This document shows positions 1-64,000 of a DNA stretch of 64,000 bases, in pieces. The translations under genes were made by a program, and so were the position numbers. Numbering within the stretch: the stretch's first letter is position 1; every line of letters starts with the position of its first letter. The notes beneath the pieces were generated by a model. That model saw nothing but the letters and a program-made list of their open reading frames with translations, was not told where the DNA came from and ran no database searches. Source of the DNA: an uncultured Verrucomicrobiota bacterium (GTDB taxonomy: Bacteria > Verrucomicrobiota > Verrucomicrobiia > Verrucomicrobiales > Verrucomicrobiaceae). The stretch spans positions 1 to 64,000 of the forward strand of contig CAINGK010000150.1 in assembly GCA_903848465.1 (NCBI GenBank). Direction: 5' to 3'.

Positions 1-1
1 C

Positions 2-697
2 GCACGCGGCATGGTGGTGCTGGCGGAGGAGCGAGTCGCGGCGCTCAAGAAACGCTTCTGCGATCTGTCTCTGTTCGTCAAAGAGGTGAAAGAACGCTTC
101 AGCCGCTGGTTCAACAAGCGGCGCGGACGCCGTGGCACGCTTTGGATGGATCGCTTCAAGAGTGTGCTGGTCGAAGGTAAAGGCGAGCCGCTAATCACGA
201 TGGCCGCTTACATCGACCTCAACCCTGTTCGTGCCGGTCTGGTCAAAGATCCGAAGGACTACCGCTGGTGTGGTTATGCGGAGGCTCTGGGCGGCAGCCG
301 CCGAGCGCAACGCGGTCTGTGCAAAGCACTCGGCAAACCGGTGGACGGCTGGAAGAGGGCGGGTACTGCTGAGGCCTATCGCTGCCTGCTGCATGCGGAG
401 GGACGCGAGGTCAAGGATGCTCAAAATGAGAAAGTGGTATCTCGTGGTGTGACCACTGAATCAGCTCGTACGGTGCTAGCTAAGAAGGGCAAGCTCAGCC
501 CGGCGGAACTGGTGCGAATGCGTGTGCGCTACTTCACCGATGGCGTGGTGCTGGGAAGCAAGGCGTTTGTCGAAGGCATCTTCGAGGCGCAGCGCGAGCG
601 CTTCGGCCCCAATCGCAAGGATGGAGCGCGACGCATAACGGAATCGGATTCGCCCTTCTACACGTTGCGTCATCTGCGCGTCCGCCCGCTTGGATGA
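2..697 (+). CDS. REP-associated tyrosine transposase-like protein, 5' end outside window
   Basis: This is the C-terminal 231 codons of a gene that starts left of the window; the reading frame is open from base 2. The residues align almost without gaps to the complete protein at 23259-24395 (about 90 percent identical by eye). They cover the segment with GTLWMDRFKSVLVEGKG, AAYIDLNPVRAGLV and DPKDYRW, which is typical of the IS200/REP-associated (RAYT) transposase-like family. The HxH part is not visible here. In the helix before GTLW the residues are RWFNKRRG, without the tyrosine I would expect near there, so activity is doubtful. Such proteins are single-copy-like and linked to REP palindromes rather than to classical insertion ends. 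Confidence 0.85.
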   Translation, partial: ARGMVVLAEERVAALKKRFCDLSLFVKEVKERFSRWFNKRRGRRGTLWMDRFKSVLVEGKGEPLITMAAYIDLNPVRAGLVKDPKDYRWCGYAEALGGSRRAQRGLCKALGKPVDGWKRAGTAEAYRCLLHAEGREVKDAQNEKVVSRGVTTESARTVLAKKGKLSPAELVRMRVRYFTDGVVLGSKAFVEGIFEAQRERFGPNRKDGARRITESDSPFYTLRHLRVRPLG

Positions 698-835
698 TCA
701 ACCACTAGGATTGGTTCCCCGGTTTGGACAAGCGGTGAAGTGCAAATCATCCACGATGGGATCAAAGCCGGTGCCAAACGGCCTGCGCACAACGTGTAGC
801 TCACACCTCAGAAGCCATGGCCTCTCTCCCCCAAA

Positions 836-1570
836 CTACACCTTGGGCTTATCCCGCCCATGCGCCAGCTCGCGCAGCAGGTCGAGCTGGATCTGCTGCA
901 CCTCCATCAGCTTGGTGGCGTGCTGGTGCAGCAGGTAGTCCATCTTTTCATGCAGATGCCGGATCTCCAGTTCGGCCTTCAGATTGATCTTGTAGTCGCC
1001 CTCCGCGTGCTGGCGGTCACGTGCCTCCTGCCGGTTCTGGCTCATCATGATCACCGGCGCCTGAAGCGAGGCCAGGAACGACAGCAAGAGGTTCAGCAAA
1101 ATGAATGGATACGGATCAAACGGCTGCTTCATCAGCACACCGGCATTGATGATAATCCACAGCACGAGAAAAAGGCAGAACGAGATGATGAACGTCCAGC
1201 TCCCGCCAAAGTCCGCGATCTTGTCCGCCAGCCACTGGCCAAAGGTGAGGTGCTGCACCTCCTCCGTCTCCGAGAGCGGGCGCTCGCTCAGCACCTCGTG
1301 TTTGTGCAGGCTTTCCACGACTTCCTCGTCCAGCTTTGTCAAATCACCCACCTGGGTCTCCAGCAAGTGGCGCATGTATTCCAGCCGCGCTGCATTCACG
1401 GTATCAGCGCTTACCTTTGAATCCTCGGCCAGCTCCGGATGGCGAGCGCGCAGTGTGTGCGCAATGTTGGGCCGCAGTTCCCGCATGTGAAAGAGCTGGG
1501 CAACCGGCTGTGATTTGCCGGTGACGGCGCAAACGCCTTGAGGAGCAGCTTTGGTACGGGTGGATTCCAT
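836..1570 (-). CDS. DUF1003 family membrane protein
   Basis: A 244-residue protein of the DUF1003 family, whose function is not established. Two hydrophobic segments lie at about residues 125-146 and 154-176, with the family's short loop (KQPFDPYPF) between them. They are followed by SFLASLQAPVIMMSQNRQ and a charged, probably coiled C-terminal tail. The cytoplasmic N-terminal part has CAVTGK, as often seen in this family. I chose the ATG at 1570; a TTG three codons upstream is the only other nearby start. It is divergent from hrpA, and the 88-base gap carries a heptad repeat. Confidence 0.85.
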   Translation of the reverse strand: MESTRTKAAPQGVCAVTGKSQPVAQLFHMRELRPNIAHTLRARHPELAEDSKVSADTVNAARLEYMRHLLETQVGDLTKLDEEVVESLHKHEVLSERPLSETEEVQHLTFGQWLADKIADFGGSWTFIISFCLFLVLWIIINAGVLMKQPFDPYPFILLNLLLSFLASLQAPVIMMSQNRQEARDRQHAEGDYKINLKAELEIRHLHEKMDYLLHQHATKLMEVQQIQLDLLRELAHGRDKPKV

Positions 1571-1593
1571 CCCAGACAATACATCTTTGGGGC

Positions 1594-1614
1594 ATTCGTC
1601 ATTCGGAATTCGTC
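1594..1614 (+). repeat. Tandem heptamers (ATTCGTC-type) between divergent genes
   Basis: Three consecutive 7-base units, ATTCGTC, ATTCGGA and ATTCGTC, lie between the DUF1003 gene and hrpA. Similar period-7 arrays with other unit sequences occur at 26522-26535 and 26663-26697. The role is unknown. Confidence 0.6.
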
Positions 1615-1658
1615 ATCTGCTATTTTCCGCCTACTCTCCGCGCCCCGTTTTTCGTCTC

Positions 1659-4600
1659 ATGCCCCACATCAGCTATCCCCCCGACCTGCCTATCACGGCC
1701 CGCCGTGACGAAATCGTCGCGGCCATTCGTCAAAATCAGGTGGTGATCCTCGCAGGCGAAACCGGCTCAGGAAAAACCACGCAGTTGCCCAAGATGTGCC
1801 TGGAGGCGCTGCACGATGCGCGCGGGCAGATCGGCTGCACGCAGCCACGGCGCGTCGCGGCCATGAGTGTGTCCAAACGTGTGGCCGAGGAACTCAATGT
1901 GCCCTGGGGCCGCGAAGTCGGCTGCAAGATGCGTTTCAGCGACGACACCAGCCGCGACACCCGCATCAAGTTCATGACGGACGGCATCCTGCTGGCTGAG
2001 ATCCAGAGCGATCCCATGCTGCGGAACTACGCCGTGCTCATTCTCGATGAAGCGCACGAACGCTCCCTGAACATCGACTTCCTGCTCGGCTATCTCGTCG
2101 GCTTGCTCAAAAAGCGCCCCGACCTCAAGCTGCTCGTCACCTCCGCCACCATCGACACCGAGGCCTTCTCCGCTGCCTTTGGCGGCGCACCCATCATCGA
2201 AGTCTCCGGTCGCATGTTTCCCGTGGATATTCGTTACGCGCCACTCTCGGGTGGCGAAGATGATTTCGGGTTCATCGACGGTGCCGCCGCCGCCGTCGAA
2301 AACGCCCTCATCGAAACCGACGATGGCGACGTGCTCGTGTTCATGCCCACCGAGCGCGACATCCGCGACACGCGCGATCTTCTCGATGGCCGCCTCGGTG
2401 CGGGCTTTGAAGTGCTCGCACTCTTTGGCCGCATGGCCTCCGCCGAGCAGCAGCGCATCTTCCAGCCGGGCCGCAAACGCCGCGTCGTCATCGCCACCAA
2501 CGTCGCCGAAACCTCCATCACCATCCCGCGCATCCGCTACGTGGTCGATACCGGCCTCGCGCGCATCAGCCACTACAATCCGCGCACGCGCACCAAGCGC
2601 CTGCCCGTCGAGGCCGTGTCGCAAAGCAGTGCCAACCAACGCGCCGGTCGTGCAGGCCGTGTGCAGGACGGCATCTGCATTCGCCTCTACTCGCAGGAGG
2701 ATTTTGAAAAGCGCGACCGCTTCACCATGCCGGAGATTCAGCGCGCAAACCTCGCCGAAGTCATTCTACGCATGAAGGCCTTCAAGCTTGGTGAAATCGA
2801 AGACTTCCCCTTCATCAATCCGCCTGTCAGCGCCGCCATCCGTGCCGGTTATGATCTGCTGCACGAACTCGGCTCGCTCAACGAAACACACGAGCTCACG
2901 CCACTCGGCCGCGAACTCGCCCGCCTCCCATTAGATCCAACTCTGGGCCGCATGCTGCTGCAGGCCCGCACAGAAAAAGCCCTGCCCGAGCTGCTCATCA
3001 TCGCCGCCGGTTTGAGCATTCCCGATCCACGCGAACGCCCCGAAGAAAAACGCGAACTCGCCAACGCCGCGCACAAAGCCTTCGCCGCGCCCGAGTCCGA
3101 TTTCATCACGCTGCTCAAAATCTGGAACGCCACGCCCGAAGCCTCGGGCGGCTCGCGCAATGCGTTGAGAAAATTCTGCAAATCAAACTTCCTCTCCTTC
3201 ACCCGCATGCAGGAATGGCGCGATGTCTGGAAGCAGCTCTGCGATTCCTTCAGCGACGATCTGCGCCAGCCAACGCCACCTGCAACCGACGACGCCATCC
3301 ATCGCAGCATCCTCGCCGCGCAGCTTGGCCATGTCGCCATGAAGGAGGAGCGCAACCTCTACAAGGCTGCGGGCAATCGCGAAGTGTCCGTCTTCCCCGG
3401 CTCGAATCTCTACGAACGCCGCGAGAAAAACGGCAAGGGCAAACCCGGCCAGGACAAAGGCCGCCAGCCGCCATGGGTCGTCGCGGGCGAGATCGTGCAG
3501 ACCTCGCAGCTCTTTGCACGCACGCTCGCCAAGATTGATCCCAACTGGATCGCCGAACTCGGCGCGCATCTCTGCCAGTACAAATACAGCGAGCCGCATT
3601 GGAATCTCAAAGCCGGGCGCGTCCTGGTGACACAGCGCGTGCTCATTCACGGCCTGGAGGTCAAGCGTCAGCACATCGACTACCTCAAGGTCGATGCTGT
3701 CGGTGCCACGCAGATGTTCATCCGCGCTGCGCTCATCGACAGCCAGGAGGTGCCCATCACCCTGCGCTTCTACGCGCACAACAACAAGCTGCGGCAGAAG
3801 ATCGAAACGATGCTCACCCGCGTGCGCAGCAATCGCGTCTATGCCATCGAGGAGCGCCTGTTTAGTTTCTATGACGCGCGCATCAAAAACGTCTCGTCCA
3901 TTCACGACCTCAATCGCTTCGTCAAAGAGCACATCGACGAGCAGCCGAACTTCCTCTGCGCCACCGAACAGGAACTCACCGCCGGCGAAGAGTTCGAGGC
4001 CGACCTGCAGATGTTCCCCGATCAGGTCGCCCTCGGCAACACCGCGCTGCCCCTCACCTACAACTACCAGCCCGGCGAAGAAAACGACGGTGTCACCGTG
4101 CGTGTGCCCGCGCAGCTCGCCGGTCATCTCACCAGCGGTCAGATTCAGTGGATGGTCCCCGGCATTCGCGAAGAACTCGCCAACGTCATGCTGCGTGCCC
4201 TGCCGAAAGTCATTCGCCGCCAGTTGATGCCCATCGATCCCAAGGCACGCGAAATCGCCGCCGACTTCGATCCCGGCCGCGAAGCCTTCCTCGACGCCCT
4301 CGCCGATTTCATCACGCGCCGCTATCGCATCCAAGTGCGCGCCGAAGACTGGCCCCCGCAAAGTCTGCCAGCCCACTTGCAGCCACGCGTTGAGGTGCTC
4401 GATCCGAAGAAGAACAACACCGTCATCGCTGCCAGTCGCGACCTCGACACCATCCGCACCAGCATGCAAAAGCAGGACCCGCGTTCCGACGCCTGGGACA
4501 AGCTGCTGCCACGCGTCGAACGCTTCGCCTTGAAGTCCTGGTCCTTCGGCGACCTACCAGAAACTATTATTGTCGAAGAACTCAACGGCACTCCCATTCT

Positions 4601-5366
4601 CGGCTACCTCGGCCTTGTCCTGCGCGAGAACGAAATCGATGTCCGCCTCTTCCGCACCTCCGCCGAAGCCGCACGCACCACACCCGCCGCCGTTCGCCAG
4701 CTCGCCGAGAATACCTTGAGCAAAGACCTCGCGTGGCTGCCGAAAGAACTCCGCAGCATCGGCGGCGCCACCGCCAAACCGCAGCAGCCCGCCAGCTTCC
4801 AGGCCGCTCTCACCCAGCTCAACGCCCCCGCTGCCGCACCCGTGTCAAACCTCGCCCAGCAGGCCCACGAGCACATCCTCGCCTACATGCTGCGCCTGCA
4901 GCCCACCTTCCCGCTCACCGAGAAACGCTTCTTCGCACTCTGCGAAACCGTTCGCCGTGACCTCCCCGTCGTGACCCATCGGGTGAAGACACTCTTCACC
5001 CAGATCCACGACCTCCGCGCCAAACTCCTCGCGCAGCCCAAACGTTACCCCGGCCTCGAACAGGATCTCGCCCGCCTCATTCCCGCCGATCTCCTCGCTA
5101 CCACACCGCACGAGCAGCTCCAGCATCTCCCGCGCTATTTGAAAGCCATCCAGATCCGCAACGAGCGCTGCCTCGCCAGCCCCGCCAAAGACATCGACAA
5201 ATACAACCTCATCGCCGACTTCGACGGCTGGCAGTCCCACGTTCCCAAATCCCAGCACGAAACCTTCCGCTGGATGATGGAAGAATACCGCGTCCAAGTC
5301 TTCGCCCAAGAACTCGGCACAGCCCAGCCTGTAAGCGTGAAGCGCTTGCAGGCCATGTGGGTGTAG
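1659..5366 (+). CDS. hrpA: DEAH-box ATP-dependent RNA helicase HrpA
   Basis: A 1235-residue helicase of the HrpA family, close to the usual length of about 1300. Motif I is GETGSGKT (residues 33-40), motif II is DEAH (130-133), motif III is SAT (162-164) and motif VI is QRAGRAGR (327-334). The long C-terminal half after the helicase-associated domain is the part (DUF3418) that separates HrpA from shorter DEAH proteins. The start MPHISYPPDLP is the first ATG that places the conserved RxEIVAAI segment correctly; the frame is open 36 codons further upstream but that part is not helicase-like. Family members act on RNA, and E. coli HrpA has been linked to mRNA processing and to rescue of stalled ribosomes. 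The gene ends four bases from a convergent small gene. Confidence 0.95.
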   Translation: MPHISYPPDLPITARRDEIVAAIRQNQVVILAGETGSGKTTQLPKMCLEALHDARGQIGCTQPRRVAAMSVSKRVAEELNVPWGREVGCKMRFSDDTSRDTRIKFMTDGILLAEIQSDPMLRNYAVLILDEAHERSLNIDFLLGYLVGLLKKRPDLKLLVTSATIDTEAFSAAFGGAPIIEVSGRMFPVDIRYAPLSGGEDDFGFIDGAAAAVENALIETDDGDVLVFMPTERDIRDTRDLLDGRLGAGFEVLALFGRMASAEQQRIFQPGRKRRVVIATNVAETSITIPRIRYVVDTGLARISHYNPRTRTKRLPVEAVSQSSANQRAGRAGRVQDGICIRLYSQEDFEKRDRFTMPEIQRANLAEVILRMKAFKLGEIEDFPFINPPVSAAIRAGYDLLHELGSLNETHELTPLGRELARLPLDPTLGRMLLQARTEKALPELLIIAAGLSIPDPRERPEEKRELANAAHKAFAAPESDFITLLKIWNATPEASGGSRNALRKFCKSNFLSFTRMQEWRDVWKQLCDSFSDDLRQPTPPATDDAIHRSILAAQLGHVAMKEERNLYKAAGNREVSVFPGSNLYERREKNGKGKPGQDKGRQPPWVVAGEIVQTSQLFARTLAKIDPNWIAELGAHLCQYKYSEPHWNLKAGRVLVTQRVLIHGLEVKRQHIDYLKVDAVGATQMFIRAALIDSQEVPITLRFYAHNNKLRQKIETMLTRVRSNRVYAIEERLFSFYDARIKNVSSIHDLNRFVKEHIDEQPNFLCATEQELTAGEEFEADLQMFPDQVALGNTALPLTYNYQPGEENDGVTVRVPAQLAGHLTSGQIQWMVPGIREELANVMLRALPKVIRRQLMPIDPKAREIAADFDPGREAFLDALADFITRRYRIQVRAEDWPPQSLPAHLQPRVEVLDPKKNNTVIAASRDLDTIRTSMQKQDPRSDAWDKLLPRVERFALKSWSFGDLPETIIVEELNGTPILGYLGLVLRENEIDVRLFRTSAEAARTTPAAVRQLAENTLSKDLAWLPKELRSIGGATAKPQQPASFQAALTQLNAPAAAPVSNLAQQAHEHILAYMLRLQPTFPLTEKRFFALCETVRRDLPVVTHRVKTLFTQIHDLRAKLLAQPKRYPGLEQDLARLIPADLLATTPHEQLQHLPRYLKAIQIRNERCLASPAKDIDKYNLIADFDGWQSHVPKSQHETFRWMMEEYRVQVFAQELGTAQPVSVKRLQAMWV

Positions 5367-5380
5367 CGTTTACGCGCTAC
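5363..5380 (+). repeat. Short hairpin at the hrpA stop codon
   Basis: An 18-base inverted repeat with 6-bp arms GTAGCG and CGCTAC and a 6-base loop overlaps the hrpA stop and the stop of the convergent small gene. No T-run follows on either strand, so it is not a clear intrinsic terminator. Confidence 0.5.
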
Positions 5381-5672
5381 GCTTCCTCATCTCCTTGCAG
5401 CGGCCATCATAAGTCCTGACATCCCCCGCATCAGAAACCGTAAAGTTGCCTCCCGACACACTGCGAACGGTGACCCCAATGGCGCTTAAACTCCCAAGTC
5501 GTTCACAATCCTGATCATACGTGCGGATCCACCCGCCTTCCACAGTGACGAAAAAGTCGGAGGTAAACCCTGCCAGCTCCACACGAGTATTCGGCATGTT
5601 CCCAACACACTGGCTGTTTTCGTCATAGACCCAGATCTGGGATTCTTTGTTTTCGATATTTGAAATGGCCAT
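5370..5672 (-). CDS. Small hypothetical protein with three YD repeats
   Basis: A 100-residue protein with no signal peptide and no recognised family. It contains three related segments, IWVYDENSQCVGN, IRTYDQDCERLGS and VRTYDGRCKEMRK, each with the pattern (I/V)xxYD followed by Cys and a polar stretch. Between them are Val- and Gly-rich strands. This looks like a small repeated beta structure, perhaps a partial propeller or sandwich. The start is the ATG at 5672; the frame is open for 25 more codons upstream but would run into the divergent amidohydrolase start. Pattern regularity and codon use support a real gene, but the function is unknown. Confidence 0.6.
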   Translation of the reverse strand: MAISNIENKESQIWVYDENSQCVGNMPNTRVELAGFTSDFFVTVEGGWIRTYDQDCERLGSLSAIGVTVRSVSGGNFTVSDAGDVRTYDGRCKEMRKRSA

Positions 5673-5746
5673 GGGATGCAACCAACCAAGCACAGGCGCA
5701 CCGTTCGGAGAAGAACAAACTGGATAATAGCGACGTTGGTATGCCA

Positions 5747-7459
5747 ATGAAACTCACTGCTCTTCTGGTTGTTCTCGTCACATCGCTCCACGCCGCACCC
5801 GCCCTGATCCTCCATCACGGCAAAGTCATCACCGTCGATAAAGACTTCCGCATCGCCGAGGCCATCGCCATCGAAGCGGACGGACGCATCGCCGCCGTGG
5901 GTCGCAACGACGAAGTCCTCGCATTGAAGAACGATGCCACACAACTTCTCGACCTTAGCGGCAAAACGGTGCTTCCCGGCCTCATGGACTCCCACGTCCA
6001 CCCCGGCGCGGCCATGACGGAGTTCGATCATGAAATTCCCACCATGGAAACCATCGCCGAGGTGCTCGCCTACCTCAGCGGTCGCGTGAAGGTCTCCCAA
6101 CCCGGCGAGCTCATCAGCGTCCGTCAGATCTTCATCACACGCCTCGAAGAGAAGCGCTACCCCACCCGCGCAGAGCTGGACCGCATTGCACCCAACAACC
6201 CCGTCGTCTTTTCCACCGGGCCGGACGCCATGCTCAACAGCCTAGCCCTCAAGCTCGGCGGTTACAGCCGTGACTACAAAGTGTCCAAAGGCAGCGCCGG
6301 CGTGATGGAGGTGGATGCCAAAGGCGAACCCACCGGCCTGCTGCGCAGTCTCAGCCACAACGTCAAAGCTCCCACATCGGCCAAATCACCCACCGCAGAA
6401 GACACCTATCGCCGCACCATCGAATTGTTCCGTGATTACAACGCCGTCGGTCTCACCACCGTGGCAGATCGAGACTCCAGCCTGAAACAGTGCGAACTCT
6501 ACCAGCAGATGCTCACCAAAGGAGACCTCACCGTGCGCATGCGTGCCTCTCCCGGCATTCCCACCATGAGCCTCTGGCCCGCCTGCGCAAAAGCCATCGA
6601 CGAAGTCATCCAGCACCCGCTGACAAAGAATGACCCCATGCTGCAAATCATCGGCACCAAAGTCTATCTCGATGGCGGCATGCTCACCGGCAGTGCGTGG
6701 ATGATCGACCCCTGGGGCATCAGCGAGGCCTATGGCATCACCGATCCACAGTATCGTGGAGTTCAAAAAATCCCCGCCGAGCGTCTGAAGCAGCTCGTCG
6801 AAAAAGTCACCGCCGCCGGTCTGCAGTTCACCGCGCATAGCGTCGGTGATGCCGCCGTGCAGCTCCTCATTGATACCTACGAGGCCGTGGATGGTCAGAA
6901 TGCGGGAAGCATTCGCGCCGCACGCAGCAGCGTCACCCATTGCAACTTCATGCATCCAGACTCCATCGCCAAAGCCGCGAAGCTGGGCGTCTGCATCGAC
7001 CTCCAACCCATCTGGCTCCACATGGACGGCCGCACGCTCACGGGCCACTTCGGCGAAGAGCGCATGTCGCGCTTCCAGCCCCTGCGCGCCTGCTTCGATC
7101 AAAAAGTCATCGTCGGTGGCGGCAGCGACCACATGCAGAAAATCGGCTCCTTCCGCAGCATCAATCCCTACAACCCCTGGCTCGGCATGTGGACCGCCAT
7201 CACCCGCAAAGCCCGCAAGCTCGACAAACCCGTTCACATCGAAAACGCACTCACTCGCCAAGAAGCCCTCCGCCTCTACACCTGCAACAACGCCTTTCTC
7301 CTCAAAGCCGAGCAAAACACCGGCAGCCTCGAACCCGGCAAGCTCGCCGACATCATCCTCGTGGATCGCGACCCGCTGACCTGCCCCATCGACGACCTCG
7401 TGCAAACCCAGGTACTCAAAACATGGCTCGGCGGCAAACTCGTCTTCGAGAAGAAGTGA
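5747..7459 (+). CDS. Secreted amidohydrolase, YtcJ-like (Amidohydro_3)
   Basis: A 570-residue metal-dependent hydrolase of the amidohydrolase superfamily, YtcJ-like group. It starts with a signal peptide (MKLTALLVVLVTSLHAAPA), so it acts outside the cytoplasm. The metal-binding HxH is in DSHVHP (residues 83 and 85), a later His is in TAHSVGDA (364) and the catalytic-type Asp is in GGSDH (461). The C-terminal strand LEPGKLADIILVDRDP is typical of the family. Members cleave amide or related bonds in diverse compounds, and the substrate cannot be predicted. The start was chosen for the signal peptide; another ATG lies two codons upstream. It is divergent from the small YD-repeat gene. Confidence 0.88.
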   Translation: MKLTALLVVLVTSLHAAPALILHHGKVITVDKDFRIAEAIAIEADGRIAAVGRNDEVLALKNDATQLLDLSGKTVLPGLMDSHVHPGAAMTEFDHEIPTMETIAEVLAYLSGRVKVSQPGELISVRQIFITRLEEKRYPTRAELDRIAPNNPVVFSTGPDAMLNSLALKLGGYSRDYKVSKGSAGVMEVDAKGEPTGLLRSLSHNVKAPTSAKSPTAEDTYRRTIELFRDYNAVGLTTVADRDSSLKQCELYQQMLTKGDLTVRMRASPGIPTMSLWPACAKAIDEVIQHPLTKNDPMLQIIGTKVYLDGGMLTGSAWMIDPWGISEAYGITDPQYRGVQKIPAERLKQLVEKVTAAGLQFTAHSVGDAAVQLLIDTYEAVDGQNAGSIRAARSSVTHCNFMHPDSIAKAAKLGVCIDLQPIWLHMDGRTLTGHFGEERMSRFQPLRACFDQKVIVGGGSDHMQKIGSFRSINPYNPWLGMWTAITRKARKLDKPVHIENALTRQEALRLYTCNNAFLLKAEQNTGSLEPGKLADIILVDRDPLTCPIDDLVQTQVLKTWLGGKLVFEKK

Positions 7460-7462
7460 ATG

Positions 7463-7573
7463 GATCCCGAAGGGATCAAAGAAGGTAGCCAGAGGTAAAC
7501 TCGCGGAGCGAGTGCCACCCCTGGACCCCATGCAAGGTTATGCCATGCTCAAGGGCGCATGCCGAAGGTATGC
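7463..7573 (+). repeat. REP-like cluster of three small palindromes
   Basis: Three hairpins lie in the gap between the convergent amidohydrolase and sbcC genes. They are at 7463-7477 (arms GATCCC and GGGATC), 7499-7513 (ACTCGC and GCGAGT) and 7557-7573 (GCATGCC and GGTATGC, one G-T pair). Each has a three-base purine-rich loop, GAA or GGA. The arrangement resembles the composite intergenic repeats common in planctomycete and verrucomicrobial genomes. Confidence 0.65.
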
Positions 7574-7597
7574 GAGAAACGTTCATCGTCCCATCAT

Positions 7598-10399
7598 TCA
7601 CGCCACCACCTGGATCTGACTCGTGCCACCCGCACCGCGAACCACGCGCACCTGCGTAGTCAGCCGCTCCTTGAGCAAATCGACGTGCGAGATCAATCCA
7701 ATCGTCTTGCCGCGTGCGCGCAAATTCTCCAGCGCACTCAGCGCCACTTCCAGCGTCTCAGAATCGAGCGTGCCAAATCCTTCATCAATGAAGAGCGAAT
7801 CAATCGGGTGATGCCTGCTCGCCAGTTCGCTCAGACCCAATGCCAGGGCGAGACTCGCCAGGAAGCTCTCACCACCCGATAGACTCTCCATCGGCCGGTC
7901 CACGTTCGCCTGAAACAGATCCACGATGCGCAGGTCCAGTTCATCACCCTCCGCCGCCATGAGGCGATACCGCTCGGCCAGTGTTTTCAAATGCTCGTTC
8001 GCCAGCCCGATGAGCTGCCGCAGCGTGAGTGATTGCGCAAAGCGCGAAAACTTCGCCCCATCCGCCGATCCGATCAGCTCCTTCAGCCGCCCCCAGCGCA
8101 ACGCCTCAGCTTCCGCCGCCTGCAATTCCGCACCGCCAGATTCACGTCGCTTCCGTGCCTCATCATCATTGCGGACCTGCTGCTCCAGCGAGCCAAGTTC
8201 CGTGCGCTTAGTCGCAAAGGCATCGCTCAGCCGTTTGGCGTTCGTCTCCAGTTCCCTCAGTGCTCCTTCATCAAGCACACTCTGTCCTGCAAACGGTTGC
8301 CGACGAATTTCAAGCTGTTCCAGCTTCGCCACCGTCGCCGCGCTCTGTGTTTGCAGCGCGTTTAGTTTCGCATCTGCCTCACGCCAAGACTTCTCCGCCG
8401 TTGCAACCTTTGCTTCATGCAACTGACGATCTTCACTAAGCGTCTTGCCACCAAGCAACTCGCTCAACTGCGCCTTCAAAGCATCCGCCTTAGTTCGCAG
8501 CGTCACACCCTCGGCCTTCAATTCTTCCAGGCGTTGCGTCTTCGCCGCCTGCTCTTGCTGCGCCAGTTGGATGTCGCCCTCGATCTTCTGCCTTTCACTG
8601 CGCTTCTGCACCGCCTCATCACGCTTCTTCGCATACATCGCTGCTCGCTTCTCCAACCCACTGATCTCACGCTCCGCATCCTGGGGCGAAGACTGGCCAC
8701 CCAGTTGCACCGCACTTCGCTTGAGCTTCTCCTCAGCACTCCACTGCTCCAACACTCCATCCGTAGGCGCCTCCAGCTCAATCACGCGTTTCTTCGTCTC
8801 CACGATCCGTTTCTGCTCTGCCGCCACCTCCGCCTCATTCTTTGCCAACTCACGCTCCAATACCGCGAGATCACGATTCGCTTTCTCGCGCTGTTGTTCG
8901 AGGCCCTTGAGAAGCTTTCGTGCCGATTGAAGCTGCGATTCAAAATTCGCCTCCCCCTGCGCAAACGGATGCTCCAGCGCTCCGCACAGCGGGCAGGCCT
9001 CGCCCGGTTTTAAATCGTGCCGCTGCTCGTCAAAGCCTGCCACCTTCTCGGCATGTCGCATCACTTCCCGCTGCGCTTCGAGGGCTTTCGTAAGCCGTTC
9101 CAACTCCGCACGATCCTTATTCGCTTGGGCGCTTCCTTCAGTGCCTTGCTTCGTCAAAGCCGCCGCCGCAGTCTCCGCCTTAGTTAGGTTCTGCTGCAGC
9201 ACCTGCGCCTCCGCATGACGCTTCCGGCCTTCGGCGATTTTTTCAAATGCCGCACGCCATTCACGCACGGCCACGCGTAGCTTGGGCAAGCTGTCACCGA
9301 GTTCGGCATCACTCGCGTTTTGCTTCAGCCATGCTTCAAGGGCCTGCGTGGCATCAATGTGGGCGGCCAGCGTCTTTTCGGCAGCTTCACATCGCGCAGT
9401 CGCTTCCTTCTGTTCCTTCGCCCACGTTTGATACATCGCGCGACTCTCACCGAGCTGCCTTTCAAACTGCTCGCTCTGCGCCGCCATGCCCGCCGCCTGC
9501 TCCCACACCGGTTCGCGTTTCGCCCGTAGCTGCTTCGTCTCTTCAGCAGCGGTCCTCGTCTTGACAACCTCAGCGCTCACTCCTGCCTGCGATTGCTGCA
9601 GCGCATGATGCGATGCAGTGAGCTGCGTGATCTCTGCCACGATGACGGCATGCTCGCGCTGCGCATGCTGCTGTTGCGTCGCAGCTTGGCTTTCAGTGTG
9701 GAGCCGTTCAGCCGTAGCTCTGGCCTCGATGAGGCTTCCCTCAAGATTCGCGCGCCCTGCATCGTCCAGCACCGTCATCGCCCCAAGGCGATCCTTCAGC
9801 GTACGTGCAGCTTCGTCCTTCGCCTTGTGGGTCTCGAAGGCCAGCACCGACAGATCACTGTAAATCTCAGTGCCCGTAATCTTCTCCAGCAGTTCCGCGC
9901 GCTCGTTGGGCTTCGCCTTCAAGAACGCCGCAAACTGCCCTTGCGCCAGCAACACGGATCGCAGAAAGCGCTGTACATCCAGCCCCGTCTTTTCTTCAAT
10001 GATGCGATCCATCTCAGCCGCCTTCTCGGCAAGGATCTCCCCCGTGGTGGCATTCGCCAGTCGCCGCTCCACCGGTTGCAATTTCCCATCCGCCTTCCCA
10101 CGTGCGCGCCGCAGCCGCCAGATGGCGCGCAGCGTTTCGCCGCCCGTTTCAAAGTCCACTTCAGCAAGACATTCCGCCGTATGCCGACTCATCATCTCAT
10201 CCGCCCGGTCATTGCCATAACGTGCCGCCCGGCCATACAGCGCCAGCGTCATCGCATCCAGCAAGGTTGATTTCCCCGCACCCGTCGGCCCCGTGATCAA
10301 GAACACCCCCGCCGCACTCAGCGGCACCGCATCAAACCGCACCTCATGCGTTCCGCTGAGTGAGTTAAGGTTCTGAAGTCGGACGGCAAGGAGGCGCAT
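7598..10399 (-). CDS. sbcC: Nuclease SbcCD, ATPase subunit SbcC
   Basis: A 933-residue SMC-like ATPase of the SbcC/Rad50 family. Walker A is GPTGAGKS (37-44), the Q-loop is at LLAQGQF (150-156), the zinc hook is CPLC (469-472) in the middle of two long coiled coils, the ABC signature is SGGES (841-845) and Walker B is LFIDEG (869-874). With SbcD it forms a complex that opens and degrades DNA hairpins and blocked ends. It starts three bases after the end of sbcD, so the two are one operon. Its length is near that of E. coli SbcC (1048). Confidence 0.95.
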   Translation of the reverse strand: MRLLAVRLQNLNSLSGTHEVRFDAVPLSAAGVFLITGPTGAGKSTLLDAMTLALYGRAARYGNDRADEMMSRHTAECLAEVDFETGGETLRAIWRLRRARGKADGKLQPVERRLANATTGEILAEKAAEMDRIIEEKTGLDVQRFLRSVLLAQGQFAAFLKAKPNERAELLEKITGTEIYSDLSVLAFETHKAKDEAARTLKDRLGAMTVLDDAGRANLEGSLIEARATAERLHTESQAATQQQHAQREHAVIVAEITQLTASHHALQQSQAGVSAEVVKTRTAAEETKQLRAKREPVWEQAAGMAAQSEQFERQLGESRAMYQTWAKEQKEATARCEAAEKTLAAHIDATQALEAWLKQNASDAELGDSLPKLRVAVREWRAAFEKIAEGRKRHAEAQVLQQNLTKAETAAAALTKQGTEGSAQANKDRAELERLTKALEAQREVMRHAEKVAGFDEQRHDLKPGEACPLCGALEHPFAQGEANFESQLQSARKLLKGLEQQREKANRDLAVLERELAKNEAEVAAEQKRIVETKKRVIELEAPTDGVLEQWSAEEKLKRSAVQLGGQSSPQDAEREISGLEKRAAMYAKKRDEAVQKRSERQKIEGDIQLAQQEQAAKTQRLEELKAEGVTLRTKADALKAQLSELLGGKTLSEDRQLHEAKVATAEKSWREADAKLNALQTQSAATVAKLEQLEIRRQPFAGQSVLDEGALRELETNAKRLSDAFATKRTELGSLEQQVRNDDEARKRRESGGAELQAAEAEALRWGRLKELIGSADGAKFSRFAQSLTLRQLIGLANEHLKTLAERYRLMAAEGDELDLRIVDLFQANVDRPMESLSGGESFLASLALALGLSELASRHHPIDSLFIDEGFGTLDSETLEVALSALENLRARGKTIGLISHVDLLKERLTTQVRVVRGAGGTSQIQVVA

Positions 10400-10402
10400 G
10401 AA

Positions 10403-11548
10403 TTAGGCAGTGATTTTTTGTTCCCGTATCGCCAGCAGCTCATCAAACACCGCACTCAATTCTTCACCCTCAATCTGCTTCTCCTTCAGCAATTCACGAA
10501 ACACTTCGCGGGGCTGCAGTTCACTCAGATTAGGGCCGGTGTGTTGCCAGTTGGAGGCTTGGGTGGGCGGGAGATCAGCCAGGACTTTCAAGACCTCAAA
10601 CCGCCCGGCAGCCGCTTCGCGGATCTGGCGGTCAAGATCGGCTTCAGGGGCATCAAGCTTCACCGTGACCTCGGCCCAGCATGCCGCAGGCACATGGGCA
10701 AGATCAGCAGCGAGCGTGGCGCGACTGACACTGACTCGCGTGAGCTGCCGAGTGGCGGGGATCGAAAGCGTCTCGATTTTCATCTCCTCGGTCTCGATCA
10801 CGATGACCGATTTTTTGTCCGTAGCCTCAGAGAAACTGAGCGCCACGGGCGAGCCGCTGTAGCGCACATGTTCCAGTCCCGCGACCTTCTGCGGTTTATG
10901 CAAGTGCCCCAGCGCAGTATAGCCAAAGCCCTCAAACACATCCGCACCCACCGCACCCAGGTTACCGATGTGGATGTCCCGCTCACTATCGCTCGTCGTC
11001 GCTCCGAGCACCGTAAGATGCCCCATGGCAATCACCGGGCGCTTTCCAGCCAGCGCACGGCAGGCACCGAGTTGCGCAGCATAGTGGTCACGAATAGCCG
11101 CGCGCACCTGGCTTTGCACATCCGTCATCGCCTCGCCCACGGCCGCCTGTCGCAGATCGCGTTCGCGGAGAAATGGCACGGCAGCGACCACAGCATCGCC
11201 GAGATCCACCCTGTTTTCCCCCGCATGACCAAAGACATGCACCTCAAAACGCTTCAGCAGCTCGCGTGGCGCATTGAGGTGGGAGGCAGAGTCATGATTC
11301 CCGCCGGTAATCACGGCCTTCACCGTGCGCAGGTCAGCCAGCCGCCTGAGAAAGTCAAAGTACAAGCCCACCGCATCCTGCGGCGGGTTAGCTGCATCAA
11401 AGACATCACCGCTAAGCAGCAGCGCGTCTATCTTCTCACCGCGCAGCGTCTCAATGAGCCAGTCAAGAAAAGCGGCATGCTCCGGCAGGCGGTCACGCTC
11501 GACGAGTCGAGCGCCCAGATGCCAGTCTGCGGTGTGGAGGATGCGCAT
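10403..11548 (-). CDS. sbcD: Nuclease SbcCD, exonuclease subunit SbcD
   Basis: A 381-residue metallophosphoesterase, the nuclease subunit of SbcCD. Motifs are HTADWHLG at residues 5-12, LLSGDVFD, GGNHDS, MGHL and the late GHLH. The start MRILHTADWHLG is the usual SbcD N-terminus; an in-frame start 11 codons upstream adds unrelated sequence. It is the first gene of the sbcDC operon. The complex removes cruciforms formed by palindromes, which is of interest because this window contains several palindromic repeats. Confidence 0.95.
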   Translation of the reverse strand: MRILHTADWHLGARLVERDRLPEHAAFLDWLIETLRGEKIDALLLSGDVFDAANPPQDAVGLYFDFLRRLADLRTVKAVITGGNHDSASHLNAPRELLKRFEVHVFGHAGENRVDLGDAVVAAVPFLRERDLRQAAVGEAMTDVQSQVRAAIRDHYAAQLGACRALAGKRPVIAMGHLTVLGATTSDSERDIHIGNLGAVGADVFEGFGYTALGHLHKPQKVAGLEHVRYSGSPVALSFSEATDKKSVIVIETEEMKIETLSIPATRQLTRVSVSRATLAADLAHVPAACWAEVTVKLDAPEADLDRQIREAAAGRFEVLKVLADLPPTQASNWQHTGPNLSELQPREVFRELLKEKQIEGEELSAVFDELLAIREQKITA

Positions 11549-11636
11549 ACGGTTGAATAGAAAGGGCCTGCTCTCCTGCAAGCACCGTCATCAACAAGCC
11601 ATCACTAGGTGGCCGCAGAATCTGCTACAGTGGTGC

Positions 11637-12224
11637 TCAATTACGGTTCAGCATTTTGCGCACTTCATCTTCCGAGTACGCACTCTTTTTGCCGTTGCCC
11701 TTGTCATTGTAGTTTTCGATGATGTGCGGTTCCTTGCCCATGCTCTTGGAGCGCGTCAGCGCGGAGCCGGTCTTGAACTTGTTGTCAGCCCCGCTGAAAA
11801 CAGATTTCCCCTCACGGGCCTGTTGGTTGCCCAATCGGGACGCATCGGTCTTGAAGTTGTGATCCATGCCGAGTGCTTTCTTGTCTCCCAGCGCATAGGT
11901 CATGTCGAATCCCTTGGTCTTAGATTTGCCAAACAGCGTCTGGCTGGTCTTGAACTCTTTCGCCCCGGCATACGATTTGCCTCCCTTCACGCTTTTGGAG
12001 TGATACATCTGATTTTGAAAATGCGCGCCTGCACTGCCTTTCGACAGCTTGGGGTCGTTCATGTATTTCTCAAATTGACTGCGCTTGTTCATGTCCACTC
12101 CCGAAGTGGCGCGTTTCTCCAGGGGAAGGTCTGCTGTATTGACCTTCTTTTTCTTCGGCCCAGTGCATTGGCACAGCAGCACGGCTGCGCTGAGGCAGAT
12201 CAGAAGTCGTACAGTCAGGTTCAT
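11637..12224 (-). CDS. Predicted lipoprotein, Lys-rich, unknown function
   Basis: A 195-residue protein with an N-terminal signal ending in a lipobox-like LLCQC, so probably a lipid-anchored envelope protein. The mature part is rich in Lys, Ser, Gly and Asn. It holds loose repeats such as KSVKGGKSYAGAKEFKT and KTKGFDMTYALGDKKALG, and ends in EDEVRKMLNRN. I recognise no family. Its ATG overlaps the stop of the giant TPR gene by four bases (ATGA), which implies translational coupling and a shared role. Confidence 0.75.
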   Translation of the reverse strand: MNLTVRLLICLSAAVLLCQCTGPKKKKVNTADLPLEKRATSGVDMNKRSQFEKYMNDPKLSKGSAGAHFQNQMYHSKSVKGGKSYAGAKEFKTSQTLFGKSKTKGFDMTYALGDKKALGMDHNFKTDASRLGNQQAREGKSVFSGADNKFKTGSALTRSKSMGKEPHIIENYNDKGNGKKSAYSEDEVRKMLNRN

Positions 12225-15200
12225 GGTTGCGGCTGGGGCTTGGCGGTCATCTGTCGGGCGAGGAAGAGGATTTCCTGCTTCACGCCGCCAGGCAGGTGGA
12301 ACTTCGGCAGTTCCGTTTCGATGCCCGCTAGTTTGCCCCAGCTTTGGTACAGTTCAAAGATGAGTTTTGCCGACTCATCTGGCATGGCCCAGTTCAGGCG
12401 CATGAGAAATGCCTCCGCCGCTTCAAAATCCTGCTGTCGTATGAGGAAACGTGCCTGTGCAGCAAACAGCTCCGGTTGCAGTGCGGCAGTGCCCTCCAGG
12501 CGCTGCAGCGCTGCGGCCAGCAATTCCTGCGCCAGCCCTGCGTGGCCAGTCTCTTCAAAGGCCCGCGCCCACTCGACTGTCTGCGCCCCACCGGGAAAGG
12601 TCAGCTTGAGGGTTTCACTGAAAAGCTCCTGCACCGCCGCTTCATCATGCAGCGCATGCGCCACGCGCACGGCCAGTGGCAGCTTGCGCCCCTGCTCGCG
12701 GAAGGTGGGTATGCCAGCCACGATCTCGCAGGCATCCCAGGCCCAGGCCGCACGCCCGGCCTTGAGCATTTCTTCCGCAGCGAGTTCGATGCAGAGCCGG
12801 TCCTTTTCCTCCGCCTTTTGCCAGGCGCTGATAAAGTCCTCATGCGCTTCCTGGGGCAGTGCGGCGCTGAAGGCGCTCAGCGCCAGAGCCGCAAGCGGAC
12901 GGTCCGTACCCGCTCGCGCTTCGGTGCGCAGCATCGCGACCCACCCTGCGGCTTGTTTGCCTGTGGCCAGCCCCTTGAGCCAAGCATGCATGTCTTTGAG
13001 CACATCGCGGTCCCGGGTCGTGGTGCGAAACAGCGCGGCGATCTGCGCCCGTCCGCGCTCCGGTGCCCAATCGGCTGCCGCTGCCAGCACCTTGAGCTGC
13101 TCCAGCCGCAGCGTGAAACGTTCATGGTCGCCTTTGATCGTACGGTCCGCCTGCGTGAGCAGGTTCAGCGCCTCAGTGGTGCGGTCGTGTGTTCGCAGCC
13201 CTGTGGCCAGTGCCACCACACTGGGCAGGGACTTGCGTTCAACACACAGCGTCATGAGCTCGCGCGCATCATCCCCACCACCCGCCGCCGTGGCGATCTC
13301 GCAGCGCAGTTGCAGCAGTTTCTGGGCGACTGCATCCAGCGGCTCCGCCAGTGGCACCTCACGCAGTACTTTCAGTGCGGCCTGTGGCTGCCCGAGGCGT
13401 TGCAGGATCTGACCACGGTGCAAACTGGCCTCAATGTCGAGGTCAGTGCCAGCCTGATCATTCGTCACATAGCAGGCGTGCAGACGATCCCACGCAGAGA
13501 GCGCCGCTTTGTCGTCCTGCATGCGCTCCTGCAGCAGTCCGAGTTCACGCAGGTAGGACACCTCATGCGGGCGGCGGCGCTCGAGCACCTGTGAAAACTG
13601 CTCGCGGAAGCCCTGCCGCCGCAGTTCATCCACATTGAAACTACGTGCCAGAAACAGTGCATGTTTTTCGCGCAAGGTGTCATCACCCGGTTGCGGCGGC
13701 TTGAGCGGCGGTTCGGCCAGCAGCAGCTTGAGTGCGAAGCTCAGCCCCGGCTCGATCTCCATGGAGTTCTCACACACCCGCAGCAGCCACAGCGCATAGT
13801 CGGGGTTCGACGGCGCGCGGTCTGGCAGCATGCTGTAAATGTCGATGGCCTCGCGCACCAGTCCTGCGCTTTCCAATCGGCTGCCCAGGTTCCCGAGTGT
13901 GTCCACCGAGTGTTCGGTGCGCAAATCGACCGCCGCCAAGTGCTCGCGGATCAGCCGCCGCCGCGTGGGGTAGTCCACATGGCGCAATCTGCCCAGCAGG
14001 TCATTGATGCGCCATTCACCGAATTCCGAATCCGAGCGCGGCCCCAGCATCGTTGCTTCATAATGTTTGGAAATGGCGCTGTTCGCACCTTTCACCACGC
14101 CACCGAGACCCTGCTGCACCAGCAGCGCCTCAATCTCCTTCGTCTCCTCCCACAGGCTGCGCAGATGCGACGGCTCCTCATAGCGTGACGATCCCTGCGG
14201 CAGCATGCTACCCTTCGCCTCCGACATATCGCGCTGGGCGAGAAACGGTCCGGACAAAAACCGCCCCAGTATTTGCGCGCCGGATTGATCTGCCCCCGCC
14301 AGGCCCGCAATCGCCGCCTTGCGAATGGAGGTCATCGCCGAAGGCTGGGTGCGTTGCAGCCTGCGCCATGCGCTCCGCAGCGCTTCCTCGCGCTGCTGCT
14401 CAGAGCTTGTCATGCGGTTCAGCGAGGTGAGGCTCAGCAAAAAAGGATCATAAGTGGTGCGGTAATTTTCAGCGGACACCGGGCCGCGCATCGCCACGTC
14501 GAGGTACTGCCGCGCCAGATCCCAGCGCTCCGCACTTTCGGCGATGCGTACCAGGAACAGCGCGTAGTCCATTTCCATCTCCGGTGAATTGAGCGGCAGG
14601 CAGGCACCGAGTGCCAGTGCTTCATCATAGCGCTGCTTGTCCTGTAGCTTGCGCGTGAGTTCCACGAGGGCGGAGTTGCGCAGCACTTGGCTGCTGCCCA
14701 ACTGCGTGAGGTTTTCTGGGCGAAAGCGGAAACCACTCACATCCACCAGCATCGAAACGCAGGCTTGCAGCAGACTTGCCCGTGCTTTCATCACTTCAGG
14801 CGACCAGCCCCGCTCACCTGCCCAACTTACCGCTTCATCCATTCCCTGGCTGTGAAGGATCAGCCATAGCATCGCAAACTGTGCCTCCAGCTTGGTGGTG
14901 TCCGGCAGCACCTGTTTCAGCACCACGCGAAACTCCGCTCCTGCACCCGCATAAAACAGCGCCCATAGTTTCTCCACGGCGTTTGCTTGCGCGTCGGTGC
15001 GCCATTGTTGGACCCACTGCTTCAAGGCATCGCCACCGTGGGCATGGCGCAGCTTGGCCAGTTCTTCAATCGCCCGCAGCCGCACCAGTCCAGCATCCTC
15101 TGGTAGTTCGGCAAACTCCGCCCGTGGTTGACCCAGGAAGCCCCGCAGAGTGTCCATATCCTTGCGCTCCAAACCCGGAGCGAAATCCAGCAGCGAGACA

Positions 15201-18200
15201 ATATCACCAGTCGTCACCGCTCCGCCCGCCCGCCGGGTATCCGTCAGCGGCAGTGGCGCGCGCACGCCGCTCGTCGTGTAGTTGCGCACCTTCACCGGCA
15301 TGGCCAGCACTGCTTGCAGTTGCTTCTCAGCCTCCGCCTCATCGGCAAAGCGCAGACACTTCAGCGCCAGCCGCAGCCTTGCTCTGCCATCCCATGCGCG
15401 CACCTGCGTCATCTGCTCATACACCCTTCGCTCCGCTTCGTCCTGACCGGAGCTTTGATAATACTTCGCCAGTTCCTCCAGCGCCGTCGCATCCTGCGCG
15501 AATCGACTTTCCAATCGCCGCCGCACGCGATCCGCCTCCGTGATTTGAAACGTCTGCTCCAGCAGTTCCACCAGCCGCCGCGACTCCGCCGCCATCTCCT
15601 TCGGTGGTGCCACTGCGGCGATCTGCTTCTGGAAATAAATCGCCGACTTCAAATCCGCGACCTTCAGCGCCGCATCCCGCAGTTGATCCAGCGAAAACGG
15701 CGTGTCCGGTGCGGTGTAGTACGCCTGCTTCATGCTCGCGAACGCCAGCACATGATCCCCGCCGCGCTCATACACCTGCGCCAGCGCCTCATGGTAAAAG
15801 CCATCGAACGGATGCCGCTGCACTCGCTCCAAGATCGCACGCTCCAGCAGTTTCAGGCGGTCACGAGCCACGCTCGGTGCCAGTTCACCACCGCTTGAGT
15901 CTGAGAACGTCAGTCGGTCGATGCAGCGGCGCAGCCCTTCACGGCGGCGCTTCACATCCGTCTCACGTTCCAAGATTTGTACCTGCACCTCCACGTGGTC
16001 GGTGATGCGATGCTGCCGCAGCAAGATGTCCGCATAGCTTTCCAGCAGCGGGATGGCTGCCGGGCCATCGACCCGCTTCACCGCCTGCTTCCACAGCGCC
16101 AGGGCATCATCCGCACGGCGTTGCAGGAAATAAATCTGGGACAGCGCGGAGAGCAGTTGCCCGGAGTCGGGAAACTCACGATACATTTTCTCCAGTAGCT
16201 TCGCCGCCGCCACGCCCGGTGGTGGCAGGGGATTAGTGCTCTTCCACCCTGGACTGCTCGTCTCGGAGTCCCCCTGCCGCTCCGCTTCCATCAACAGCTC
16301 CGCAAGCCGCAGCGTGTAGCGCACGCGTCCTGGAGCATCCAGTTCAGACAGCCGCCGCAACTGCCGCTCCATCAGCGCGACATTGCCATCCTCCTGCGCC
16401 AGATCCAATTTCAACTGCTCCACCACCAGCGACACCGCCTGTTGTTTCTTCGTCACTGGATCAAACTCCAAGGTGCTCAACAGTCGGTAGGCATCATCGA
16501 ACCGACCCGTGCGTGCCGCCCACCAGCAGCCGCGAAACCTCGCGGCTTGCGCATCGTTGGATTGGGGATCGGCCTGCTTGGCACTGGAGATGACCTTCTG
16601 GGCGAACTCCACCACCCGCTCTGGCAGCTTCTCACGTTTAGGCCCTTCGGTATCGTCACTCGCGAAACTCGTGCCCGTAAACGCTTCAGGCAGTTTGAAT
16701 TCGCCATTCGCCACCGGCTTGACCGCCACCTTGGTGTCGCCCATCAGGATCGAAAGCATGCGCTCGTCCACATCCACGCGTTCCTCGTCAGTGGTGCTGG
16801 CATGCCAGGCCTTTTCAATCCATTCCGTCGCCTCATCATTCTCCCCCTGCTCAGCCAGCAGTTCCGCCAGCTGCAGCCACGCATCGCGTCCCGCACCCGG
16901 CCTGGACACCGCATCCCGCGCCAAGATGATAGCGCTGTCGAGGTTGTTGCTTGCCGCCAAAAAGGTCGAGGCATCACTCAGCCGCTTCTGCCGTTCCTCC
17001 TGAGACGATGCGCTGTCAGTGAAACTGCGCAGCAGTTTGTCCTCCGCCGCCACATCACGGCGTGCCCGAAAAAACCCCGCCAAGTCAAAGACCGCCTCCG
17101 CTTTCTGCGGATCGCGTTCCACGCGTGAGCGCAGGATTTTTTCGATGACGGTATCCAGCGCGCGCGTCTGCGCAAAACCCAGCACCTGCTTCTCCACATC
17201 AGGTGAGCTTTGCGCCTCCAGCAGCTTCAGCAGGCGCTGCTTGGCACTGTTCGTTTCGCCACTGCGCAAGTCGGCCTCACACCGCAGCAGCACGATAGCA
17301 GGCAGATCACCCCCGTCATTTTTGAGCCGTTCATCCAGCAGTTTCGCCGCCTCGGCAGCACCTTCATGATCCAACAAAGTGCGCACCAGTTCCCAACGGT
17401 AATCTTCCACCTGAGGCACGGCCTGGACCAGTGCGCGCAACCAGCGCACCTGCTCGTCCGCATCCACCGTTAGCTCAAAAAAGCGTGCAGCATCCAGCAG
17501 CGCCTGTTCCGATGGCGGGGTGCCCTTGGCGGCTTCCACCAAGCTCTTGCGCAAATCTTCCAGCGCCCCGAAGCGCTCATGCAGTCGCACCCGCCGACGG
17601 AAAAAGTCGAGATAACGACCATCACGAAAATGCAGCAGCGCCAGTCCGTCCGTGAGCGCCTTGTCTGCTTTCGCGAATTGATCGGCATGTTCGTAGATGC
17701 GCGCCAAGTCATACAGCGCGTCGAGTTTACGCTGCGGATCTTTTTGATCTGCCAGCTTGGAAAAAAAATTCGCCGCGCGTTCAGGGAACCCCGCCTGCAA
17801 GAGCAACTGCGCCACCTGGCGCGCCAGATCAATGTCCTGCGGCTTCAGCTTGGCCGCCCGCTCATAAGCCTCCGCAGCCTCGGCATTCTTCCCACCGGCC
17901 ATGGCCATGCCACCCAGTTCGATCCACATGACCGGTCCCTGCGGATCATCTGCGGGCACAAGTTCAGCCGCTTTTTTGATCAGCGTGAATGCGGTGGCCG
18001 GGTCCGACAGCTCACGCGCCACCTCCGCACGCGCTCTCAGCACGATCAGGTTTTTCTCATCCGCCTTGAGCAGTGCGTCATACAATTGCGCCGCACGTTT
18101 CAAATCCCCGCTCCGCCGGATCAGATGCGCCTCGACGATTTTGACCGCTGCAAATTGGGATTTCTCCGCCTGCTGCACGACATTATCGACCAGCAACTTC

Positions 18201-18418
18201 GTCGCATCATGCTTCTCATACAGCCCCCACAGCAGGTCCAGCACCCGACCATATTCTGGCTGCTGCACCAGTAGAGAGAGATACTCATTCGCCAGCTTCG
18301 TCTCCCGCTCCGCCCAGGGTTTGGCCGCAGTCTGCGCCTGAACCTGCAAAGCCAATGCCAGCGCCAGCGCCCCCACAAGGCGCCTAACTCCCCACATCTG
18401 GCCTGCAATTCCCGGCAT
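12221..18418 (-). CDS. Very large secreted TPR-repeat protein
   Basis: A protein of about 2065 residues made almost wholly of helical tetratricopeptide-like repeats, for example AAQLYDALLKADEKNLIVLR and AAEAYERAAKLKPQDIDLAR. It has an N-terminal signal peptide (RRLVGALALALALQVQA). I chose the ATG at 18418 because GGGTGA lies five bases before it; a GTG three codons upstream and an ATG seven codons downstream are alternatives. TPR proteins are scaffolds for protein contacts, and this one is probably periplasmic or on the outer surface. It overlaps the downstream lipoprotein by four bases, so the two may form one envelope assembly. No enzyme domain was seen. Confidence 0.85.
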   Translation of the reverse strand: MPGIAGQMWGVRRLVGALALALALQVQAQTAAKPWAERETKLANEYLSLLVQQPEYGRVLDLLWGLYEKHDATKLLVDNVVQQAEKSQFAAVKIVEAHLIRRSGDLKRAAQLYDALLKADEKNLIVLRARAEVARELSDPATAFTLIKKAAELVPADDPQGPVMWIELGGMAMAGGKNAEAAEAYERAAKLKPQDIDLARQVAQLLLQAGFPERAANFFSKLADQKDPQRKLDALYDLARIYEHADQFAKADKALTDGLALLHFRDGRYLDFFRRRVRLHERFGALEDLRKSLVEAAKGTPPSEQALLDAARFFELTVDADEQVRWLRALVQAVPQVEDYRWELVRTLLDHEGAAEAAKLLDERLKNDGGDLPAIVLLRCEADLRSGETNSAKQRLLKLLEAQSSPDVEKQVLGFAQTRALDTVIEKILRSRVERDPQKAEAVFDLAGFFRARRDVAAEDKLLRSFTDSASSQEERQKRLSDASTFLAASNNLDSAIILARDAVSRPGAGRDAWLQLAELLAEQGENDEATEWIEKAWHASTTDEERVDVDERMLSILMGDTKVAVKPVANGEFKLPEAFTGTSFASDDTEGPKREKLPERVVEFAQKVISSAKQADPQSNDAQAARFRGCWWAARTGRFDDAYRLLSTLEFDPVTKKQQAVSLVVEQLKLDLAQEDGNVALMERQLRRLSELDAPGRVRYTLRLAELLMEAERQGDSETSSPGWKSTNPLPPPGVAAAKLLEKMYREFPDSGQLLSALSQIYFLQRRADDALALWKQAVKRVDGPAAIPLLESYADILLRQHRITDHVEVQVQILERETDVKRRREGLRRCIDRLTFSDSSGGELAPSVARDRLKLLERAILERVQRHPFDGFYHEALAQVYERGGDHVLAFASMKQAYYTAPDTPFSLDQLRDAALKVADLKSAIYFQKQIAAVAPPKEMAAESRRLVELLEQTFQITEADRVRRRLESRFAQDATALEELAKYYQSSGQDEAERRVYEQMTQVRAWDGRARLRLALKCLRFADEAEAEKQLQAVLAMPVKVRNYTTSGVRAPLPLTDTRRAGGAVTTGDIVSLLDFAPGLERKDMDTLRGFLGQPRAEFAELPEDAGLVRLRAIEELAKLRHAHGGDALKQWVQQWRTDAQANAVEKLWALFYAGAGAEFRVVLKQVLPDTTKLEAQFAMLWLILHSQGMDEAVSWAGERGWSPEVMKARASLLQACVSMLVDVSGFRFRPENLTQLGSSQVLRNSALVELTRKLQDKQRYDEALALGACLPLNSPEMEMDYALFLVRIAESAERWDLARQYLDVAMRGPVSAENYRTTYDPFLLSLTSLNRMTSSEQQREEALRSAWRRLQRTQPSAMTSIRKAAIAGLAGADQSGAQILGRFLSGPFLAQRDMSEAKGSMLPQGSSRYEEPSHLRSLWEETKEIEALLVQQGLGGVVKGANSAISKHYEATMLGPRSDSEFGEWRINDLLGRLRHVDYPTRRRLIREHLAAVDLRTEHSVDTLGNLGSRLESAGLVREAIDIYSMLPDRAPSNPDYALWLLRVCENSMEIEPGLSFALKLLLAEPPLKPPQPGDDTLREKHALFLARSFNVDELRRQGFREQFSQVLERRRPHEVSYLRELGLLQERMQDDKAALSAWDRLHACYVTNDQAGTDLDIEASLHRGQILQRLGQPQAALKVLREVPLAEPLDAVAQKLLQLRCEIATAAGGGDDARELMTLCVERKSLPSVVALATGLRTHDRTTEALNLLTQADRTIKGDHERFTLRLEQLKVLAAAADWAPERGRAQIAALFRTTTRDRDVLKDMHAWLKGLATGKQAAGWVAMLRTEARAGTDRPLAALALSAFSAALPQEAHEDFISAWQKAEEKDRLCIELAAEEMLKAGRAAWAWDACEIVAGIPTFREQGRKLPLAVRVAHALHDEAAVQELFSETLKLTFPGGAQTVEWARAFEETGHAGLAQELLAAALQRLEGTAALQPELFAAQARFLIRQQDFEAAEAFLMRLNWAMPDESAKLIFELYQSWGKLAGIETELPKFHLPGGVKQEILFLARQMTAKPQPQP

Positions 18419-18793
18419 AAACTTCACCCTGAATCATAGACGCCTTTGCCGCCAGCGCCAAGGGGCAACACAAGCTCGCTGGCGTGGTGGCAGAATACCG
18501 CGCATCACTCACTTCCAAAAGTAGCCCCTCTCAAAATCAGTGGGTGAAGCGTTCCCGTCTATCGACCACGACAAGGACGGCGGACCTTTTTGGGTGCCGC
18601 GCCACGCAGGGCGGGTAGGGATGCGCTGTGCGCGTCCCTAGAATCCTTCGTCCCAGCGCGGGCTGCTGACTCCACGCTCTCCCCCTTTTCATACGCTACC
18701 GCCTCCGATTCGTGCGAAACGACCTTGCAAGACTCTTCTGCAAAAGCAGCCTTCGGAAAATGAAAGTTTGTGATGCGTGGTGCTCGGTCGCCC
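18419..18793. other. Intergenic region, 375 bases
   Basis: No credible coding sequence or RNA gene is visible between the TPR gene and the SGNH esterase, both on the minus strand. It holds one long hairpin (18616-18640) and presumably the promoter of the TPR gene, which I cannot place. Confidence 0.5.
18616..18640 (+). repeat. Perfectly paired 11-bp hairpin, REP-like
   Basis: Arms TAGGGATGCGC and GCGCGTCCCTA pair over 11 positions (one T-G pair) around a TGT loop. It is not followed by a T-run. It may be a REP-type palindrome. Confidence 0.6.
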
Positions 18794-19480
18794 CTACTTC
18801 AACAGCTTCGCCAAATCAGGTGCCACCTTGCGCAGTTCCTCAGCGATGATGCCCGCAATGACCTCGGCCCCGTGCTCATTCAAATGCGTGTGATCAATGG
18901 TTTTCGCATCCTTGCCGGGCGGGTTAAAGGTGTCGGACTCAGCGGGGCCGAGCTTGTTGTGCAGATCGACACTGCGCGTGAAAAGATCGACCAGCGGCAC
19001 CTGCTGCTCGGTAGCGACCTTCGTGGCGGCATCGGCCCAAGGTTTGAGTTCACCGCGAATCTTACCCTTGTCGAAGGTGCGGCGGGCGAGGGAAGTGACC
19101 AGGATAGGCTTGGCACCGATGGCGCGCGCTTCTTCGATGAAGCGGGTCAAATTCTGCGGGAAGGTCGTCGCGGGGTCGGTTTCACGTTCGGGGCCTTTGC
19201 CGGGCATGTCGTTGTGGCCGAACTGGATGAGGATGTAGGCAGGTTTGGAATCGAGCACTTTCTTCCAGTTGCCTTTATCGCGGAAACTCTTCGAGCTTTG
19301 GCCACCAGCGGCGAAATTCACGCACTCGGCGTTGGGTCCAAGGAGCTTGGCAAAAGCCGCCCCCCAGCCAGCCTTGTCGGTGACGGTGGAATCCCCAGCC
19401 AGGGCAACACGGGTGCGACTTTCCTCAGCGTGGCTGAGGCTGAGACAGAGGGCAAAGAGGAGCAGGCAATAGCGAAGCAT
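18794..19480 (-). CDS. Secreted SGNH esterase, rhamnogalacturonan acetylesterase-like
   Basis: A 228-residue SGNH hydrolase with a signal peptide (MLRYCLLLFALCLSLSHA). Block I is ALAGDSTV, with the nucleophile Ser31. The Gly block is NFAAGGQSSKSF, block III is FGHND and block V is DHTHLNEHG with the Asp-His pair. This set matches the rhamnogalacturonan acetylesterase-type group, which removes acetyl groups from plant or other acidic polysaccharides. The true substrate is not known. It lies nine bases from trmB, on the same strand, but no functional link is evident. Confidence 0.88.
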   Translation of the reverse strand: MLRYCLLLFALCLSLSHAEESRTRVALAGDSTVTDKAGWGAAFAKLLGPNAECVNFAAGGQSSKSFRDKGNWKKVLDSKPAYILIQFGHNDMPGKGPERETDPATTFPQNLTRFIEEARAIGAKPILVTSLARRTFDKGKIRGELKPWADAATKVATEQQVPLVDLFTRSVDLHNKLGPAESDTFNPPGKDAKTIDHTHLNEHGAEVIAGIIAEELRKVAPDLAKLLK

Positions 19481-19489
19481 GGTCGGACT

Positions 19490-20125
19490 TTAACGTCCGA
19501 TTTTCCGCCATCTCGCACGGTGAATCGTCCGGCCCATGTGCAGCCAGTCCGTTTCGAAGTCGGTGGTGGGGTAGAAAAAAGCGTCCGCAGGCCAATCGAC
19601 CCGCGTGAACTGGTGTTCCCGCGCAGCAAAGCTGGCCAGGGCATCTTCGAAGTAAGGCTGGTCGTCCGTCTTCAGCAGGAATTCGCCGCCATCCACGAGG
19701 ATGCGGTGGAGGCCGTCGAGGAACTCGCTTTGATTCACCAACCGCCGCGCCACATGGCCCTTCTTTGGCCACGGGTCCGGGCAGAGCAGGTGCAGTCGCG
19801 ACACACCAGCCGTCGGCAGCAGCCAGCCGACCGTGTAGGCGCTTTCCAGGCGCATGATGCGGGCGTTGGCAAGCTGCTGGTTGTCGATCTTGCGCCCGGT
19901 TTTGATCACTCGGCCCAGCATGCGCTCGACTCCCAGGAAGTCGCGCTCCGGGTGCTGCGCCGCCATGCCGGTCAGGAAGGTGCCGTCGCCACAGCCCAGA
20001 TCGACCTCCAGTGGACGGGCGGGATCAGGGAAAATTTCAGCGCGGGTGAGTTCGCGGAAGTGGTCAGGGGGCGTGAAAAGGGCAGGCACTGCGCATGGAG
20101 TGCCGATGAATCGCCCGTCTGCCAA
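19490..20125 (-). CDS. trmB: tRNA (guanine-N7-)-methyltransferase TrmB
   Basis: A SAM-dependent methyltransferase that makes m7G46 in tRNA. The SAM motif is VDLGCGDGTF (residues 41-50). The family signature appears as LLCPDPWPKKGHVARRLV, followed by the typical FLDGLHRILVDGGEFLLKTD. The start is unusual: the frame is closed by a TAG directly upstream, so the gene must begin at TTG (20125) or at GTG (20089), and no ATG precedes the SAM motif. The protein is thus 199-211 residues, normal for the family. Confidence 0.93.
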   Translation of the reverse strand: MADGRFIGTPCAVPALFTPPDHFRELTRAEIFPDPARPLEVDLGCGDGTFLTGMAAQHPERDFLGVERMLGRVIKTGRKIDNQQLANARIMRLESAYTVGWLLPTAGVSRLHLLCPDPWPKKGHVARRLVNQSEFLDGLHRILVDGGEFLLKTDDQPYFEDALASFAAREHQFTRVDWPADAFFYPTTDFETDWLHMGRTIHRARWRKIGR

Positions 20126-20207
20126 CTAAAGATTTACGCAGGGTGAACCAAACTGGCTTTCCTGGTGCGACCTTGATACTGTACGGCACGGATTTCCCTG
20201 ACCCACC

Positions 20208-20732
20208 ATGCCCATTTACGAGTTCTACTGCCCCGACAACAACAAGCTCTACTCCTTCCTCGCGCGCACGCTGTCCTATCGCGACAAACTGCCCGTCTGC
20301 CCCGATGGTGAAGGTTTGAAAATGGAGCGCCGCGTGTCAGCCTTCGCCGTCATTGGCAAGGCCAAGGAGGAGACCGCAGATGATCCCTTCGCCGGCGTGG
20401 ATGATTCCAAGATGGAAAGCTTCATGGCAGACATGGAGCGCGAGATGGGCGGCATGGACGAGGAGAACCCCGACCCCCGTCAGCTCGGCCACTTCATGCG
20501 CAAGATGACCGACATGATGGGCGACAAAACGCCCCCCGAACTCCGCGAAATGGTGCGCCGCCTGGAAGCAGGCGAAGACCCCGAAAAGCTGGAGGAACAG
20601 TTTGGCGGCATGGACGAAAGCGCAGCAGGAGACGCCCTATTTTCCCAGATGCTCAAACGCGCCAAAGCCTCCCGCAAAGAACCCATACGCGACCCCAAGC
20701 TCTACGAGATGCGCGATTTCGTGAAGGAGTGA
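20208..20732 (+). CDS. FmdB-like protein with a degenerate zinc ribbon
   Basis: A 174-residue protein that starts MPIYEFYCPD like the FmdB/putative regulatory protein family. Only one Cys of each expected CxxC pair remains (Cys8 and Cys31), with Asn and Gly at the partner positions, so zinc binding is unlikely. The remainder is acidic and helical, with ADMEREMGGMDEENPDPRQLG and a second helical hairpin including PELREMVRRLEAGEDPEKLEEQFGG. The function is unknown. It is divergent from trmB and convergent with the LysM gene. Confidence 0.8.
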   Translation: MPIYEFYCPDNNKLYSFLARTLSYRDKLPVCPDGEGLKMERRVSAFAVIGKAKEETADDPFAGVDDSKMESFMADMEREMGGMDEENPDPRQLGHFMRKMTDMMGDKTPPELREMVRRLEAGEDPEKLEEQFGGMDESAAGDALFSQMLKRAKASRKEPIRDPKLYEMRDFVKE

Positions 20733-20744
20733 GGCAGGTGCAAA

Positions 20745-22085
20745 TCACCGGCTGTTCACTGACACCGCGCCCATGGCTGGCACCATGATCTCGTCTCCTG
20801 CCTTCAGAATGGAGTCGGCGTTGAGGCGGTTCATCTCACGGATTTGAGTCGGCGTGGTGGTGAACTGCGTGGCAATGCTTTCGATGGTGTCGGAGCGATC
20901 GACACGGTAGGCGAGGATGCCACGGTGTGAGTCGGATGTATCTGGAGCTTTGGGCGCTGCGGCGGGGGCAGGGGATGGAGGAGCAGATGGCATGGGCGCT
21001 GGCACCATGCCCAGCCCGGCGGCGGGTGGCGGAGGTGGGGCAGGGATGGCATAGCCCGCCAACGGCAGGGTGTCTGATGAAGCCGTGCGCGGCGTTTTTG
21101 ACCTGGTGGCAACGGTCTTGGTGGTGGTGTGGCCAGGGATTTTCAGGCGCTGGCCTACCGCGATCTTATTGACGTCCTTGATCTTGTTCGCAGTGGCGAG
21201 CGTGACAGGGGTGATCTTGTGCTTCAGAGCGATGGCCTTGATGCTATCCCCTTTTTTCACCGTGTAATAAAGCGGTGAACTCACTTTCACCATCGTCACA
21301 GGTGCAGAGACAGGCGCAGAACTGCCACCGAGTGAGGGTGGAGTGTAGCTGACCTGGGTGGTGAGAGGCGCAGAACTGGCGCGATGCGGCGAGGGAATCA
21401 GCAGCGTCTGTCCCACATGAACTTCGCCTTCGGTCATGCGGTTCAACTGCTGAATCTCGCCGACACTGACGCGGTGCGTGGAGGCGATGCGAAAGAGGGA
21501 GTCTCCTGGCCGGGCGACGTAGGTGGTGTGCGCGGCGAGGTCGGTACCGCCATCATAGCGGGCACTACCTTTGCCGCCACGTTTGATAGTGCTGACATCG
21601 CGCTCCAGATCGCCAATGCGCATGTCCTGCACCTTGTCGTTGTCACGAATTTTAGCGACCTGGTTGGTCAGGTCGCCCGTGGGGCCATAGACCTTGGGCG
21701 GTGGCGGTGGGCCAGCAGCAGGCTTCTTCGCCGTAGCTGTCTTGGCGCTGGACTTGCCTTTGGCCGCAGTCTTTGGGGCCGCAGCTTTCGGCTGTGAAGG
21801 TCTTGTCGCGGGGCCGTATCCAGGAGGTGGCGGCGGGTAGGTATAGCCGGCAGGCGGTGGATACGGAGGATACGTGGATGCGATTTGAGGACGGTTGGCC
21901 GGAGCTTGGATCGCTGCAGCCGATTGGCGTGTGGCTCGGGACGGAGCCTGCTGCAGTCCAGCACCAGCGGGTGGATAAGCCGGCTGACTGTAGGCATTCT
22001 GGGTCGAGAGCAGCAACGCTACAGCGATTCCCCAGAATAGCACAAGAGAACACATCACACGAGATGCAGGGCAGGGCGTCTTCAT
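20745..22085 (-). CDS. LysM-domain peptidoglycan-binding protein
   Basis: A 446-residue secreted protein. A signal segment (about residues 10-33) is followed by a Pro-, Ala- and Tyr-rich linker (35-135) and a short helical segment (137-170). Three LysM domains follow at about 187-231, 273-317 and 391-436, with typical cores such as YVARPGDSLFRIA, YTVKKGDSIKAIA and YRVDRSDTIESIA. It probably binds cell-wall glycan. It is divergent from an N-acetylmuramoyl-L-alanine amidase over a 64-base AT-rich gap, which suggests a joint cell-wall remodelling role, as with NlpD-type LysM factors that activate amidases. That link is an inference. Confidence 0.9.
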   Translation of the reverse strand: MKTPCPASRVMCSLVLFWGIAVALLLSTQNAYSQPAYPPAGAGLQQAPSRATRQSAAAIQAPANRPQIASTYPPYPPPAGYTYPPPPPGYGPATRPSQPKAAAPKTAAKGKSSAKTATAKKPAAGPPPPPKVYGPTGDLTNQVAKIRDNDKVQDMRIGDLERDVSTIKRGGKGSARYDGGTDLAAHTTYVARPGDSLFRIASTHRVSVGEIQQLNRMTEGEVHVGQTLLIPSPHRASSAPLTTQVSYTPPSLGGSSAPVSAPVTMVKVSSPLYYTVKKGDSIKAIALKHKITPVTLATANKIKDVNKIAVGQRLKIPGHTTTKTVATRSKTPRTASSDTLPLAGYAIPAPPPPPAAGLGMVPAPMPSAPPSPAPAAAPKAPDTSDSHRGILAYRVDRSDTIESIATQFTTTPTQIREMNRLNADSILKAGDEIMVPAMGAVSVNSR

Positions 22086-22129
22086 ATGGCTATTGTAGAA
22101 AATCCGATTATTAATTCAATCAAATATTT

Positions 22130-22135
22130 TATAAT
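22130..22135 (+). promoter_or_regulatory. Consensus -10 box for the amidase gene
   Basis: TATAAT lies in an AT-rich gap between the divergent LysM and amidase genes. No good -35 was found at 16-18 bases upstream. Transcription from it would start around 22142, only about eight bases before the TTG start. Confidence 0.45.
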
Positions 22136-22149
22136 TCCGAATATATTTT

Positions 22150-22908
22150 TTGAAATTCCACCCATTCATTGCCCAGAGCCTGCAAACGCTGGTCGCTTTT
22201 TCGGCCCTCACTGGCAGCTCCTTTTCCCTCGTCTGGCTGGAGCAGCAGCGTGCTGCGGCCCCTCTACCGAGGCAGTCGTGTTGGAATGAAATGGCCCCAC
22301 TGGTGGTGGTCGATGCTGGCCACGGTGGCCATGATGGCGGGGCGGTGGCCAACGGGGTGATTGAAAAAAAACTCAGCCTCGACATCGCCAATCGGGTGAA
22401 AAAGGAGTTGGAAGCTGCCGGGCTACGCGTGGTCATGACCCGCACCGACGACAGCTTTCTCTCGCTCGATGAGCGTGCAGCGCTGGCCAGCACGCATCAG
22501 GCCGCCGCCTTTGTCAGCGTGCATCTGAATACCGATGGCGCAGGCAGCGCGGCCGAGGGCATTGAAACCTACTTTGCCGAAACCCAGGCGCTCTCGGCAC
22601 GCCAGTTAGTGCCCGCCGGAAGCAGCCAGCGGCATAACGAAGGTGGCAGTGCAGAGTTTGCCAGTGCCGTGCAGCACCTAGTCTGTGCAGCTACAAAAGC
22701 AGAAAATCGTGGCACCAAAGCGCGTGACTACGCCGTGGTGGCCCGCGCCGTGTGTCCCGCAGTTCTGGTAGAGTGCGGATTCATCACCAGCACCAGCGAG
22801 TCGGCTCGACTGAAACAGGCAGGTTACCGCGACAAGATCGCCAACGGCATTGCCCGCGGCGTGGCTCTGTTTCTACAGCGGCAGGCATTCCAGGTGGCGG
22901 GTTCATGA
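22150..22908 (+). CDS. N-acetylmuramoyl-L-alanine amidase (Amidase_3)
   Basis: A 252-residue zinc amidase that cuts the bond between MurNAc and L-Ala in peptidoglycan. Zinc ligands are His58 (DAGHGGHD), Glu72 (IEKKLSLD) and His125 (SVHLNT), and the catalytic Glu208 is in VLVECGFI. A hydrophobic N-terminal signal is present only if translation starts at the TTG at 22150. The frame is closed by TAA at 22132, and the next ATG (22291) starts just before the catalytic core and would drop the signal. No separate wall-binding domain is present; the divergent LysM protein may supply that. Confidence 0.92.
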   Translation: MKFHPFIAQSLQTLVAFSALTGSSFSLVWLEQQRAAAPLPRQSCWNEMAPLVVVDAGHGGHDGGAVANGVIEKKLSLDIANRVKKELEAAGLRVVMTRTDDSFLSLDERAALASTHQAAAFVSVHLNTDGAGSAAEGIETYFAETQALSARQLVPAGSSQRHNEGGSAEFASAVQHLVCAATKAENRGTKARDYAVVARAVCPAVLVECGFITSTSESARLKQAGYRDKIANGIARGVALFLQRQAFQVAGS

Positions 22909-23258
22909 TAGGAGGAGCCGGCGGACTGGACGCACAGGCTTCGCCGCATGACGTGATCATCAAGCCGCGACGAAAAGCGGGTCGAAAATTGGCTCCCTGA
23001 ACCCCGCTCCCGTCGTCCCCCCTCCGTTTCCATTGACCATTTCCGGCGAGTGCCTTGCCGTATTTTCCTCACCTCCAGTTGAGCGGTAACTCTCCAGACG
23101 AAGCCTCTGCATGTTGCAGGCTCAAGTGAAGCCGCGCACTTTTGCTCCCGCTGGTTTGCTCCCAAATGCATCGTTACGTCATAGCAGGACAACCACAGAC
23201 CTGCGAATACCACGACCTCATAAAGCCTTCAGCTTTTCCATTTTCGACCTTGGCTGAA
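22909..23258. other. Intergenic region, 350 bases
   Basis: It lies between the amidase and the 3' end of the transposase-like gene. No coding sequence, RNA gene, long palindrome or terminator is evident, and I see nothing specific in it. Confidence 0.4.
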
Positions 23259-24395
23259 TCACCCCAGCGGCCGAAGCCGCAGACGGCGCAGAGTGTAAAA
23301 GGGCGCATCTGATTCCGTCATGCGTCGCGCTCCCTCCTTCCGTTTCGGGCCGAAGTGCTCGCGTTGCGCCTCGAAGATACCTTCCACAAACTCCTTGCTC
23401 CCAAGCACCACGCCATCAGTAAAATATCTCACCCGCAGTCTCACCAACTCCGTCGGGCTGAGCCTGCCTTTCTCCGCCAGCACCGCGCGCGCAGATTCCG
23501 CCGTCACACCACGAGATACCACCTTCTCATTCTGTGCATCCTTCACCTCCCGCCCTTCGGCATGCAGCAGGCAGCGATACGCCGCTGCTGCCTCCGCGCT
23601 CTTCCAGCCGTCCACCGGTTTGCCCAGCGCTTTGCACAAACCACGCTGCGCTCGGCGGCTACCTCCCAGAGCCTCGGCATACCCGCTCCAGCGATAGTCT
23701 TTCGGATCTTTGACCAATCCCGCACGCACCGAGTTGAGATCAATATAAGCCGCCATCGTGCGCAGGGGCTCGCCCTTGCCTTCGACCAGCACGCTTTTGA
23801 AGCGATCCATCCACAGCGTGCCACGTCTTCCACGCCGCTTATTGAACCAGCGGCTGAAGCGCTCCTTCACCTCTTTGACGAACAGCGAAAGATCGCAGAA
23901 ACGCTTCTTGAGCGCCGCTACTCTCTGCTCCGCCAGCACCGCCAAACCACGCGCGCGCAGATCAGCCAGTTCCTCGCGCAGCAGTCCCACGTAGGCACGG
24001 CTGTAAAGAATACTCAGGTGCTCCAGCAACTTCACCTCACCATCCGGCCCCTCAAAACGCTGCAACCACGTGCCGCGATGCGGCACCTCGGCGAGCAGAT
24101 GGAAATGATTGCTCATGAGGCAGTAGGTCACCACCTTGATGCCAGAGAACTCTGCCATACGCCAGATCACGCGCCGCAGTGCCTCTTTCTCCACGTCATC
24201 AAAGAACACCTCCCCGCCACAAGTGCGCGACATCACATGATAACAATAAGACTCCAGCGGCCCCTTACCCAAAACGCGATGCCGCCCACCCGACCAAGAA
24301 CGCGCGCCAGGATAGAGCCCTGTTTTCGCATTCACCCCAACAAGCTGCTCTTCGAGCGGTAGCGCCTGGGGATCAGAGGATTGAGCGTGCTTCAT
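23259..24395 (-). CDS. REP-associated tyrosine transposase-like protein
   Basis: A 378-residue protein of the Y1/IS200-type RAYT family. The N-terminal segment has ESYCYHVMSRTCGGEVFFDD, followed by YCLMSNHFHLLAEV with the metal-binding HxH (His97, His99). Then come a long helical insert and GTLWMDRFKS, AAYIDLNSVRAGLV and DPKDYRW. The length exceeds the usual 150-250 residues because of the helical insert and a C-terminal extension. In the helix expected to carry the nucleophilic Tyr the sequence is RFSRWFNKRRG, with Phe and Trp but no Tyr. This may be a variant or inactive enzyme. It is about 90 percent identical to the partial copy at the left edge, in opposite orientation. Confidence 0.88.
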   Translation of the reverse strand: MKHAQSSDPQALPLEEQLVGVNAKTGLYPGARSWSGGRHRVLGKGPLESYCYHVMSRTCGGEVFFDDVEKEALRRVIWRMAEFSGIKVVTYCLMSNHFHLLAEVPHRGTWLQRFEGPDGEVKLLEHLSILYSRAYVGLLREELADLRARGLAVLAEQRVAALKKRFCDLSLFVKEVKERFSRWFNKRRGRRGTLWMDRFKSVLVEGKGEPLRTMAAYIDLNSVRAGLVKDPKDYRWSGYAEALGGSRRAQRGLCKALGKPVDGWKSAEAAAAYRCLLHAEGREVKDAQNEKVVSRGVTAESARAVLAEKGRLSPTELVRLRVRYFTDGVVLGSKEFVEGIFEAQREHFGPKRKEGARRMTESDAPFYTLRRLRLRPLG

Positions 24396-24574
24396 AGCGC
24401 GGAATGTGGAGCAAAAACTAGCGCGCACAATAACTAAATGCCTGGCATTTTATGCAAGTGATTTTCAGCGAGAGGATTTTGGTCTCGGCTGGCTCGAGGC
24501 TCGCGCAGAAAGTCTTGGAGGGGCGGACCGTTGGTGTCAGATCGGCCACACGCGCCAGCCACACTCCATCCATC

Positions 24575-25837
24575 ATGCATTCTCTCTTTCGCTTTCCCGC
24601 TGTCTTCTTGAGCATGCTTGCGTTTCACGCGGCGAGTTTCGCCGCTGAGAGTGACGTGGACTGGCCGGGCTGGCGCGGGCCACTGGCGGATGGGGTCGCG
24701 GACGGCCGCAAGCTGCCCACCGAATGGTCGCTGACGAAAAATGTCCGGTGGTCGGTCAAGCTACCCGGCTGGGGCACCAGTTCACCAGTGGTGCGTGGTG
24801 ACCAAGTGTACGTGACTTCCGAAGTGACGACCGACGGCGGTACATCCCTGCTGACGCTCTGCTATGAGCGGCAAAGCGGGCGCGAACTCTGGCGGCATGA
24901 CTTCGGCTTCGGCGTGAATCAGAAGGTCCATGCCAAATCCAACCTCGCCTCGAACACACCCACGGTGACCGCTGACGCGCTGTATGTGGCCTTTGGCAAT
25001 GCGGACGTCGCACGCTACACGCATGACGGAAAGCTAGTGTGGGTGACGCGTTACCTGCCGAAGTTTGGCGATCCGAAAATGGCGTGGGGCTACAACATCA
25101 GCCCGGTGGTGCTGGATGACTCGCTGCTGTTCTCCTGGGATCATCACACCGGGCCGTGTTACGTGATCGGCCTCGATCCAAAGACCGGGGACATCGCCTG
25201 GAAAAAAGAGCGTGTGATCGGAACGGCACACGCCACGCCGCTACGGGTGAAACATCACGGCCAGGAGGACATTCTCGTGCCAGGCAAAAACCGCCTCACG
25301 GCCTTTGACGCAGTCACGCATGAAGAGCGCTGGCAGTACGGCGAGGGCAGCGGGCCGTTCAATGGCGAGATCATCTCCAGCCCGGTGTATGGAGACGGGA
25401 TGGTGTTCCTGCAAACGTGGCGGCAGAGCGCGATCCATGCCATTCGGCTACGCGGCGGCGGGCAGCCGCCGGAGACCGTGTGGGTCAATGACAAGCCTGG
25501 GCCGGTGGAGCCGTCGCTGCTGTACTACCAGAAGCTGCTCTACGTGCTGAAGGACAATGGCGTGCTGGTCTGTCTGGATGGCAGCACCGGCGAGGAGCAT
25601 TACCGCGAGCGTCTGGGTGAAGGCGGCGAGTGCAATTCGTCACCCGTGGCCAGCGATGGCAACGTTTACGTCAGCAACATCAAGGGCACGACCTTTGTCA
25701 TTCGTGCCGGTACGAAGTTTGAAGTGCTGGCCACAAACAATCTGGGCGAGCGCATCAGCGCATCCCCTGCGATTTCAGGCAATGCGTTGATCTATCGGAC
25801 AGATACTCACTTGTTCTGTCTGGAGCAGACTCGTTGA
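24575..25837 (+). CDS. Secreted PQQ-type beta-propeller protein
   Basis: A 420-residue exported protein (signal MHSLFRFPAVFLSMLAFHAASFAAE). It is built from PQQ-like propeller blades: repeated WxxxLxxxxxSSPVVxGDxVYVxS patterns such as VKLPGWGTSSPVV, and Trp-docking-type turns such as QSGRELWRHDFG and STGEEHYRERLGEGG. Proteins of this type, which often begin with WPGWRGP, are very common in Verrucomicrobia and Planctomycetes; most lack a proven enzymatic role. The ATG at 24575 was chosen for the signal peptide; the frame runs 41 codons further upstream. It is the first plus-strand gene after the transposase-like gene. Confidence 0.88.
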   Translation: MHSLFRFPAVFLSMLAFHAASFAAESDVDWPGWRGPLADGVADGRKLPTEWSLTKNVRWSVKLPGWGTSSPVVRGDQVYVTSEVTTDGGTSLLTLCYERQSGRELWRHDFGFGVNQKVHAKSNLASNTPTVTADALYVAFGNADVARYTHDGKLVWVTRYLPKFGDPKMAWGYNISPVVLDDSLLFSWDHHTGPCYVIGLDPKTGDIAWKKERVIGTAHATPLRVKHHGQEDILVPGKNRLTAFDAVTHEERWQYGEGSGPFNGEIISSPVYGDGMVFLQTWRQSAIHAIRLRGGGQPPETVWVNDKPGPVEPSLLYYQKLLYVLKDNGVLVCLDGSTGEEHYRERLGEGGECNSSPVASDGNVYVSNIKGTTFVIRAGTKFEVLATNNLGERISASPAISGNALIYRTDTHLFCLEQTR

Positions 25838-26056
25838 GGGCGGCATGGTTGGCGGCGGAGCAGCAGTCCATCATCGAACCACGTCTTGAAAAAAGATGCC
25901 ATGATATGCCAGATCAAACGTGAAATCATATAGTGAGCCAATCCAACTCGCCTTCTCGCAATGAAAATAGGCAAGACCTTGCTGAAAGCCATACAGGGGT
26001 GGGACAAACGCTTACACCTTGCAAGCCTTGCCAAAAAGGACAACAACTCCACCTCC

Positions 26057-26491
26057 ATGAAGCACAGCGTCACCGAGCTCCCCTTCAACCGCTTCCTCGG
26101 CATCGAGTCCGCCACGGACCCCGCGCAACTCCTCCGCCTTCCTGCTGGCCCTCAGTATCTCAATCACCTCGGCACCGTCCACGCCAGCGCCCAGCTCGCT
26201 CTCGCCGAGGCCTCCAGCGGCGAATTCCTCCTGCGCTCTCTCGGCTCCGACTCCGGCGTCATCCCCGTCGTCCGCCGTCTCGAATCCAAATTCCGCAAAC
26301 CCGCCAACGGTCCCATCACCTCCACCGTCACCACACCACCCGAAACGCTGGATCAGCTCCACGCCGATCTCGCCGCCAAAGGCCGCGCCATCATCAGCAT
26401 CGCCGTAGAACTCCACGACGAATCCGGCACCCACACCCTCTCCGCCACCGTCGAGTGGTTCATCACGCACGATAATCGCGCAGTTAGGTGA
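26057..26491 (+). CDS. Hotdog-fold thioesterase-like protein (DUF4442/YiiD-C type)
   Basis: A 144-residue protein that looks like a hotdog-fold acyl-CoA thioesterase-type domain. It has LPFNRFLGIE, then LNHLGTVHASAQLALAEASSG at the position of the long central helix, and a C-terminal strand pattern (AIISIAVELHDESG). The HLGTVH segment resembles the thioesterase HxGxxxxG region. The start at 26057 fits the family; an upstream ATG at 25961 would add 32 basic residues. Its neighbours give no metabolic clue. A second hotdog protein of related type is at 62317-62760. Confidence 0.72.
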   Translation: MKHSVTELPFNRFLGIESATDPAQLLRLPAGPQYLNHLGTVHASAQLALAEASSGEFLLRSLGSDSGVIPVVRRLESKFRKPANGPITSTVTTPPETLDQLHADLAAKGRAIISIAVELHDESGTHTLSATVEWFITHDNRAVR

Positions 26492-26521
26492 CGCGCTTCG
26501 GTTGCAGCAGGGCGGCACTTC

Positions 26522-26535
26522 AAAAATCAAAAATC
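26522..26535 (+). repeat. Tandem heptamer AAAAATC (two units)
   Basis: Two identical 7-base units lie in the gap after the thioesterase-like gene. A second heptad array is at 26663-26697 in the same gap. Confidence 0.45.
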
Positions 26536-26662
26536 GATGGCTCATCAATCGTCAATCACACACACCCAGAACTCCCCTGAGCCGCAAAACCGTCCGTTCC
26601 CCTCTCTCTTCACTTCCATCGCTTTCCCACTCACCCATCCCTTCCGCGCCCCGCCTCCGGCC

Positions 26663-26697
26663 AATTTTCAATTCTCAGTTTTCAGTTCGCAGTTTTC
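26663..26697 (+). repeat. Five tandem heptamers (consensus ARTTYKC)
   Basis: Consecutive units are AATTTTC, AATTCTC, AGTTTTC, AGTTCGC and AGTTTTC. The array lies 68 bases upstream of the PfpI-family gene. Short tandemly repeated heptamers are known in cyanobacteria; the role here is unknown. Confidence 0.6.
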
Positions 26698-26764
26698 AAT
26701 AAACCCCAGCGCCCCTTTCCTCCTCTCCAACCTCTGATCAACAACTGCAAACTCCCCGCATCCC

Positions 26765-27388
26765 ATGAACGTCGGCATCTTCATTTATGACGACATCGAA
26801 GTCCTCGACCTCGGCGGTCCCTTCGAAGTCTTCTCCGTGGCCTCTCGCATCAAACCACGGCTGGAGCCCGGATCTCAGAAACCCTTCAATGTCTTCACCG
26901 TCGGCGAGACCACTGCCCCCATTCACGCCCGTGGCAAATTCACCGTGACACCCAGCTTCTCCTTCGCCGATCATCCGCCCATCGATCTCCTTCTCATTCC
27001 CGGAGGCATCGTCTCAGCGGAACTCAAAAAGGAAACAGTGATCCACTGGATCGCCACCAACTCCGCCAAGACCAAGCTCACCGCCAGCGTCTGCACCGGC
27101 TCCTCCCTCCTCGCCAAAGCCGGACTTCTCGACGGCAAACATGCCACCACTCATTGGTCGGACATCGACGACATGAAATCCATGTTCCCCAACGTGACCG
27201 TGGAAAAAGACGTTCGCTGGGTCGATCAAGGCACCATCATCACCTCCGCCGGCATCTCCGCCGGAATTGACATGGCCCTCCATCTCGTCTCCCGCCTCGA
27301 ATCCGAATCCCTCGCCCTCGCCACCGCCAAGCAAATGGACTACCGCTGGATTCGAGATAGCGCTGACTCTCCACACCACAACCCTTGA
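26765..27388 (+). CDS. DJ-1/PfpI family protein, isonitrile-hydratase-like
   Basis: A 207-residue class I glutamine-amidotransferase-like protein of the DJ-1/PfpI superfamily. It starts MNVGIFIYDDIEVLDLGGPFEVF, where Glu21 is in the usual acidic position. The nucleophile-elbow Cys110 is in TASVCTGSSLLAKAGLL, followed by KHATTHW. This pattern is closest to the isonitrile hydratase and GATase1-AraC regulator groups, but no DNA-binding domain is attached. It is cytoplasmic, with no signal. The enzymatic substrate is not predictable. Confidence 0.88.
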   Translation: MNVGIFIYDDIEVLDLGGPFEVFSVASRIKPRLEPGSQKPFNVFTVGETTAPIHARGKFTVTPSFSFADHPPIDLLLIPGGIVSAELKKETVIHWIATNSAKTKLTASVCTGSSLLAKAGLLDGKHATTHWSDIDDMKSMFPNVTVEKDVRWVDQGTIITSAGISAGIDMALHLVSRLESESLALATAKQMDYRWIRDSADSPHHNP

Positions 27389-27471
27389 AGCCACGACCAA
27401 CCAATCCTCAGTCAGGGCAACCTTCGACACACGTTGACCTCAGTCTCGATCACCATGTCCTAGCACTCTTC

Positions 27472-27533
27472 AGCCCCAAAGGGGCTACGGATTCAGCCCA
27501 GGGTCAGCCGAGCCTAAGCGAGGCGACCCTGGG
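27472..27533 (+). repeat. REP-like double palindrome
   Basis: A first hairpin with arms AGCCCC and GGGGCT (loop AAA) is at 27472-27486. Ten bases later comes a larger one with outer arms CCCAGGGT (27497-27504) and ACCCTGGG (27526-27533) and an inner GCCT/AGGC stem. The element fills the gap between the PfpI gene and the SnoaL-like gene. It resembles REP/BIME-type dispersed repeats. Confidence 0.7.
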
Positions 27534-27682
27534 TACATTGAAAGTTGACCAGGAAGCAAACCCAAAACTCCGCCACACACTACGCTCACCAGCAGCGTCC
27601 GCAACAAGCCCCGCCACGCCATAAGATTGCCGCTATCTCAAAAGCTCACGATTACCCCCCTCAACCGCTCCCCATTCATCCC

Positions 27683-28069
27683 ATGAACCATACCACCACC
27701 ACAGCCCCCAGCCCCGCAGAAGCCGTCGTTCAGCAGCAGCTCAACGCCTACAATGCCCGTGACGTCGATGCCCTGCTGGCCACTTATGCCGAGGATGCGC
27801 AATTGTTTGAGCACCCGGCCACACTGCTCGCATCCGGTGCAGAACAGTTTCGCGCCCGTTTCACCCTGCGCTTTCAAGAGCCCAACCTTCACGCGCATCT
27901 CGTCAACCGCATCGTCCTGGATCGCTTCGTCGTGGATCACGAGCGCATCGCACGAACCTTCCCCGAGGGCACCGGCACCGTCGAACTCATCGCCACCTAC
28001 GAGGTCGTGGACGGCAGAATCATCAACGCATGGATTCTCCCCGGCCTCAAAACACTCGACCCTCAATGA
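27683..28069 (+). CDS. SnoaL-like (NTF2 fold) steroid delta-isomerase-type protein
   Basis: A 128-residue protein of the SnoaL/NTF2-like superfamily. It has AVVQQQLNAYNARDVDALLATYAEDAQLFEHP at the N-terminus and a C-terminal sheet ending VELIATYEVVDGRIINAWIL. These small cone-shaped proteins bind hydrophobic ligands or act as isomerases, and the substrate here is unknown. It is the first gene of a compact seven-gene run, and its stop overlaps the next ATG by four bases (ATGA). Confidence 0.85.
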   Translation: MNHTTTTAPSPAEAVVQQQLNAYNARDVDALLATYAEDAQLFEHPATLLASGAEQFRARFTLRFQEPNLHAHLVNRIVLDRFVVDHERIARTFPEGTGTVELIATYEVVDGRIINAWILPGLKTLDPQ

Positions 28070-28545
28070 GTGAAGCAGATACTTCACTCACTTGGAATCT
28101 CACCTCTGTGGCTGACACCTCAGCGTCCGACTGTGACCTCGTCCGTCAATGGCTGCGCGAGCACAACGGGTCAGTGAATCCGGCCTTCATGGAGCAACTG
28201 CGCCAACCCGGGCACGCATCCCAGCCGCTCATCCTCCTCACCCACGCCAATGGCAACGTGGTGGGCGGCCTCTTGGCAGAAACCCAGCTCTCCTGGCTGC
28301 GCATATCCATCATGTCCGTTCATCCCGAATGGCGCTCCAAAGGTATCGGCGCCGCTCTGCTAGCTGAAGCCGAACAACTCGCAGTCGCACGCGGCTGCAA
28401 GCATGCCTATGTCGATACCATGGAGTATCAAGCCCCTCAGTTTTATCTGTCTCGTGGCTTCGAAATCGTCGGCCAGATTCCTGACTGGGATTCCCACGGA
28501 CACAGCAAAATGTACTTCTCCAAGCATCTGCCATCCCGCCGCTAG
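28066..28545 (+). CDS. GNAT family N-acetyltransferase
   Basis: A 159-residue GNAT. The acetyl-CoA binding motif is MSVHPEWRSKGIGAALL (about residues 83-99), followed by YVDTMEYQAPQFYLSRGFEIVG, the usual C-terminal strand-helix of the family. The substrate is not predictable. It starts inside the stop of the SnoaL-like gene, so the two are translated together. Confidence 0.9.
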   Translation: MSEADTSLTWNLTSVADTSASDCDLVRQWLREHNGSVNPAFMEQLRQPGHASQPLILLTHANGNVVGGLLAETQLSWLRISIMSVHPEWRSKGIGAALLAEAEQLAVARGCKHAYVDTMEYQAPQFYLSRGFEIVGQIPDWDSHGHSKMYFSKHLPSRR

Positions 28546-28576
28546 TTTGCGCCGCCTCCCACGTTTTTCTCTCGCT

Positions 28577-29554
28577 ATGAAACATCTTCTTCCATTTCTG
28601 CTATTCGTTGCGTCTCCCCTCTTGTCCCAAGACCTGGACGCACAAAGAAAGAATGCTCAAAGCTCCGCCGAAAAAAGTCAGGTCGAACTCCATCTGGATC
28701 AACCCTACGCAGGCAACGCCAACGCCAAACAAATGGTGGACATCTACCTTCCAAAAAAACGCAACACCGACCAACCTCTGCCCGTCGTCGCTCTCATCCA
28801 CGGCGGTGGTTGGGTAAACGGTGACCGCCTCGGCTATGCCGCCGCCGCCATCCAATTCGCACGCACCGGCGACTATTCCTCAGTCTCCGTCGGCTACCGT
28901 CTCACCAAAGAAGCCCACTGGCCCGCGCAAGTCTATGACTGCAAAGCCGCCATCCGCTGGATTCGTGCTCACGCGAAAGAATACAATCTCGATCCCGACA
29001 AAATCGCCGTCATGGGCAGTTCAGCAGGCGGCCACCTCTCCTCCCTCATCGGCACCAGCGGCGATGTCAAAGAACTCGAAGGCGATCTCGGCCCCAACAC
29101 CACTTTCAGCAGCCGCGTCCAATGCGTGGTAAACCTCTGCGGCCCCGAAGACTTCACGCAGGCGCTGATGTTCGACAAAGAAAAGAAACCCGTCCTCAAC
29201 GACCCTGCCGTGATCGGCCTGCTTGGCGGCAACTACGAAGAAAAACACGCCGAAGCCGTCGCCGCATCACCCGTCACCTACGTCACCAAAGACGACCCGC
29301 CCTTCATCACCTTCCACGGCTCCGCCGATCAACGCGTCGCCTATCTTCATGCCGAGGCCATCCATACCTCCCTCCAAAAAGCCGACGTCCCCTCATTGCT
29401 CATCCCCATCACCAACGGCGGTCACGGCTCCGTCAGCCATCCCGAAGTCATCTCACGCGCAAAACTCTTCATCGGCAAAACCCTCCGCGGCACCGATGCC
29501 GCCATCGACACCACCCCAATCCCCGCGCTGCCCGAAGTCAAGAAGCAACCTTGA
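28577..29554 (+). CDS. Secreted alpha/beta hydrolase (esterase/lipase, BD-FAE-like)
   Basis: A 325-residue exported hydrolase with a signal peptide (MKHLLPFLLFVASPLLS). The oxyanion motif is IHGGGW (HGGG at residues 75-78), the nucleophile Ser149 is in MGSSAGGH, the Asp is in the ITFHGSADQRV strand and the His is in NGGHGS. This is the hormone-sensitive-lipase or feruloyl-esterase-like family that deacylates sugars and plant polymers. The stop is followed directly by the ATG of the PaiB-like gene. Confidence 0.9.
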   Translation: MKHLLPFLLFVASPLLSQDLDAQRKNAQSSAEKSQVELHLDQPYAGNANAKQMVDIYLPKKRNTDQPLPVVALIHGGGWVNGDRLGYAAAAIQFARTGDYSSVSVGYRLTKEAHWPAQVYDCKAAIRWIRAHAKEYNLDPDKIAVMGSSAGGHLSSLIGTSGDVKELEGDLGPNTTFSSRVQCVVNLCGPEDFTQALMFDKEKKPVLNDPAVIGLLGGNYEEKHAEAVAASPVTYVTKDDPPFITFHGSADQRVAYLHAEAIHTSLQKADVPSLLIPITNGGHGSVSHPEVISRAKLFIGKTLRGTDAAIDTTPIPALPEVKKQP

Positions 29555-30166
29555 ATGTACACGCCCGCACATTTCCAGATCGATGACCGCGACACGCTGA
29601 ACGCCTTCATTCGTCAGCACAGTTTTGCCACCATCATCAGCCACGACGGCCAAATTCCGCATGCCACGCACATGCCCGTTTTGCTGAATCCGACACAAGG
29701 TTCGCACGGTACACTGCTCTCCCACATGGCCCGCGCCAACCCTCAGTGGCGTCATTTTTCCACCACCGAAGTCCTCGTCATCTTCACCGGCCCCCACGCC
29801 TACATCTCCCCGGCCTGGTATGTCACAGAGCCCGCCGTACCCACCTGGAACTACACCGCCGTGCATGCCTATGGCATTCCACGCCTCGTCACGCAGCATG
29901 ACCGCTTTGCCCAGATGCTGCATGATCTCGTCGAATTCTACGAAGCCGAACGCCCCAACCGCTGGCACGGCACCCTGCCCACCGAATTCCGCGATGGCCT
30001 CATGCAGGGAATTGTCGGCATCGAGATCGAAATCACCCGCCTCGAAGGCAAGTTCAAACTCAGTCAGAATCGCCCACAGGATGCTCCAGGCATCATCACT
30101 GCACTCGGTGCAAGCACGGATCCAATGGATCGTGACACGGCCAAAATGATGCAGGAGAGACTTTGA
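29555..30166 (+). CDS. FMN-binding negative transcriptional regulator, PaiB family
   Basis: A 203-residue protein of the PaiB family: MYTPAHFQIDD, FATIISHDGQIPHATHMPVLL and PTWNYTAVHAYG are all typical. In Bacillus subtilis PaiB regulates sporulation and degradative enzyme genes. The fold is a split-barrel flavin-binding domain, so this may be an FMN- or heme-binding protein rather than a DNA-binding regulator. Its ATG follows the stop of the upstream esterase with no spacing. Confidence 0.92.
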   Translation: MYTPAHFQIDDRDTLNAFIRQHSFATIISHDGQIPHATHMPVLLNPTQGSHGTLLSHMARANPQWRHFSTTEVLVIFTGPHAYISPAWYVTEPAVPTWNYTAVHAYGIPRLVTQHDRFAQMLHDLVEFYEAERPNRWHGTLPTEFRDGLMQGIVGIEIEITRLEGKFKLSQNRPQDAPGIITALGASTDPMDRDTAKMMQERL

Positions 30167-30170
30167 CCCC

Positions 30171-30635
30171 ATGTCCAAACACACCGCCACCGTCCGCTGG
30201 AAAAACCAAGGCCCCGATTTCCTCAGCCGCCGCTACTCCCGCGAGCACACCCTCCACTTCGACGGTGGTGCCACCATGCCGGGATCGCCTTCGCCCCAGA
30301 TTGTACCCGCCCCCTGGTCAAACCCAGCCGGCATCGATCCCGAGGAAACCTTCATCGCCTCCGTCTCCAGCTGTCACATGCTCTGGTTACTCCACGTGGC
30401 CTGTGACGCCGGCTTTCTCCCCGAGAGCTATGACGATGCAGCAGAAGGCATCATGATGAAAAACGAACGCGGTGTGCTCTGGATCAGCCAGATCACCCTG
30501 CAGCCCCTCATCATCTGGGGCGGTGACAAGCAGCCAACATCTACCGAAGTAGGACACCTGCATCATCTTGCACACGAACAATGCTTCATCGCCAATTCGA
30601 TCAAAACGGACGTGATTGTGCAACCAAGAAACTGA
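30171..30635 (+). CDS. OsmC family peroxide-reducing protein
   Basis: A 154-residue OsmC/Ohr-type protein. The two redox Cys are Cys68 (VSSCHM) and Cys138 (HEQCF), the pair used to reduce organic hydroperoxides. The segment VRWKNQG...YSREHTLHFDGG fits the YhfA/OsmC subgroup. It begins five bases after the PaiB-like stop and is followed one base later by a GNAT gene. The context suggests a stress-response role, which is an inference. Confidence 0.92.
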   Translation: MSKHTATVRWKNQGPDFLSRRYSREHTLHFDGGATMPGSPSPQIVPAPWSNPAGIDPEETFIASVSSCHMLWLLHVACDAGFLPESYDDAAEGIMMKNERGVLWISQITLQPLIIWGGDKQPTSTEVGHLHHLAHEQCFIANSIKTDVIVQPRN

Positions 30636-30636
30636 C

Positions 30637-31293
30637 ATGAAACCACAACCCACACCCCAAAGCTTTGAAGGTCGCTTCATCACGCTCAAGCCACTCGACG
30701 TCGCAGCGGATGTGGCAGAACTCTTTGCCATATCGCATGTCGATGAAAAGACGCGCAACCTGTGGCGCTACATGCCGCGCGGACCGTTTTCCAATGTCGA
30801 GGATCAGGCCGCCTTCCTGCGCGAATGGCAGGCCACCCCAAACGTCATCGCCTTTGCCGTACGCAATGCCGAGACGCAACACTGCCTCGGCAGCATTTCG
30901 CTCATGAGCATCCGTGCCGAGCATGGCGTGGCAGAGCTGGGCAACATCTGGTATGCGCCTGCAGCACAGCGCACCAAGGCCAACACCGAGGCCTGCTACC
31001 TGCTGCTGCGTCACTGCTTTGAGGATCTCGGCTACCGGCGCATGGAGTGGAAGTGCGATTCACGCAATGAACCCAGCCGCAAGGCGGCCCTGCGCCTTGG
31101 TTTCACGTTTGAAGGCATCTTCCGTCAGCACATGATCATCAAGGGCGAAAACCGCGACACCGCATGGTTTGCCATGCTCGACCACGAGTGGCCGCAAATC
31201 TCTGCGGCAATGCGCAAATGGCTGTATGACGATGACTCGATTTCGCTCAGTCGATTGATTGCCGATGGTCGCAGCGTACAGGCTAGTGCATGA
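30637..31293 (+). CDS. GNAT family N-acetyltransferase, RimJ/RimL-like
   Basis: A 218-residue acetyltransferase of the RimJ/RimL type. It has GRFITLKPLDVAADVAELF at the N-terminus, ELGNIWYAPAAQRTKANTEACYLLLRHCFEDLGYRR around the acetyl-CoA motif, and CDSRNEPSRKAALRLGFTFEG, which is characteristic. Such enzymes acetylate ribosomal protein N-termini or small amines. Its stop overlaps the next ATG by four bases. Confidence 0.9.
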   Translation: MKPQPTPQSFEGRFITLKPLDVAADVAELFAISHVDEKTRNLWRYMPRGPFSNVEDQAAFLREWQATPNVIAFAVRNAETQHCLGSISLMSIRAEHGVAELGNIWYAPAAQRTKANTEACYLLLRHCFEDLGYRRMEWKCDSRNEPSRKAALRLGFTFEGIFRQHMIIKGENRDTAWFAMLDHEWPQISAAMRKWLYDDDSISLSRLIADGRSVQASA

Positions 31294-32426
31294 AGCACGC
31301 CTATTTCCTCCTGCTGACCACCTCCGCGGCATTCGCCGTTGATGCGCCAAAACCAAAGCCAAAGCCCGAGTTTCAATACCAAACAGCTGGCATTCAGGTC
31401 AGTCTGGCGACTGTAGATGAGCCGAAAGTGAAAGCCTTTGGCTCCGACACCATCAAAGCCGCCGCCAAATACCTCGATGACGGTGCCATTTGCTGGGTTC
31501 GAGAGAAAACCTGCGTGAACTGCCACACCACCGGCCCCTACCTCAGCGAGCGCCCGGCTTTGTCAAAACAGCTCGGTTTGCCCCTGGAGGAGGTGCTGGC
31601 AGATTTTGTCAAAACAGTGCCAGAGAAGGTCACACCGCAGAAAGAAACGGAAAAGGATGGCATCAAATACTACGGCGGCTCCTGGACGAGCATCTGGCGC
31701 TCCATGGGTCTCGCGGAATGGGACAAGCATGTGACAGGGAAACTCTCTGCCCACACGGAGCGCTCCCTCCAGGAAATGCTCATGCGCCAGTCTGCCGACG
31801 GTTCCTTCGTCAGCTACGGCGAAGTCGAAATCCCCCACATCACCACCGACTTCGAACTCACGCTGCAAGCCGCCCGCGCGGCCACCACCGCGCCTGGATG
31901 GCTCGCTGGCCTCAAGGACCCAGAACTGATCGCACGCATCGAAAAAATGAAATCCTGGCTGCGTGATGCCCAGCCGAAGAACGACTATGACCGCATCCTG
32001 CGTCTCCAACTCGTGCATTACCTGCCCGAACTCGTCCCCCAAGCGCAGCGTGACGCAGCGCTGGTGCTCCTGTCTTCCAAACAGCATGCCGACGGCGGCT
32101 GGTCCCTGCGCGACATGTCCGCCCTGAACGACTGGCACTTCAAAATGAGCGACACGGTGGTGAAGCTCATCAACGGCCTGCCCGATGCGGCGAAACCGGA
32201 AAGTGATGCCTACATGACGGCCTTTGCCATCATCCTGATGCGTCAAAACAACATTCCTGCGAGTGATGAACGCATCCAGCGCGGCCTGAAGTGGCTGAAG
32301 CAGGAGCAGCGCGTCTCCGGCCGCTGGTGGATGCAGTCTCTCTATCGCGGAAACTACAGCTACATCACCTACATCGCCACGGCGCAGGCCCTGAAGGCTC
32401 TGGCCTTGTGTGACGAGTTGCACTGA
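31290..32426 (+). CDS. Secreted CxxCH protein with squalene-cyclase-like helical repeats
   Basis: A 378-residue exported protein (signal MKHAYFLLLTTSAAFA). A CVNCH motif at residues 75-79 could bind heme c or another metal. The rest resembles the alpha-toroid of prenyltransferase and squalene-cyclase repeats: ADGSFVSYGEVEIPHITTDFE and ADGGWSLRDMSALNDWHFKMS show the QxxDGxW-type turns. Cyclase-like proteins with an attached CxxCH are seen in Planctomycetes and Verrucomicrobia, but no function is known to me. It ends the seven-gene run and faces a convergent regulator three bases away. Confidence 0.75.
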   Translation: MKHAYFLLLTTSAAFAVDAPKPKPKPEFQYQTAGIQVSLATVDEPKVKAFGSDTIKAAAKYLDDGAICWVREKTCVNCHTTGPYLSERPALSKQLGLPLEEVLADFVKTVPEKVTPQKETEKDGIKYYGGSWTSIWRSMGLAEWDKHVTGKLSAHTERSLQEMLMRQSADGSFVSYGEVEIPHITTDFELTLQAARAATTAPGWLAGLKDPELIARIEKMKSWLRDAQPKNDYDRILRLQLVHYLPELVPQAQRDAALVLLSSKQHADGGWSLRDMSALNDWHFKMSDTVVKLINGLPDAAKPESDAYMTAFAIILMRQNNIPASDERIQRGLKWLKQEQRVSGRWWMQSLYRGNYSYITYIATAQALKALALCDELH

Positions 32427-32429
32427 GTT

Positions 32430-33242
32430 TCATCGCCTTGCACGCCGATACACCGCCGGTGACTCTCCCATGCGTTTGCGAAAATGCTGGGTGAAACTGC
32501 TCGCATCCACAAAGCCGCACTGCTCCGCCACCTCGCTGGCGGTCAGGGTCGTTCGTTCCAGCAGGCGCACCGCCGCCAGCACCCGCGTTTTGATCAGAAA
32601 CTCCTGAGGAGTGATGCCAAACGCGCTTTGAAAGCGTCTTTGCAGTTGCCGCAACGACTGACCGCAGGATTTCGCCACATCTTCAATCAAGAGCGGCTTT
32701 GAGTAGTCATGCCGGATGATCTCCACAGCTTGTGCCACGGTCTGAAACACCGGCAATCTGCGCTCCGCTTCATCAGGACGCCTTAACGTGCCCATCACAC
32801 CCTGCACCCGGCGTTTGGAGTCGAAGAGCGGCAGCTTCGTCACCAGAAACCAGTCCGGGATGCCCTGAGAGTCCCACCACAGCTCAACACGTTCGATCAC
32901 GTCCACCTTGCCGGCCAGGATGCGCTTGTCGTCATCCACATAGGCCTGCGCCATGGTGTCCGGATTCAAGTCGAAGTCCGTGCGCCCGATGATCTCCGAA
33001 TCGTCCGGCATCTGGTAGCGCTGCATCAGCCCATCACTAGCAAACATGAGATGCCCCGCCTTGTTTTTGGCAAAGAAGTAAACTCCCGGGATGTGGTCAA
33101 ACAATCGCTGAAACAGCAACGTCGGGTCCAGCGCGGCCATCCATGCAGCCCGTTGCTTCCTCCAGCGTGCGATTTCCGCCGCCGAGCGCTTGGGGCGCTC
33201 GCGGGGTCTCAGGGGTGCGTCGAATCGCCGGGGGGTCGTCAC
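32430..33242 (-). CDS. AraC family transcriptional regulator with PAS-like sensor domain
   Basis: A regulator of about 270 residues. Residues 45-155 form a PAS-like domain (LFDHIPGVYFFAKNKAGHLMFASDG, GRTDFDL, VDVIERVELW). Residues 170-268 form the AraC double helix-turn-helix, with IEDVAKSCGQSLRQLQRRFQ and ASEVAEQCGFVDASSFTQHFRK. The start is uncertain: GTG at 33242 gives the full protein, while ATG at 33140 would remove a basic leader of 34 residues. It is divergent from the hexulose-phosphate-synthase-like gene. A 25-base element in that gap recurs upstream of the large operon at 37554, so this protein is the best candidate to control both. Confidence 0.88.
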   Translation of the reverse strand: MTTPRRFDAPLRPRERPKRSAAEIARWRKQRAAWMAALDPTLLFQRLFDHIPGVYFFAKNKAGHLMFASDGLMQRYQMPDDSEIIGRTDFDLNPDTMAQAYVDDDKRILAGKVDVIERVELWWDSQGIPDWFLVTKLPLFDSKRRVQGVMGTLRRPDEAERRLPVFQTVAQAVEIIRHDYSKPLLIEDVAKSCGQSLRQLQRRFQSAFGITPQEFLIKTRVLAAVRLLERTTLTASEVAEQCGFVDASSFTQHFRKRMGESPAVYRRARR

Positions 33243-33289
33243 AAGGCACAGAATGGCGTAGCGCTGAAAGTGCGCAACTTCCCTCCTGT

Positions 33290-33314
33290 CGCATTTCGCA
33301 TGATCTTTGTCGTG
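33290..33314 (+). promoter_or_regulatory. Shared 25-base element, operon A copy
   Basis: CGCATTTCGCA, four variable bases, then CTTTGTCGTG; 21 of 25 bases match the copy at 37494-37518. It lies 46 bases before the ATG of the aldolase gene, in the gap that also serves the divergent AraC-type regulator. A possible -10, TTAATC at 33336, sits 23 bases after the TTGTCG within the element, the same distance as in the other copy. It is probably an operator or activator site. Confidence 0.6.
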
Positions 33315-33360
33315 ACGACACGGCTTGGTTCTGCGTTAATCTGGCACTCACCAACCGCCC

Positions 33361-34059
33361 ATGAAACCCATCGTTCAAATTTCCCTCGACCTCACCAACA
33401 TCGACGAAGCGCTCGAAACCGCCGCCATGGCCCTGCGCGCCGGCGTGGACTGGCTCGAAGCTGGCACACCGCTCATCCTGGCTGAAGGCCTGCACGGTGT
33501 CCGCGCCCTGAGAAAAGCCTTCACAAACATCCCGATCGTCGCCGACCTCAAAACGATGGACGGCGGCTATCTCGAAGCTGAAATGATGGCCAAGGCCGGA
33601 GCCACCCACGTCGTCGTCATGGCCCGTGCGCATGCCGAAACGGTGAAATGCGTTGTAAAGGCTGGCAAAGACTTTGGCTGCAAGGTCATGGGCGACAACA
33701 TGATCTCTGAGAACATGATCGACGGAGCCAAATGGCTGGAAGATCTCGGCTGCGACTACGTGATTCATCACATCGGTTACGACGAGCGCCGCGGCATCGC
33801 TGCCGCTGGCAAACGCATGCCAAGCCCGCTGGATCAGCTCCGCGAAGTCGTCAACGCCGTCAAAATCCCGGTTCAGGCTGTCGGCGGCCTCAGCTTGGAG
33901 CAGGCCATTCAGTGCCCCAAATATGGCGCTCCGCTTGTCGTCCTCGGTGCCCCGCTCACCATCGACGCCGACGCCTTCAAGACGGCAGACGGCAATCTCG
34001 AAGCTTCGCTGCGTATGATTTGCGAAGCCGTGCACGCTCAGGACGTTCCTGCTTTTTAA
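33361..34059 (+). CDS. Hexulose-6-phosphate synthase-like aldolase/decarboxylase
   Basis: A 232-residue TIM barrel of the orotidine-phosphate-decarboxylase suprafamily (HPS/KGPDC group). The catalytic DxKxxD is ADLKTMDGG (Asp62, Lys64, Asp67), preceded by the typical LEAGTPLILAEG. Members make hexulose 6-phosphate from formaldehyde and ribulose 5-phosphate, or decarboxylate 3-keto-L-gulonate 6-phosphate. Here it sits in a sugar-catabolic regulon, so a decarboxylase or retro-aldol role on an oxidised sugar phosphate is also possible. It is the first gene of operon A, under the shared 25-base element. Confidence 0.85.
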   Translation: MKPIVQISLDLTNIDEALETAAMALRAGVDWLEAGTPLILAEGLHGVRALRKAFTNIPIVADLKTMDGGYLEAEMMAKAGATHVVVMARAHAETVKCVVKAGKDFGCKVMGDNMISENMIDGAKWLEDLGCDYVIHHIGYDERRGIAAAGKRMPSPLDQLREVVNAVKIPVQAVGGLSLEQAIQCPKYGAPLVVLGAPLTIDADAFKTADGNLEASLRMICEAVHAQDVPAF

Positions 34060-34091
34060 TTCAATTCATTTCATTTTCCGGCATTCAAAAA

Positions 34092-34121
34092 AATTCGCGG
34101 ATATTCGTGACCATTCGCGTT
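34092..34121 (+). repeat. 30-base repeat, left copy
   Basis: ATTCG occurs at 34093, 34103 and 34113, so the repeat is built of decamers. 28 of 30 bases match the reverse complement of 34525-34554, and 26 of 30 match 34586-34615. It ends six bases before the ATG of the GxxExxY gene. Confidence 0.85.
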
Positions 34122-34127
34122 GAGACC

Positions 34128-34502
34128 ATGGACTTCCAAGACGGCACCTACGAGATCATTGGCAGCGCCATGCGCGTCCACAGATCTCTAGGTCCCGGCC
34201 TGCATGAAAAACCGTATGAGAACGCGCTGGTTCTTGATCTGCAGAGCATCGGCATCCAGGTGCAACAGCAGCGCGCCTATCCTATTCGCTATCTCAACTC
34301 CATCGTCGGCGACTGCATTCCTGATATAACCGTCAACGACTCTGTACTTGTCGATGCAAAATCCATCGACACCATCGGTGAAAATGAGATGGCCCAAATG
34401 CTCAATTATTTGCGCATCGCACGACTTGAAGTCGGTCTGATCATTAACTTCAAGAATCCCAAGCTGGAGTGGGTCAGAAAAGTCAAAACCCAGCCGGAAT
34501 AA
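34128..34502 (+). CDS. GxxExxY protein (PD-(D/E)xK nuclease-like)
   Basis: A 124-residue protein of the GxxExxY family. The name motif is GLHEKPY (residues 24-30), after VHRSLGP. A possible PD-(D/E)xK core is IPDITV (Asp66) and VDAK (Asp76, Lys78), though most members have Glu where Asp76 lies. The ending ARLEVGLIINFKNPKLEWVRKV is typical. These proteins are widespread in Verrucomicrobia and related phyla, often in many copies and embedded between unrelated genes, and their function is unknown. Inverted repeats flank it closely, and it interrupts operon A. Confidence 0.9.
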   Translation: MDFQDGTYEIIGSAMRVHRSLGPGLHEKPYENALVLDLQSIGIQVQQQRAYPIRYLNSIVGDCIPDITVNDSVLVDAKSIDTIGENEMAQMLNYLRIARLEVGLIINFKNPKLEWVRKVKTQPE

Positions 34503-34524
34503 CTTTTTCACTCATTATACTTTC

Positions 34525-34554
34525 AACGCGAATGATCACGAATAGCCGCGAATT
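34525..34554 (-). repeat. 30-base repeat, inverted right copy
   Basis: Begins 22 bases after the GxxExxY stop. It is the reverse complement of the left copy with two mismatches. Directly after it, a short fragment of the repeat (ATCGCGAATT) follows. Confidence 0.85.
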
Positions 34555-34585
34555 ATCGCGAATTCAGAACTCTCTTATTCGAGCC

Positions 34586-34615
34586 AATTCGTGGATATTC
34601 GTGTTCATTCACGTT
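34586..34615 (+). repeat. 30-base repeat, third copy, direct orientation
   Basis: Same orientation as the left copy, with four mismatches. It lies 34 bases before the start of the alcohol dehydrogenase gene and so becomes part of its leader. Confidence 0.8.
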
Positions 34616-34649
34616 AACACCTCTTTCAACCTCTCTCAATAACCACCCC

Positions 34650-35675
34650 ATGAAATCCGCCGCCGTCGTCAATTACGCGCCTGAAAAAGGCTCCGTCGAA
34701 ATCCGTGAAATCGAAACGCCCACCATTGGCAGCGAGGACGTGCTCCTCGAAGTCGCCAATGTCGGTGTTTGTGGCTCCGATCTGCACCAGTGGACCGCCG
34801 ACCACTCCTGGCCGGTGAACTACCCGGTCGTGCTCGGCCATGAGTTCGGCGGACGCATCGTCGAAGTCGGCAAGGATGTGGAAGGCTGGAAGGAGGGCGA
34901 CCGCGTCGTCTCCGAAACCGCCGCCATCATCAGCCCGAACAATCCGATGACGAAGCGGGGTCTCTACAACCTGGACCCCACTCGCAAGGGCTTCGGCTAC
35001 GGCGTGAACGGTGCAATGACGAAGTATGTGCGCGTGCCTAGCCGCATCTTGCATCATGTGCCAGATCAGCTCCCCTTTGAGCAGGCCTGCCTCACCGAAC
35101 CCTGCTGCGTGGCCTACAGTGCCGTGGTGAAGAACGCAAACATCGAGCCCGGAGACCGCGTCGTCGTACTCGGCCCAGGCACCATCGGCATTCTCTGTGC
35201 TGCTATGGCACGCCTTTGTGGTGCACAGGTCGCCATTGTCGGCCTGCCGCAGGATGCGCATCGTTTGGAAATCGCGAAGCAGTATGGCTGCGAAGTCATC
35301 ATTGGCGATGCCAAGCCCTGGGCCACCGCTCGCGACGGCCTGGGTTGCGATGGAGTGATTGACGCTGCAGGTGCGAGCGTCACGCTGAAGATCGCGCTCG
35401 ACATCGTGCGCCCGGCTGGATGGATCAGCAAAGTCGGCTGGGGTCCTCAGCCGCTCGGATTCAACCTTGATCCGCTGGTGCAGAAGAACATCACGCTGCA
35501 AGGCAGCTTCAGCCACAACTGGCCGATCTGGGAGCGCGTCATCGCCCTGCTCAGCAGCGGTCAGTTTGATGTGAAGCCAATTATTGGTGGTGTCTGGCCT
35601 GTGACCGAGTGGCACGAAGCCTTTGAGAAGATGCACAAGGGCGAAGTCGTGAAGAGCGTGCTGCGTCCGGTCTGA
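34650..35675 (+). CDS. Zinc-binding alcohol dehydrogenase family protein
   Basis: A 341-residue medium-chain dehydrogenase of the sorbitol or threonine dehydrogenase type. The catalytic-zinc ligands are Cys41 (VGVCGSDLH) and His64-Glu65 (GHEFGG), with a later Glu in LTEPCCVAYSA. The NAD-binding Gly motif is VVVLGPGTIGIL. The four-Cys structural zinc lobe normally near residues 90-112 is absent; that region reads SPNNPMTKRGLYNLDP. It probably oxidises a polyol or sugar alcohol. It belongs to operon A, separated from the aldolase by the GxxExxY cassette. Confidence 0.9.
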   Translation: MKSAAVVNYAPEKGSVEIREIETPTIGSEDVLLEVANVGVCGSDLHQWTADHSWPVNYPVVLGHEFGGRIVEVGKDVEGWKEGDRVVSETAAIISPNNPMTKRGLYNLDPTRKGFGYGVNGAMTKYVRVPSRILHHVPDQLPFEQACLTEPCCVAYSAVVKNANIEPGDRVVVLGPGTIGILCAAMARLCGAQVAIVGLPQDAHRLEIAKQYGCEVIIGDAKPWATARDGLGCDGVIDAAGASVTLKIALDIVRPAGWISKVGWGPQPLGFNLDPLVQKNITLQGSFSHNWPIWERVIALLSSGQFDVKPIIGGVWPVTEWHEAFEKMHKGEVVKSVLRPV

Positions 35676-35707
35676 GCGTCGGATCAACTCCATCCTTTTT
35701 GAATTGC

Positions 35708-36658
35708 ATGAGCATTCGACTTCTGACGGCTCTCACGCTGTTCGTATGTGGCTGCATGGCTTCAGCGCAGACACCCAAGCCTTCGGTCTGGATCAGTCCG
35801 CCGGGGCAGGACAAGTGCCTGGCGTTCCGCCAGTTGTTTGAGCAGCCCGATGCGTGGAAGGAAACTCGGGCGGTGACGGATGTGCTGTTTATCACTGACC
35901 TGAACCTGCAGCGCCATTTTACCGATGATGAACTGCGCAAGTGGTTCGGCATGATGAAGGAGTGGAAGCTGAAACTGGCGATGGAGGTCGGCGCGGTGAA
36001 GCCCTGGGGGCAAACCGGCGAAAAATGCTTCAACGCCGAGCGCAAGAACTGGGAGCGGCTGCAAAGCCTGGGGGCTAATCTGTATGCCATCGCCATGGAT
36101 GAGCCGCTGGTCTGCGCCCGCGAGCAGATCCATCAGAGCGATGAGTATGCGATGAAGGAAACCGCCAATTACATCGCGCTGGTGCGCCAGCATTTTCCAG
36201 ATGTGCTGATTGGCGACATCGAGGCCTATCCATCCTTCAGCATCGAAGAGCACCGCAAATGGATCGATGGCCTGCAGCAGCAACTCGCCGAGAAGAAGGT
36301 ACGCGGGCTCGACTTCTACCGCCTGGATGTGGACTGGCTGCGCTTCAATGTACAGCAGAAGGGCTCATGGAAAGAAGTGCGGCAGTTGGAACTGTTCTGC
36401 CGCCAAAAGAAGCTGCCTTTCTCCCTGATTTACTGGGCCTCCGGTTATCCCTCCATGCAGAAGCGTGGCTTTGCCGACGACAGCACCTGGTACACCTCCA
36501 TCATGCAGCAGGGCTATGATTACGCCGCCGTGGATGGCAGGCCGGACCACATCGTGATCGAGAGCTGGGTGAGCGCCCCGTCCCAATGCCTGCCCGAAAC
36601 GGGCAACTGGACCTTCACCCGCTCGGTGCTGGACTTTGTGAAGAAGTTCGTCAAATAG
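35708..36658 (+). CDS. Secreted protein of unknown function, TIM-barrel-like
   Basis: A 316-residue exported protein (signal MSIRLLTALTLFVCGCMASAQ, with a possible but non-standard lipid Cys). Alternating strands and helices such as AVTDVLFITDLNLQ, WKLKLAMEVGAVKPWG, ANLYAIAMDEPLV and VRGLDFYRLDVDWLRFNVQQ suggest a barrel like a glycoside hydrolase. The MDEPL segment could place a carboxylate at the end of a strand. I do not recognise a family. It lies between the alcohol dehydrogenase and the concanavalin-like gene in operon A. Confidence 0.75.
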   Translation: MSIRLLTALTLFVCGCMASAQTPKPSVWISPPGQDKCLAFRQLFEQPDAWKETRAVTDVLFITDLNLQRHFTDDELRKWFGMMKEWKLKLAMEVGAVKPWGQTGEKCFNAERKNWERLQSLGANLYAIAMDEPLVCAREQIHQSDEYAMKETANYIALVRQHFPDVLIGDIEAYPSFSIEEHRKWIDGLQQQLAEKKVRGLDFYRLDVDWLRFNVQQKGSWKEVRQLELFCRQKKLPFSLIYWASGYPSMQKRGFADDSTWYTSIMQQGYDYAAVDGRPDHIVIESWVSAPSQCLPETGNWTFTRSVLDFVKKFVK

Positions 36659-36713
36659 CCTGTGTGATGGACGGTGCCCGGACGTTCTTCTTTTCTTCAC
36701 CCACCCAACAGCC

Positions 36714-37391
36714 ATGAAATCCATTCTCTGTCTTGCCTTGCTTTCCACCGCCGCGTTTGCGGTTGATTATCCACGCGTCATTTTTTCGGATGACTTCGCC
36801 GCCGACGGTTTCGGCAAGGCCTGGGGCCACTACAAGAGCTCCAGCGTGGTGAAAGACGGCGTGCTCGTGGGCATCACGGCGCCGGAGTCGGATCATGCGG
36901 CGGTGGATGTGATCAAAATCGAGCCTGAGACGGATCTGGAAGTGTCGGTGAAGTTCCAGTTCGTCAGCGATCAGGCAAAGGGCTTCAATGTCTGGCTTGA
37001 TGACAGGGACTACAAAGGCTCGCACGCTGGGCACATTTGCAGCATTTCGGTGAATCCGAAGGCAGTTGTGGTTGCCGATGCCAAGGCTGGCACCTTCAGC
37101 AACGACATCTACACCCGCAAGAAGACGGTCCCACCCACGCTGACCGACGAGGACAAGGCCAACATGCTCAAGTGGACGAAGTCGGTGCCCACCATGGTGT
37201 CACTCAAAGAGTGGCACACACTCACCGTGCGCACCCAGAACGATGTGGTCGAAACGAGCATCGACGGCAAGGTCGTCAGCAGCTTCCAGTCTCCCGGTGT
37301 CGCGCATGATCACAAGACGGTCGTGAGTCTCACCACCAACCGCGTTGACGTGATTTACGACGACTTCAGTATCAAGGGCGTGGCGAAATAA
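36714..37391 (+). CDS. Secreted concanavalin-like protein (DUF1080-like)
   Basis: A 225-residue exported protein (signal MKSILCLALLSTAAFA). It shows a beta-sandwich pattern with FSDDFAADGFGKAWGHYKSS at the start, KEWHTLTVRTQNDVVETSIDGKVV near the end and a closing DVIYDDFSIKG. This is the fold of the DUF1080/3-keto-disaccharide hydrolase group, though the match is weaker than for a typical member. The likely role is glycan binding or hydrolysis. It is the last gene of operon A, with a strong terminator 27 bases downstream. Confidence 0.75.
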   Translation: MKSILCLALLSTAAFAVDYPRVIFSDDFAADGFGKAWGHYKSSSVVKDGVLVGITAPESDHAAVDVIKIEPETDLEVSVKFQFVSDQAKGFNVWLDDRDYKGSHAGHICSISVNPKAVVVADAKAGTFSNDIYTRKKTVPPTLTDEDKANMLKWTKSVPTMVSLKEWHTLTVRTQNDVVETSIDGKVVSSFQSPGVAHDHKTVVSLTTNRVDVIYDDFSIKGVAK

Positions 37392-37417
37392 CAGGCTCCC
37401 GGAAATTGATGATTTTG

Positions 37418-37452
37418 ACGCCGAGGCTGGCATTGGCCTCGGCGTTTTTTTT
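37418..37452 (+). terminator. Intrinsic terminator of operon A
   Basis: A perfect 10-bp stem (ACGCCGAGGC with GCCTCGGCGT) around an 8-base loop is followed by eight T residues. Confidence 0.92.
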
Positions 37453-37493
37453 GCAAATGGATCTGACCTTAATTCCAAGCCTTGCGGCATTGG

Positions 37494-37518
37494 CGCATTT
37501 CGCACAGACTTTGTCGTG
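37494..37518 (+). promoter_or_regulatory. Shared 25-base element, operon B copy
   Basis: CGCATTTCGCA, four variable bases, then CTTTGTCGTG, as at 33290-33314. It lies between the operon A terminator and the first gene of operon B, 35 bases before the ATG at 37554. TTATGC at 37540 is at the same distance as TTAATC in the other copy and could be the -10; if so, the mRNA leader is very short. Confidence 0.6.
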
Positions 37519-37553
37519 GAACTGCAGGGCGTGTCTCCGTTATGCTCACCGTC

Positions 37554-38951
37554 ATGAATCCCAATCCAACCAGCAGTGACCCGAGCACGCGCCGTGCCTT
37601 CGTGAAGGCGTCTGCCGTCGCAGCGGTGGCACCCATGGCATCTGCGGTGGCGGCGGATCAGGTGCTTGTGAAGGCACCGATGCGCGAGATCGAGACGGAT
37701 GTGCTGGTGTGTGGTGGTGGGTGCGCAGGCACGGCGGCGGCACTGAGCGCGGCACGCAATGGCGCAAAGACGATGCTGGTGGAAAAGGCCCCGTTCGCGG
37801 GCGGCATTATCACCAGCGTGGGACTGCCCTACTTTGATGGCATTGCCGACATCACAACGCATCGCGTTGTCGTTCGTGGCATTGCTCTGGAGTTGCTGGC
37901 AAAGACGGGCGTGTGCAAGGCGGATGCCAAGGAGATCAAACCGCACAATCCCACCATCCCGAATACCTTTGAGTTCAAAGTTCTGCTGGACCGCGAACTG
38001 CAGGCCTGCGGCGATAAACTGACGGTGCTGTTCAATTCCTTCGTGTGTGATGCGGAGTCTGCGAACGGCCGTGTGACCTCGGTGGTGATCGCCAACAAGG
38101 ACGGGCTGGTCCGCATCAAGCCCAAGGTGGTGATTGACTGCACCGGCGATGCCGACGTGGCCGCCCGTGCGGGAGCTCCCACCGAACAAAGCGCCGAGGT
38201 GCAGCCGCTGACGCTGCATTTCCGCATTGGCAAGGTCCAGCGCGTGCCAGACATCAGCAAACTCTGCCGCGCTGCGCTGGTGAAAGCGCAGGAACTGGGT
38301 GAACTGCCGCACTTCTATGGACCGGGCGTGATGTTCATGTACTCCAACGACGAGGTTTACATCCATGGTGTGCGTGTTCCTGCGAATCCCACCGATGCCG
38401 CGGATCTGAGCCGCGCCGAGATGCAGGGCCGGGCCGATGCGCTGGCCATGCACCGCGCGTGGAAGCGTGACATTCCCGCTTTTGCGGACTCCTATTTTCT
38501 TGAAGCCTATCCGTGGATCGGCGTGCGTGAGTCGCGCCGCCTCATCGGCCAGCACATTTTGAACGAGGAGGAAATCATGCAGGGGCGGCGCTTTGACGAC
38601 GCCATCGCCACCGGCTGCTGGTATCTCGATCTGCACCCGAACAAGACTGTCGTCGGCAGTGCGAATGACTTTGACCCCAAGAAGGTGCAGCCCGGGCCTT
38701 ATGACATACCGTATCGCTCGCTCGTGCCGCAGCAGATCGAAAACCTGCTCGTCGCAGGCCGGTGCCACAGTGCCACACGAGGGGCCCATGCCTCCACGCG
38801 CGTGACTGTCACCGCCATGGCACTCGGCGAGGCGGCAGGTTGTGCGGCGGCGATGAGCTTGAAGCAGAAAACTTCGGTGGCGTCGCTTAATGGTCAACGG
38901 GTGCGCGAAACTCTCTCTCAACAAAATTCCGGTCCTTTTACTGATTCCTAA
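37554..38951 (+). CDS. Tat-exported FAD-dependent oxidoreductase
   Basis: A 465-residue flavoprotein of the FAD-dependent oxidoreductase family (PF12831 type). The N-terminus has a Tat signal, with twin Arg in STRRAFVKAS (Arg13-Arg14) and a hydrophobic Ala-rich stretch to about residue 34. FAD is bound at DVLVCGGGCAGTAAALSAA (GGGCAG 54-59), and VVIDCTGDADVAAR and LLVAGRCHSATRGAHASTR are typical of the family. It probably oxidises a sugar in the periplasm. An ATG four codons upstream overlaps the supposed -10. It is the first gene of operon B, only three bases from the SDR gene. Confidence 0.9.
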   Translation: MNPNPTSSDPSTRRAFVKASAVAAVAPMASAVAADQVLVKAPMREIETDVLVCGGGCAGTAAALSAARNGAKTMLVEKAPFAGGIITSVGLPYFDGIADITTHRVVVRGIALELLAKTGVCKADAKEIKPHNPTIPNTFEFKVLLDRELQACGDKLTVLFNSFVCDAESANGRVTSVVIANKDGLVRIKPKVVIDCTGDADVAARAGAPTEQSAEVQPLTLHFRIGKVQRVPDISKLCRAALVKAQELGELPHFYGPGVMFMYSNDEVYIHGVRVPANPTDAADLSRAEMQGRADALAMHRAWKRDIPAFADSYFLEAYPWIGVRESRRLIGQHILNEEEIMQGRRFDDAIATGCWYLDLHPNKTVVGSANDFDPKKVQPGPYDIPYRSLVPQQIENLLVAGRCHSATRGAHASTRVTVTAMALGEAAGCAAAMSLKQKTSVASLNGQRVRETLSQQNSGPFTDS

Positions 38952-38954
38952 CAC

Positions 38955-39755
38955 ATGTCCCGTCTTCAAAACAAAGTCATCATCGTCACCGGCAGCGTCA
39001 CCGGCATCGGTAAAGCCATCGCCAAACGCTGCGTTGCTGAGGGAGCCCGCGTGCTCATTCATGGTCTTGAGCAGGATCTTGGCGATCAAACTGTCGCTGA
39101 ACTCGGCGCTGAAAACGCCACACTCGTCATCAAGGATCTTGCTGACGAAGCAGCACCGCAATTACTGGTGGATCAAGCCATCAAGGCTTTTGGCAAAATC
39201 GATGCCGTGGTGAACAACGCCGCACAGGTGGGCGCGGGGAACCTACAGACCACGGACGGTGCTTGGTTTCGCCGCATGCTGGAGATCAACTGCGTCGTTC
39301 CTTACCTCATCATCCGTGCCGCGCTTCCGCACCTTCGAGAAACGCATGGCAACATCATCAACATTGGCAGCGTCAATGCCTACAGCGGAGAGCCCAACCT
39401 CATGCCTTACAGCGTCAGCAAGGGCGCCCTCATGACGCTGACGCGCAATCTGGGCGACACGCTCATGCGCGAGGACGGTGTGCGGGTGAACCAGATCAAT
39501 CCCGGCTGGGTGCTCACGGAAAACGAGGCGAAGCGCAAACGCGAACACGGCCTGCGTGAAGACTGGTATGCCGATCTACCCAAGGTCTATGCTCCCTCAG
39601 GACGCATCATCTGGCCCGATGAGATCGCCGCATGCGCCGCCTGGCTGCTGGCCGATGAATGCGGTCCCATCAGCGGCCAGGTGTTCGACTTGGAACAGTA
39701 TCCCTTCATCGGCCGCAATCCGCCCAAAGACACCACCACCATTCCCTCCAAATAA
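38955..39755 (+). CDS. Short-chain dehydrogenase/reductase
   Basis: A 266-residue SDR. The cofactor motif is TGSVTGIG (12-19), the stabilising NNAA is at 87-90, and the catalytic residues are Ser139, Tyr152 and Lys156 (YSVSK). The C-terminus DECGPISGQVFDLEQYPFIGRNPP is longer than usual and may shape the substrate site. It has no signal and is cytoplasmic. It is likely to act on the oxidised sugar passed on by the neighbouring enzymes. Confidence 0.92.
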   Translation: MSRLQNKVIIVTGSVTGIGKAIAKRCVAEGARVLIHGLEQDLGDQTVAELGAENATLVIKDLADEAAPQLLVDQAIKAFGKIDAVVNNAAQVGAGNLQTTDGAWFRRMLEINCVVPYLIIRAALPHLRETHGNIINIGSVNAYSGEPNLMPYSVSKGALMTLTRNLGDTLMREDGVRVNQINPGWVLTENEAKRKREHGLREDWYADLPKVYAPSGRIIWPDEIAACAAWLLADECGPISGQVFDLEQYPFIGRNPPKDTTTIPSK

Positions 39756-39760
39756 CCACC

Positions 39761-40648
39761 ATGCCAAAACTCGCCGCTTTCCCCAAAGCCTTCATGCAGG
39801 CCCTCTGCAAAGAAGGAACCATGACCGTCTCCGAATGGATTCAACTCGCCTCCAAGCTCGATGTGCAGGGCCTCGAATGGTATGCAGGCTTTCTGGAGAT
39901 GGCCGATGAGAGCAACTGGCCGCGCTTTCGCAAGGAAGTCGAGGACACCGGCAAGGTGATCCCGATGATGTGCTGCTCGCCCGACTTCACCCACCCGGAC
40001 GCCTCATTCCGTGACAAGGAGATCGCGAAGCAGAAACGCTGGATCGACATGACACACACGCTCGGCGGATCGTACTGCCGCGTACTCAGCGGGCAACGTC
40101 GTCCAGAGCTGACGCTTGATGAGGGAGTCAAACTCGCAGCGGACTCGATCTACGCTTGCCTGCCCTATGCGCAGGAGCGCGGGATCACTCTGATCATTGA
40201 GAATCACTACAAGGACGATTTCTGGGATTATCCCGAATTCGCCCAAAAGATGGATGTCTTCTGCAAACTCGTGGATGCGGTGAATCACCCGAACTTCGGC
40301 GTGAACTATGACCCATCGAACACCTACCTCGCGGGTGAAGACCCGATTGAGCTGCTGAAGCGTGTCTCGCACCGCGTCGTGACCATGCACGCCAGCGACC
40401 GCTATCTGGCTGAAGGCACGATTGAAGATCTGCGCAAAGAAGAAGGCGGCGCGCAGGGCTATGCCAAGCGCCTGCGTCATGGCGAGATCGGCAAAGGCCT
40501 GAATGACTACGACGCCATCTTCACCGAACTGAAGAGCAAAGGCTTCAACGGCTGGATCAGCATCGAGGACGGTGTCGATGGCATGGAGCAGCTCGCACGC
40601 AGTGTGGAGTTCCTGAAAAAGAAGATCGCCATTTATTGGCCGCAGTAG
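39761..40648 (+). CDS. Sugar phosphate isomerase/epimerase-like TIM barrel
   Basis: A 295-residue protein of the xylose-isomerase-like (AP-endonuclease 2) superfamily. Metal ligands appear as Glu147 (LIIENHYKDD), Asp184 (VNYDPSN), His210 (TMHASD) and a late Glu in WISIEDGVDG. The start MPKLAAFPKAFMQALCKEG follows the SDR gene after five bases. It probably isomerises or epimerises a keto sugar. A second, different member of the superfamily is at 54102-54947. Confidence 0.88.
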   Translation: MPKLAAFPKAFMQALCKEGTMTVSEWIQLASKLDVQGLEWYAGFLEMADESNWPRFRKEVEDTGKVIPMMCCSPDFTHPDASFRDKEIAKQKRWIDMTHTLGGSYCRVLSGQRRPELTLDEGVKLAADSIYACLPYAQERGITLIIENHYKDDFWDYPEFAQKMDVFCKLVDAVNHPNFGVNYDPSNTYLAGEDPIELLKRVSHRVVTMHASDRYLAEGTIEDLRKEEGGAQGYAKRLRHGEIGKGLNDYDAIFTELKSKGFNGWISIEDGVDGMEQLARSVEFLKKKIAIYWPQ

Positions 40649-40673
40649 GCGATTCCGCTACCTCAATTCTGTT

Positions 40674-42467
40674 ATGAATACCAACCCGCGCAATCTCCTG
40701 GGAGGCATCTTCCTGCTCACATCTCTCTGGCTGAGTGCCGCTGCGCATGCCGCCGACAAACCACTCCCCGCGTGCAATCGATTGCGCTTTGAGCCAGCGC
40801 CAGGAAGCGAACAAGCCATGGTGGGAGCCAAGCTGGAGGGCTCCAATACCTCGCGCACCGAAGGCTATGTCACGCTTGCAACGATCAAGGACGCACCGAC
40901 GGCCAAGACCTGGACCGAGGTGAAGTTTGAGAACACCAAGTTGTATCGTTGGGTGCGCCTGTCGATGCCTTCGGGGGCAACGATCAAGATGGGTAAGGTG
41001 GAGATCTTTGCCAATGACCAACTTCTCGCAGACGACGGCAAGGGGGCCAAGTTCACCCCATTTGTCGAAGGCAAAGATGCGGTGAACGACAGCGCCATTG
41101 GCTTTGATTTATTCGCCACTGCAACTCCGAACCGGCCTGCCTTTTCACCAGCGGAAAGCGATTTGGGTGGCCCCACGGATGTGACACTCAGCGGACCACG
41201 CGGTGCAACCATTCGCTACACGCTCGATGGCAGCACGCCCACTGCAGATCATGGCGAGACCTATACGAAGCCGATCCACATCGATAAGAACACGACGATC
41301 ACAGCCATCACCATAGCGCCAGACCGTACCGCGCCGAGCCTGGCCGTGCCGGTGACGTATTTGCTGAAGGATCAGGCCAAGCCGGAACTCTTCACCGCGC
41401 ACATCGGCAACAGCCTCACGGGCACCTGCGGCAACTTCTGGCGCTACGCACGCACGGCGGGCTACGCGCACCATCAGGAGTCGTTTTTGCGACCTGGAGC
41501 GCTCACGCGTGAGAACTGGGCGGTCGCGACCGGTGACTACAAAAATGACAAGCTGGCCAACGCCAAGGAGATGCAGTCACAGAAACGTGGTACGCAGACA
41601 TGGGATGACTACTGGAACAAAATCGGCAAGGTGGATCTCATCACCCTGCAGCCGCGCGACTTCGATCTGGACAAGGAGATCGCCGCTGAGATCAGCTTCA
41701 TCCGAAAATTTCGCGAGAAGTCGCCGGATCTGCAGCCCTGGCTTTACTGCGAGTGGGTGGAGATGAAACGCGCACGCCCCACTGACAACGGCACGGTGCC
41801 GAGCTATCAAATGAAAAAGACCTTCCCGGCATTGACCTGGGAGGAATCGATGAGCGCCATGCTGCTTTATGTCGAAGAACTGCAGCACCGGCTCGGCGAA
41901 CAGCTCCATGAAGGCAAACCGGCGCACATCATCCCGAGCGCGCTGGCGATGGGTTGGATCAAAAACATGATCGACCACGGCCAGTTTCCCGGCGTGAAGC
42001 CCGGCTCATTCTACCCGCTGCTGTTCAATGATCAGGTGCATCCCGCCAGCGGGCCGATTCACAATTCGGCGAATGGAGCGTACCTCGTCGATCTCACCTG
42101 GTATTCAGCCTTCTACCGTGAGGTGCCGGAAGGTAAAACTCAACCCATCGAGACCACGTTCACTCCTGAACAAGCGCGCATCATCGAACGCCTCGCCTGG
42201 GATGTGATCAAGAACTACCCCGACTGCGGCCTCTATGAAGAGGGCAAAGAGCCCTGCGGCAAACCGCAGTTCAGCAACGATGGCAAGACCATCACACTTA
42301 AATCTTCGACTCCCGGCGCATGGTTCCGCTACACGCTCGATGGAACCATGCCAACACGCACACGTGGCTACGTCTATTGTGGCGCGATCAGCGTGCAGCC
42401 CGGCATTCAGGTGCACGCCATCGCTTTTAAAAGCGGCATGGCAGACAGCGTCGTTTCTTCACAGTAA
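40674..42467 (+). CDS. Modular secreted SGNH-type hydrolase with two chitobiase-like domains
   Basis: A 597-residue exported protein. After the signal (to about residue 27) comes an F5/8-like beta domain (30-150), then a chitobiase/beta-hexosaminidase C-terminal-like domain (155-230) with IRYTLDGSTPT. The central part (237-485) begins LFTAHIGNSLTG, an SGNH block I with Ser247, and contains FNDQVHPASG, a plausible block V. A second chitobiase-like domain with FRYTLDGTMPTRTRGYVY closes the protein (535-597). The whole arrangement suggests an esterase acting on a polymer. I know no characterised member with this layout. Confidence 0.75.
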   Translation: MNTNPRNLLGGIFLLTSLWLSAAAHAADKPLPACNRLRFEPAPGSEQAMVGAKLEGSNTSRTEGYVTLATIKDAPTAKTWTEVKFENTKLYRWVRLSMPSGATIKMGKVEIFANDQLLADDGKGAKFTPFVEGKDAVNDSAIGFDLFATATPNRPAFSPAESDLGGPTDVTLSGPRGATIRYTLDGSTPTADHGETYTKPIHIDKNTTITAITIAPDRTAPSLAVPVTYLLKDQAKPELFTAHIGNSLTGTCGNFWRYARTAGYAHHQESFLRPGALTRENWAVATGDYKNDKLANAKEMQSQKRGTQTWDDYWNKIGKVDLITLQPRDFDLDKEIAAEISFIRKFREKSPDLQPWLYCEWVEMKRARPTDNGTVPSYQMKKTFPALTWEESMSAMLLYVEELQHRLGEQLHEGKPAHIIPSALAMGWIKNMIDHGQFPGVKPGSFYPLLFNDQVHPASGPIHNSANGAYLVDLTWYSAFYREVPEGKTQPIETTFTPEQARIIERLAWDVIKNYPDCGLYEEGKEPCGKPQFSNDGKTITLKSSTPGAWFRYTLDGTMPTRTRGYVYCGAISVQPGIQVHAIAFKSGMADSVVSSQ

Positions 42468-42479
42468 AAATCTACACAC

Positions 42480-43709
42480 ATGAAACCCATTATCCTTTTC
42501 AGCTTTCTCGCGCTTGCACCACTCGTTCATGCCGAGAGTCCGCTTCAGCCTGTCCTGCAATCGTTGGTGGACAAGCACATTGCACCTGGCGTGGCTACGC
42601 TGGTCGCCAGCAAGGATAAAGTACTCGACCTTGAGGCGGTGGGCTATGCAAGCCTCGCCAACAAAACACCGATGCGGAAAGATGCGGTATTTTGGATCGC
42701 GTCGATGAGCAAATCGCTCACGGGTGCGGCGCTCATGATGCTCATTGATGAAGGTAAAGTGAGCCTGGATGATCCGGTGGAAAAGTTTCTGCCTGAATTC
42801 AAAGGGCAGCAGGTGAAGGCGGCGGATGGCACGCTGCACGCGCCGAAGCACCCGATCACCGTGCGTGAGGTGATGTGCCACACCAGCGGCCTCGTGCTCG
42901 CGAATGAGAAGGGATTGAAGATGACACAGTCATTGCAGGATAATGTGAAGTTGTTTGCTTCCTACCCTCTGCGTCAGGAACCGGGCACCAAATACGAGTA
43001 CAACAACTGCGGCATCGATACTGGCGGTCGCATCATCGAGGTATTGAGTGGCATGAGCTACATAGCTTTCATGCAGAAGCGTCTGTTTGACCCGCTGGGC
43101 ATGAAGGACACGACCTTCTGGCCAAACGAAGAACAGGCGTCACGTTTGGCGCATACAGCACGCTTCACTGCGGACAAGACAGGTCTTGAAGAGATCAAGC
43201 AGGACAAGGATGTCGAGCAGCGCATCATCGACAAATGGAGCGAAGGCGTCCATGTGCCGCGTGCGCTCACCGCCGACATGGGCGCAGGTGTGGCCTTCAG
43301 CTACGCCAAGCACTATGGCGAACCGGCTGGCGGCTTCTACTCCACTGCGGCCGATGTGGGCGTATTCTGCCGCATGCTGCTCAATGGCGGCACGCTGGAT
43401 GGAAAACGTTACCTCTCCGAGCAGGCCGTGAAACAGATGTCCGCCATTCAAACCGGCGATGTGCCTGTGAGTCCTGATTCGGCTTATGGTGTGGGCTTTT
43501 CGATCAAGCTCAAGGATGAGGAAGGCCCCAGTGTAGGCAGTTTCGGCCACCGTGGTGCGCGCCGCACGGCCATGTGGATCGATCTGAAGAACGAGCTTGC
43601 CATGGTGATTCTCGTCGAGCGATTCGACATGACCGGTGAGGAACAGAAGATCATGTACGGTGGCTTCATGAAGGCGGCGGTGGCTGCCTTTGGGAAATCA
43701 AAACGTTGA
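42480..43709 (+). CDS. Secreted serine hydrolase, class C beta-lactamase-like
   Basis: A 409-residue exported protein (signal MKPIILFSFLALAPLVHA) of the beta-lactamase/D-alanyl-D-alanine carboxypeptidase-like family. The nucleophile motif SxxK is Ser75-Met-Ser-Lys78, YxN is Tyr175-Asn177 and the third motif resembles HRG in FGHRGARR. In a glycan operon it is more likely an esterase than an antibiotic-hydrolysing enzyme. It starts 12 bases after the SGNH-type gene. Confidence 0.88.
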   Translation: MKPIILFSFLALAPLVHAESPLQPVLQSLVDKHIAPGVATLVASKDKVLDLEAVGYASLANKTPMRKDAVFWIASMSKSLTGAALMMLIDEGKVSLDDPVEKFLPEFKGQQVKAADGTLHAPKHPITVREVMCHTSGLVLANEKGLKMTQSLQDNVKLFASYPLRQEPGTKYEYNNCGIDTGGRIIEVLSGMSYIAFMQKRLFDPLGMKDTTFWPNEEQASRLAHTARFTADKTGLEEIKQDKDVEQRIIDKWSEGVHVPRALTADMGAGVAFSYAKHYGEPAGGFYSTAADVGVFCRMLLNGGTLDGKRYLSEQAVKQMSAIQTGDVPVSPDSAYGVGFSIKLKDEEGPSVGSFGHRGARRTAMWIDLKNELAMVILVERFDMTGEEQKIMYGGFMKAAVAAFGKSKR

Positions 43710-43737
43710 GCATGCGATATGAAACCAACCCGCAGAG

Positions 43738-45192
43738 ATGAACAAAGATTCCCACCGCTTCCATCTGACGCTCCTTTGCCTTGCGTCATTCTGCGCACTG
43801 CATTCGTCGTTTGCTGCCACGCGGCAACCTAACATTCTCTTCATCCTTGCTGACGACATGGGCTGGAGCGACCTCGGCTGCTACGGGGCGGATTTGCACG
43901 AAACACCGCATATTGATCGGTTCGCAGGCGAATCGGTGCGTTTCACCAATGCCTATGCCATGTCCGTCTGCTCGCCGACGCGCTCGACCTTGATGACGGG
44001 CAAGCATGCGGCACGGCTGCATTTCACGATCTGGGCCGAAGGCGCTGAGAGTGGCGGCCCGAAGAACCGTAAACTGCGCGAAGCACCGTCCATCTGGAAT
44101 CTTCCACACACTGAAACGACCATCGCCAAGCATCTGCATGATGCAGGTTATCTCACCGCACTCGTAGGCAAATGGCATCTGGGCGACTGGTTGCATTATC
44201 CCGAGTCACATGGCTTTGACATCAACATCGGCGGCACCAATTGGGGCGCGCCGCAGACCTTTTGGTGGCCTTACAGCGGCAGCGGCCACTTTGGGGATGA
44301 ATTTCGTTATGTACCGCACCTGGAATTCGGCAAGCCGGGCGAGTACCTGACGGACCGGCTCACCGATGAGGCGATCAAGGTGATCGACCATGCTGGCAAA
44401 CAGCCCTTCTTCATCTATCTCGCGCATCATTCAGTGCATACGCCGATCGAAGCGAAAGAGGCCGATGTACAAATCTTTGATGCCAAGCTGCGCGACGGCA
44501 TGAAGCACAAACACGCTGTGTATGCTGCCATGAACAAGAATCTCGACGACGATGTGGGCCTCATTCTGGATCATTTGAAGGAGCGCGGCCTGGACAAGAA
44601 CACACTCGTCATCTTCGCCAGTGATAACGGTGGCTACATCGGCTCAGACAAGGCTAGCGGCCGCGACATGCCGGTGACGAACAATGCACCGCTGCGCTCC
44701 GGCAAGGGCTCGCTTTATGAAGGCGGCATCCGCATTCCGCTGATCATCCGCTGGCCGGGCATCACCGGCACCGGCGGCATCTGTGACGAACCCGTGGCGA
44801 CGATGGACCTCTTCAACACCCTGCTCAGCGCCGCTGGCCTGCCCACCGAGGCAAATGACGGCCTGGATCTCACGCCGTTGCTGAAACAGCCGTCGTCGAA
44901 ACTGGATCGTGACGCGCTGTTTTTCCATTATCCGCACTACTACCACACCACGACACCCGTCAGCGCTGTGAGGTCTCGCGACTGGAAGCTGCTGGAGTTC
45001 TTCGAAGACCAGCATCTCGAACTCTACCACCTCAGTGACGACTTCAGTGAGCAGCACGATCTCGCCAAAGAGATGCCAGACAAAGCCAATGTCCTGCGCG
45101 ATCAGCTTCATGCGTGGCGCACCGCCGTGGGTGCTGCGCTGCCCGTGACGAATCCCGATTTCAAACCCGGCAAACCCAAGGCCAAACCATGA
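43738..45192 (+). CDS. Secreted sulfatase 1 (arylsulfatase family)
   Basis: A 484-residue type I sulfatase with a signal peptide. The N-terminal metal site is NILFILADDMGWSDLGCYGAD. The nucleophile Cys78 is in CSPTR, which has to be turned into formylglycine by a maturation enzyme not encoded in this window. VGKWHLGDW and ASDNGGY are further active-site segments. It removes sulfate esters from a sugar or glycan. The stop overlaps the next ATG by four bases. Confidence 0.94.
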   Translation: MNKDSHRFHLTLLCLASFCALHSSFAATRQPNILFILADDMGWSDLGCYGADLHETPHIDRFAGESVRFTNAYAMSVCSPTRSTLMTGKHAARLHFTIWAEGAESGGPKNRKLREAPSIWNLPHTETTIAKHLHDAGYLTALVGKWHLGDWLHYPESHGFDINIGGTNWGAPQTFWWPYSGSGHFGDEFRYVPHLEFGKPGEYLTDRLTDEAIKVIDHAGKQPFFIYLAHHSVHTPIEAKEADVQIFDAKLRDGMKHKHAVYAAMNKNLDDDVGLILDHLKERGLDKNTLVIFASDNGGYIGSDKASGRDMPVTNNAPLRSGKGSLYEGGIRIPLIIRWPGITGTGGICDEPVATMDLFNTLLSAAGLPTEANDGLDLTPLLKQPSSKLDRDALFFHYPHYYHTTTPVSAVRSRDWKLLEFFEDQHLELYHLSDDFSEQHDLAKEMPDKANVLRDQLHAWRTAVGAALPVTNPDFKPGKPKAKP

Positions 45193-47216
45193 AATATCCC
45201 ACTATTGCCCGCCTTCATTTTGCAGCCTTGATGCTGGTGCCTTTTGCCCTCCCCGCTTTCGGTGACGAAACCCTTCCAAGCAAAGATGCCGTGGCTGAAC
45301 GCTCTGGCTTGCGCTGTGTCAGCAGCAAATCTTTCCCTGTGGCTGCCAACAGCCAGTTCATCCCCCTGATGGGCAATGACTTTGAAAGCAATGGCAAACT
45401 GCCACCGGGCTGGGGCCATGGCTTGGACGAGATTGTTTCCAGCACCGATGCGCCTCAAGGCCACGCCTACTTTCGCATGAAAGTTAAAAAGGGCGCAGGC
45501 CTCAACAGCCCAATCATTTCCGGCCAGCCTGGGGGATTTTATTTTTTGAGCTTCTGGCTCAAGGCCCCCATCGAACCCTGGGGCACGATTGCGTTTACTT
45601 CGGATGAGCGGGAGCCCAGTTTCACAGTCATCCATACGCCCCTCTATTATCCGGTGGTCCCTGCCGAAACGTGGGCCCAGTGGCGGCAGGTGGGTTTCTA
45701 TTTCATGCTGCCCCCGCAGTGCAAAACGATTCAGTTCAACCTGAATCCTCGGGAAGATGGCGCTGAGGGGCAGTTCATCAGTCTTGATGACATAAGGCTG
45801 CGCACCGTTGACGCGGCTGAAATGTCAGCCGCCTACCAGAACGAGCGGGCGAATCTGCCGCCTTACGACGTCACGCCCCACCCGGGTGACGGCAAGAACC
45901 TGGCGCTCTCAGTGGCCAAGTGGGAGGGCAGAGCCGGCATACCAGGCAAACCATTCGTGGTTTGGGCATTGGGGTCGAGTTTTACTGACTGGCAGGGAGG
46001 CGGCTATGAACTTATTGAGGCGATTCGCCAGCGTTTCCCCAAGGCCCCGCAGATCATCTATCGCAAGCATGGCGGTCCCGGCACTCCGTGGGAATTCGTC
46101 GATGGCTGGATCAAACAGTTTGTCGCTGTCGAAGAGCCCGACCTCATTTTCACCTACACCAGCGGCACGCTGGAAGGTCTTGAAGCCATGCTGACGGAGA
46201 TACGACGGCACACCACTGCCGAGGTGATCGTCCCATCGCTGCACTTCAAGCCGGACAGCAAGATGACACCTGATGACATCGAGCACGGTGCCGGCGTGGC
46301 ATGGTACAAGGTGCGGGAGATCTGCCAGAAACATGGAGCCGAATTCGTCGAGAACCGGCGGGAGATGGCTGAATATATCGCGCGTGAAAAGCTGAACCCC
46401 GACGACCTGCTGCATGATCACAATCATCAAAACATGCATGGGCGCATTCGGATCTGGGACAATGTGAGCCGCCACCTCACGAAGTCCGATCAGGCTGCCT
46501 ACACACCCGAGTCCCGCGAACGACGCATTGCTGTGCTGCAACCTATGCAAAGCACCACTGAGAAAGTGAGCACCTCAGGTGATTGGAGCAAGAGTGATGG
46601 TCTTCTGCGCAGCAGCACGGCAGGGGCTCGTTTAAAGCTCACCTTCACTGGCAATCGCGTTGACTTGATCGGCCGCAGGACGATGTCAGGCGGCACAGTG
46701 AAAGTTTTACTCGATGGAGAGCCCGCTGATCAGGCTCCAGTTTTCGTGATGAACTGCATCAAGCCAGACAAGAAGAACTGGCGAATCCCTCACTGCGTCG
46801 ATCTGGGTGCCAATGCCACGCCGCAAAAATGGACGATCACGATGACCAGCAACACGGGCGACTACGACCTCGCAGGCAGTGTGACCGGACCTGATGGCAC
46901 GGGTAATCTCGCATCAGCCTTCCGCAGCCGATCAGGACAAATCGGCATCGACCCCAAATTCTGGCGAGCAGGCCGGGTGGAAAAGAAAGACCAGCCTGTG
47001 GAATACGGTGTCGCCAAAGAAGAGTTCTTTTCTTTCGAAGTTTATCGCGCTGCTGCGAGCGAGCTGAGTTTCAAAAGCGAGCACGCTGAGACCGTCAATG
47101 TACCACTCGCGCGGAACCTGGACAACCGGCAGCACACGATCGAAATCGTGACTTCGGGCGATGGTGATGTGGCGATCGATTACCTCTACGTTTACCAGCC
47201 ACCTGAGAACGATTGA
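45189..47216 (+). CDS. Large secreted multidomain SGNH-like protein
   Basis: A 675-residue exported protein coupled by ATGA to sulfatase 1. Residues 55-205 form a jelly-roll-type beta domain (FESNGKLPPGWGHG to FISLDDIRLR), likely glycan binding. Residues 255-435 look like an SGNH hydrolase, with VVWALGSSFTDW (block I, Ser263 or Ser264) and LLHDHNHQNMHG (block V, Asp410 and a later His). Residues 470-675 form another beta-rich region. I recognise no characterised family with this arrangement. It may deacylate the sulfated glycan, a suggestion from context. Confidence 0.72.
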   Translation: MKYPTIARLHFAALMLVPFALPAFGDETLPSKDAVAERSGLRCVSSKSFPVAANSQFIPLMGNDFESNGKLPPGWGHGLDEIVSSTDAPQGHAYFRMKVKKGAGLNSPIISGQPGGFYFLSFWLKAPIEPWGTIAFTSDEREPSFTVIHTPLYYPVVPAETWAQWRQVGFYFMLPPQCKTIQFNLNPREDGAEGQFISLDDIRLRTVDAAEMSAAYQNERANLPPYDVTPHPGDGKNLALSVAKWEGRAGIPGKPFVVWALGSSFTDWQGGGYELIEAIRQRFPKAPQIIYRKHGGPGTPWEFVDGWIKQFVAVEEPDLIFTYTSGTLEGLEAMLTEIRRHTTAEVIVPSLHFKPDSKMTPDDIEHGAGVAWYKVREICQKHGAEFVENRREMAEYIAREKLNPDDLLHDHNHQNMHGRIRIWDNVSRHLTKSDQAAYTPESRERRIAVLQPMQSTTEKVSTSGDWSKSDGLLRSSTAGARLKLTFTGNRVDLIGRRTMSGGTVKVLLDGEPADQAPVFVMNCIKPDKKNWRIPHCVDLGANATPQKWTITMTSNTGDYDLAGSVTGPDGTGNLASAFRSRSGQIGIDPKFWRAGRVEKKDQPVEYGVAKEEFFSFEVYRAAASELSFKSEHAETVNVPLARNLDNRQHTIEIVTSGDGDVAIDYLYVYQPPEND

Positions 47217-47278
47217 ACGCATGATGCGCTGCTGAAGACTCTGGATGCTCCCTGCAAGAAGCCCTGAACCAACAAATC

Positions 47279-48475
47279 ATGCCTCTTTTGCCCCATCTGT
47301 TTTCCAAGCTGCTCTCAGCCTGCCTGATGACAGTTCTTTTCTTGATTACAGCATCCGCTGCTGACACCTCAGCTATGCATTATCGCGAACAAGCAGTCGC
47401 AGCAGTAGCTGATCTGTTGAATCATTTCTGGACGGGCAGCCCCGATATGGGTCATATCGTTGGAACGTCACATGGCCTGCCCACAACTTCACCCAAACAT
47501 GAACGCGGCATCCTGTGGGAAAGAGCCATGCTGTTTATCACACTGGAAAATCTTGGGCAGGTGAACGGAGATACAACACTGAAAAAGCGACTGCGGGCCG
47601 ATTGGAGCTACACCAAGAAGATGTTTTCTGTCGAGGAATTGGAAGCCTGCGGCCAGGCCTCGGGCATTAACTGGGCCGCGGATGACGCCGGATGGTCGGC
47701 CTTGATGTATCTCGCGGCGCATCATGCCACCGGCGATGCGGATGCCCTGGCGCGCGCGCGCGGACTGGTCCGTGCTTCGTTCAACCACTGGCTGGATGAC
47801 CAGATGGGCGGCGGCATGTGGTACAGCGACAAACGCGATCACAAATCCTTGTATCAAACCGCACTCGTGCTGGCGGCGCTGAAAATCCACGAACTTACGG
47901 GAGATGAATATTTCCATGAGCAGGCGCTCAAGTGCTACACTTGGATGGAAACGCATCTGCTGCGTGAAGACGGCCTCTACTGGTGCGACTATGGGGCCGC
48001 AGGCCCGTCCGGTCAGAATCGTCCAAAGGACATTCACGAAGCTGGCAGCGTGGTCTTTCTGGGCGGCAACATGGCCATGGGCGTGATCCATGCGCGGCTC
48101 TACCGTTCAACCAAAGATGACAAATATCGTGAACGCGCGCTGCGCAACGCCTCAGCCCTGCTCAAACAATTGACCACAACGGAAGGTGTTTTTATTGATG
48201 ATCGTGATGCCTGGACCAACGGCGTCTTTGCGGGCGACTGGGCGCGTGAAGTTTTGAGTTTGCCAGGGGTAGACAGCGGGCACCGCATTGCTTTGCGCAA
48301 GACGGCTGACAGCATTTACTCCAAAGCCCGGACCTCGACAGGTTTTTACGGCGGCTCATGGTCCGGCCCTGCCGAGGGTGAAGGCTCCGTCTGGTGGAAG
48401 AAAAAGAGCCTGCCGGAGCAGATCATGACCAGTGCCACCGCAGTCCATATGATCGTTGCAGCATGCATCCAATAA
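47279..48475 (+). CDS. Secreted glycoside hydrolase, GH76-like
   Basis: A 398-residue exported (alpha/alpha)6-barrel-type protein. The consecutive Asp pair 135-136 in NWAADDAGWSALMYL corresponds to the catalytic Asp-Asp of GH76 endo-alpha-1,6-mannanases, and GGMWYSDKRDHKSLYQTALVL and RDAWTNGVFAGDW fit the family. GH76 cuts alpha-1,6-mannan, but distant members may act on other polymers. It is the only clear glycosidase in operon B. Confidence 0.82.
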   Translation: MPLLPHLFSKLLSACLMTVLFLITASAADTSAMHYREQAVAAVADLLNHFWTGSPDMGHIVGTSHGLPTTSPKHERGILWERAMLFITLENLGQVNGDTTLKKRLRADWSYTKKMFSVEELEACGQASGINWAADDAGWSALMYLAAHHATGDADALARARGLVRASFNHWLDDQMGGGMWYSDKRDHKSLYQTALVLAALKIHELTGDEYFHEQALKCYTWMETHLLREDGLYWCDYGAAGPSGQNRPKDIHEAGSVVFLGGNMAMGVIHARLYRSTKDDKYRERALRNASALLKQLTTTEGVFIDDRDAWTNGVFAGDWAREVLSLPGVDSGHRIALRKTADSIYSKARTSTGFYGGSWSGPAEGEGSVWWKKKSLPEQIMTSATAVHMIVAACIQ

Positions 48476-48501
48476 TAACCGTTGATGATTTTTACGATCC
48501 C

Positions 48502-49965
48502 ATGAAAACAAGCAAACCTCATTTGGCTGTTCTGATTTGTTCCGTGCTGTTCACGGCCCTGGCACTTGGCTGTTCCGCACATGCAACGGAGCGGCTGCCA
48601 AATGTGATCCTCATTGTTGCTGATGATCTTGGCTATGCCGATGTTGGTGTGTATGGCGCGAAAGGATTTGCGACGCCGAACCTTGACAGGCTCGCGCATG
48701 AAGGCATGCGCTTCACCGATTTTCATGTCGCCCAGGCGGTGTGTTCGGCATCGCGTGCGGCCATCATGACGGGCTGCTACCCGAACCGTGTCGGCATCGA
48801 AGGTGCGATGGAGCCATGGTATAAGTTCGGCATTAACGCCAAGGAACTGACGCTGCCACAGATGATGAAACAAAAAGGCTATTCGACCGGCATGGTCGGC
48901 AAATGGCATCTTGGAACACCGACGGAATTTCTACCCACGCATCGCGGCTTTGATGAGTGGTTTGGCCTGCCCTACTCCAATGATCAATGGCCATTGCATC
49001 CCGAAAAGCCTGGCAAGTTCCCGCCGCTGCCGCTTTACGACGGTGACAAGGTGATCAACCCGGACTTGAGCCATCGCGACATGGAGAAGCTGACCGGGCA
49101 ATACACCGAACGCGCGGTGAGCTTCATTGAGCGCAGCAAGGCGAAGCCGTTCTTTCTCTATCTGGCGCACACCATGCCGCATGTGCCACTCGCGGTGAGC
49201 GAGAAGTTTCGTGGCACCACGCCACGCGGTCTTTACGGCGACGCCGTCTCGGAAATCGACTGGAGCACAGGTGAAATCCTTGCCGCCTTGAAGAAGAACG
49301 GCCTGGAGGAGGACACGCTCGTCATGTTCATGTCTGACAATGGTCCGTGGCTCCTCTTTGGCAATCACGGCGGCTCAGCGCACCCCTTGCGCGAGGGCAA
49401 GACAACAACCTGGGAGGGTGGCACACGCGTGCCTTTCATCGCACGCTGGCCGGGGCACATCCCTGCGGGCACCGAATGCAAGGAGATCGCGTGCTCGATC
49501 GATCTGCTGCCGACAGTAGCCAAACTAATCGATGCCAAACTGCCGGAGCACAAAATCGACGGCCTGGACATCTGGCCGCTCTTTGCCGGCAAGAAAGACG
49601 CTAAAAATCCACACGACGCCTATTTCTTCTACGGTGTCCCTTTTGGTGGTTGGACCGGTGCTGAACTCGAATCCGTGCGCATGCGCGAGTGGAAACTCAT
49701 CCTGCCTCACAACTACCGCACTCTAGGCGACCACAAGGCCGGCATGGACGGCTGGCCCGGTGAATACCTGAAGCAGCCCATCACCACACCCGAGCTTTAC
49801 AACATTCTGAGCGACGCAAGCGAACATCACAACGTTGCCGCTGAACATCCCGACCTCGTTAAAAAGATGCTGGAGCAGGCGGAGCAATGCCGCGCCGAGC
49901 TCGGCGACACGACACTCAACCGCAAGGGGTCTGGCGTGCGTGAAGCAGGACACCTACCCGAATGA
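48502..49965 (+). CDS. Secreted sulfatase 2 (CSASR type)
   Basis: A 487-residue sulfatase with a signal peptide; a weak lipobox-like ALALGC lies at residues 19-24. The metal site is NVILIVADDLGYADVGVYGAKG, and the nucleophile Cys81 is in CSASR, with Ala in the place of the usual Pro. VGKWHLGTP, SDNGPW and DLLPTVAKLI follow as in the family. The variant motif may mean a different maturation preference. The start at 48502 was chosen for the signal peptide. Confidence 0.93.
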   Translation: MKTSKPHLAVLICSVLFTALALGCSAHATERLPNVILIVADDLGYADVGVYGAKGFATPNLDRLAHEGMRFTDFHVAQAVCSASRAAIMTGCYPNRVGIEGAMEPWYKFGINAKELTLPQMMKQKGYSTGMVGKWHLGTPTEFLPTHRGFDEWFGLPYSNDQWPLHPEKPGKFPPLPLYDGDKVINPDLSHRDMEKLTGQYTERAVSFIERSKAKPFFLYLAHTMPHVPLAVSEKFRGTTPRGLYGDAVSEIDWSTGEILAALKKNGLEEDTLVMFMSDNGPWLLFGNHGGSAHPLREGKTTTWEGGTRVPFIARWPGHIPAGTECKEIACSIDLLPTVAKLIDAKLPEHKIDGLDIWPLFAGKKDAKNPHDAYFFYGVPFGGWTGAELESVRMREWKLILPHNYRTLGDHKAGMDGWPGEYLKQPITTPELYNILSDASEHHNVAAEHPDLVKKMLEQAEQCRAELGDTTLNRKGSGVREAGHLPE

Positions 49966-50028
49966 TGCCAGCAACGCGGCATGCTTTCATCAAATTTCCG
50001 ACATAAAACACCTCAAACCTCCCCAGCA

Positions 50029-50631
50029 ATGAACTGCACTCAGCCCATCTCTACCTCAATCACCGAGTTTCTGCGCGAAACCCAGGCTCTGCTCGATCAG
50101 CTCGACATACCTGCCATAGAAAAAGCCACGCAGATGCTCCTAGACTGTTATCAGCGCGGCGGCCGCATTTACACTCTAGGCAATGGTGGCTCGGCATCCA
50201 CCGCCTCGCACTTTGCCTGTGACCTCTCAAAGTATGTCATCCCAGACGGACAGCGCCCGTTCGACGTGCGCTGCCTCACAGACAACGTGTCGCTTTACAC
50301 GGCCTGGGCGAATGATGCTGCGCGTGAGGATGTGTTTGCCAATCAGATGCGCGGATTGATCACGGCCAACGATTTGATCATCGTCATCTCGGTTCATGGG
50401 GGCAGCGGTTTTTCCACGGATCTCGTCAATGGCGCACGCTATGCGCACTCGGTGGGTGCTCAGTCCATTGCGCTCGTGGGCTTTGACGGCGGCATTCTCC
50501 ATCGGGAATGCACCTGCTCGCTGCTGGTGCCGGTCGATTCCACACCGCAGACTGAAGCGATTCATCTCGTCATCGAGCATCTGCTCATGAAACTGATCAA
50601 AGACGCACTTGCCGCCAGCCATGTCTCTTGA
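50029..50631 (+). CDS. SIS-domain sugar isomerase, GmhA-like
   Basis: A 200-residue phosphosugar isomerase of the SIS family. The phosphate-binding loop LGNGGSASTASHF (residues 50-62) and the C-terminal EAIHLVIEHLLMKLI, with its His, resemble sedoheptulose 7-phosphate isomerase (GmhA). In this operon it may act on another aldose or ketose phosphate. It overlaps the first PfkB kinase by 11 bases, and the three genes look like one cytoplasmic module. Confidence 0.88.
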   Translation: MNCTQPISTSITEFLRETQALLDQLDIPAIEKATQMLLDCYQRGGRIYTLGNGGSASTASHFACDLSKYVIPDGQRPFDVRCLTDNVSLYTAWANDAAREDVFANQMRGLITANDLIIVISVHGGSGFSTDLVNGARYAHSVGAQSIALVGFDGGILHRECTCSLLVPVDSTPQTEAIHLVIEHLLMKLIKDALAASHVS

Positions 50632-51529
50632 CGTTTTATGCGTGGGCCATGCTGCCTGTGATGTGAGTCTCTTCGTGGACCAGTATCCACAAGAGAACAC
50701 CAAGTGCGAAACGCACGAATCCCTCGAAGCCTGTGGAGGACCGGCGGCGAATGCAGCATGGCTGCTTTCATCCTGGGGACTCCGCACCGGCTTCGCGGGC
50801 CTGGTTGGCGATGATGTCCATGGCAGACGTACCCACGATGAATTCAAAGCTGCTGGCACTGACGTGTCTTTGCTGGAGCTGCGTCCCGAACATTCCACAC
50901 CGCTTTCATTGATCGTCATCAACCGGCAAAATGGCAGCCGCACCATTATAAACCGCAAGCTCAAGGGAGCTTCGTTTTCACTGAGTCCCGTCGCACTGTT
51001 ACCACTAAAGCCGCACGTGTTGTTGTTTGACGGCCACGAGCTTGAGGCTTCGCTGACTGCCATGCAGGTGTTTCCAGATGCAATCACCATACTCGATGCT
51101 GGCTCATGGCGCGAAGGCACGGCAGTGCTGGCAGGCAAAGTTCATTACCTCGCCGCATCAGAGCGCTTCGCCTTGCAGGCCAGTGGCATGACAAGTTTGC
51201 AGAATGAAGCGGATCGACGTCAATGCCTGGCTCAGCTACGCGAGCATTTCGGCACTAAAACAATCGTCACTCTTGGTGAGCGTGGCCTGATCTTTGACGC
51301 AGGAGATGGATACAGCGAGCTGTCCGCTTTCCCGGCTGTTACCGTTGATACCACGGCGGCAGGAGACATTTTTCATGGAGCGTTTGCATATGCCATTGCA
51401 ACTGACATGCCACTGCTCGAAGCACTGCGCTTTTCGTCAATGACCGCATCGCTCTCGGTGCGCAAGGCTGGCGGCAGATCATCCATTCCCACATTGGCCG
51501 AAGTGAAGGAGGCGCTGGCACATGTTTGA
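50621..51529 (+). CDS. PfkB family carbohydrate kinase 1
   Basis: A 302-residue kinase of the PfkB/ribokinase family. It starts LDVLCVGHAACDVSLFVDQ, with the sugar-binding EACGGPAANAAWLLSSWG segment and the signature DTTAAGDIFHGAF, which contains the catalytic base Asp249. It phosphorylates a sugar or sugar phosphate of unknown identity. The ATG at 50621 was used; it lies within the end of the isomerase gene. Its stop overlaps the second kinase by eight bases. Confidence 0.92.
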   Translation: MSLDVLCVGHAACDVSLFVDQYPQENTKCETHESLEACGGPAANAAWLLSSWGLRTGFAGLVGDDVHGRRTHDEFKAAGTDVSLLELRPEHSTPLSLIVINRQNGSRTIINRKLKGASFSLSPVALLPLKPHVLLFDGHELEASLTAMQVFPDAITILDAGSWREGTAVLAGKVHYLAASERFALQASGMTSLQNEADRRQCLAQLREHFGTKTIVTLGERGLIFDAGDGYSELSAFPAVTVDTTAAGDIFHGAFAYAIATDMPLLEALRFSSMTASLSVRKAGGRSSIPTLAEVKEALAHV

Positions 51530-52466
51530 AGGCTCATCACTCTGTGTCGTTGGCAACATCAACCGCGATGTGAAGACCTCGCCGCTCCATGCGGGCGAGC
51601 ATCTTCTGCGCGATGGAGAGTCGTCGGTCAGCTCCATCAGCGAAACCATCGGCGGAGGCGGAGCCAACAGCGCCTTTGCGGCGGCAGCGATGGGAGCAAG
51701 GCTGTCTTTCGTTGGCAAAATTGGCGAAGACCCGTTGGGAGCGCGACTTGAGCGCACGCTGGCACGGCATGGCCTCATCTCATTTCTTGCCAAAGACCCC
51801 GCTCATCCGAGCGGAACCTCCATCGCGCTTGCGCTCGACAATGGCCATCGTCACTTTGTCAGTTGTCTGCCTGCCAATGAAGCGCTGACCTTTGAGGACA
51901 TTGATCTTCGATCTCTCGAAGGCATGCAGCACCTGCTGCGTGCGGATGTCTGGTTTTCCGAGGCGATGCTGTTTGGCGGCAATGCCCGGCTGTTTCAGGC
52001 AGCAACTGAGCGGGGCATTCCGATCTCGTTGGATCTGAACTGGGATCCGCAGTGGGGGCATGCTCCTGCAGCGCAAATTGAAGCCCGCAAGCAAGCCGTG
52101 CGTGATGTCCTGCCTCTCGTGACCTTGGCGCACGGCAATGTACGTGAGCTGATGGAATTCACCGGGGCGCCCGACCTCGACAGCGCATTGCGAAACCTCA
52201 CGGCGTGGGGAGCCAAGGCCGTGGTGGCTCATCTCGGTGCGCAGGGAGCCGGCTATTATCAAGAAGGAGAATTGCTCATCGAGCCACCGGCCCCTGTGCG
52301 CTCACTCGTCAACTCGGCCGGCACAGGTGATGTCTTGAGCGTGTGCCTGATGCTGCTGCACCAGCGCGCAGACATCGCCATTGCTGAACGTCTGCGTACC
52401 GCAAACGGCATCGTGGCGCAGTTTATGGAGGGCTCGCTCTCACTCATCCCTGCACTCGCCGACTGA
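51522..52466 (+). CDS. PfkB family carbohydrate kinase 2
   Basis: A 314-residue PfkB kinase that shares only limited identity with kinase 1. The sugar-binding segment is ETIGGGGANSAFAAAAMGA, and the C-terminal signature is NSAGTGDVLSVCL, a variant of GAGD that keeps the catalytic Asp270. GGAGG-like AAGGAGG lies about ten bases before its ATG. Two adjacent kinases suggest phosphorylation of two different sugars, or two successive steps. Confidence 0.92.
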   Translation: MFEGSSLCVVGNINRDVKTSPLHAGEHLLRDGESSVSSISETIGGGGANSAFAAAAMGARLSFVGKIGEDPLGARLERTLARHGLISFLAKDPAHPSGTSIALALDNGHRHFVSCLPANEALTFEDIDLRSLEGMQHLLRADVWFSEAMLFGGNARLFQAATERGIPISLDLNWDPQWGHAPAAQIEARKQAVRDVLPLVTLAHGNVRELMEFTGAPDLDSALRNLTAWGAKAVVAHLGAQGAGYYQEGELLIEPPAPVRSLVNSAGTGDVLSVCLMLLHQRADIAIAERLRTANGIVAQFMEGSLSLIPALAD

Positions 52467-52482
52467 TTCCAAACGTTTTCGC

Positions 52483-54063
52483 ATGAAAAGACTTTTCCGC
52501 CATCTCGGCATTTACCTCTTGGTAGCTGGCCTGCAAGCCCATGCTTCCTCGCCCAACATCCTCATCATTCTCGCTGACGATTACGGCTACGGCAGTGCTG
52601 GCTGCTACGGTGCTGACGCAAAACTTGTGTGCACTCCCAACATCGACCGTCTGGCGGCCGAGGGGCGGCGTTTCACGGATGCGAACACGCCTTCTTCGGT
52701 GTGTTCGCCCACACGCTACGCGCTGCTCACTGGTCGCTATTGCTGGCGCACTGCGTTGAAATTTGAAACGCTCAGCACCTTCGCACCGCTGCACATCGAG
52801 CCAGGACGGCTCACCATGGCCTCCATGCTCAAGGAACATGGTTATCAAACCGCAGCCATCGGCAAATGGCACCTGGGTTACGGCACGGCTGGCAGCGATC
52901 CCAAATGGCGCACAGATTACACGGCAGAGCTCAAACCCGGACCGCTGGAGCTCGGCTTTGACTACCATTTCTCCGTCCCGCAGAATCATGGCGACGTGAC
53001 CGGCGTATTCGTGGAGAACCATTTCGTATACGGTCTGCGCTCAGGAAAAATCCCCGCCGACATGAAACTGCCGGGGCCCGCACCGGATGATGACCGCTTC
53101 ACTTCCGCATACACCAGTGAAGCGCAGCAAGGTCGTGGCAAAGCACCGCTCGTCATCGATGCACCACATCGCAAAGACGAGCACGTGATGACGGTGCTCA
53201 CCGAAAAGACGGTGCAGTGGATCGGCCAGCAAAAGCCCGACCGTCCGTTCTTCCTCTACTACACACCGGTCGCGGTGCATGAGCCGGTCACGCCATCCAA
53301 GGAACTGCAAGGCTCAAGCGCCGCAGGAAAGTTTGGCGACTGGATTCATGAACTGGACCGCAGCGTAGGCAGCGTGCTCGACGCACTGGTGAAAAACGGA
53401 CTCGCCGACAACACGCTCGTCATATTCACCAGCGACAATGGTGGAGTGTTCGAACTCGCCAATGCCAAAAGAACTGAAACCCAGGCTGTGAATGCCGGCC
53501 TCGCGGTGAACGGAGCTTGGCGCAGCGGCAAGCAACACATCTTTGAAGGGGGCTTCCGCGTGCCGTTCATCGCACGCTGGCCGGGCAAGATTCCTGCGGG
53601 CACGGTCTGCGATGAAATGCTGAACTTGGTGGACCTGCTCGCGACGACTGCGGCGATGGTTGGCGACAAGCTGCCACCTGCGAACGCCGCAGCCGAAGAC
53701 AGCCGGAACATTCTGCCCGCGCTGCTGGGTGAAAAAAATGCCAAACCTGCACGCCAAGACATGATCTTGAACAGCAATGCAGGTGTGTTTGCGATCCGCA
53801 AAGGGCCGTGGAAATGGATTGAAGGCGTGCCAGCGGAGCATCTACCGCCGAATCTGAGCAAATCACACGCCAAGGAGTTTCAGCGAGTGCTCTTCAACCT
53901 CCACGATGATCCTGGCGAGACCCGAGATGTCAGCGCGGAAAATCCTGAAATCGTCAAACAGCTGGAAACACTGCTGCGAACACAGCGCGATGCCGGACAC
54001 ACCCGCGAGTTGTCAGCACAATCGTCCGCTGCGGATTCTGAGCCAAAGGTCCCCGTAAAATAG
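52483..54063 (+). CDS. Secreted sulfatase 3 (CSPTR type)
   Basis: A 526-residue sulfatase with a signal peptide (MKRLFRHLGIYLLVAGLQAHA). The metal site is NILIILADDYGYGSAGCYGAD, and Cys74 is in CSPTR. IGKWHLGYG and TSDNGGVFE are as in arylsulfatase A-like enzymes. A C-terminal tail rich in Ser and Ala follows the usual end. It starts 16 bases after kinase 2. Confidence 0.94.
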   Translation: MKRLFRHLGIYLLVAGLQAHASSPNILIILADDYGYGSAGCYGADAKLVCTPNIDRLAAEGRRFTDANTPSSVCSPTRYALLTGRYCWRTALKFETLSTFAPLHIEPGRLTMASMLKEHGYQTAAIGKWHLGYGTAGSDPKWRTDYTAELKPGPLELGFDYHFSVPQNHGDVTGVFVENHFVYGLRSGKIPADMKLPGPAPDDDRFTSAYTSEAQQGRGKAPLVIDAPHRKDEHVMTVLTEKTVQWIGQQKPDRPFFLYYTPVAVHEPVTPSKELQGSSAAGKFGDWIHELDRSVGSVLDALVKNGLADNTLVIFTSDNGGVFELANAKRTETQAVNAGLAVNGAWRSGKQHIFEGGFRVPFIARWPGKIPAGTVCDEMLNLVDLLATTAAMVGDKLPPANAAAEDSRNILPALLGEKNAKPARQDMILNSNAGVFAIRKGPWKWIEGVPAEHLPPNLSKSHAKEFQRVLFNLHDDPGETRDVSAENPEIVKQLETLLRTQRDAGHTRELSAQSSAADSEPKVPVK

Positions 54064-54101
54064 ACTCAAGGTTTGCGTTAATCCTTCCAATCTCTCCCAC
54101 C

Positions 54102-54947
54102 ATGCGCATCGGCATTCTCAGCAAATTTTTTGCACGCCCCACATTGGAGGAGGTGTTTGATGCCGTGGCTGCCAACGGACTGGAATGCGTGCAGTTCAAT
54201 TTGGAAAGCGCCGGATTGATACCGATGCCGGAGGCGGTTCCCGCAAGTCTTGCCGGCCGGATTCGTGAAGCCGCCGCAAGCCGAGGAATTGCGATCGCCT
54301 CCGTGCAAGGAACGTTCAACATGAGTCATCCAGATGTGGAATTTCGCCGCGATGGCCTGCGGCGGCTGCAGGAGATTGCCTCTGCATGTGCACGCCTCGA
54401 CACCCAAGTTATTGCCATCTGCATTGGCACCCGGAACCCGCAAAACATGTGGGGACATCATCCGGACAATGGCACACCGCAAGCATGGCGCGACATGACA
54501 GCTTGTGTGTGCGAGGCCGTAGAGATAGCACAGCAGGCAGGCGTGACTCTGGCGCTTGAACCTGAGGTCACCAATGTGGTGGATTCGGCAGAGAAGGCGC
54601 GGCGGTTGCTGGATGAAATCGGCTCGCTACACCTGAAGATCACCATGGATGGCGCAAACTTGTTTCACGCCGGTGAGCTTCCCCGCATGGCGGAGGTGCT
54701 GGGACACGCTTTTGATCTGGTCGGTCGCGACATCATTCTGGCACACGCCAAGGATCTCAGCGCCGATGGTGAGGCCGGCCACGAAGCCGCAGGCCACGGA
54801 CTGCTCGACTATGACCGCTACCTTGCCCTGCTCCACTCACATGCATTCTGCGGCCCCCTGCTGCTGCATGGACTGAGCGAGGCGCAGGTGCCCGGCTGTG
54901 TGACCTTCCTGCGCGAGAAGCTCGCACGCCTGCCCAAAATCCATTGA
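54102..54947 (+). CDS. Sugar phosphate isomerase/epimerase-like TIM barrel 2
   Basis: A 281-residue xylose-isomerase-like TIM barrel. It starts MRIGILSKFFARPTLEEVFDAV, with VTLALEPEVTNVVDSAE (metal Glu), KITMDGANLFHAG (metal Asp) and ILAHAKDLSADGEAGHEAAGHGLLDY (metal His and substrate contacts). It has no signal and is cytoplasmic. Its sequence differs clearly from the protein at 39761-40648, so the two probably act on different sugars. Confidence 0.88.
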   Translation: MRIGILSKFFARPTLEEVFDAVAANGLECVQFNLESAGLIPMPEAVPASLAGRIREAAASRGIAIASVQGTFNMSHPDVEFRRDGLRRLQEIASACARLDTQVIAICIGTRNPQNMWGHHPDNGTPQAWRDMTACVCEAVEIAQQAGVTLALEPEVTNVVDSAEKARRLLDEIGSLHLKITMDGANLFHAGELPRMAEVLGHAFDLVGRDIILAHAKDLSADGEAGHEAAGHGLLDYDRYLALLHSHAFCGPLLLHGLSEAQVPGCVTFLREKLARLPKIH

Positions 54948-54961
54948 ACCGTTTTACCAAC

Positions 54962-56524
54962 ATGAACATGCATCCAAAATTTCACATGCTCATCTACGCT
55001 CTCGCACTGGTTGCCTGCCCAGTTTCAATCTTGGCAGCAGAGACCAAAGGCGTGAGTCGACCAAACATTCTGTTCATCATGACCGACCAGCACCGCTGGG
55101 ACTGCATCGCGGCGAATGGCAACAAGTTCATCAAGACACCTAACCTGGACCGACTGGCTGCACGTGGCGCCAATTTCACCCACGCCTTTGTGTCCTCACC
55201 TGTGTGCGTGCCATCGCGCATCAGTTTTTTCACGGGACGTTATGCTCACTCGCATCGGAATCGTGTGAACTACACGCCCTTGGACCGAAATGAGGTTTTG
55301 ATGCAGGCGCGGTTCAAGGAAGCGGGTTACCGCACCGCCACAGTTGGCAAACTGCACTACTATCCGCCGAACCGTGAGGAGGCATTGCGTACAGGCTTTG
55401 AATCGGCCGAGTTGCATGATGGCTCCGCGATCACCGACCTGTGGTCTGATTACGTCAGATGGCAGCGGGCGAATGATCCGCAGCCACATGCATACTACCG
55501 TGCGACAGCCAAGAACATCGCGCCGGGAAAGAATCCGTTCCGCTCGGTTCTTGATCTGAAATACACCGACACTGCATGGACCGGTGAACGTTCACGCGCC
55601 GTGCTGAATGACCTCGTGAAAAATGAGCAGCCGTTTTTCTTCTATGTTTCCTTCTGGAAGCCGCACTCGCCGTATGAAGTCGCGGAACCCTATGCCTCCA
55701 TGTATGACACCGTGGATATTCCAATCCCTGACACGGTTAGTCTCGAGACCGTGAAGAATCTGCCGCTGCCGGTGCAAAAGCTTGCCATGCGCAACGGCGG
55801 CCCCAAGCTGGACCGCGAACGCCTCGAATGGGCCTATCGCAGCTACTACGGCACCATCACCCACGTCGATTCCGAAATCGGCTTGCTGCTGGATGCACTT
55901 GAAGCCTCCGGCAAGGCTGGCAACACACTCATCGTCTTCAGTTCTGATCATGGCGATCAGCTTTACGAACACGCCATCACCGACAAGAACTGCTTCTTCG
56001 ATCCTTCCGTGCGTGTGCCATTCATGGTCAGCCTGCCGGGCCGCATCAAAAGTGCGCAATATGATCAGCTCATCGAAACCGTCGATCTGCTGCCGACGCT
56101 GCTGGAGTTCACCGGCATCCCTGAGCCGCGCGAAGTGCAGGGCCGCAGCTTTGCACCGTTGATTGCTGACATGGGCCGCAGCTACGAACCGCATGCGGAG
56201 GTCTTCAGCGAAAACATCATTCCCGAAGTCATCACTGGCGGAAAAACCGACATGCCCTTCGAAAAGGGTCAGGGCGTTGGCGGCATCCGCCACCCTGATG
56301 CCAAGATGGTCCGCACCGAGCGCTGGAAATACTGCTACTATCCCGATGGCTATGCGGAGCTCTATGATCTGCACGCCGACCCGCTTGAAAGAAAGAACCT
56401 CGCCGGAGAAGCAGACAAGCGCGATGTTGAGTTCGACCTGCGCACGCGACTGCTGAACTGGCTCATCAACAGCCAGGAGACAGATCAGATCCAGAACCGC
56501 TGGCTGCTGCCGGAGAAAAAGTGA
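54962..56524 (+). CDS. Secreted sulfatase 4 (CVPSR type)
   Basis: A 520-residue sulfatase with a signal peptide (MHPKFHMLIYALALVACPVSILAAE after a few residues). The metal site is NILFIMTDQHRWDCI, and Cys82 is in CVPSR. TVGKLHYYP replaces the usual GKWHLG, as in a subgroup of choline-sulfatase-like enzymes. DHGDQLYEH is the second metal segment. ATG codons at 54962 and 54968 are both possible. Confidence 0.93.
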   Translation: MNMHPKFHMLIYALALVACPVSILAAETKGVSRPNILFIMTDQHRWDCIAANGNKFIKTPNLDRLAARGANFTHAFVSSPVCVPSRISFFTGRYAHSHRNRVNYTPLDRNEVLMQARFKEAGYRTATVGKLHYYPPNREEALRTGFESAELHDGSAITDLWSDYVRWQRANDPQPHAYYRATAKNIAPGKNPFRSVLDLKYTDTAWTGERSRAVLNDLVKNEQPFFFYVSFWKPHSPYEVAEPYASMYDTVDIPIPDTVSLETVKNLPLPVQKLAMRNGGPKLDRERLEWAYRSYYGTITHVDSEIGLLLDALEASGKAGNTLIVFSSDHGDQLYEHAITDKNCFFDPSVRVPFMVSLPGRIKSAQYDQLIETVDLLPTLLEFTGIPEPREVQGRSFAPLIADMGRSYEPHAEVFSENIIPEVITGGKTDMPFEKGQGVGGIRHPDAKMVRTERWKYCYYPDGYAELYDLHADPLERKNLAGEADKRDVEFDLRTRLLNWLINSQETDQIQNRWLLPEKK

Positions 56525-56562
56525 TACCGGATGTATTTTCCATTCATTCTCAACATGTCGTG

Positions 56563-58146
56563 ATGATGCAAAAATCGCTTTCTCTCCTCTGGCTTCTTTT
56601 CTTCCTGCCAGCCTTGGCTTTGGCCGAGAAGCCGGTCAACGTGCTCTTCATCATCACGGATCAGCAGCGCTGGGACACGCTTGGCTGCATGGACAACAAG
56701 ATCATCAAGACGCCGAACCTGGACCGTCTGGCGGCGGAAGGCGTGCGGTTCAATCGCATGTATTCTTCCTGCCCGGTCTGCGTGCCGGCACGCACGGTGA
56801 TCCTGACCGGACGGAGCTGCGAGACGAACCGCATCATCACCAACGAGGAGATCAATCGTGAAGATTTGCCGGATCTTCAGTCGTTTGATCAGATCCTCTT
56901 CAAGCACGGCTGGCGCGGAGAATACTATGGCAAGTGGCACAGTCCGTATCGCTACGCGCTGGATTATATCAACGGCGTACGCTGGGTGAACGGACCGCCG
57001 CCACCGGGCACGCGCGCCGATTTGAACGAGAGCAAAGCCTTCGCAAAGTATCTCGATGAGCATGTACCGCAGCGTGCGCTGCAGCCAGGCGAGCAGCTTG
57101 CGAATTTGTACAACCGTCCCTACCGGCCAGACCCTCTCGACGGCGCGTATGGACTGCCCCCCGAACAGGTGCAGAAAATCATGCGCGATAGAAAGGCGGC
57201 CGCTGCACAGCAGATCGGCCAGGGATTCAGCTACGGTTGTCTGGACGTGCCACCCGAACACACACTGGCGGCATGGACGGTCAAGGAAGGCCTGGAGGCG
57301 CTGGACCGCCTGAAGGACGGCCCCTTTTCACTCACGGTTTCCATCGGCCCGCCGCATCCACCTATGGTGCTGCCAAAGCCTTATTATGGCATGTATCCTC
57401 CGGAGGAGATGCCGGTGCCCGCCAGCATTGAGGATGAACGCACCGATTCCCCCTATTGGCGGAACACTTCACCAGAGTCGTACCGCGACAAGAAGAAGGT
57501 CCAGCAGATGATCTCGGACTATTACGGCATGATCACGCTGAACGACGACTGGATCGGCAAGCTGCTGACAAAACTCGATGAACTGCACCTCAGCGAGAAC
57601 ACCCTCGTCGTTTTCACCGCCGACCACGGCGAGATGCTGGGAGATCACGGCATGCTGAGCAAATTCGTATTCTATGAAGGCAGCGCACACATCCCGCTGC
57701 TCATGCGGCTGCCCGGTCGCATCAAGTCGGAAACCGTGGTGGAGGCACCCGTTGCGCAACTGGACTTGTTCAGCACGATCCTCGATTACTGCGGCATCGC
57801 AGGCCAGAAGTCAGAGGGTGACTCACTCCGCCCTTGGATCGAAGGCAAGGGCAAGGCAGGTCGCGTGATTGTTTCCGAATGGAATGGCACCGCAGTACCC
57901 GGCTACATGGTGACCGATGGCCGCTGGAAACTGATGTTTGGCCGTGGCCTCACCGCACGGGCACGCGACGCCCTGTTTGATCTCGAAACAGACCCGCTCG
58001 AAATGAAGAATCTCCTCGCCAATGAAACAGACCGCACGGCAAACAAAGCGGAGGTCGAGCGTTTGAAGCAGTCACTGCTCGACTGGCTCACACGCAACAG
58101 CTCCTCCCATGTCGAAGAAGTGCGTGCGCGCAGCATTGTGAAATAA
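56563..58146 (+). CDS. Secreted sulfatase 5 (CVPAR type)
   Basis: A 527-residue sulfatase with a signal peptide (MMQKSLSLLWLLFFLPALALA). The metal site is NVLFIITDQQRWDTLGCMDN, and Cys73 is in CVPAR. YYGKWHSPYRYALDYINGV and ADHGEMLGDHGMLSKFVFYEG follow as in the family. It is related to sulfatase 4 in the first 90 residues and may be a duplicate. An in-frame GTG at 56521 inside the upstream gene would give a longer, non-signal N-terminus. Confidence 0.94.
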   Translation: MMQKSLSLLWLLFFLPALALAEKPVNVLFIITDQQRWDTLGCMDNKIIKTPNLDRLAAEGVRFNRMYSSCPVCVPARTVILTGRSCETNRIITNEEINREDLPDLQSFDQILFKHGWRGEYYGKWHSPYRYALDYINGVRWVNGPPPPGTRADLNESKAFAKYLDEHVPQRALQPGEQLANLYNRPYRPDPLDGAYGLPPEQVQKIMRDRKAAAAQQIGQGFSYGCLDVPPEHTLAAWTVKEGLEALDRLKDGPFSLTVSIGPPHPPMVLPKPYYGMYPPEEMPVPASIEDERTDSPYWRNTSPESYRDKKKVQQMISDYYGMITLNDDWIGKLLTKLDELHLSENTLVVFTADHGEMLGDHGMLSKFVFYEGSAHIPLLMRLPGRIKSETVVEAPVAQLDLFSTILDYCGIAGQKSEGDSLRPWIEGKGKAGRVIVSEWNGTAVPGYMVTDGRWKLMFGRGLTARARDALFDLETDPLEMKNLLANETDRTANKAEVERLKQSLLDWLTRNSSSHVEEVRARSIVK

Positions 58147-58167
58147 GATTTACAGCATCCTCCCGCC

Positions 58168-58914
58168 ATGAAACTTCACCTCAGCTTGTTCTGTCTGTGT
58201 TTATTCGCAGTCTTTGCGAGAGCCGATGAGTTCACATCGAGCGGTGTCAAAATTTTCTACACCGTGCAGGGTAGCGGCACGCCGGTGGTGTTGATTCATG
58301 GCCTGCACTCCAGCGGTTCGATGAACTGGACCATGCCAGGCATCACCGCTGCATTGGCGCAGAACCACCGCGTCATTGTGATGGACTGCCGTGGCCACGG
58401 GAAGTCGGACAAGCCGGAAACCGATGCAGCCTACGGAGTTGCGATGGCAGAGGATGTCGTCGCGCTGCTTACTCACCTCGATACTCGGAAAGCCCACATC
58501 GTCGGTTACTCGATGGGCGGCATGATCGCGCTGAAGACAGCGGTGCTGCATCCCGATCGCGTGCAGGACCTGCTGCTGTGCGGCATGGGCTGGTTGCAGG
58601 ATGGCAGCATGTTGCAGGGCTTCTGGGAGCATACTTCACCGCGTGAACGCTTGTTCGGCAGCAGTACCTCCGCCTGCATGAAAGGCATGGCACGTCTCGC
58701 CGTCACGGAGGCGGAAGTAAAAGCCCTCAAAATGCCCGCCGCCATCATCGTGGGTGACCGTGATCCGGTGGAGAAGCTTTATGTCTTCCCTCTGACACAA
58801 ATCCGCCCTGACTGGCCGGTGACGAAGATTGCAGGTGCCGGACACATCACCTGCGTCATGAAGCCCGATTTCCGCGATGCGGTGGTGGCGACGATTGCAA
58901 AATTTGAGAAGTAA
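58168..58914 (+). CDS. Secreted alpha/beta hydrolase 1
   Basis: A 248-residue exported hydrolase (signal MKLHLSLFCLCLFAVFARA). The oxyanion segment is VLIHGLHSSG, the nucleophile Ser115 is in VGYSMGGM, and the Asp and His are at 199 (VGDRDPV) and 226 (GAGHIT). It is a typical small esterase or lactonase. In the operon it could open a sugar lactone or remove an acyl group. Confidence 0.9.
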   Translation: MKLHLSLFCLCLFAVFARADEFTSSGVKIFYTVQGSGTPVVLIHGLHSSGSMNWTMPGITAALAQNHRVIVMDCRGHGKSDKPETDAAYGVAMAEDVVALLTHLDTRKAHIVGYSMGGMIALKTAVLHPDRVQDLLLCGMGWLQDGSMLQGFWEHTSPRERLFGSSTSACMKGMARLAVTEAEVKALKMPAAIIVGDRDPVEKLYVFPLTQIRPDWPVTKIAGAGHITCVMKPDFRDAVVATIAKFEK

Positions 58915-58934
58915 AACACTACACTGACCCAACC

Positions 58935-59876
58935 ATGAAAAGCCTCCTGCTCCATTTAAGCCCCTTCTTTCTACTAATCACTGCTGCGCTGCATGCCCAG
59001 GAGCCAGAGCGCATCCGCGATGTCATCTACACCAAGCATGATGGCGTTGCATTGACCATGGATGTGTTCAAGCCGGCGAAGCCGAACGGCGCGGGCATCA
59101 TCAAGATCGTAAGCGGCGGTTGGAAATCGAATCACAATGGCATCAGCGATGGCGGCTGGCCGAAGGCGGGTTACACCACGTTTGTGGTCGTGCATGGCAC
59201 GCAGCCGAGGTTTCAGGTGGAGGAGATCGTGGCAGACCTGAATCGTGCAGTGCGCTTTGTGCGCGCCCATGCGGCAGACTACGGCGTGGACCCGCAAAAA
59301 CTCGGTGTCACGGGCAGCAGCGCAGGTGGACACCTGAGCCTGATGCTGGCAACGCGCGGCGGTCCGGGCGATGCGAAGGCGCCTGACCCGATCGACCGTG
59401 AAAGCAGCGCCGTGAATGCCGTGGCGTGCTTTTACCCACCGACGGATTACCTGAACTGGTTCGAGCCGGGTGACAATGCGGTGGGCATCGGCAAGCTCGC
59501 AGCGTATGCGGCGGCGTTTGGTCCGAAGGCAGCGACGGAAGAAGGTCGTGCAGCATTGGGCCGTGAGCTGTCGCCGATTTACTGGGTTCACAAAGGACAG
59601 CCGCCCATCTTCATTGTGCATGGCGATGCCGACCCTCAAGTTTCGATCACGCAATCGCAGCGCTTTCTCAAGCTCTGCCATCAAGAAGGAGTCGTGTGCG
59701 AACTGGTCATCCGCGAAGGCGCGGGCCACGGCGGCTGGCAGGAAATGCCGCAGGACACGGAACGCATGGTCGAGTGGTTCAATCTGCAACTCCTCGGCAA
59801 GCAGCCTGCAAAGGCGTTCACACTGGATGTATCCTCGCTTCCCAGCACACCGGTGCAGAAGGTGAAGAAGCCCTGA
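58935..59876 (+). CDS. Secreted alpha/beta hydrolase 2 (esterase-like)
   Basis: A 313-residue exported hydrolase (signal ending HAQ). The nucleophile Ser129 is in VTGSSAGGH, the Asp is in FIVHGDADPQV and the His is in GAGHGG. Where most relatives have HGGG the sequence is IVSGGWKS, a variant oxyanion loop that it shares with a group of verrucomicrobial and planctomycete esterases. It is distinct from the esterase at 28577-29554. Confidence 0.88.
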   Translation: MKSLLLHLSPFFLLITAALHAQEPERIRDVIYTKHDGVALTMDVFKPAKPNGAGIIKIVSGGWKSNHNGISDGGWPKAGYTTFVVVHGTQPRFQVEEIVADLNRAVRFVRAHAADYGVDPQKLGVTGSSAGGHLSLMLATRGGPGDAKAPDPIDRESSAVNAVACFYPPTDYLNWFEPGDNAVGIGKLAAYAAAFGPKAATEEGRAALGRELSPIYWVHKGQPPIFIVHGDADPQVSITQSQRFLKLCHQEGVVCELVIREGAGHGGWQEMPQDTERMVEWFNLQLLGKQPAKAFTLDVSSLPSTPVQKVKKP

Positions 59877-59902
59877 GTTAAAGCTTTCTCACTCTCTTTA
59901 TC

Positions 59903-61515
59903 ATGAAGGCTTTCCTCTGCCTCCTCCTTCTCACCACAGTTGTTTGGGCCGATGATTCGGCGACACTTGCCGCCCTGTTTGCCAAAGGCGGCGTGGTGAC
60001 GATTCCGGCTGGAGATTATCATCTCGATGGCAACAAACCAGTGCCGCTGGCCTCAAACATGACCATCTTCGCTCATGGTGCCAGATTCCTTCTGCCCAAA
60101 GCACTGCCTGACAAGGCGCGGGTGGTGCTATTTGCGGGTCAGGACATCTTACACTTCACGTGGCATGGCGGTGAGTTTGTCGGCCATGTGTTTGATCCGG
60201 CCCAAAAGGAAAATTCATGGGAACCCAATGCGAACACCAAGGGCATCGAGATCACCACGACGAAAGCAGGCGGCACACATGACATCCTGTTTCGGGAAGT
60301 GACGTCCACAGGCATGGCCGGAGCCGTGATCGGGGTCCATGGTCTGGTCGGAAAGAGCATCGAAAGCGAAGTGACGGCCTATGCAGAACGCGTGGCGGTG
60401 GAAAGCTGCACGCTGCTACGCAGCGGCAAGTTCATGTGGGACTACGGCTACCTCTGGCAGATCATGACCTTTCCGGAGTCTTATGAGCCATGGGAAGTCG
60501 AGCGGGCCATGAAATATTTCCGCACCGATTTATGCGTGATGTGACGTTCAGCGGCGATCTCGTGAAGTTCGAAAACACCAACCGACCGCTCGTCATCAGC
60601 CAAACCGACGAGCCAAGCGAAGCGCTCTCCTTCATGGGTGCGGATTTGCCCAAAAACCTTGTCCGCAGCCAGCAGTACTTCGTCGTCGATTCCACACCGA
60701 AATACATCAAGATCTCTGACAAGCCAAAAGGCACCCCGATCCGCTTCGAAGGTGATGGCAGCGGCAGCTTGGCCTTCAACCTCAGCGCCAACTACCTCTC
60801 CGCCTATGCCCCGACAGGCAGCGGTCCCGGCAAAGGCTCTTTCGACATTGTGGGTGCTAAGGACGTCCGCGTCACCGGCTGCCAGCTCAGCGCAATGGGT
60901 GACACGATGCACATTCAGCGCAGCCGAAACATTATTTTCGCGAACAACCACATCCTCGGCAGTCGCATGGGGGCGTTCTTTCTAGCCGAGTACTGCCAGA
61001 ATGCCACGATCACCGGCAACCTCGTCGATGGCACAAATGGTTCTCGCGTAATCAGTGTGGAGAAGAGCTGCACAGACGTAACGATGACGGGCAACACCTT
61101 TCGCAACGGCGGGCGCGGCGCGTGGATCAATCAGCCGGTCAATTTCATCATGACTGGCAATGTCTTCGTGAACAATACGACAAAAAACGAGCCCGACATC
61201 CGGCATGGTCGCATCGCCTACCGCACCGCAAAGCCTGGTGAATTTCCGGAGCTCTACTTCACGATCTATGACCCTGCTGCGACCTACGGTCCCATCATCG
61301 TACGCGACAACATCTTCATCCTTGGCGACTCCGCCCCCGGCGAGGCCGTCACCTTCGCCCCCAACGGTCACGACCTGCAATTCACCGGCAACACCTTCCA
61401 GAACAAGGCTGCGATCATCGTCGTGGACCCAAGCTGCAAGAATGCATTGATCGAAAGCAACATGGGAGCAACGACCCTCCGCAAGCCGGTGGACTTCAAT
61501 CACGGACGGCGGTGA
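59903..61515 (+). pseudogene. Right-handed beta-helix protein, apparent frameshift
   Basis: Two reading frames together code for one exported beta-helix protein of about 537 residues. The first frame (59903-60544, signal MKAFLCLLLLTTVVWA) carries a typical start with ALFAKGGVVTIPAGDYHLDG. It stops soon after WEVERAMKYFRTD, and the second frame continues MRDVTFSGDLVKFEN near 60532. The second frame has repeated strands such as TGNTFRNGGRGAW and TGNVFVNNT. Joining them needs one base to be added near 60525-60535. It may be a true mutation or a sequencing error. Intact relatives degrade or bind polysaccharides. Confidence 0.8.
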
Positions 61516-61578
61516 ATGCCCACTCGGCATGCGAAACCGCTCGAAAGACCCAGATTGTCTGTGCTATATGACAGGACC

Positions 61579-62256
61579 ATGGCTCTTACTCGCATTTACC
61601 TGATCCGTCACGGTGCCACCATTCTGACTGCCGAAGACCGTTTTGCCGGTGCCACCAATGTGCCGCTATCAGATGAAGGCCGCACTCAGGCAGGACACCT
61701 TGCACAGCGCTTGAAAGGACTGCCAGTTGCGGCGGTGTACGCCTCGCCTCTCGACCGCACGATGGAAACCGCACGCATTCTCGCTGCCCCCCATTCACTG
61801 GAGGTCAACCCACGTGACGGGCTGCGAGAGATCTCGCATGGCCATTGGGAGCAACTGACGCGTGCCGAGGTGGATCAGCAGTTTCCCGCCGAAGCAGCCG
61901 CCTGGGATGAAGACCCCTTCACCTTTGCCCCCCCCGGCGGCGAAAGCGGCCTCGAGGTGACCGCCCGGGCCCTGCCGGCATTTCTGGATATTGTCAGGCA
62001 TCATGAAGGCGAGTCGGTGATCGTCGTTTCACACAAGGCGACAAATCGCCTGCTGCTCAGTTCCTTGCTCGGATTCGATCCGCGGCGATACCGAGACAAT
62101 CTGGATCAAAATCCGGCGGCCCTGAATGTCGTGGACTTCCAAAACTCGGTGCGCGCTCGTTTGATGCTGTTCAACGACACCTCTCATTACTCCGAAGATA
62201 CACTGATCAAGCCTGACACGCCAAAGGCATGCCTGTCGAGTTGGTGGGCGAAATAA
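61579..62256 (+). CDS. Histidine phosphatase family protein
   Basis: A 225-residue phosphoglycerate-mutase-like phosphatase. The catalytic His11 is in LIRHGAT, a second His152 is in VVSHKAT, and LREISHGHWE gives the acid region. It could act on sugar phosphates; the family also includes alpha-ribazole phosphatase. It follows the beta-helix gene after 63 bases, and a link to operon B is possible but not shown. Confidence 0.9.
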   Translation: MALTRIYLIRHGATILTAEDRFAGATNVPLSDEGRTQAGHLAQRLKGLPVAAVYASPLDRTMETARILAAPHSLEVNPRDGLREISHGHWEQLTRAEVDQQFPAEAAAWDEDPFTFAPPGGESGLEVTARALPAFLDIVRHHEGESVIVVSHKATNRLLLSSLLGFDPRRYRDNLDQNPAALNVVDFQNSVRARLMLFNDTSHYSEDTLIKPDTPKACLSSWWAK

Positions 62257-62316
62257 GCCCCGCCCAATCGCGAACGACATTGCGAACTGGCGCGGCATCC
62301 CGACAGTTCTGTTTCC

Positions 62317-62760
62317 ATGAACGACGACCTTCTGCGAGACACCGAACGTTTCCTCCATGAGCAGATCCCGCTCACGCAAACAATGGGCGTAAAGCTGGAA
62401 AGCTACGATGGAGAACAGCTCGTCGTCACGGCTCCGCTGGAGCCAAATCACAACCACCTCGGCACCGCATTCGGGGGAAGCCTCAGTGCACTGACAACAT
62501 TGACTGGCTACGCGATGCTCTGGCTGCAACTGGGCGACCGCAATGCGCACATCGTCATCCGCGAAAGCAACATTCGGTACAAGCGCCCGGTGCGTGGCAT
62601 GCTCCGCGCCGTGTGCCTGCGGCCAGATGAGGCTTCACTGGCAGCTTTCAAGGCGACCTTCCAGAGCACCGGCAAAGCGCACATTAAGCTCCAAGTCGAG
62701 ATCATTCACGCAGAGCAAATCTGCGTGGTGTTTGAAGGCGATTTCGTTGCCATACGTTAG
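62317..62760 (+). CDS. YiiD C-terminal domain-type thioesterase
   Basis: A 147-residue hotdog-fold protein like the C-terminal domain of YiiD. It has LTQTMGVKLESYDGEQLVV, then LEPNHNHLGTAFGGSLSALTTLTGYAM with the active-site Asn-His-Gly region, and ESNIRYKRPVRG. The family probably cleaves acyl thioesters. It is convergent with the OmpA-family gene. Confidence 0.85.
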   Translation: MNDDLLRDTERFLHEQIPLTQTMGVKLESYDGEQLVVTAPLEPNHNHLGTAFGGSLSALTTLTGYAMLWLQLGDRNAHIVIRESNIRYKRPVRGMLRAVCLRPDEASLAAFKATFQSTGKAHIKLQVEIIHAEQICVVFEGDFVAIR

Positions 62761-62794
62761 CAACAGAGAAAGGGTCCGCGCTTGCTCAGTTGTC

Positions 62795-63835
62795 TTACTT
62801 GGCCTTGGCCGCCCCCATGTCCACGAGTTCGACTCGGCGATTCTTTGCACGGCCTTCCTCAGTGGCATTAGTCGCCACGGGAGAAGCGAACGAAATCCCC
62901 ACCGGAAACAGTCGTTCTTTGGAAATGCCTTTTTCCGTCAGGTTGGATACCACGGAGTCCGCACGCCGCTGCGACAGGCTGCGATTGTACTCAAAGCTGC
63001 CTTCTGTATCCGTATGACCAACGACCAGCACACGCAGGTCCGCCTTGTCCTGCAGCAGTTTGGCAATCTCGGCCAGGGTGGCTTCCGAATCTGGGCGGAT
63101 CGTGGCTTTGTCCGTATCAAACTGGATGCCGTAGAGGGCCACCTTGCCGTTAAGGGCGATCTGGCTGGCCATTTCCTCCGCCTTCACCAGCACCATCTTC
63201 TGCTCCATCGGCTTCATCTCGCAGATGTCCACGCGCACAATGGTGCTCTTTTCGGGAACCTTCAGCGAGGCTGCGGTCCATGAGGCTTCAAATGACCAGA
63301 CGGAACAAAACACATCTCCTTCTGGACGTGCAAGTCGGGTGGCAAGGTAATGTGACTTGGTCTTGTCCAGCCCCTGCATCGCCATGATCTGCGGATGATC
63401 CCGGTTCGTGTTCTCCGGCGTCATGCCATAGACTTCCATCGCAAGGTTGTCGCCCTTGTTCTTCTCGACCTCTTCACCCGAGGCACGGAAAAGAATTTCA
63501 AAGCCTTTTTCCTTCAGTTCATTCTCATACTGGCGCACGCCTTCCAGGGTTCCGATGCCTGCAGGCAAATTGTAAAACAGCGTGGTCTTGCGCCCTTCAA
63601 CCTCCACTTTTTTGAAGGGCTTCATCTTTCCTTCGTTGTAATCAAACACGATGCACTCCAGCGCCATCTTCAGAGCGTCGTAGTTCTTCTGTTCATACCA
63701 TACCAGCGTCGACCCTTCGTACCGCTTGAGCAGCGGATGGTCTTTGCCGCCCTTCACATCCGCAGCCGATGTAACTCCCGGGTAAAAGCCGAAGACAACC
63801 ACGGCGATGATCCAAGCAGACTTTAGAATACTCAT
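62795..63835 (-). CDS. OmpA family outer-membrane protein
   Basis: A 346-residue exported protein (signal MSILKSAWIIAVVVFGFYPGVTSAA). The N-terminal domain (30-230) is of unknown type; similar N-terminal parts occur in other OmpA-like proteins of the DUF4892 kind. The C-terminal domain (235-340) is a clear OmpA-like peptidoglycan-binding domain, with FDTDKATIRPDS, VGHTDTEGSFEYNRSLSQRRA and AKNRRVEL. It likely anchors the outer membrane to the cell wall. Confidence 0.9.
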   Translation of the reverse strand: MSILKSAWIIAVVVFGFYPGVTSAADVKGGKDHPLLKRYEGSTLVWYEQKNYDALKMALECIVFDYNEGKMKPFKKVEVEGRKTTLFYNLPAGIGTLEGVRQYENELKEKGFEILFRASGEEVEKNKGDNLAMEVYGMTPENTNRDHPQIMAMQGLDKTKSHYLATRLARPEGDVFCSVWSFEASWTAASLKVPEKSTIVRVDICEMKPMEQKMVLVKAEEMASQIALNGKVALYGIQFDTDKATIRPDSEATLAEIAKLLQDKADLRVLVVGHTDTEGSFEYNRSLSQRRADSVVSNLTEKGISKERLFPVGISFASPVATNATEEGRAKNRRVELVDMGAAKAK

Positions 63836-63913
63836 ATACGGCAGAATGAACTCACCGCGTCGTCACGCAAGCAAACTCCTTGGACAGAATACCGAAATTT
63901 TGGAGGCGCTGAG

Positions 63914-64000
63914 CTAGATTCGCGTCTCTTCCTGGAACAGCACCTCCGCCATCCGAACTTGCAAGAAGTCCGCGCGCCAGCCGTTGAAACGCTCCCATGA
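63914..64000 (-). CDS. 3' end of an unidentified gene
   Basis: The last 28 codons and the stop of a gene that continues to the right of the window. The visible C-terminus reads SWERFNGWRADFLQVRMAEV and continues LFQEETRI, a protein-like composition. Too little is present to name a family. It is upstream of, and on the same strand as, the OmpA-family gene, with 78 bases between. Confidence 0.5.
   Translation of the reverse strand, partial: SWERFNGWRADFLQVRMAEVLFQEETRI

Follow-up and report, generated by a model that had tools for sequence, protein, structure and literature searches.

Inverted tandem-repeat arms around GxxExxY genes: a probable small palindromic element with a nuclease-like gene

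GxxExxY genes, at the locus described here and across many phyla, lie in short cassettes bounded by inverted arms made of tandem units, and we think it probable that they supply the coding portion of a widespread small palindromic element (about 450-740 bp), REPtron-like in its organization, whose nuclease recognizes its own arms. As far as sequence can tell, the cassettes have defined ends and matched arms, are present or absent at given sites, show a coupling of arm motif to protein subfamily, are accompanied by gene-less (solo) copies that co-occur with the cognate gene, and encode an intact active site. Taken together, this looks like an undescribed minimal element, mobile or formerly mobile. 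The GxxExxY family is annotated in many phyla without a function, and the open papers that were searched give no account of its context; the open-access literature yielded no earlier description of repeats flanking GxxExxY, TIGR04256, or PF13366 genes, or of their repeat words. Matched tandem-repeat ends on most copies give the family a probable role.

The window, by which we mean the whole 64-kb stretch of DNA analyzed, holds one such gene between genes for an aldolase and a zinc alcohol dehydrogenase (ADH) (Table 1). The 30-base inverted repeats that the initial annotation placed around the gene are there exactly as it gave them, with 28 of 30 positions identical, and the third copy it noticed 31 bases further on is present as well. 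The two flanks of the gene reach a local alignment score of 54, against a maximum of 28 in 200 shuffles; the flanking pair is the top inverted repeat with a span below 1.2 kb in the window (41 nt, 85%); and the decamer triple ATTCGYGNNN is found at three places in the 64 kb, all of them at this locus. A chance origin of the repeat is ruled out by the shuffled flanks, by shifted controls, and by the window-wide ranking of inverted repeats. The encoded protein, with the motif GLHEKPY, matches TIGR04256 (E 3.1e-35) and PF13366 (E 4.7e-33) above the curated cut-offs (121 bits vs 35; 114.5 bits vs 22), and these are the only profile matches of the cassette, in which the search found no transposase domain and no PF05635 (S23p/IVP).

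Table 1. Features of the GxxExxY locus and its neighbors, in window coordinates
Feature	Positions	Strand	Remarks
Aldolase gene, OMP-decarboxylase/HUMPS family	33361..34059	+	Pfam PF00215, E 4.9e-24; upstream operon member
Upstream arm	34092..34121		Decamers ATTCGCGGAT/ATTCGTGACC/ATTCGCGTT; GTT terminus towards gene
GxxExxY PD-(D/E)xK gene	34128..34502	+	124 aa; PF13366 + TIGR04256
Downstream arm, inverted	34525..34554		28/30 vs upstream arm
Third repeat copy	34586..34615		26/30 vs upstream arm; orientation opposite to second copy
Complete solo palindrome	34525..34615		Second + third copies; AAC...GTT termini
Right junction	34618..34627		Host CACCTCTTTC resumes just past the palindrome's GTT(AA); vs G047 empty site taaTTCCACCTCTTTCCAACCCCatg
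Zinc alcohol dehydrogenase (ADH) gene	34650..35675	+	Pfam PF08240/PF00107; downstream operon member

In its layout the locus consists of a single arm, the gene, and a full palindrome. The upstream arm stops 6 bp ahead of the GxxExxY start codon, and the palindrome has the same architecture as dispersed gene-less copies (by comparison with solos L286-L305 and with genomes G030 and G013). Its arms have the less common of the two orientations, the in type, found at 11 of 114 classifiable loci. The simple picture of a gene between two ends, which the initial annotation had drawn from this locus, holds for the class and describes this locus only approximately, given the solo palindrome downstream and the reversed arms. 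Atypical in these respects, the copy in the window is in our reading an older example that has been rearranged, and three sampled species have it in common.

The generality of the arrangement was assessed by taking the 350 bp next to the domain match on either side and aligning the upstream stretch with the reverse complement of the downstream one, a score of at least 30 being counted as inverted flanks; intervals of equal size, shifted 1 kb within the same loci, served as controls. GxxExxY loci were sampled from the best-scoring matches, and several of the genomes are incomplete. Inverted flanks were found at 76 of the 95 loci in the genus (shifted controls, 0/180), at 27 of 30 in the phylum (0/60), and at 61 of 78 (2/141) in a set of named genomes from many phyla that includes Acidobacteria, Bacteroidota, Chloroflexota, Cyanobacteria, Planctomycetota, Pseudomonadota, Spirochaetota, Omnitrophota, and archaea, with taxa as given in the record titles. 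At a score of at least 32, the last set retains 59 of its 78 loci and none of its 141 controls; all three sets pooled, inverted flanks occur in 2 of 381 controls. GxxExxY genes in general are thus housed in cassettes with defined inverted ends, and bare flanks at the other loci, the finding that the initial annotation had named as fatal to its proposal, are not what these loci show. Within the window genome, which has seven PF13366 genes, other members have inverted flanks of different sequence and the same style (L001, CCACGGAATACAC...; L005, GGCCGCAAAAAGGCGC...), and those beside L003 (GCCGCAGAGGGGC...) are weaker.

Small, scattered, multi-copy genes do not share this trait as a matter of course, since PIN-domain genes, which fit that description too, were so flanked in 0 of 30 cases. 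A scan of 772 kb from two genomes listed every inverted repeat, whether or not it enclosed a gene, and each of the four GxxExxY genes in this DNA proved to sit inside one; the remaining gene-sized inverted repeats enclosed two RAYT-like genes, a fragment of alaS, and another ORF. The two RAYT-like genes, which we take to be RAYT-type transposases by their HxH sequence motif rather than by an HMM test, lie in a REPtron/TIRtron-like arrangement (G076:C1, ~442.7-443.3 kb and 523.6-524.7 kb) in a genome that also has GxxExxY cassettes. RAYT genes are the known case of a gene within inverted repeats. A two-domain form of GxxExxY (~270 aa; L045, L054, L056, L101, L111, L118), in which the second domain looks degenerate, is mostly armless; L109 and one copy in G076 are exceptions that have arms.

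The arms themselves are ~30 bp long and consist mostly of three tandem units with a period of 8-11 bp (mode, 9), and the outer end is typically AACC/GGTT or AAC/GTT, as in L338 (TTTAACC-ACGGAGGAC-ACGGAGAGC-ACGGAGG). Cassettes are ~520 bp in length (10-90%: 451-743). Up to 250 bp from a GxxExxY gene, tandem triples reach a density of 2.30 per kb; more than 500 bp away at the same loci, the density is 0.005 per kb. Across loci the arms point out at 103 and in at 11, with 43 unclear, and a complete palindrome stands on both sides of the gene at L053, L062, L104, L131, and L141. In four of the five larger sets of orthologues, the arms of one cassette resemble each other more closely than they do their counterparts in other members of the set (for example, 55 vs 35-39 and 49 vs 30), a gap that may stem in part from picking arms by mutual alignment. 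Judged by this similarity, the two arms of one cassette change in concert. The ATTCGTGTTC decamer also forms a perfect head-to-tail array of ~10 units (G007:C42:43568-43664), which suggests slippage expansion of arm units.

The unit repeated in the arms varies between cassettes, yet it tracks the protein tree. On a FastTree phylogeny of 203 proteins, which was built from few columns and has weak forks as a result, 136 tips could be labelled with an arm class, assigned through simple motif counts; these require 13 changes, while none of 500 shuffles needs fewer than 51. The genus-only tree likewise requires 13, against at least 38 in shuffles, and after thinning to below 60% identity there are 8, the minimum possible for nine classes, against at least 9. 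When the comparison was confined to non-orthologous contexts, protein identity correlated with arm similarity (Mantel r 0.49; 0/2000 permutations). One subfamily retains ACC-CRCRRAG-n2/3 in three copies in Prevotella, cyanobacteria, Rhodospirillaceae, and a methanogen. Since it is protein subfamily rather than host that the arm motif tracks, the proposal that the repeats are the protein's own recognition sites gains support, of an indirect kind, and the label of a minimal self-targeting element is one that we infer for the cassette from these patterns. With some ten arm words in nature, and a protein clade to go with each, a protein-DNA code would also be directly testable.

The window protein keeps the residues expected of an active site (the E of GxxE, the D of PD, and DxK), and of the 96 copies in the genus, 94 preserve the catalytic D and (E/D)xK. 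L006 and L154, the remaining two, are also without arms. For an AlphaFold2 model of the window protein (pLDDT 92), the best PDB matches listed are PD-(D/E)xK nucleases, with Cas4 SSO0001 (Z 9.7), 3ijm (Z 8.3), and Hjc 1gef (Z 7.0) among them. The protein is, by this model, a PD-(D/E)xK core with a predicted Cas4/Hjc-like fold, an assignment that speaks for the superfamily rather than for a function. A search of PDB sequences returned no relative. Two other roles were considered and set aside: a defense system, with no PADLOC match, and phage cargo, with one relative in 2.9 million viral contigs.

Palindromes of the same type are also dispersed without a gene. The ATTCG decamer family has ~107 matches in the window genome and the reversed control pattern has 0, repeat copy numbers here being counts from pattern searches. 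If a cognate gene is defined as one with at least 50% identity to the window protein, then among 47 genus genomes the family is present in 7 of the 7 that have the gene (7-107 hits) and in 10 of the 40 that do not (Fisher 3e-4; MWU 5e-6). A second family, CACGGAAT, for which gene calls come from sampled loci only, shows the same trend (MWU 9e-5; 0.02 once the cassette's own arms are subtracted). Solos in G008 and G012 have sharp ends, AACCACGAAT...ATTCGTGGTT, with interiors and flanks that are unlike. A second MITE, with ends CAATGTCGTTAAGTTAAG...CTTAACTTAACGACATTG, carries the ATTCG palindrome inside it (L025, L028, and others in the window genome), and since many of the ATTCG copies in that genome lie within this MITE, a simple copy count exaggerates the activity of the element itself. 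The initial annotation would have counted it against the idea if repeats were found equally often without the gene. In raw counts the repeats are in fact more numerous without the gene than with it, and such an excess is as expected of non-autonomous copies; per kilobase, the densities given above place the repeats near the gene. The cassettes also suggest where a great many short tandem palindromes of intergenic DNA, so far without explanation, may come from.

Comparison of related genomes bears out the suggestion that the cassette splits an operon. The gap between the aldolase and ADH genes is 590 bp in the window; with the cassette present it is 580-590 bp (G000, G030, and G013), and in 12 relatives, where the two genes are neighbors in the way the initial annotation had proposed to look for, it is an empty 12-22 bp, so that the cassette is either present or absent. 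In three further genomes the gap is 67-71 bp and contains other sequences, a GTCGGAC palindrome in two of them, and in one it is 89 bp. Among the short sequences found in this gap are a GTCGGAC tandem palindrome at L084 and L091 and one of the TTTGACTGATTTAAATGAC type at L082. No obvious target-site duplication was found at the aldolase-ADH junctions, where the left edge is blurred. Between pheS and pheT, a ACAGGATT-type cassette is found in ~16 species and is absent (14-55 bp) in 12. There the gap of G025 (L390) holds a single ACAGGATT arm, and its closest relatives have the whole cassette; going by sequence, this is a one-arm scar. In four genomes (G041, G047, G008, G040) this position is taken by palindromes that belong to other families, either solos or halves. 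L042 and L048, which are not orthologous, resemble each other in DNA (82%, 607 bp) up to a point ~10 bp beyond the arms. The patterns are consistent with discrete units that are gained and lost. Many cassettes have a long history of vertical inheritance, as the ~16 species with the pheS-pheT copy illustrate, and current activity may therefore be low.

Arms are not confined to GxxExxY. The PF05635 four-helix-bundle genes (23S IVP/S23p-like; L157-L186, L447-L476) also have inverted arms, with tandem units of 7-10 nt, at 26 of 30 loci in the genus and 20 of 30 in the phylum (controls, 1/115), and the arm words (e.g., GTTGACGGTTGTTTACGGTGGTT, GGGAGTGAGGGAGTGA, CGTGAATCGTGAATCG) differ from those of GxxExxY. 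IVP genes do not encode nucleases, and since their arms are of the same style, it may be that no nuclease is needed. One could then imagine MITE- or REP-like palindromes that disperse independently, through some other transposase or through replication errors, and on which GxxExxY and IVP genes travel as passengers, their proteins being bystanders or arm-binding regulators. Solos do outnumber cassettes, and the window-genome MITE does hold an ATTCG palindrome, as passengers on independent repeats would lead one to expect. Passengers should not, however, show an arm motif that tracks the GxxExxY subfamily across hosts and phyla, and neither the PIN genes nor the gene-blind scan, in which almost no other gene lay in such ends, accords with them. 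We consider this account unlikely, if still a serious one.

Two further accounts assign the arms a role in expression. A host-beneficial regulator, now non-mobile, might have its operator in the arms and bind the dispersed copies as well; long vertical retention at pheS-pheT and the short distance from arm to start codon in the window would both be natural for it. Such a regulator sits poorly with a strongly conserved nuclease active site, with the turnover of cassette, scar, empty site, and unrelated palindromes at one position, and with matched arms in many phyla plus archaea, and we judge it improbable. Alternatively, RNase III could cut the gene out of the mRNA once the arms have paired with each other in the transcript, in the manner of the 23S rRNA intervening sequences (IVS), the element spreading by other means. 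Insertion within operons (aldolase-ADH, pheS-pheT) is in keeping with this idea, as is the architecture shared with S23p/IVP genes; in Coxiella, the IVS has tandem heptamers ahead of the S23p ORF (PMC4990558). Mismatches between the arms show no excess of G.U (94 vs 97), however, which indicates that the arms are not conserved as an RNA stem, and a stem has no need of tandem units. We regard excision from RNA as very improbable.

In the reading that we favor, an element whose nuclease recognizes its own arms, the protein would bind the repeated unit, possibly as one protomer per unit and three per arm, and would cut at the arms or at a hairpin or cruciform that they form. Host repair or replication might then copy or move the element, and likewise the solos derived from it, by analogy with the action proposed for RAYT/TnpA-REP on REP/REPIN palindromes. 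In a larger context, we may be dealing with an unrecognized class of minimal mobile element, in which a stand-alone PD-(D/E)xK nuclease recognizes an arm word present three times per inverted arm and mobilizes its own gene and gene-less derivatives, protein and word having co-diversified within genomes and across many phyla, and in which the IVP genes form a parallel, heptamer-type class; we advance this tentatively, as plausible rather than probable. If it is true, GxxExxY would be a non-HUH counterpart of REPIN-RAYT, and the long-unexplained S23p/IVP genes may belong to the same element style.

Several known systems resemble the cassette in part. The predicted fold likens the protein to Cas4 and Hjc, at middling Z, and the lack of a detectable PDB sequence relative sets it apart from these and other PD-(D/E)xK proteins. 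Like the 23S rRNA IVS, the cassette is an element of ~0.4-0.7 kb with one small ORF and tandem short repeats beside it; unlike the IVS, which lies in an rRNA helix, it is intergenic, its protein is unrelated to S23p/IVP, and its arms bear no sign of RNA-stem selection. With MITEs and insertion sequences it shares a gene-bearing, autonomous-like copy accompanied by short copies with common ends, but it encodes no DDE, HUH, serine, or tyrosine transposase, no obvious target-site duplication was seen at its junctions, and its arms are short tandem arrays. REPtrons (REP + RAYT) and TIRtrons (TIRYT) combine a small, single-domain nuclease gene with inverted repeats or TIRs in repeat-specific pairs, and have dispersed gene-less palindromes, the repeats being commoner in genomes that have the gene (PMC3733652, PMC8049555). 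The GxxExxY cassette is no REPtron: its PD-(D/E)xK enzyme is unrelated to the HUH/Y1 tyrosine transposase (RAYT/TnpA-REP), and its arms, of many different families per genome, are three tandem 8-11-bp units that end in AACC/GGTT or AAC/GTT and have no GTAG tag. Its ends are nevertheless dispersed as palindromes too and are commoner where the gene is present, and like the REPtron it is retained vertically over long periods.
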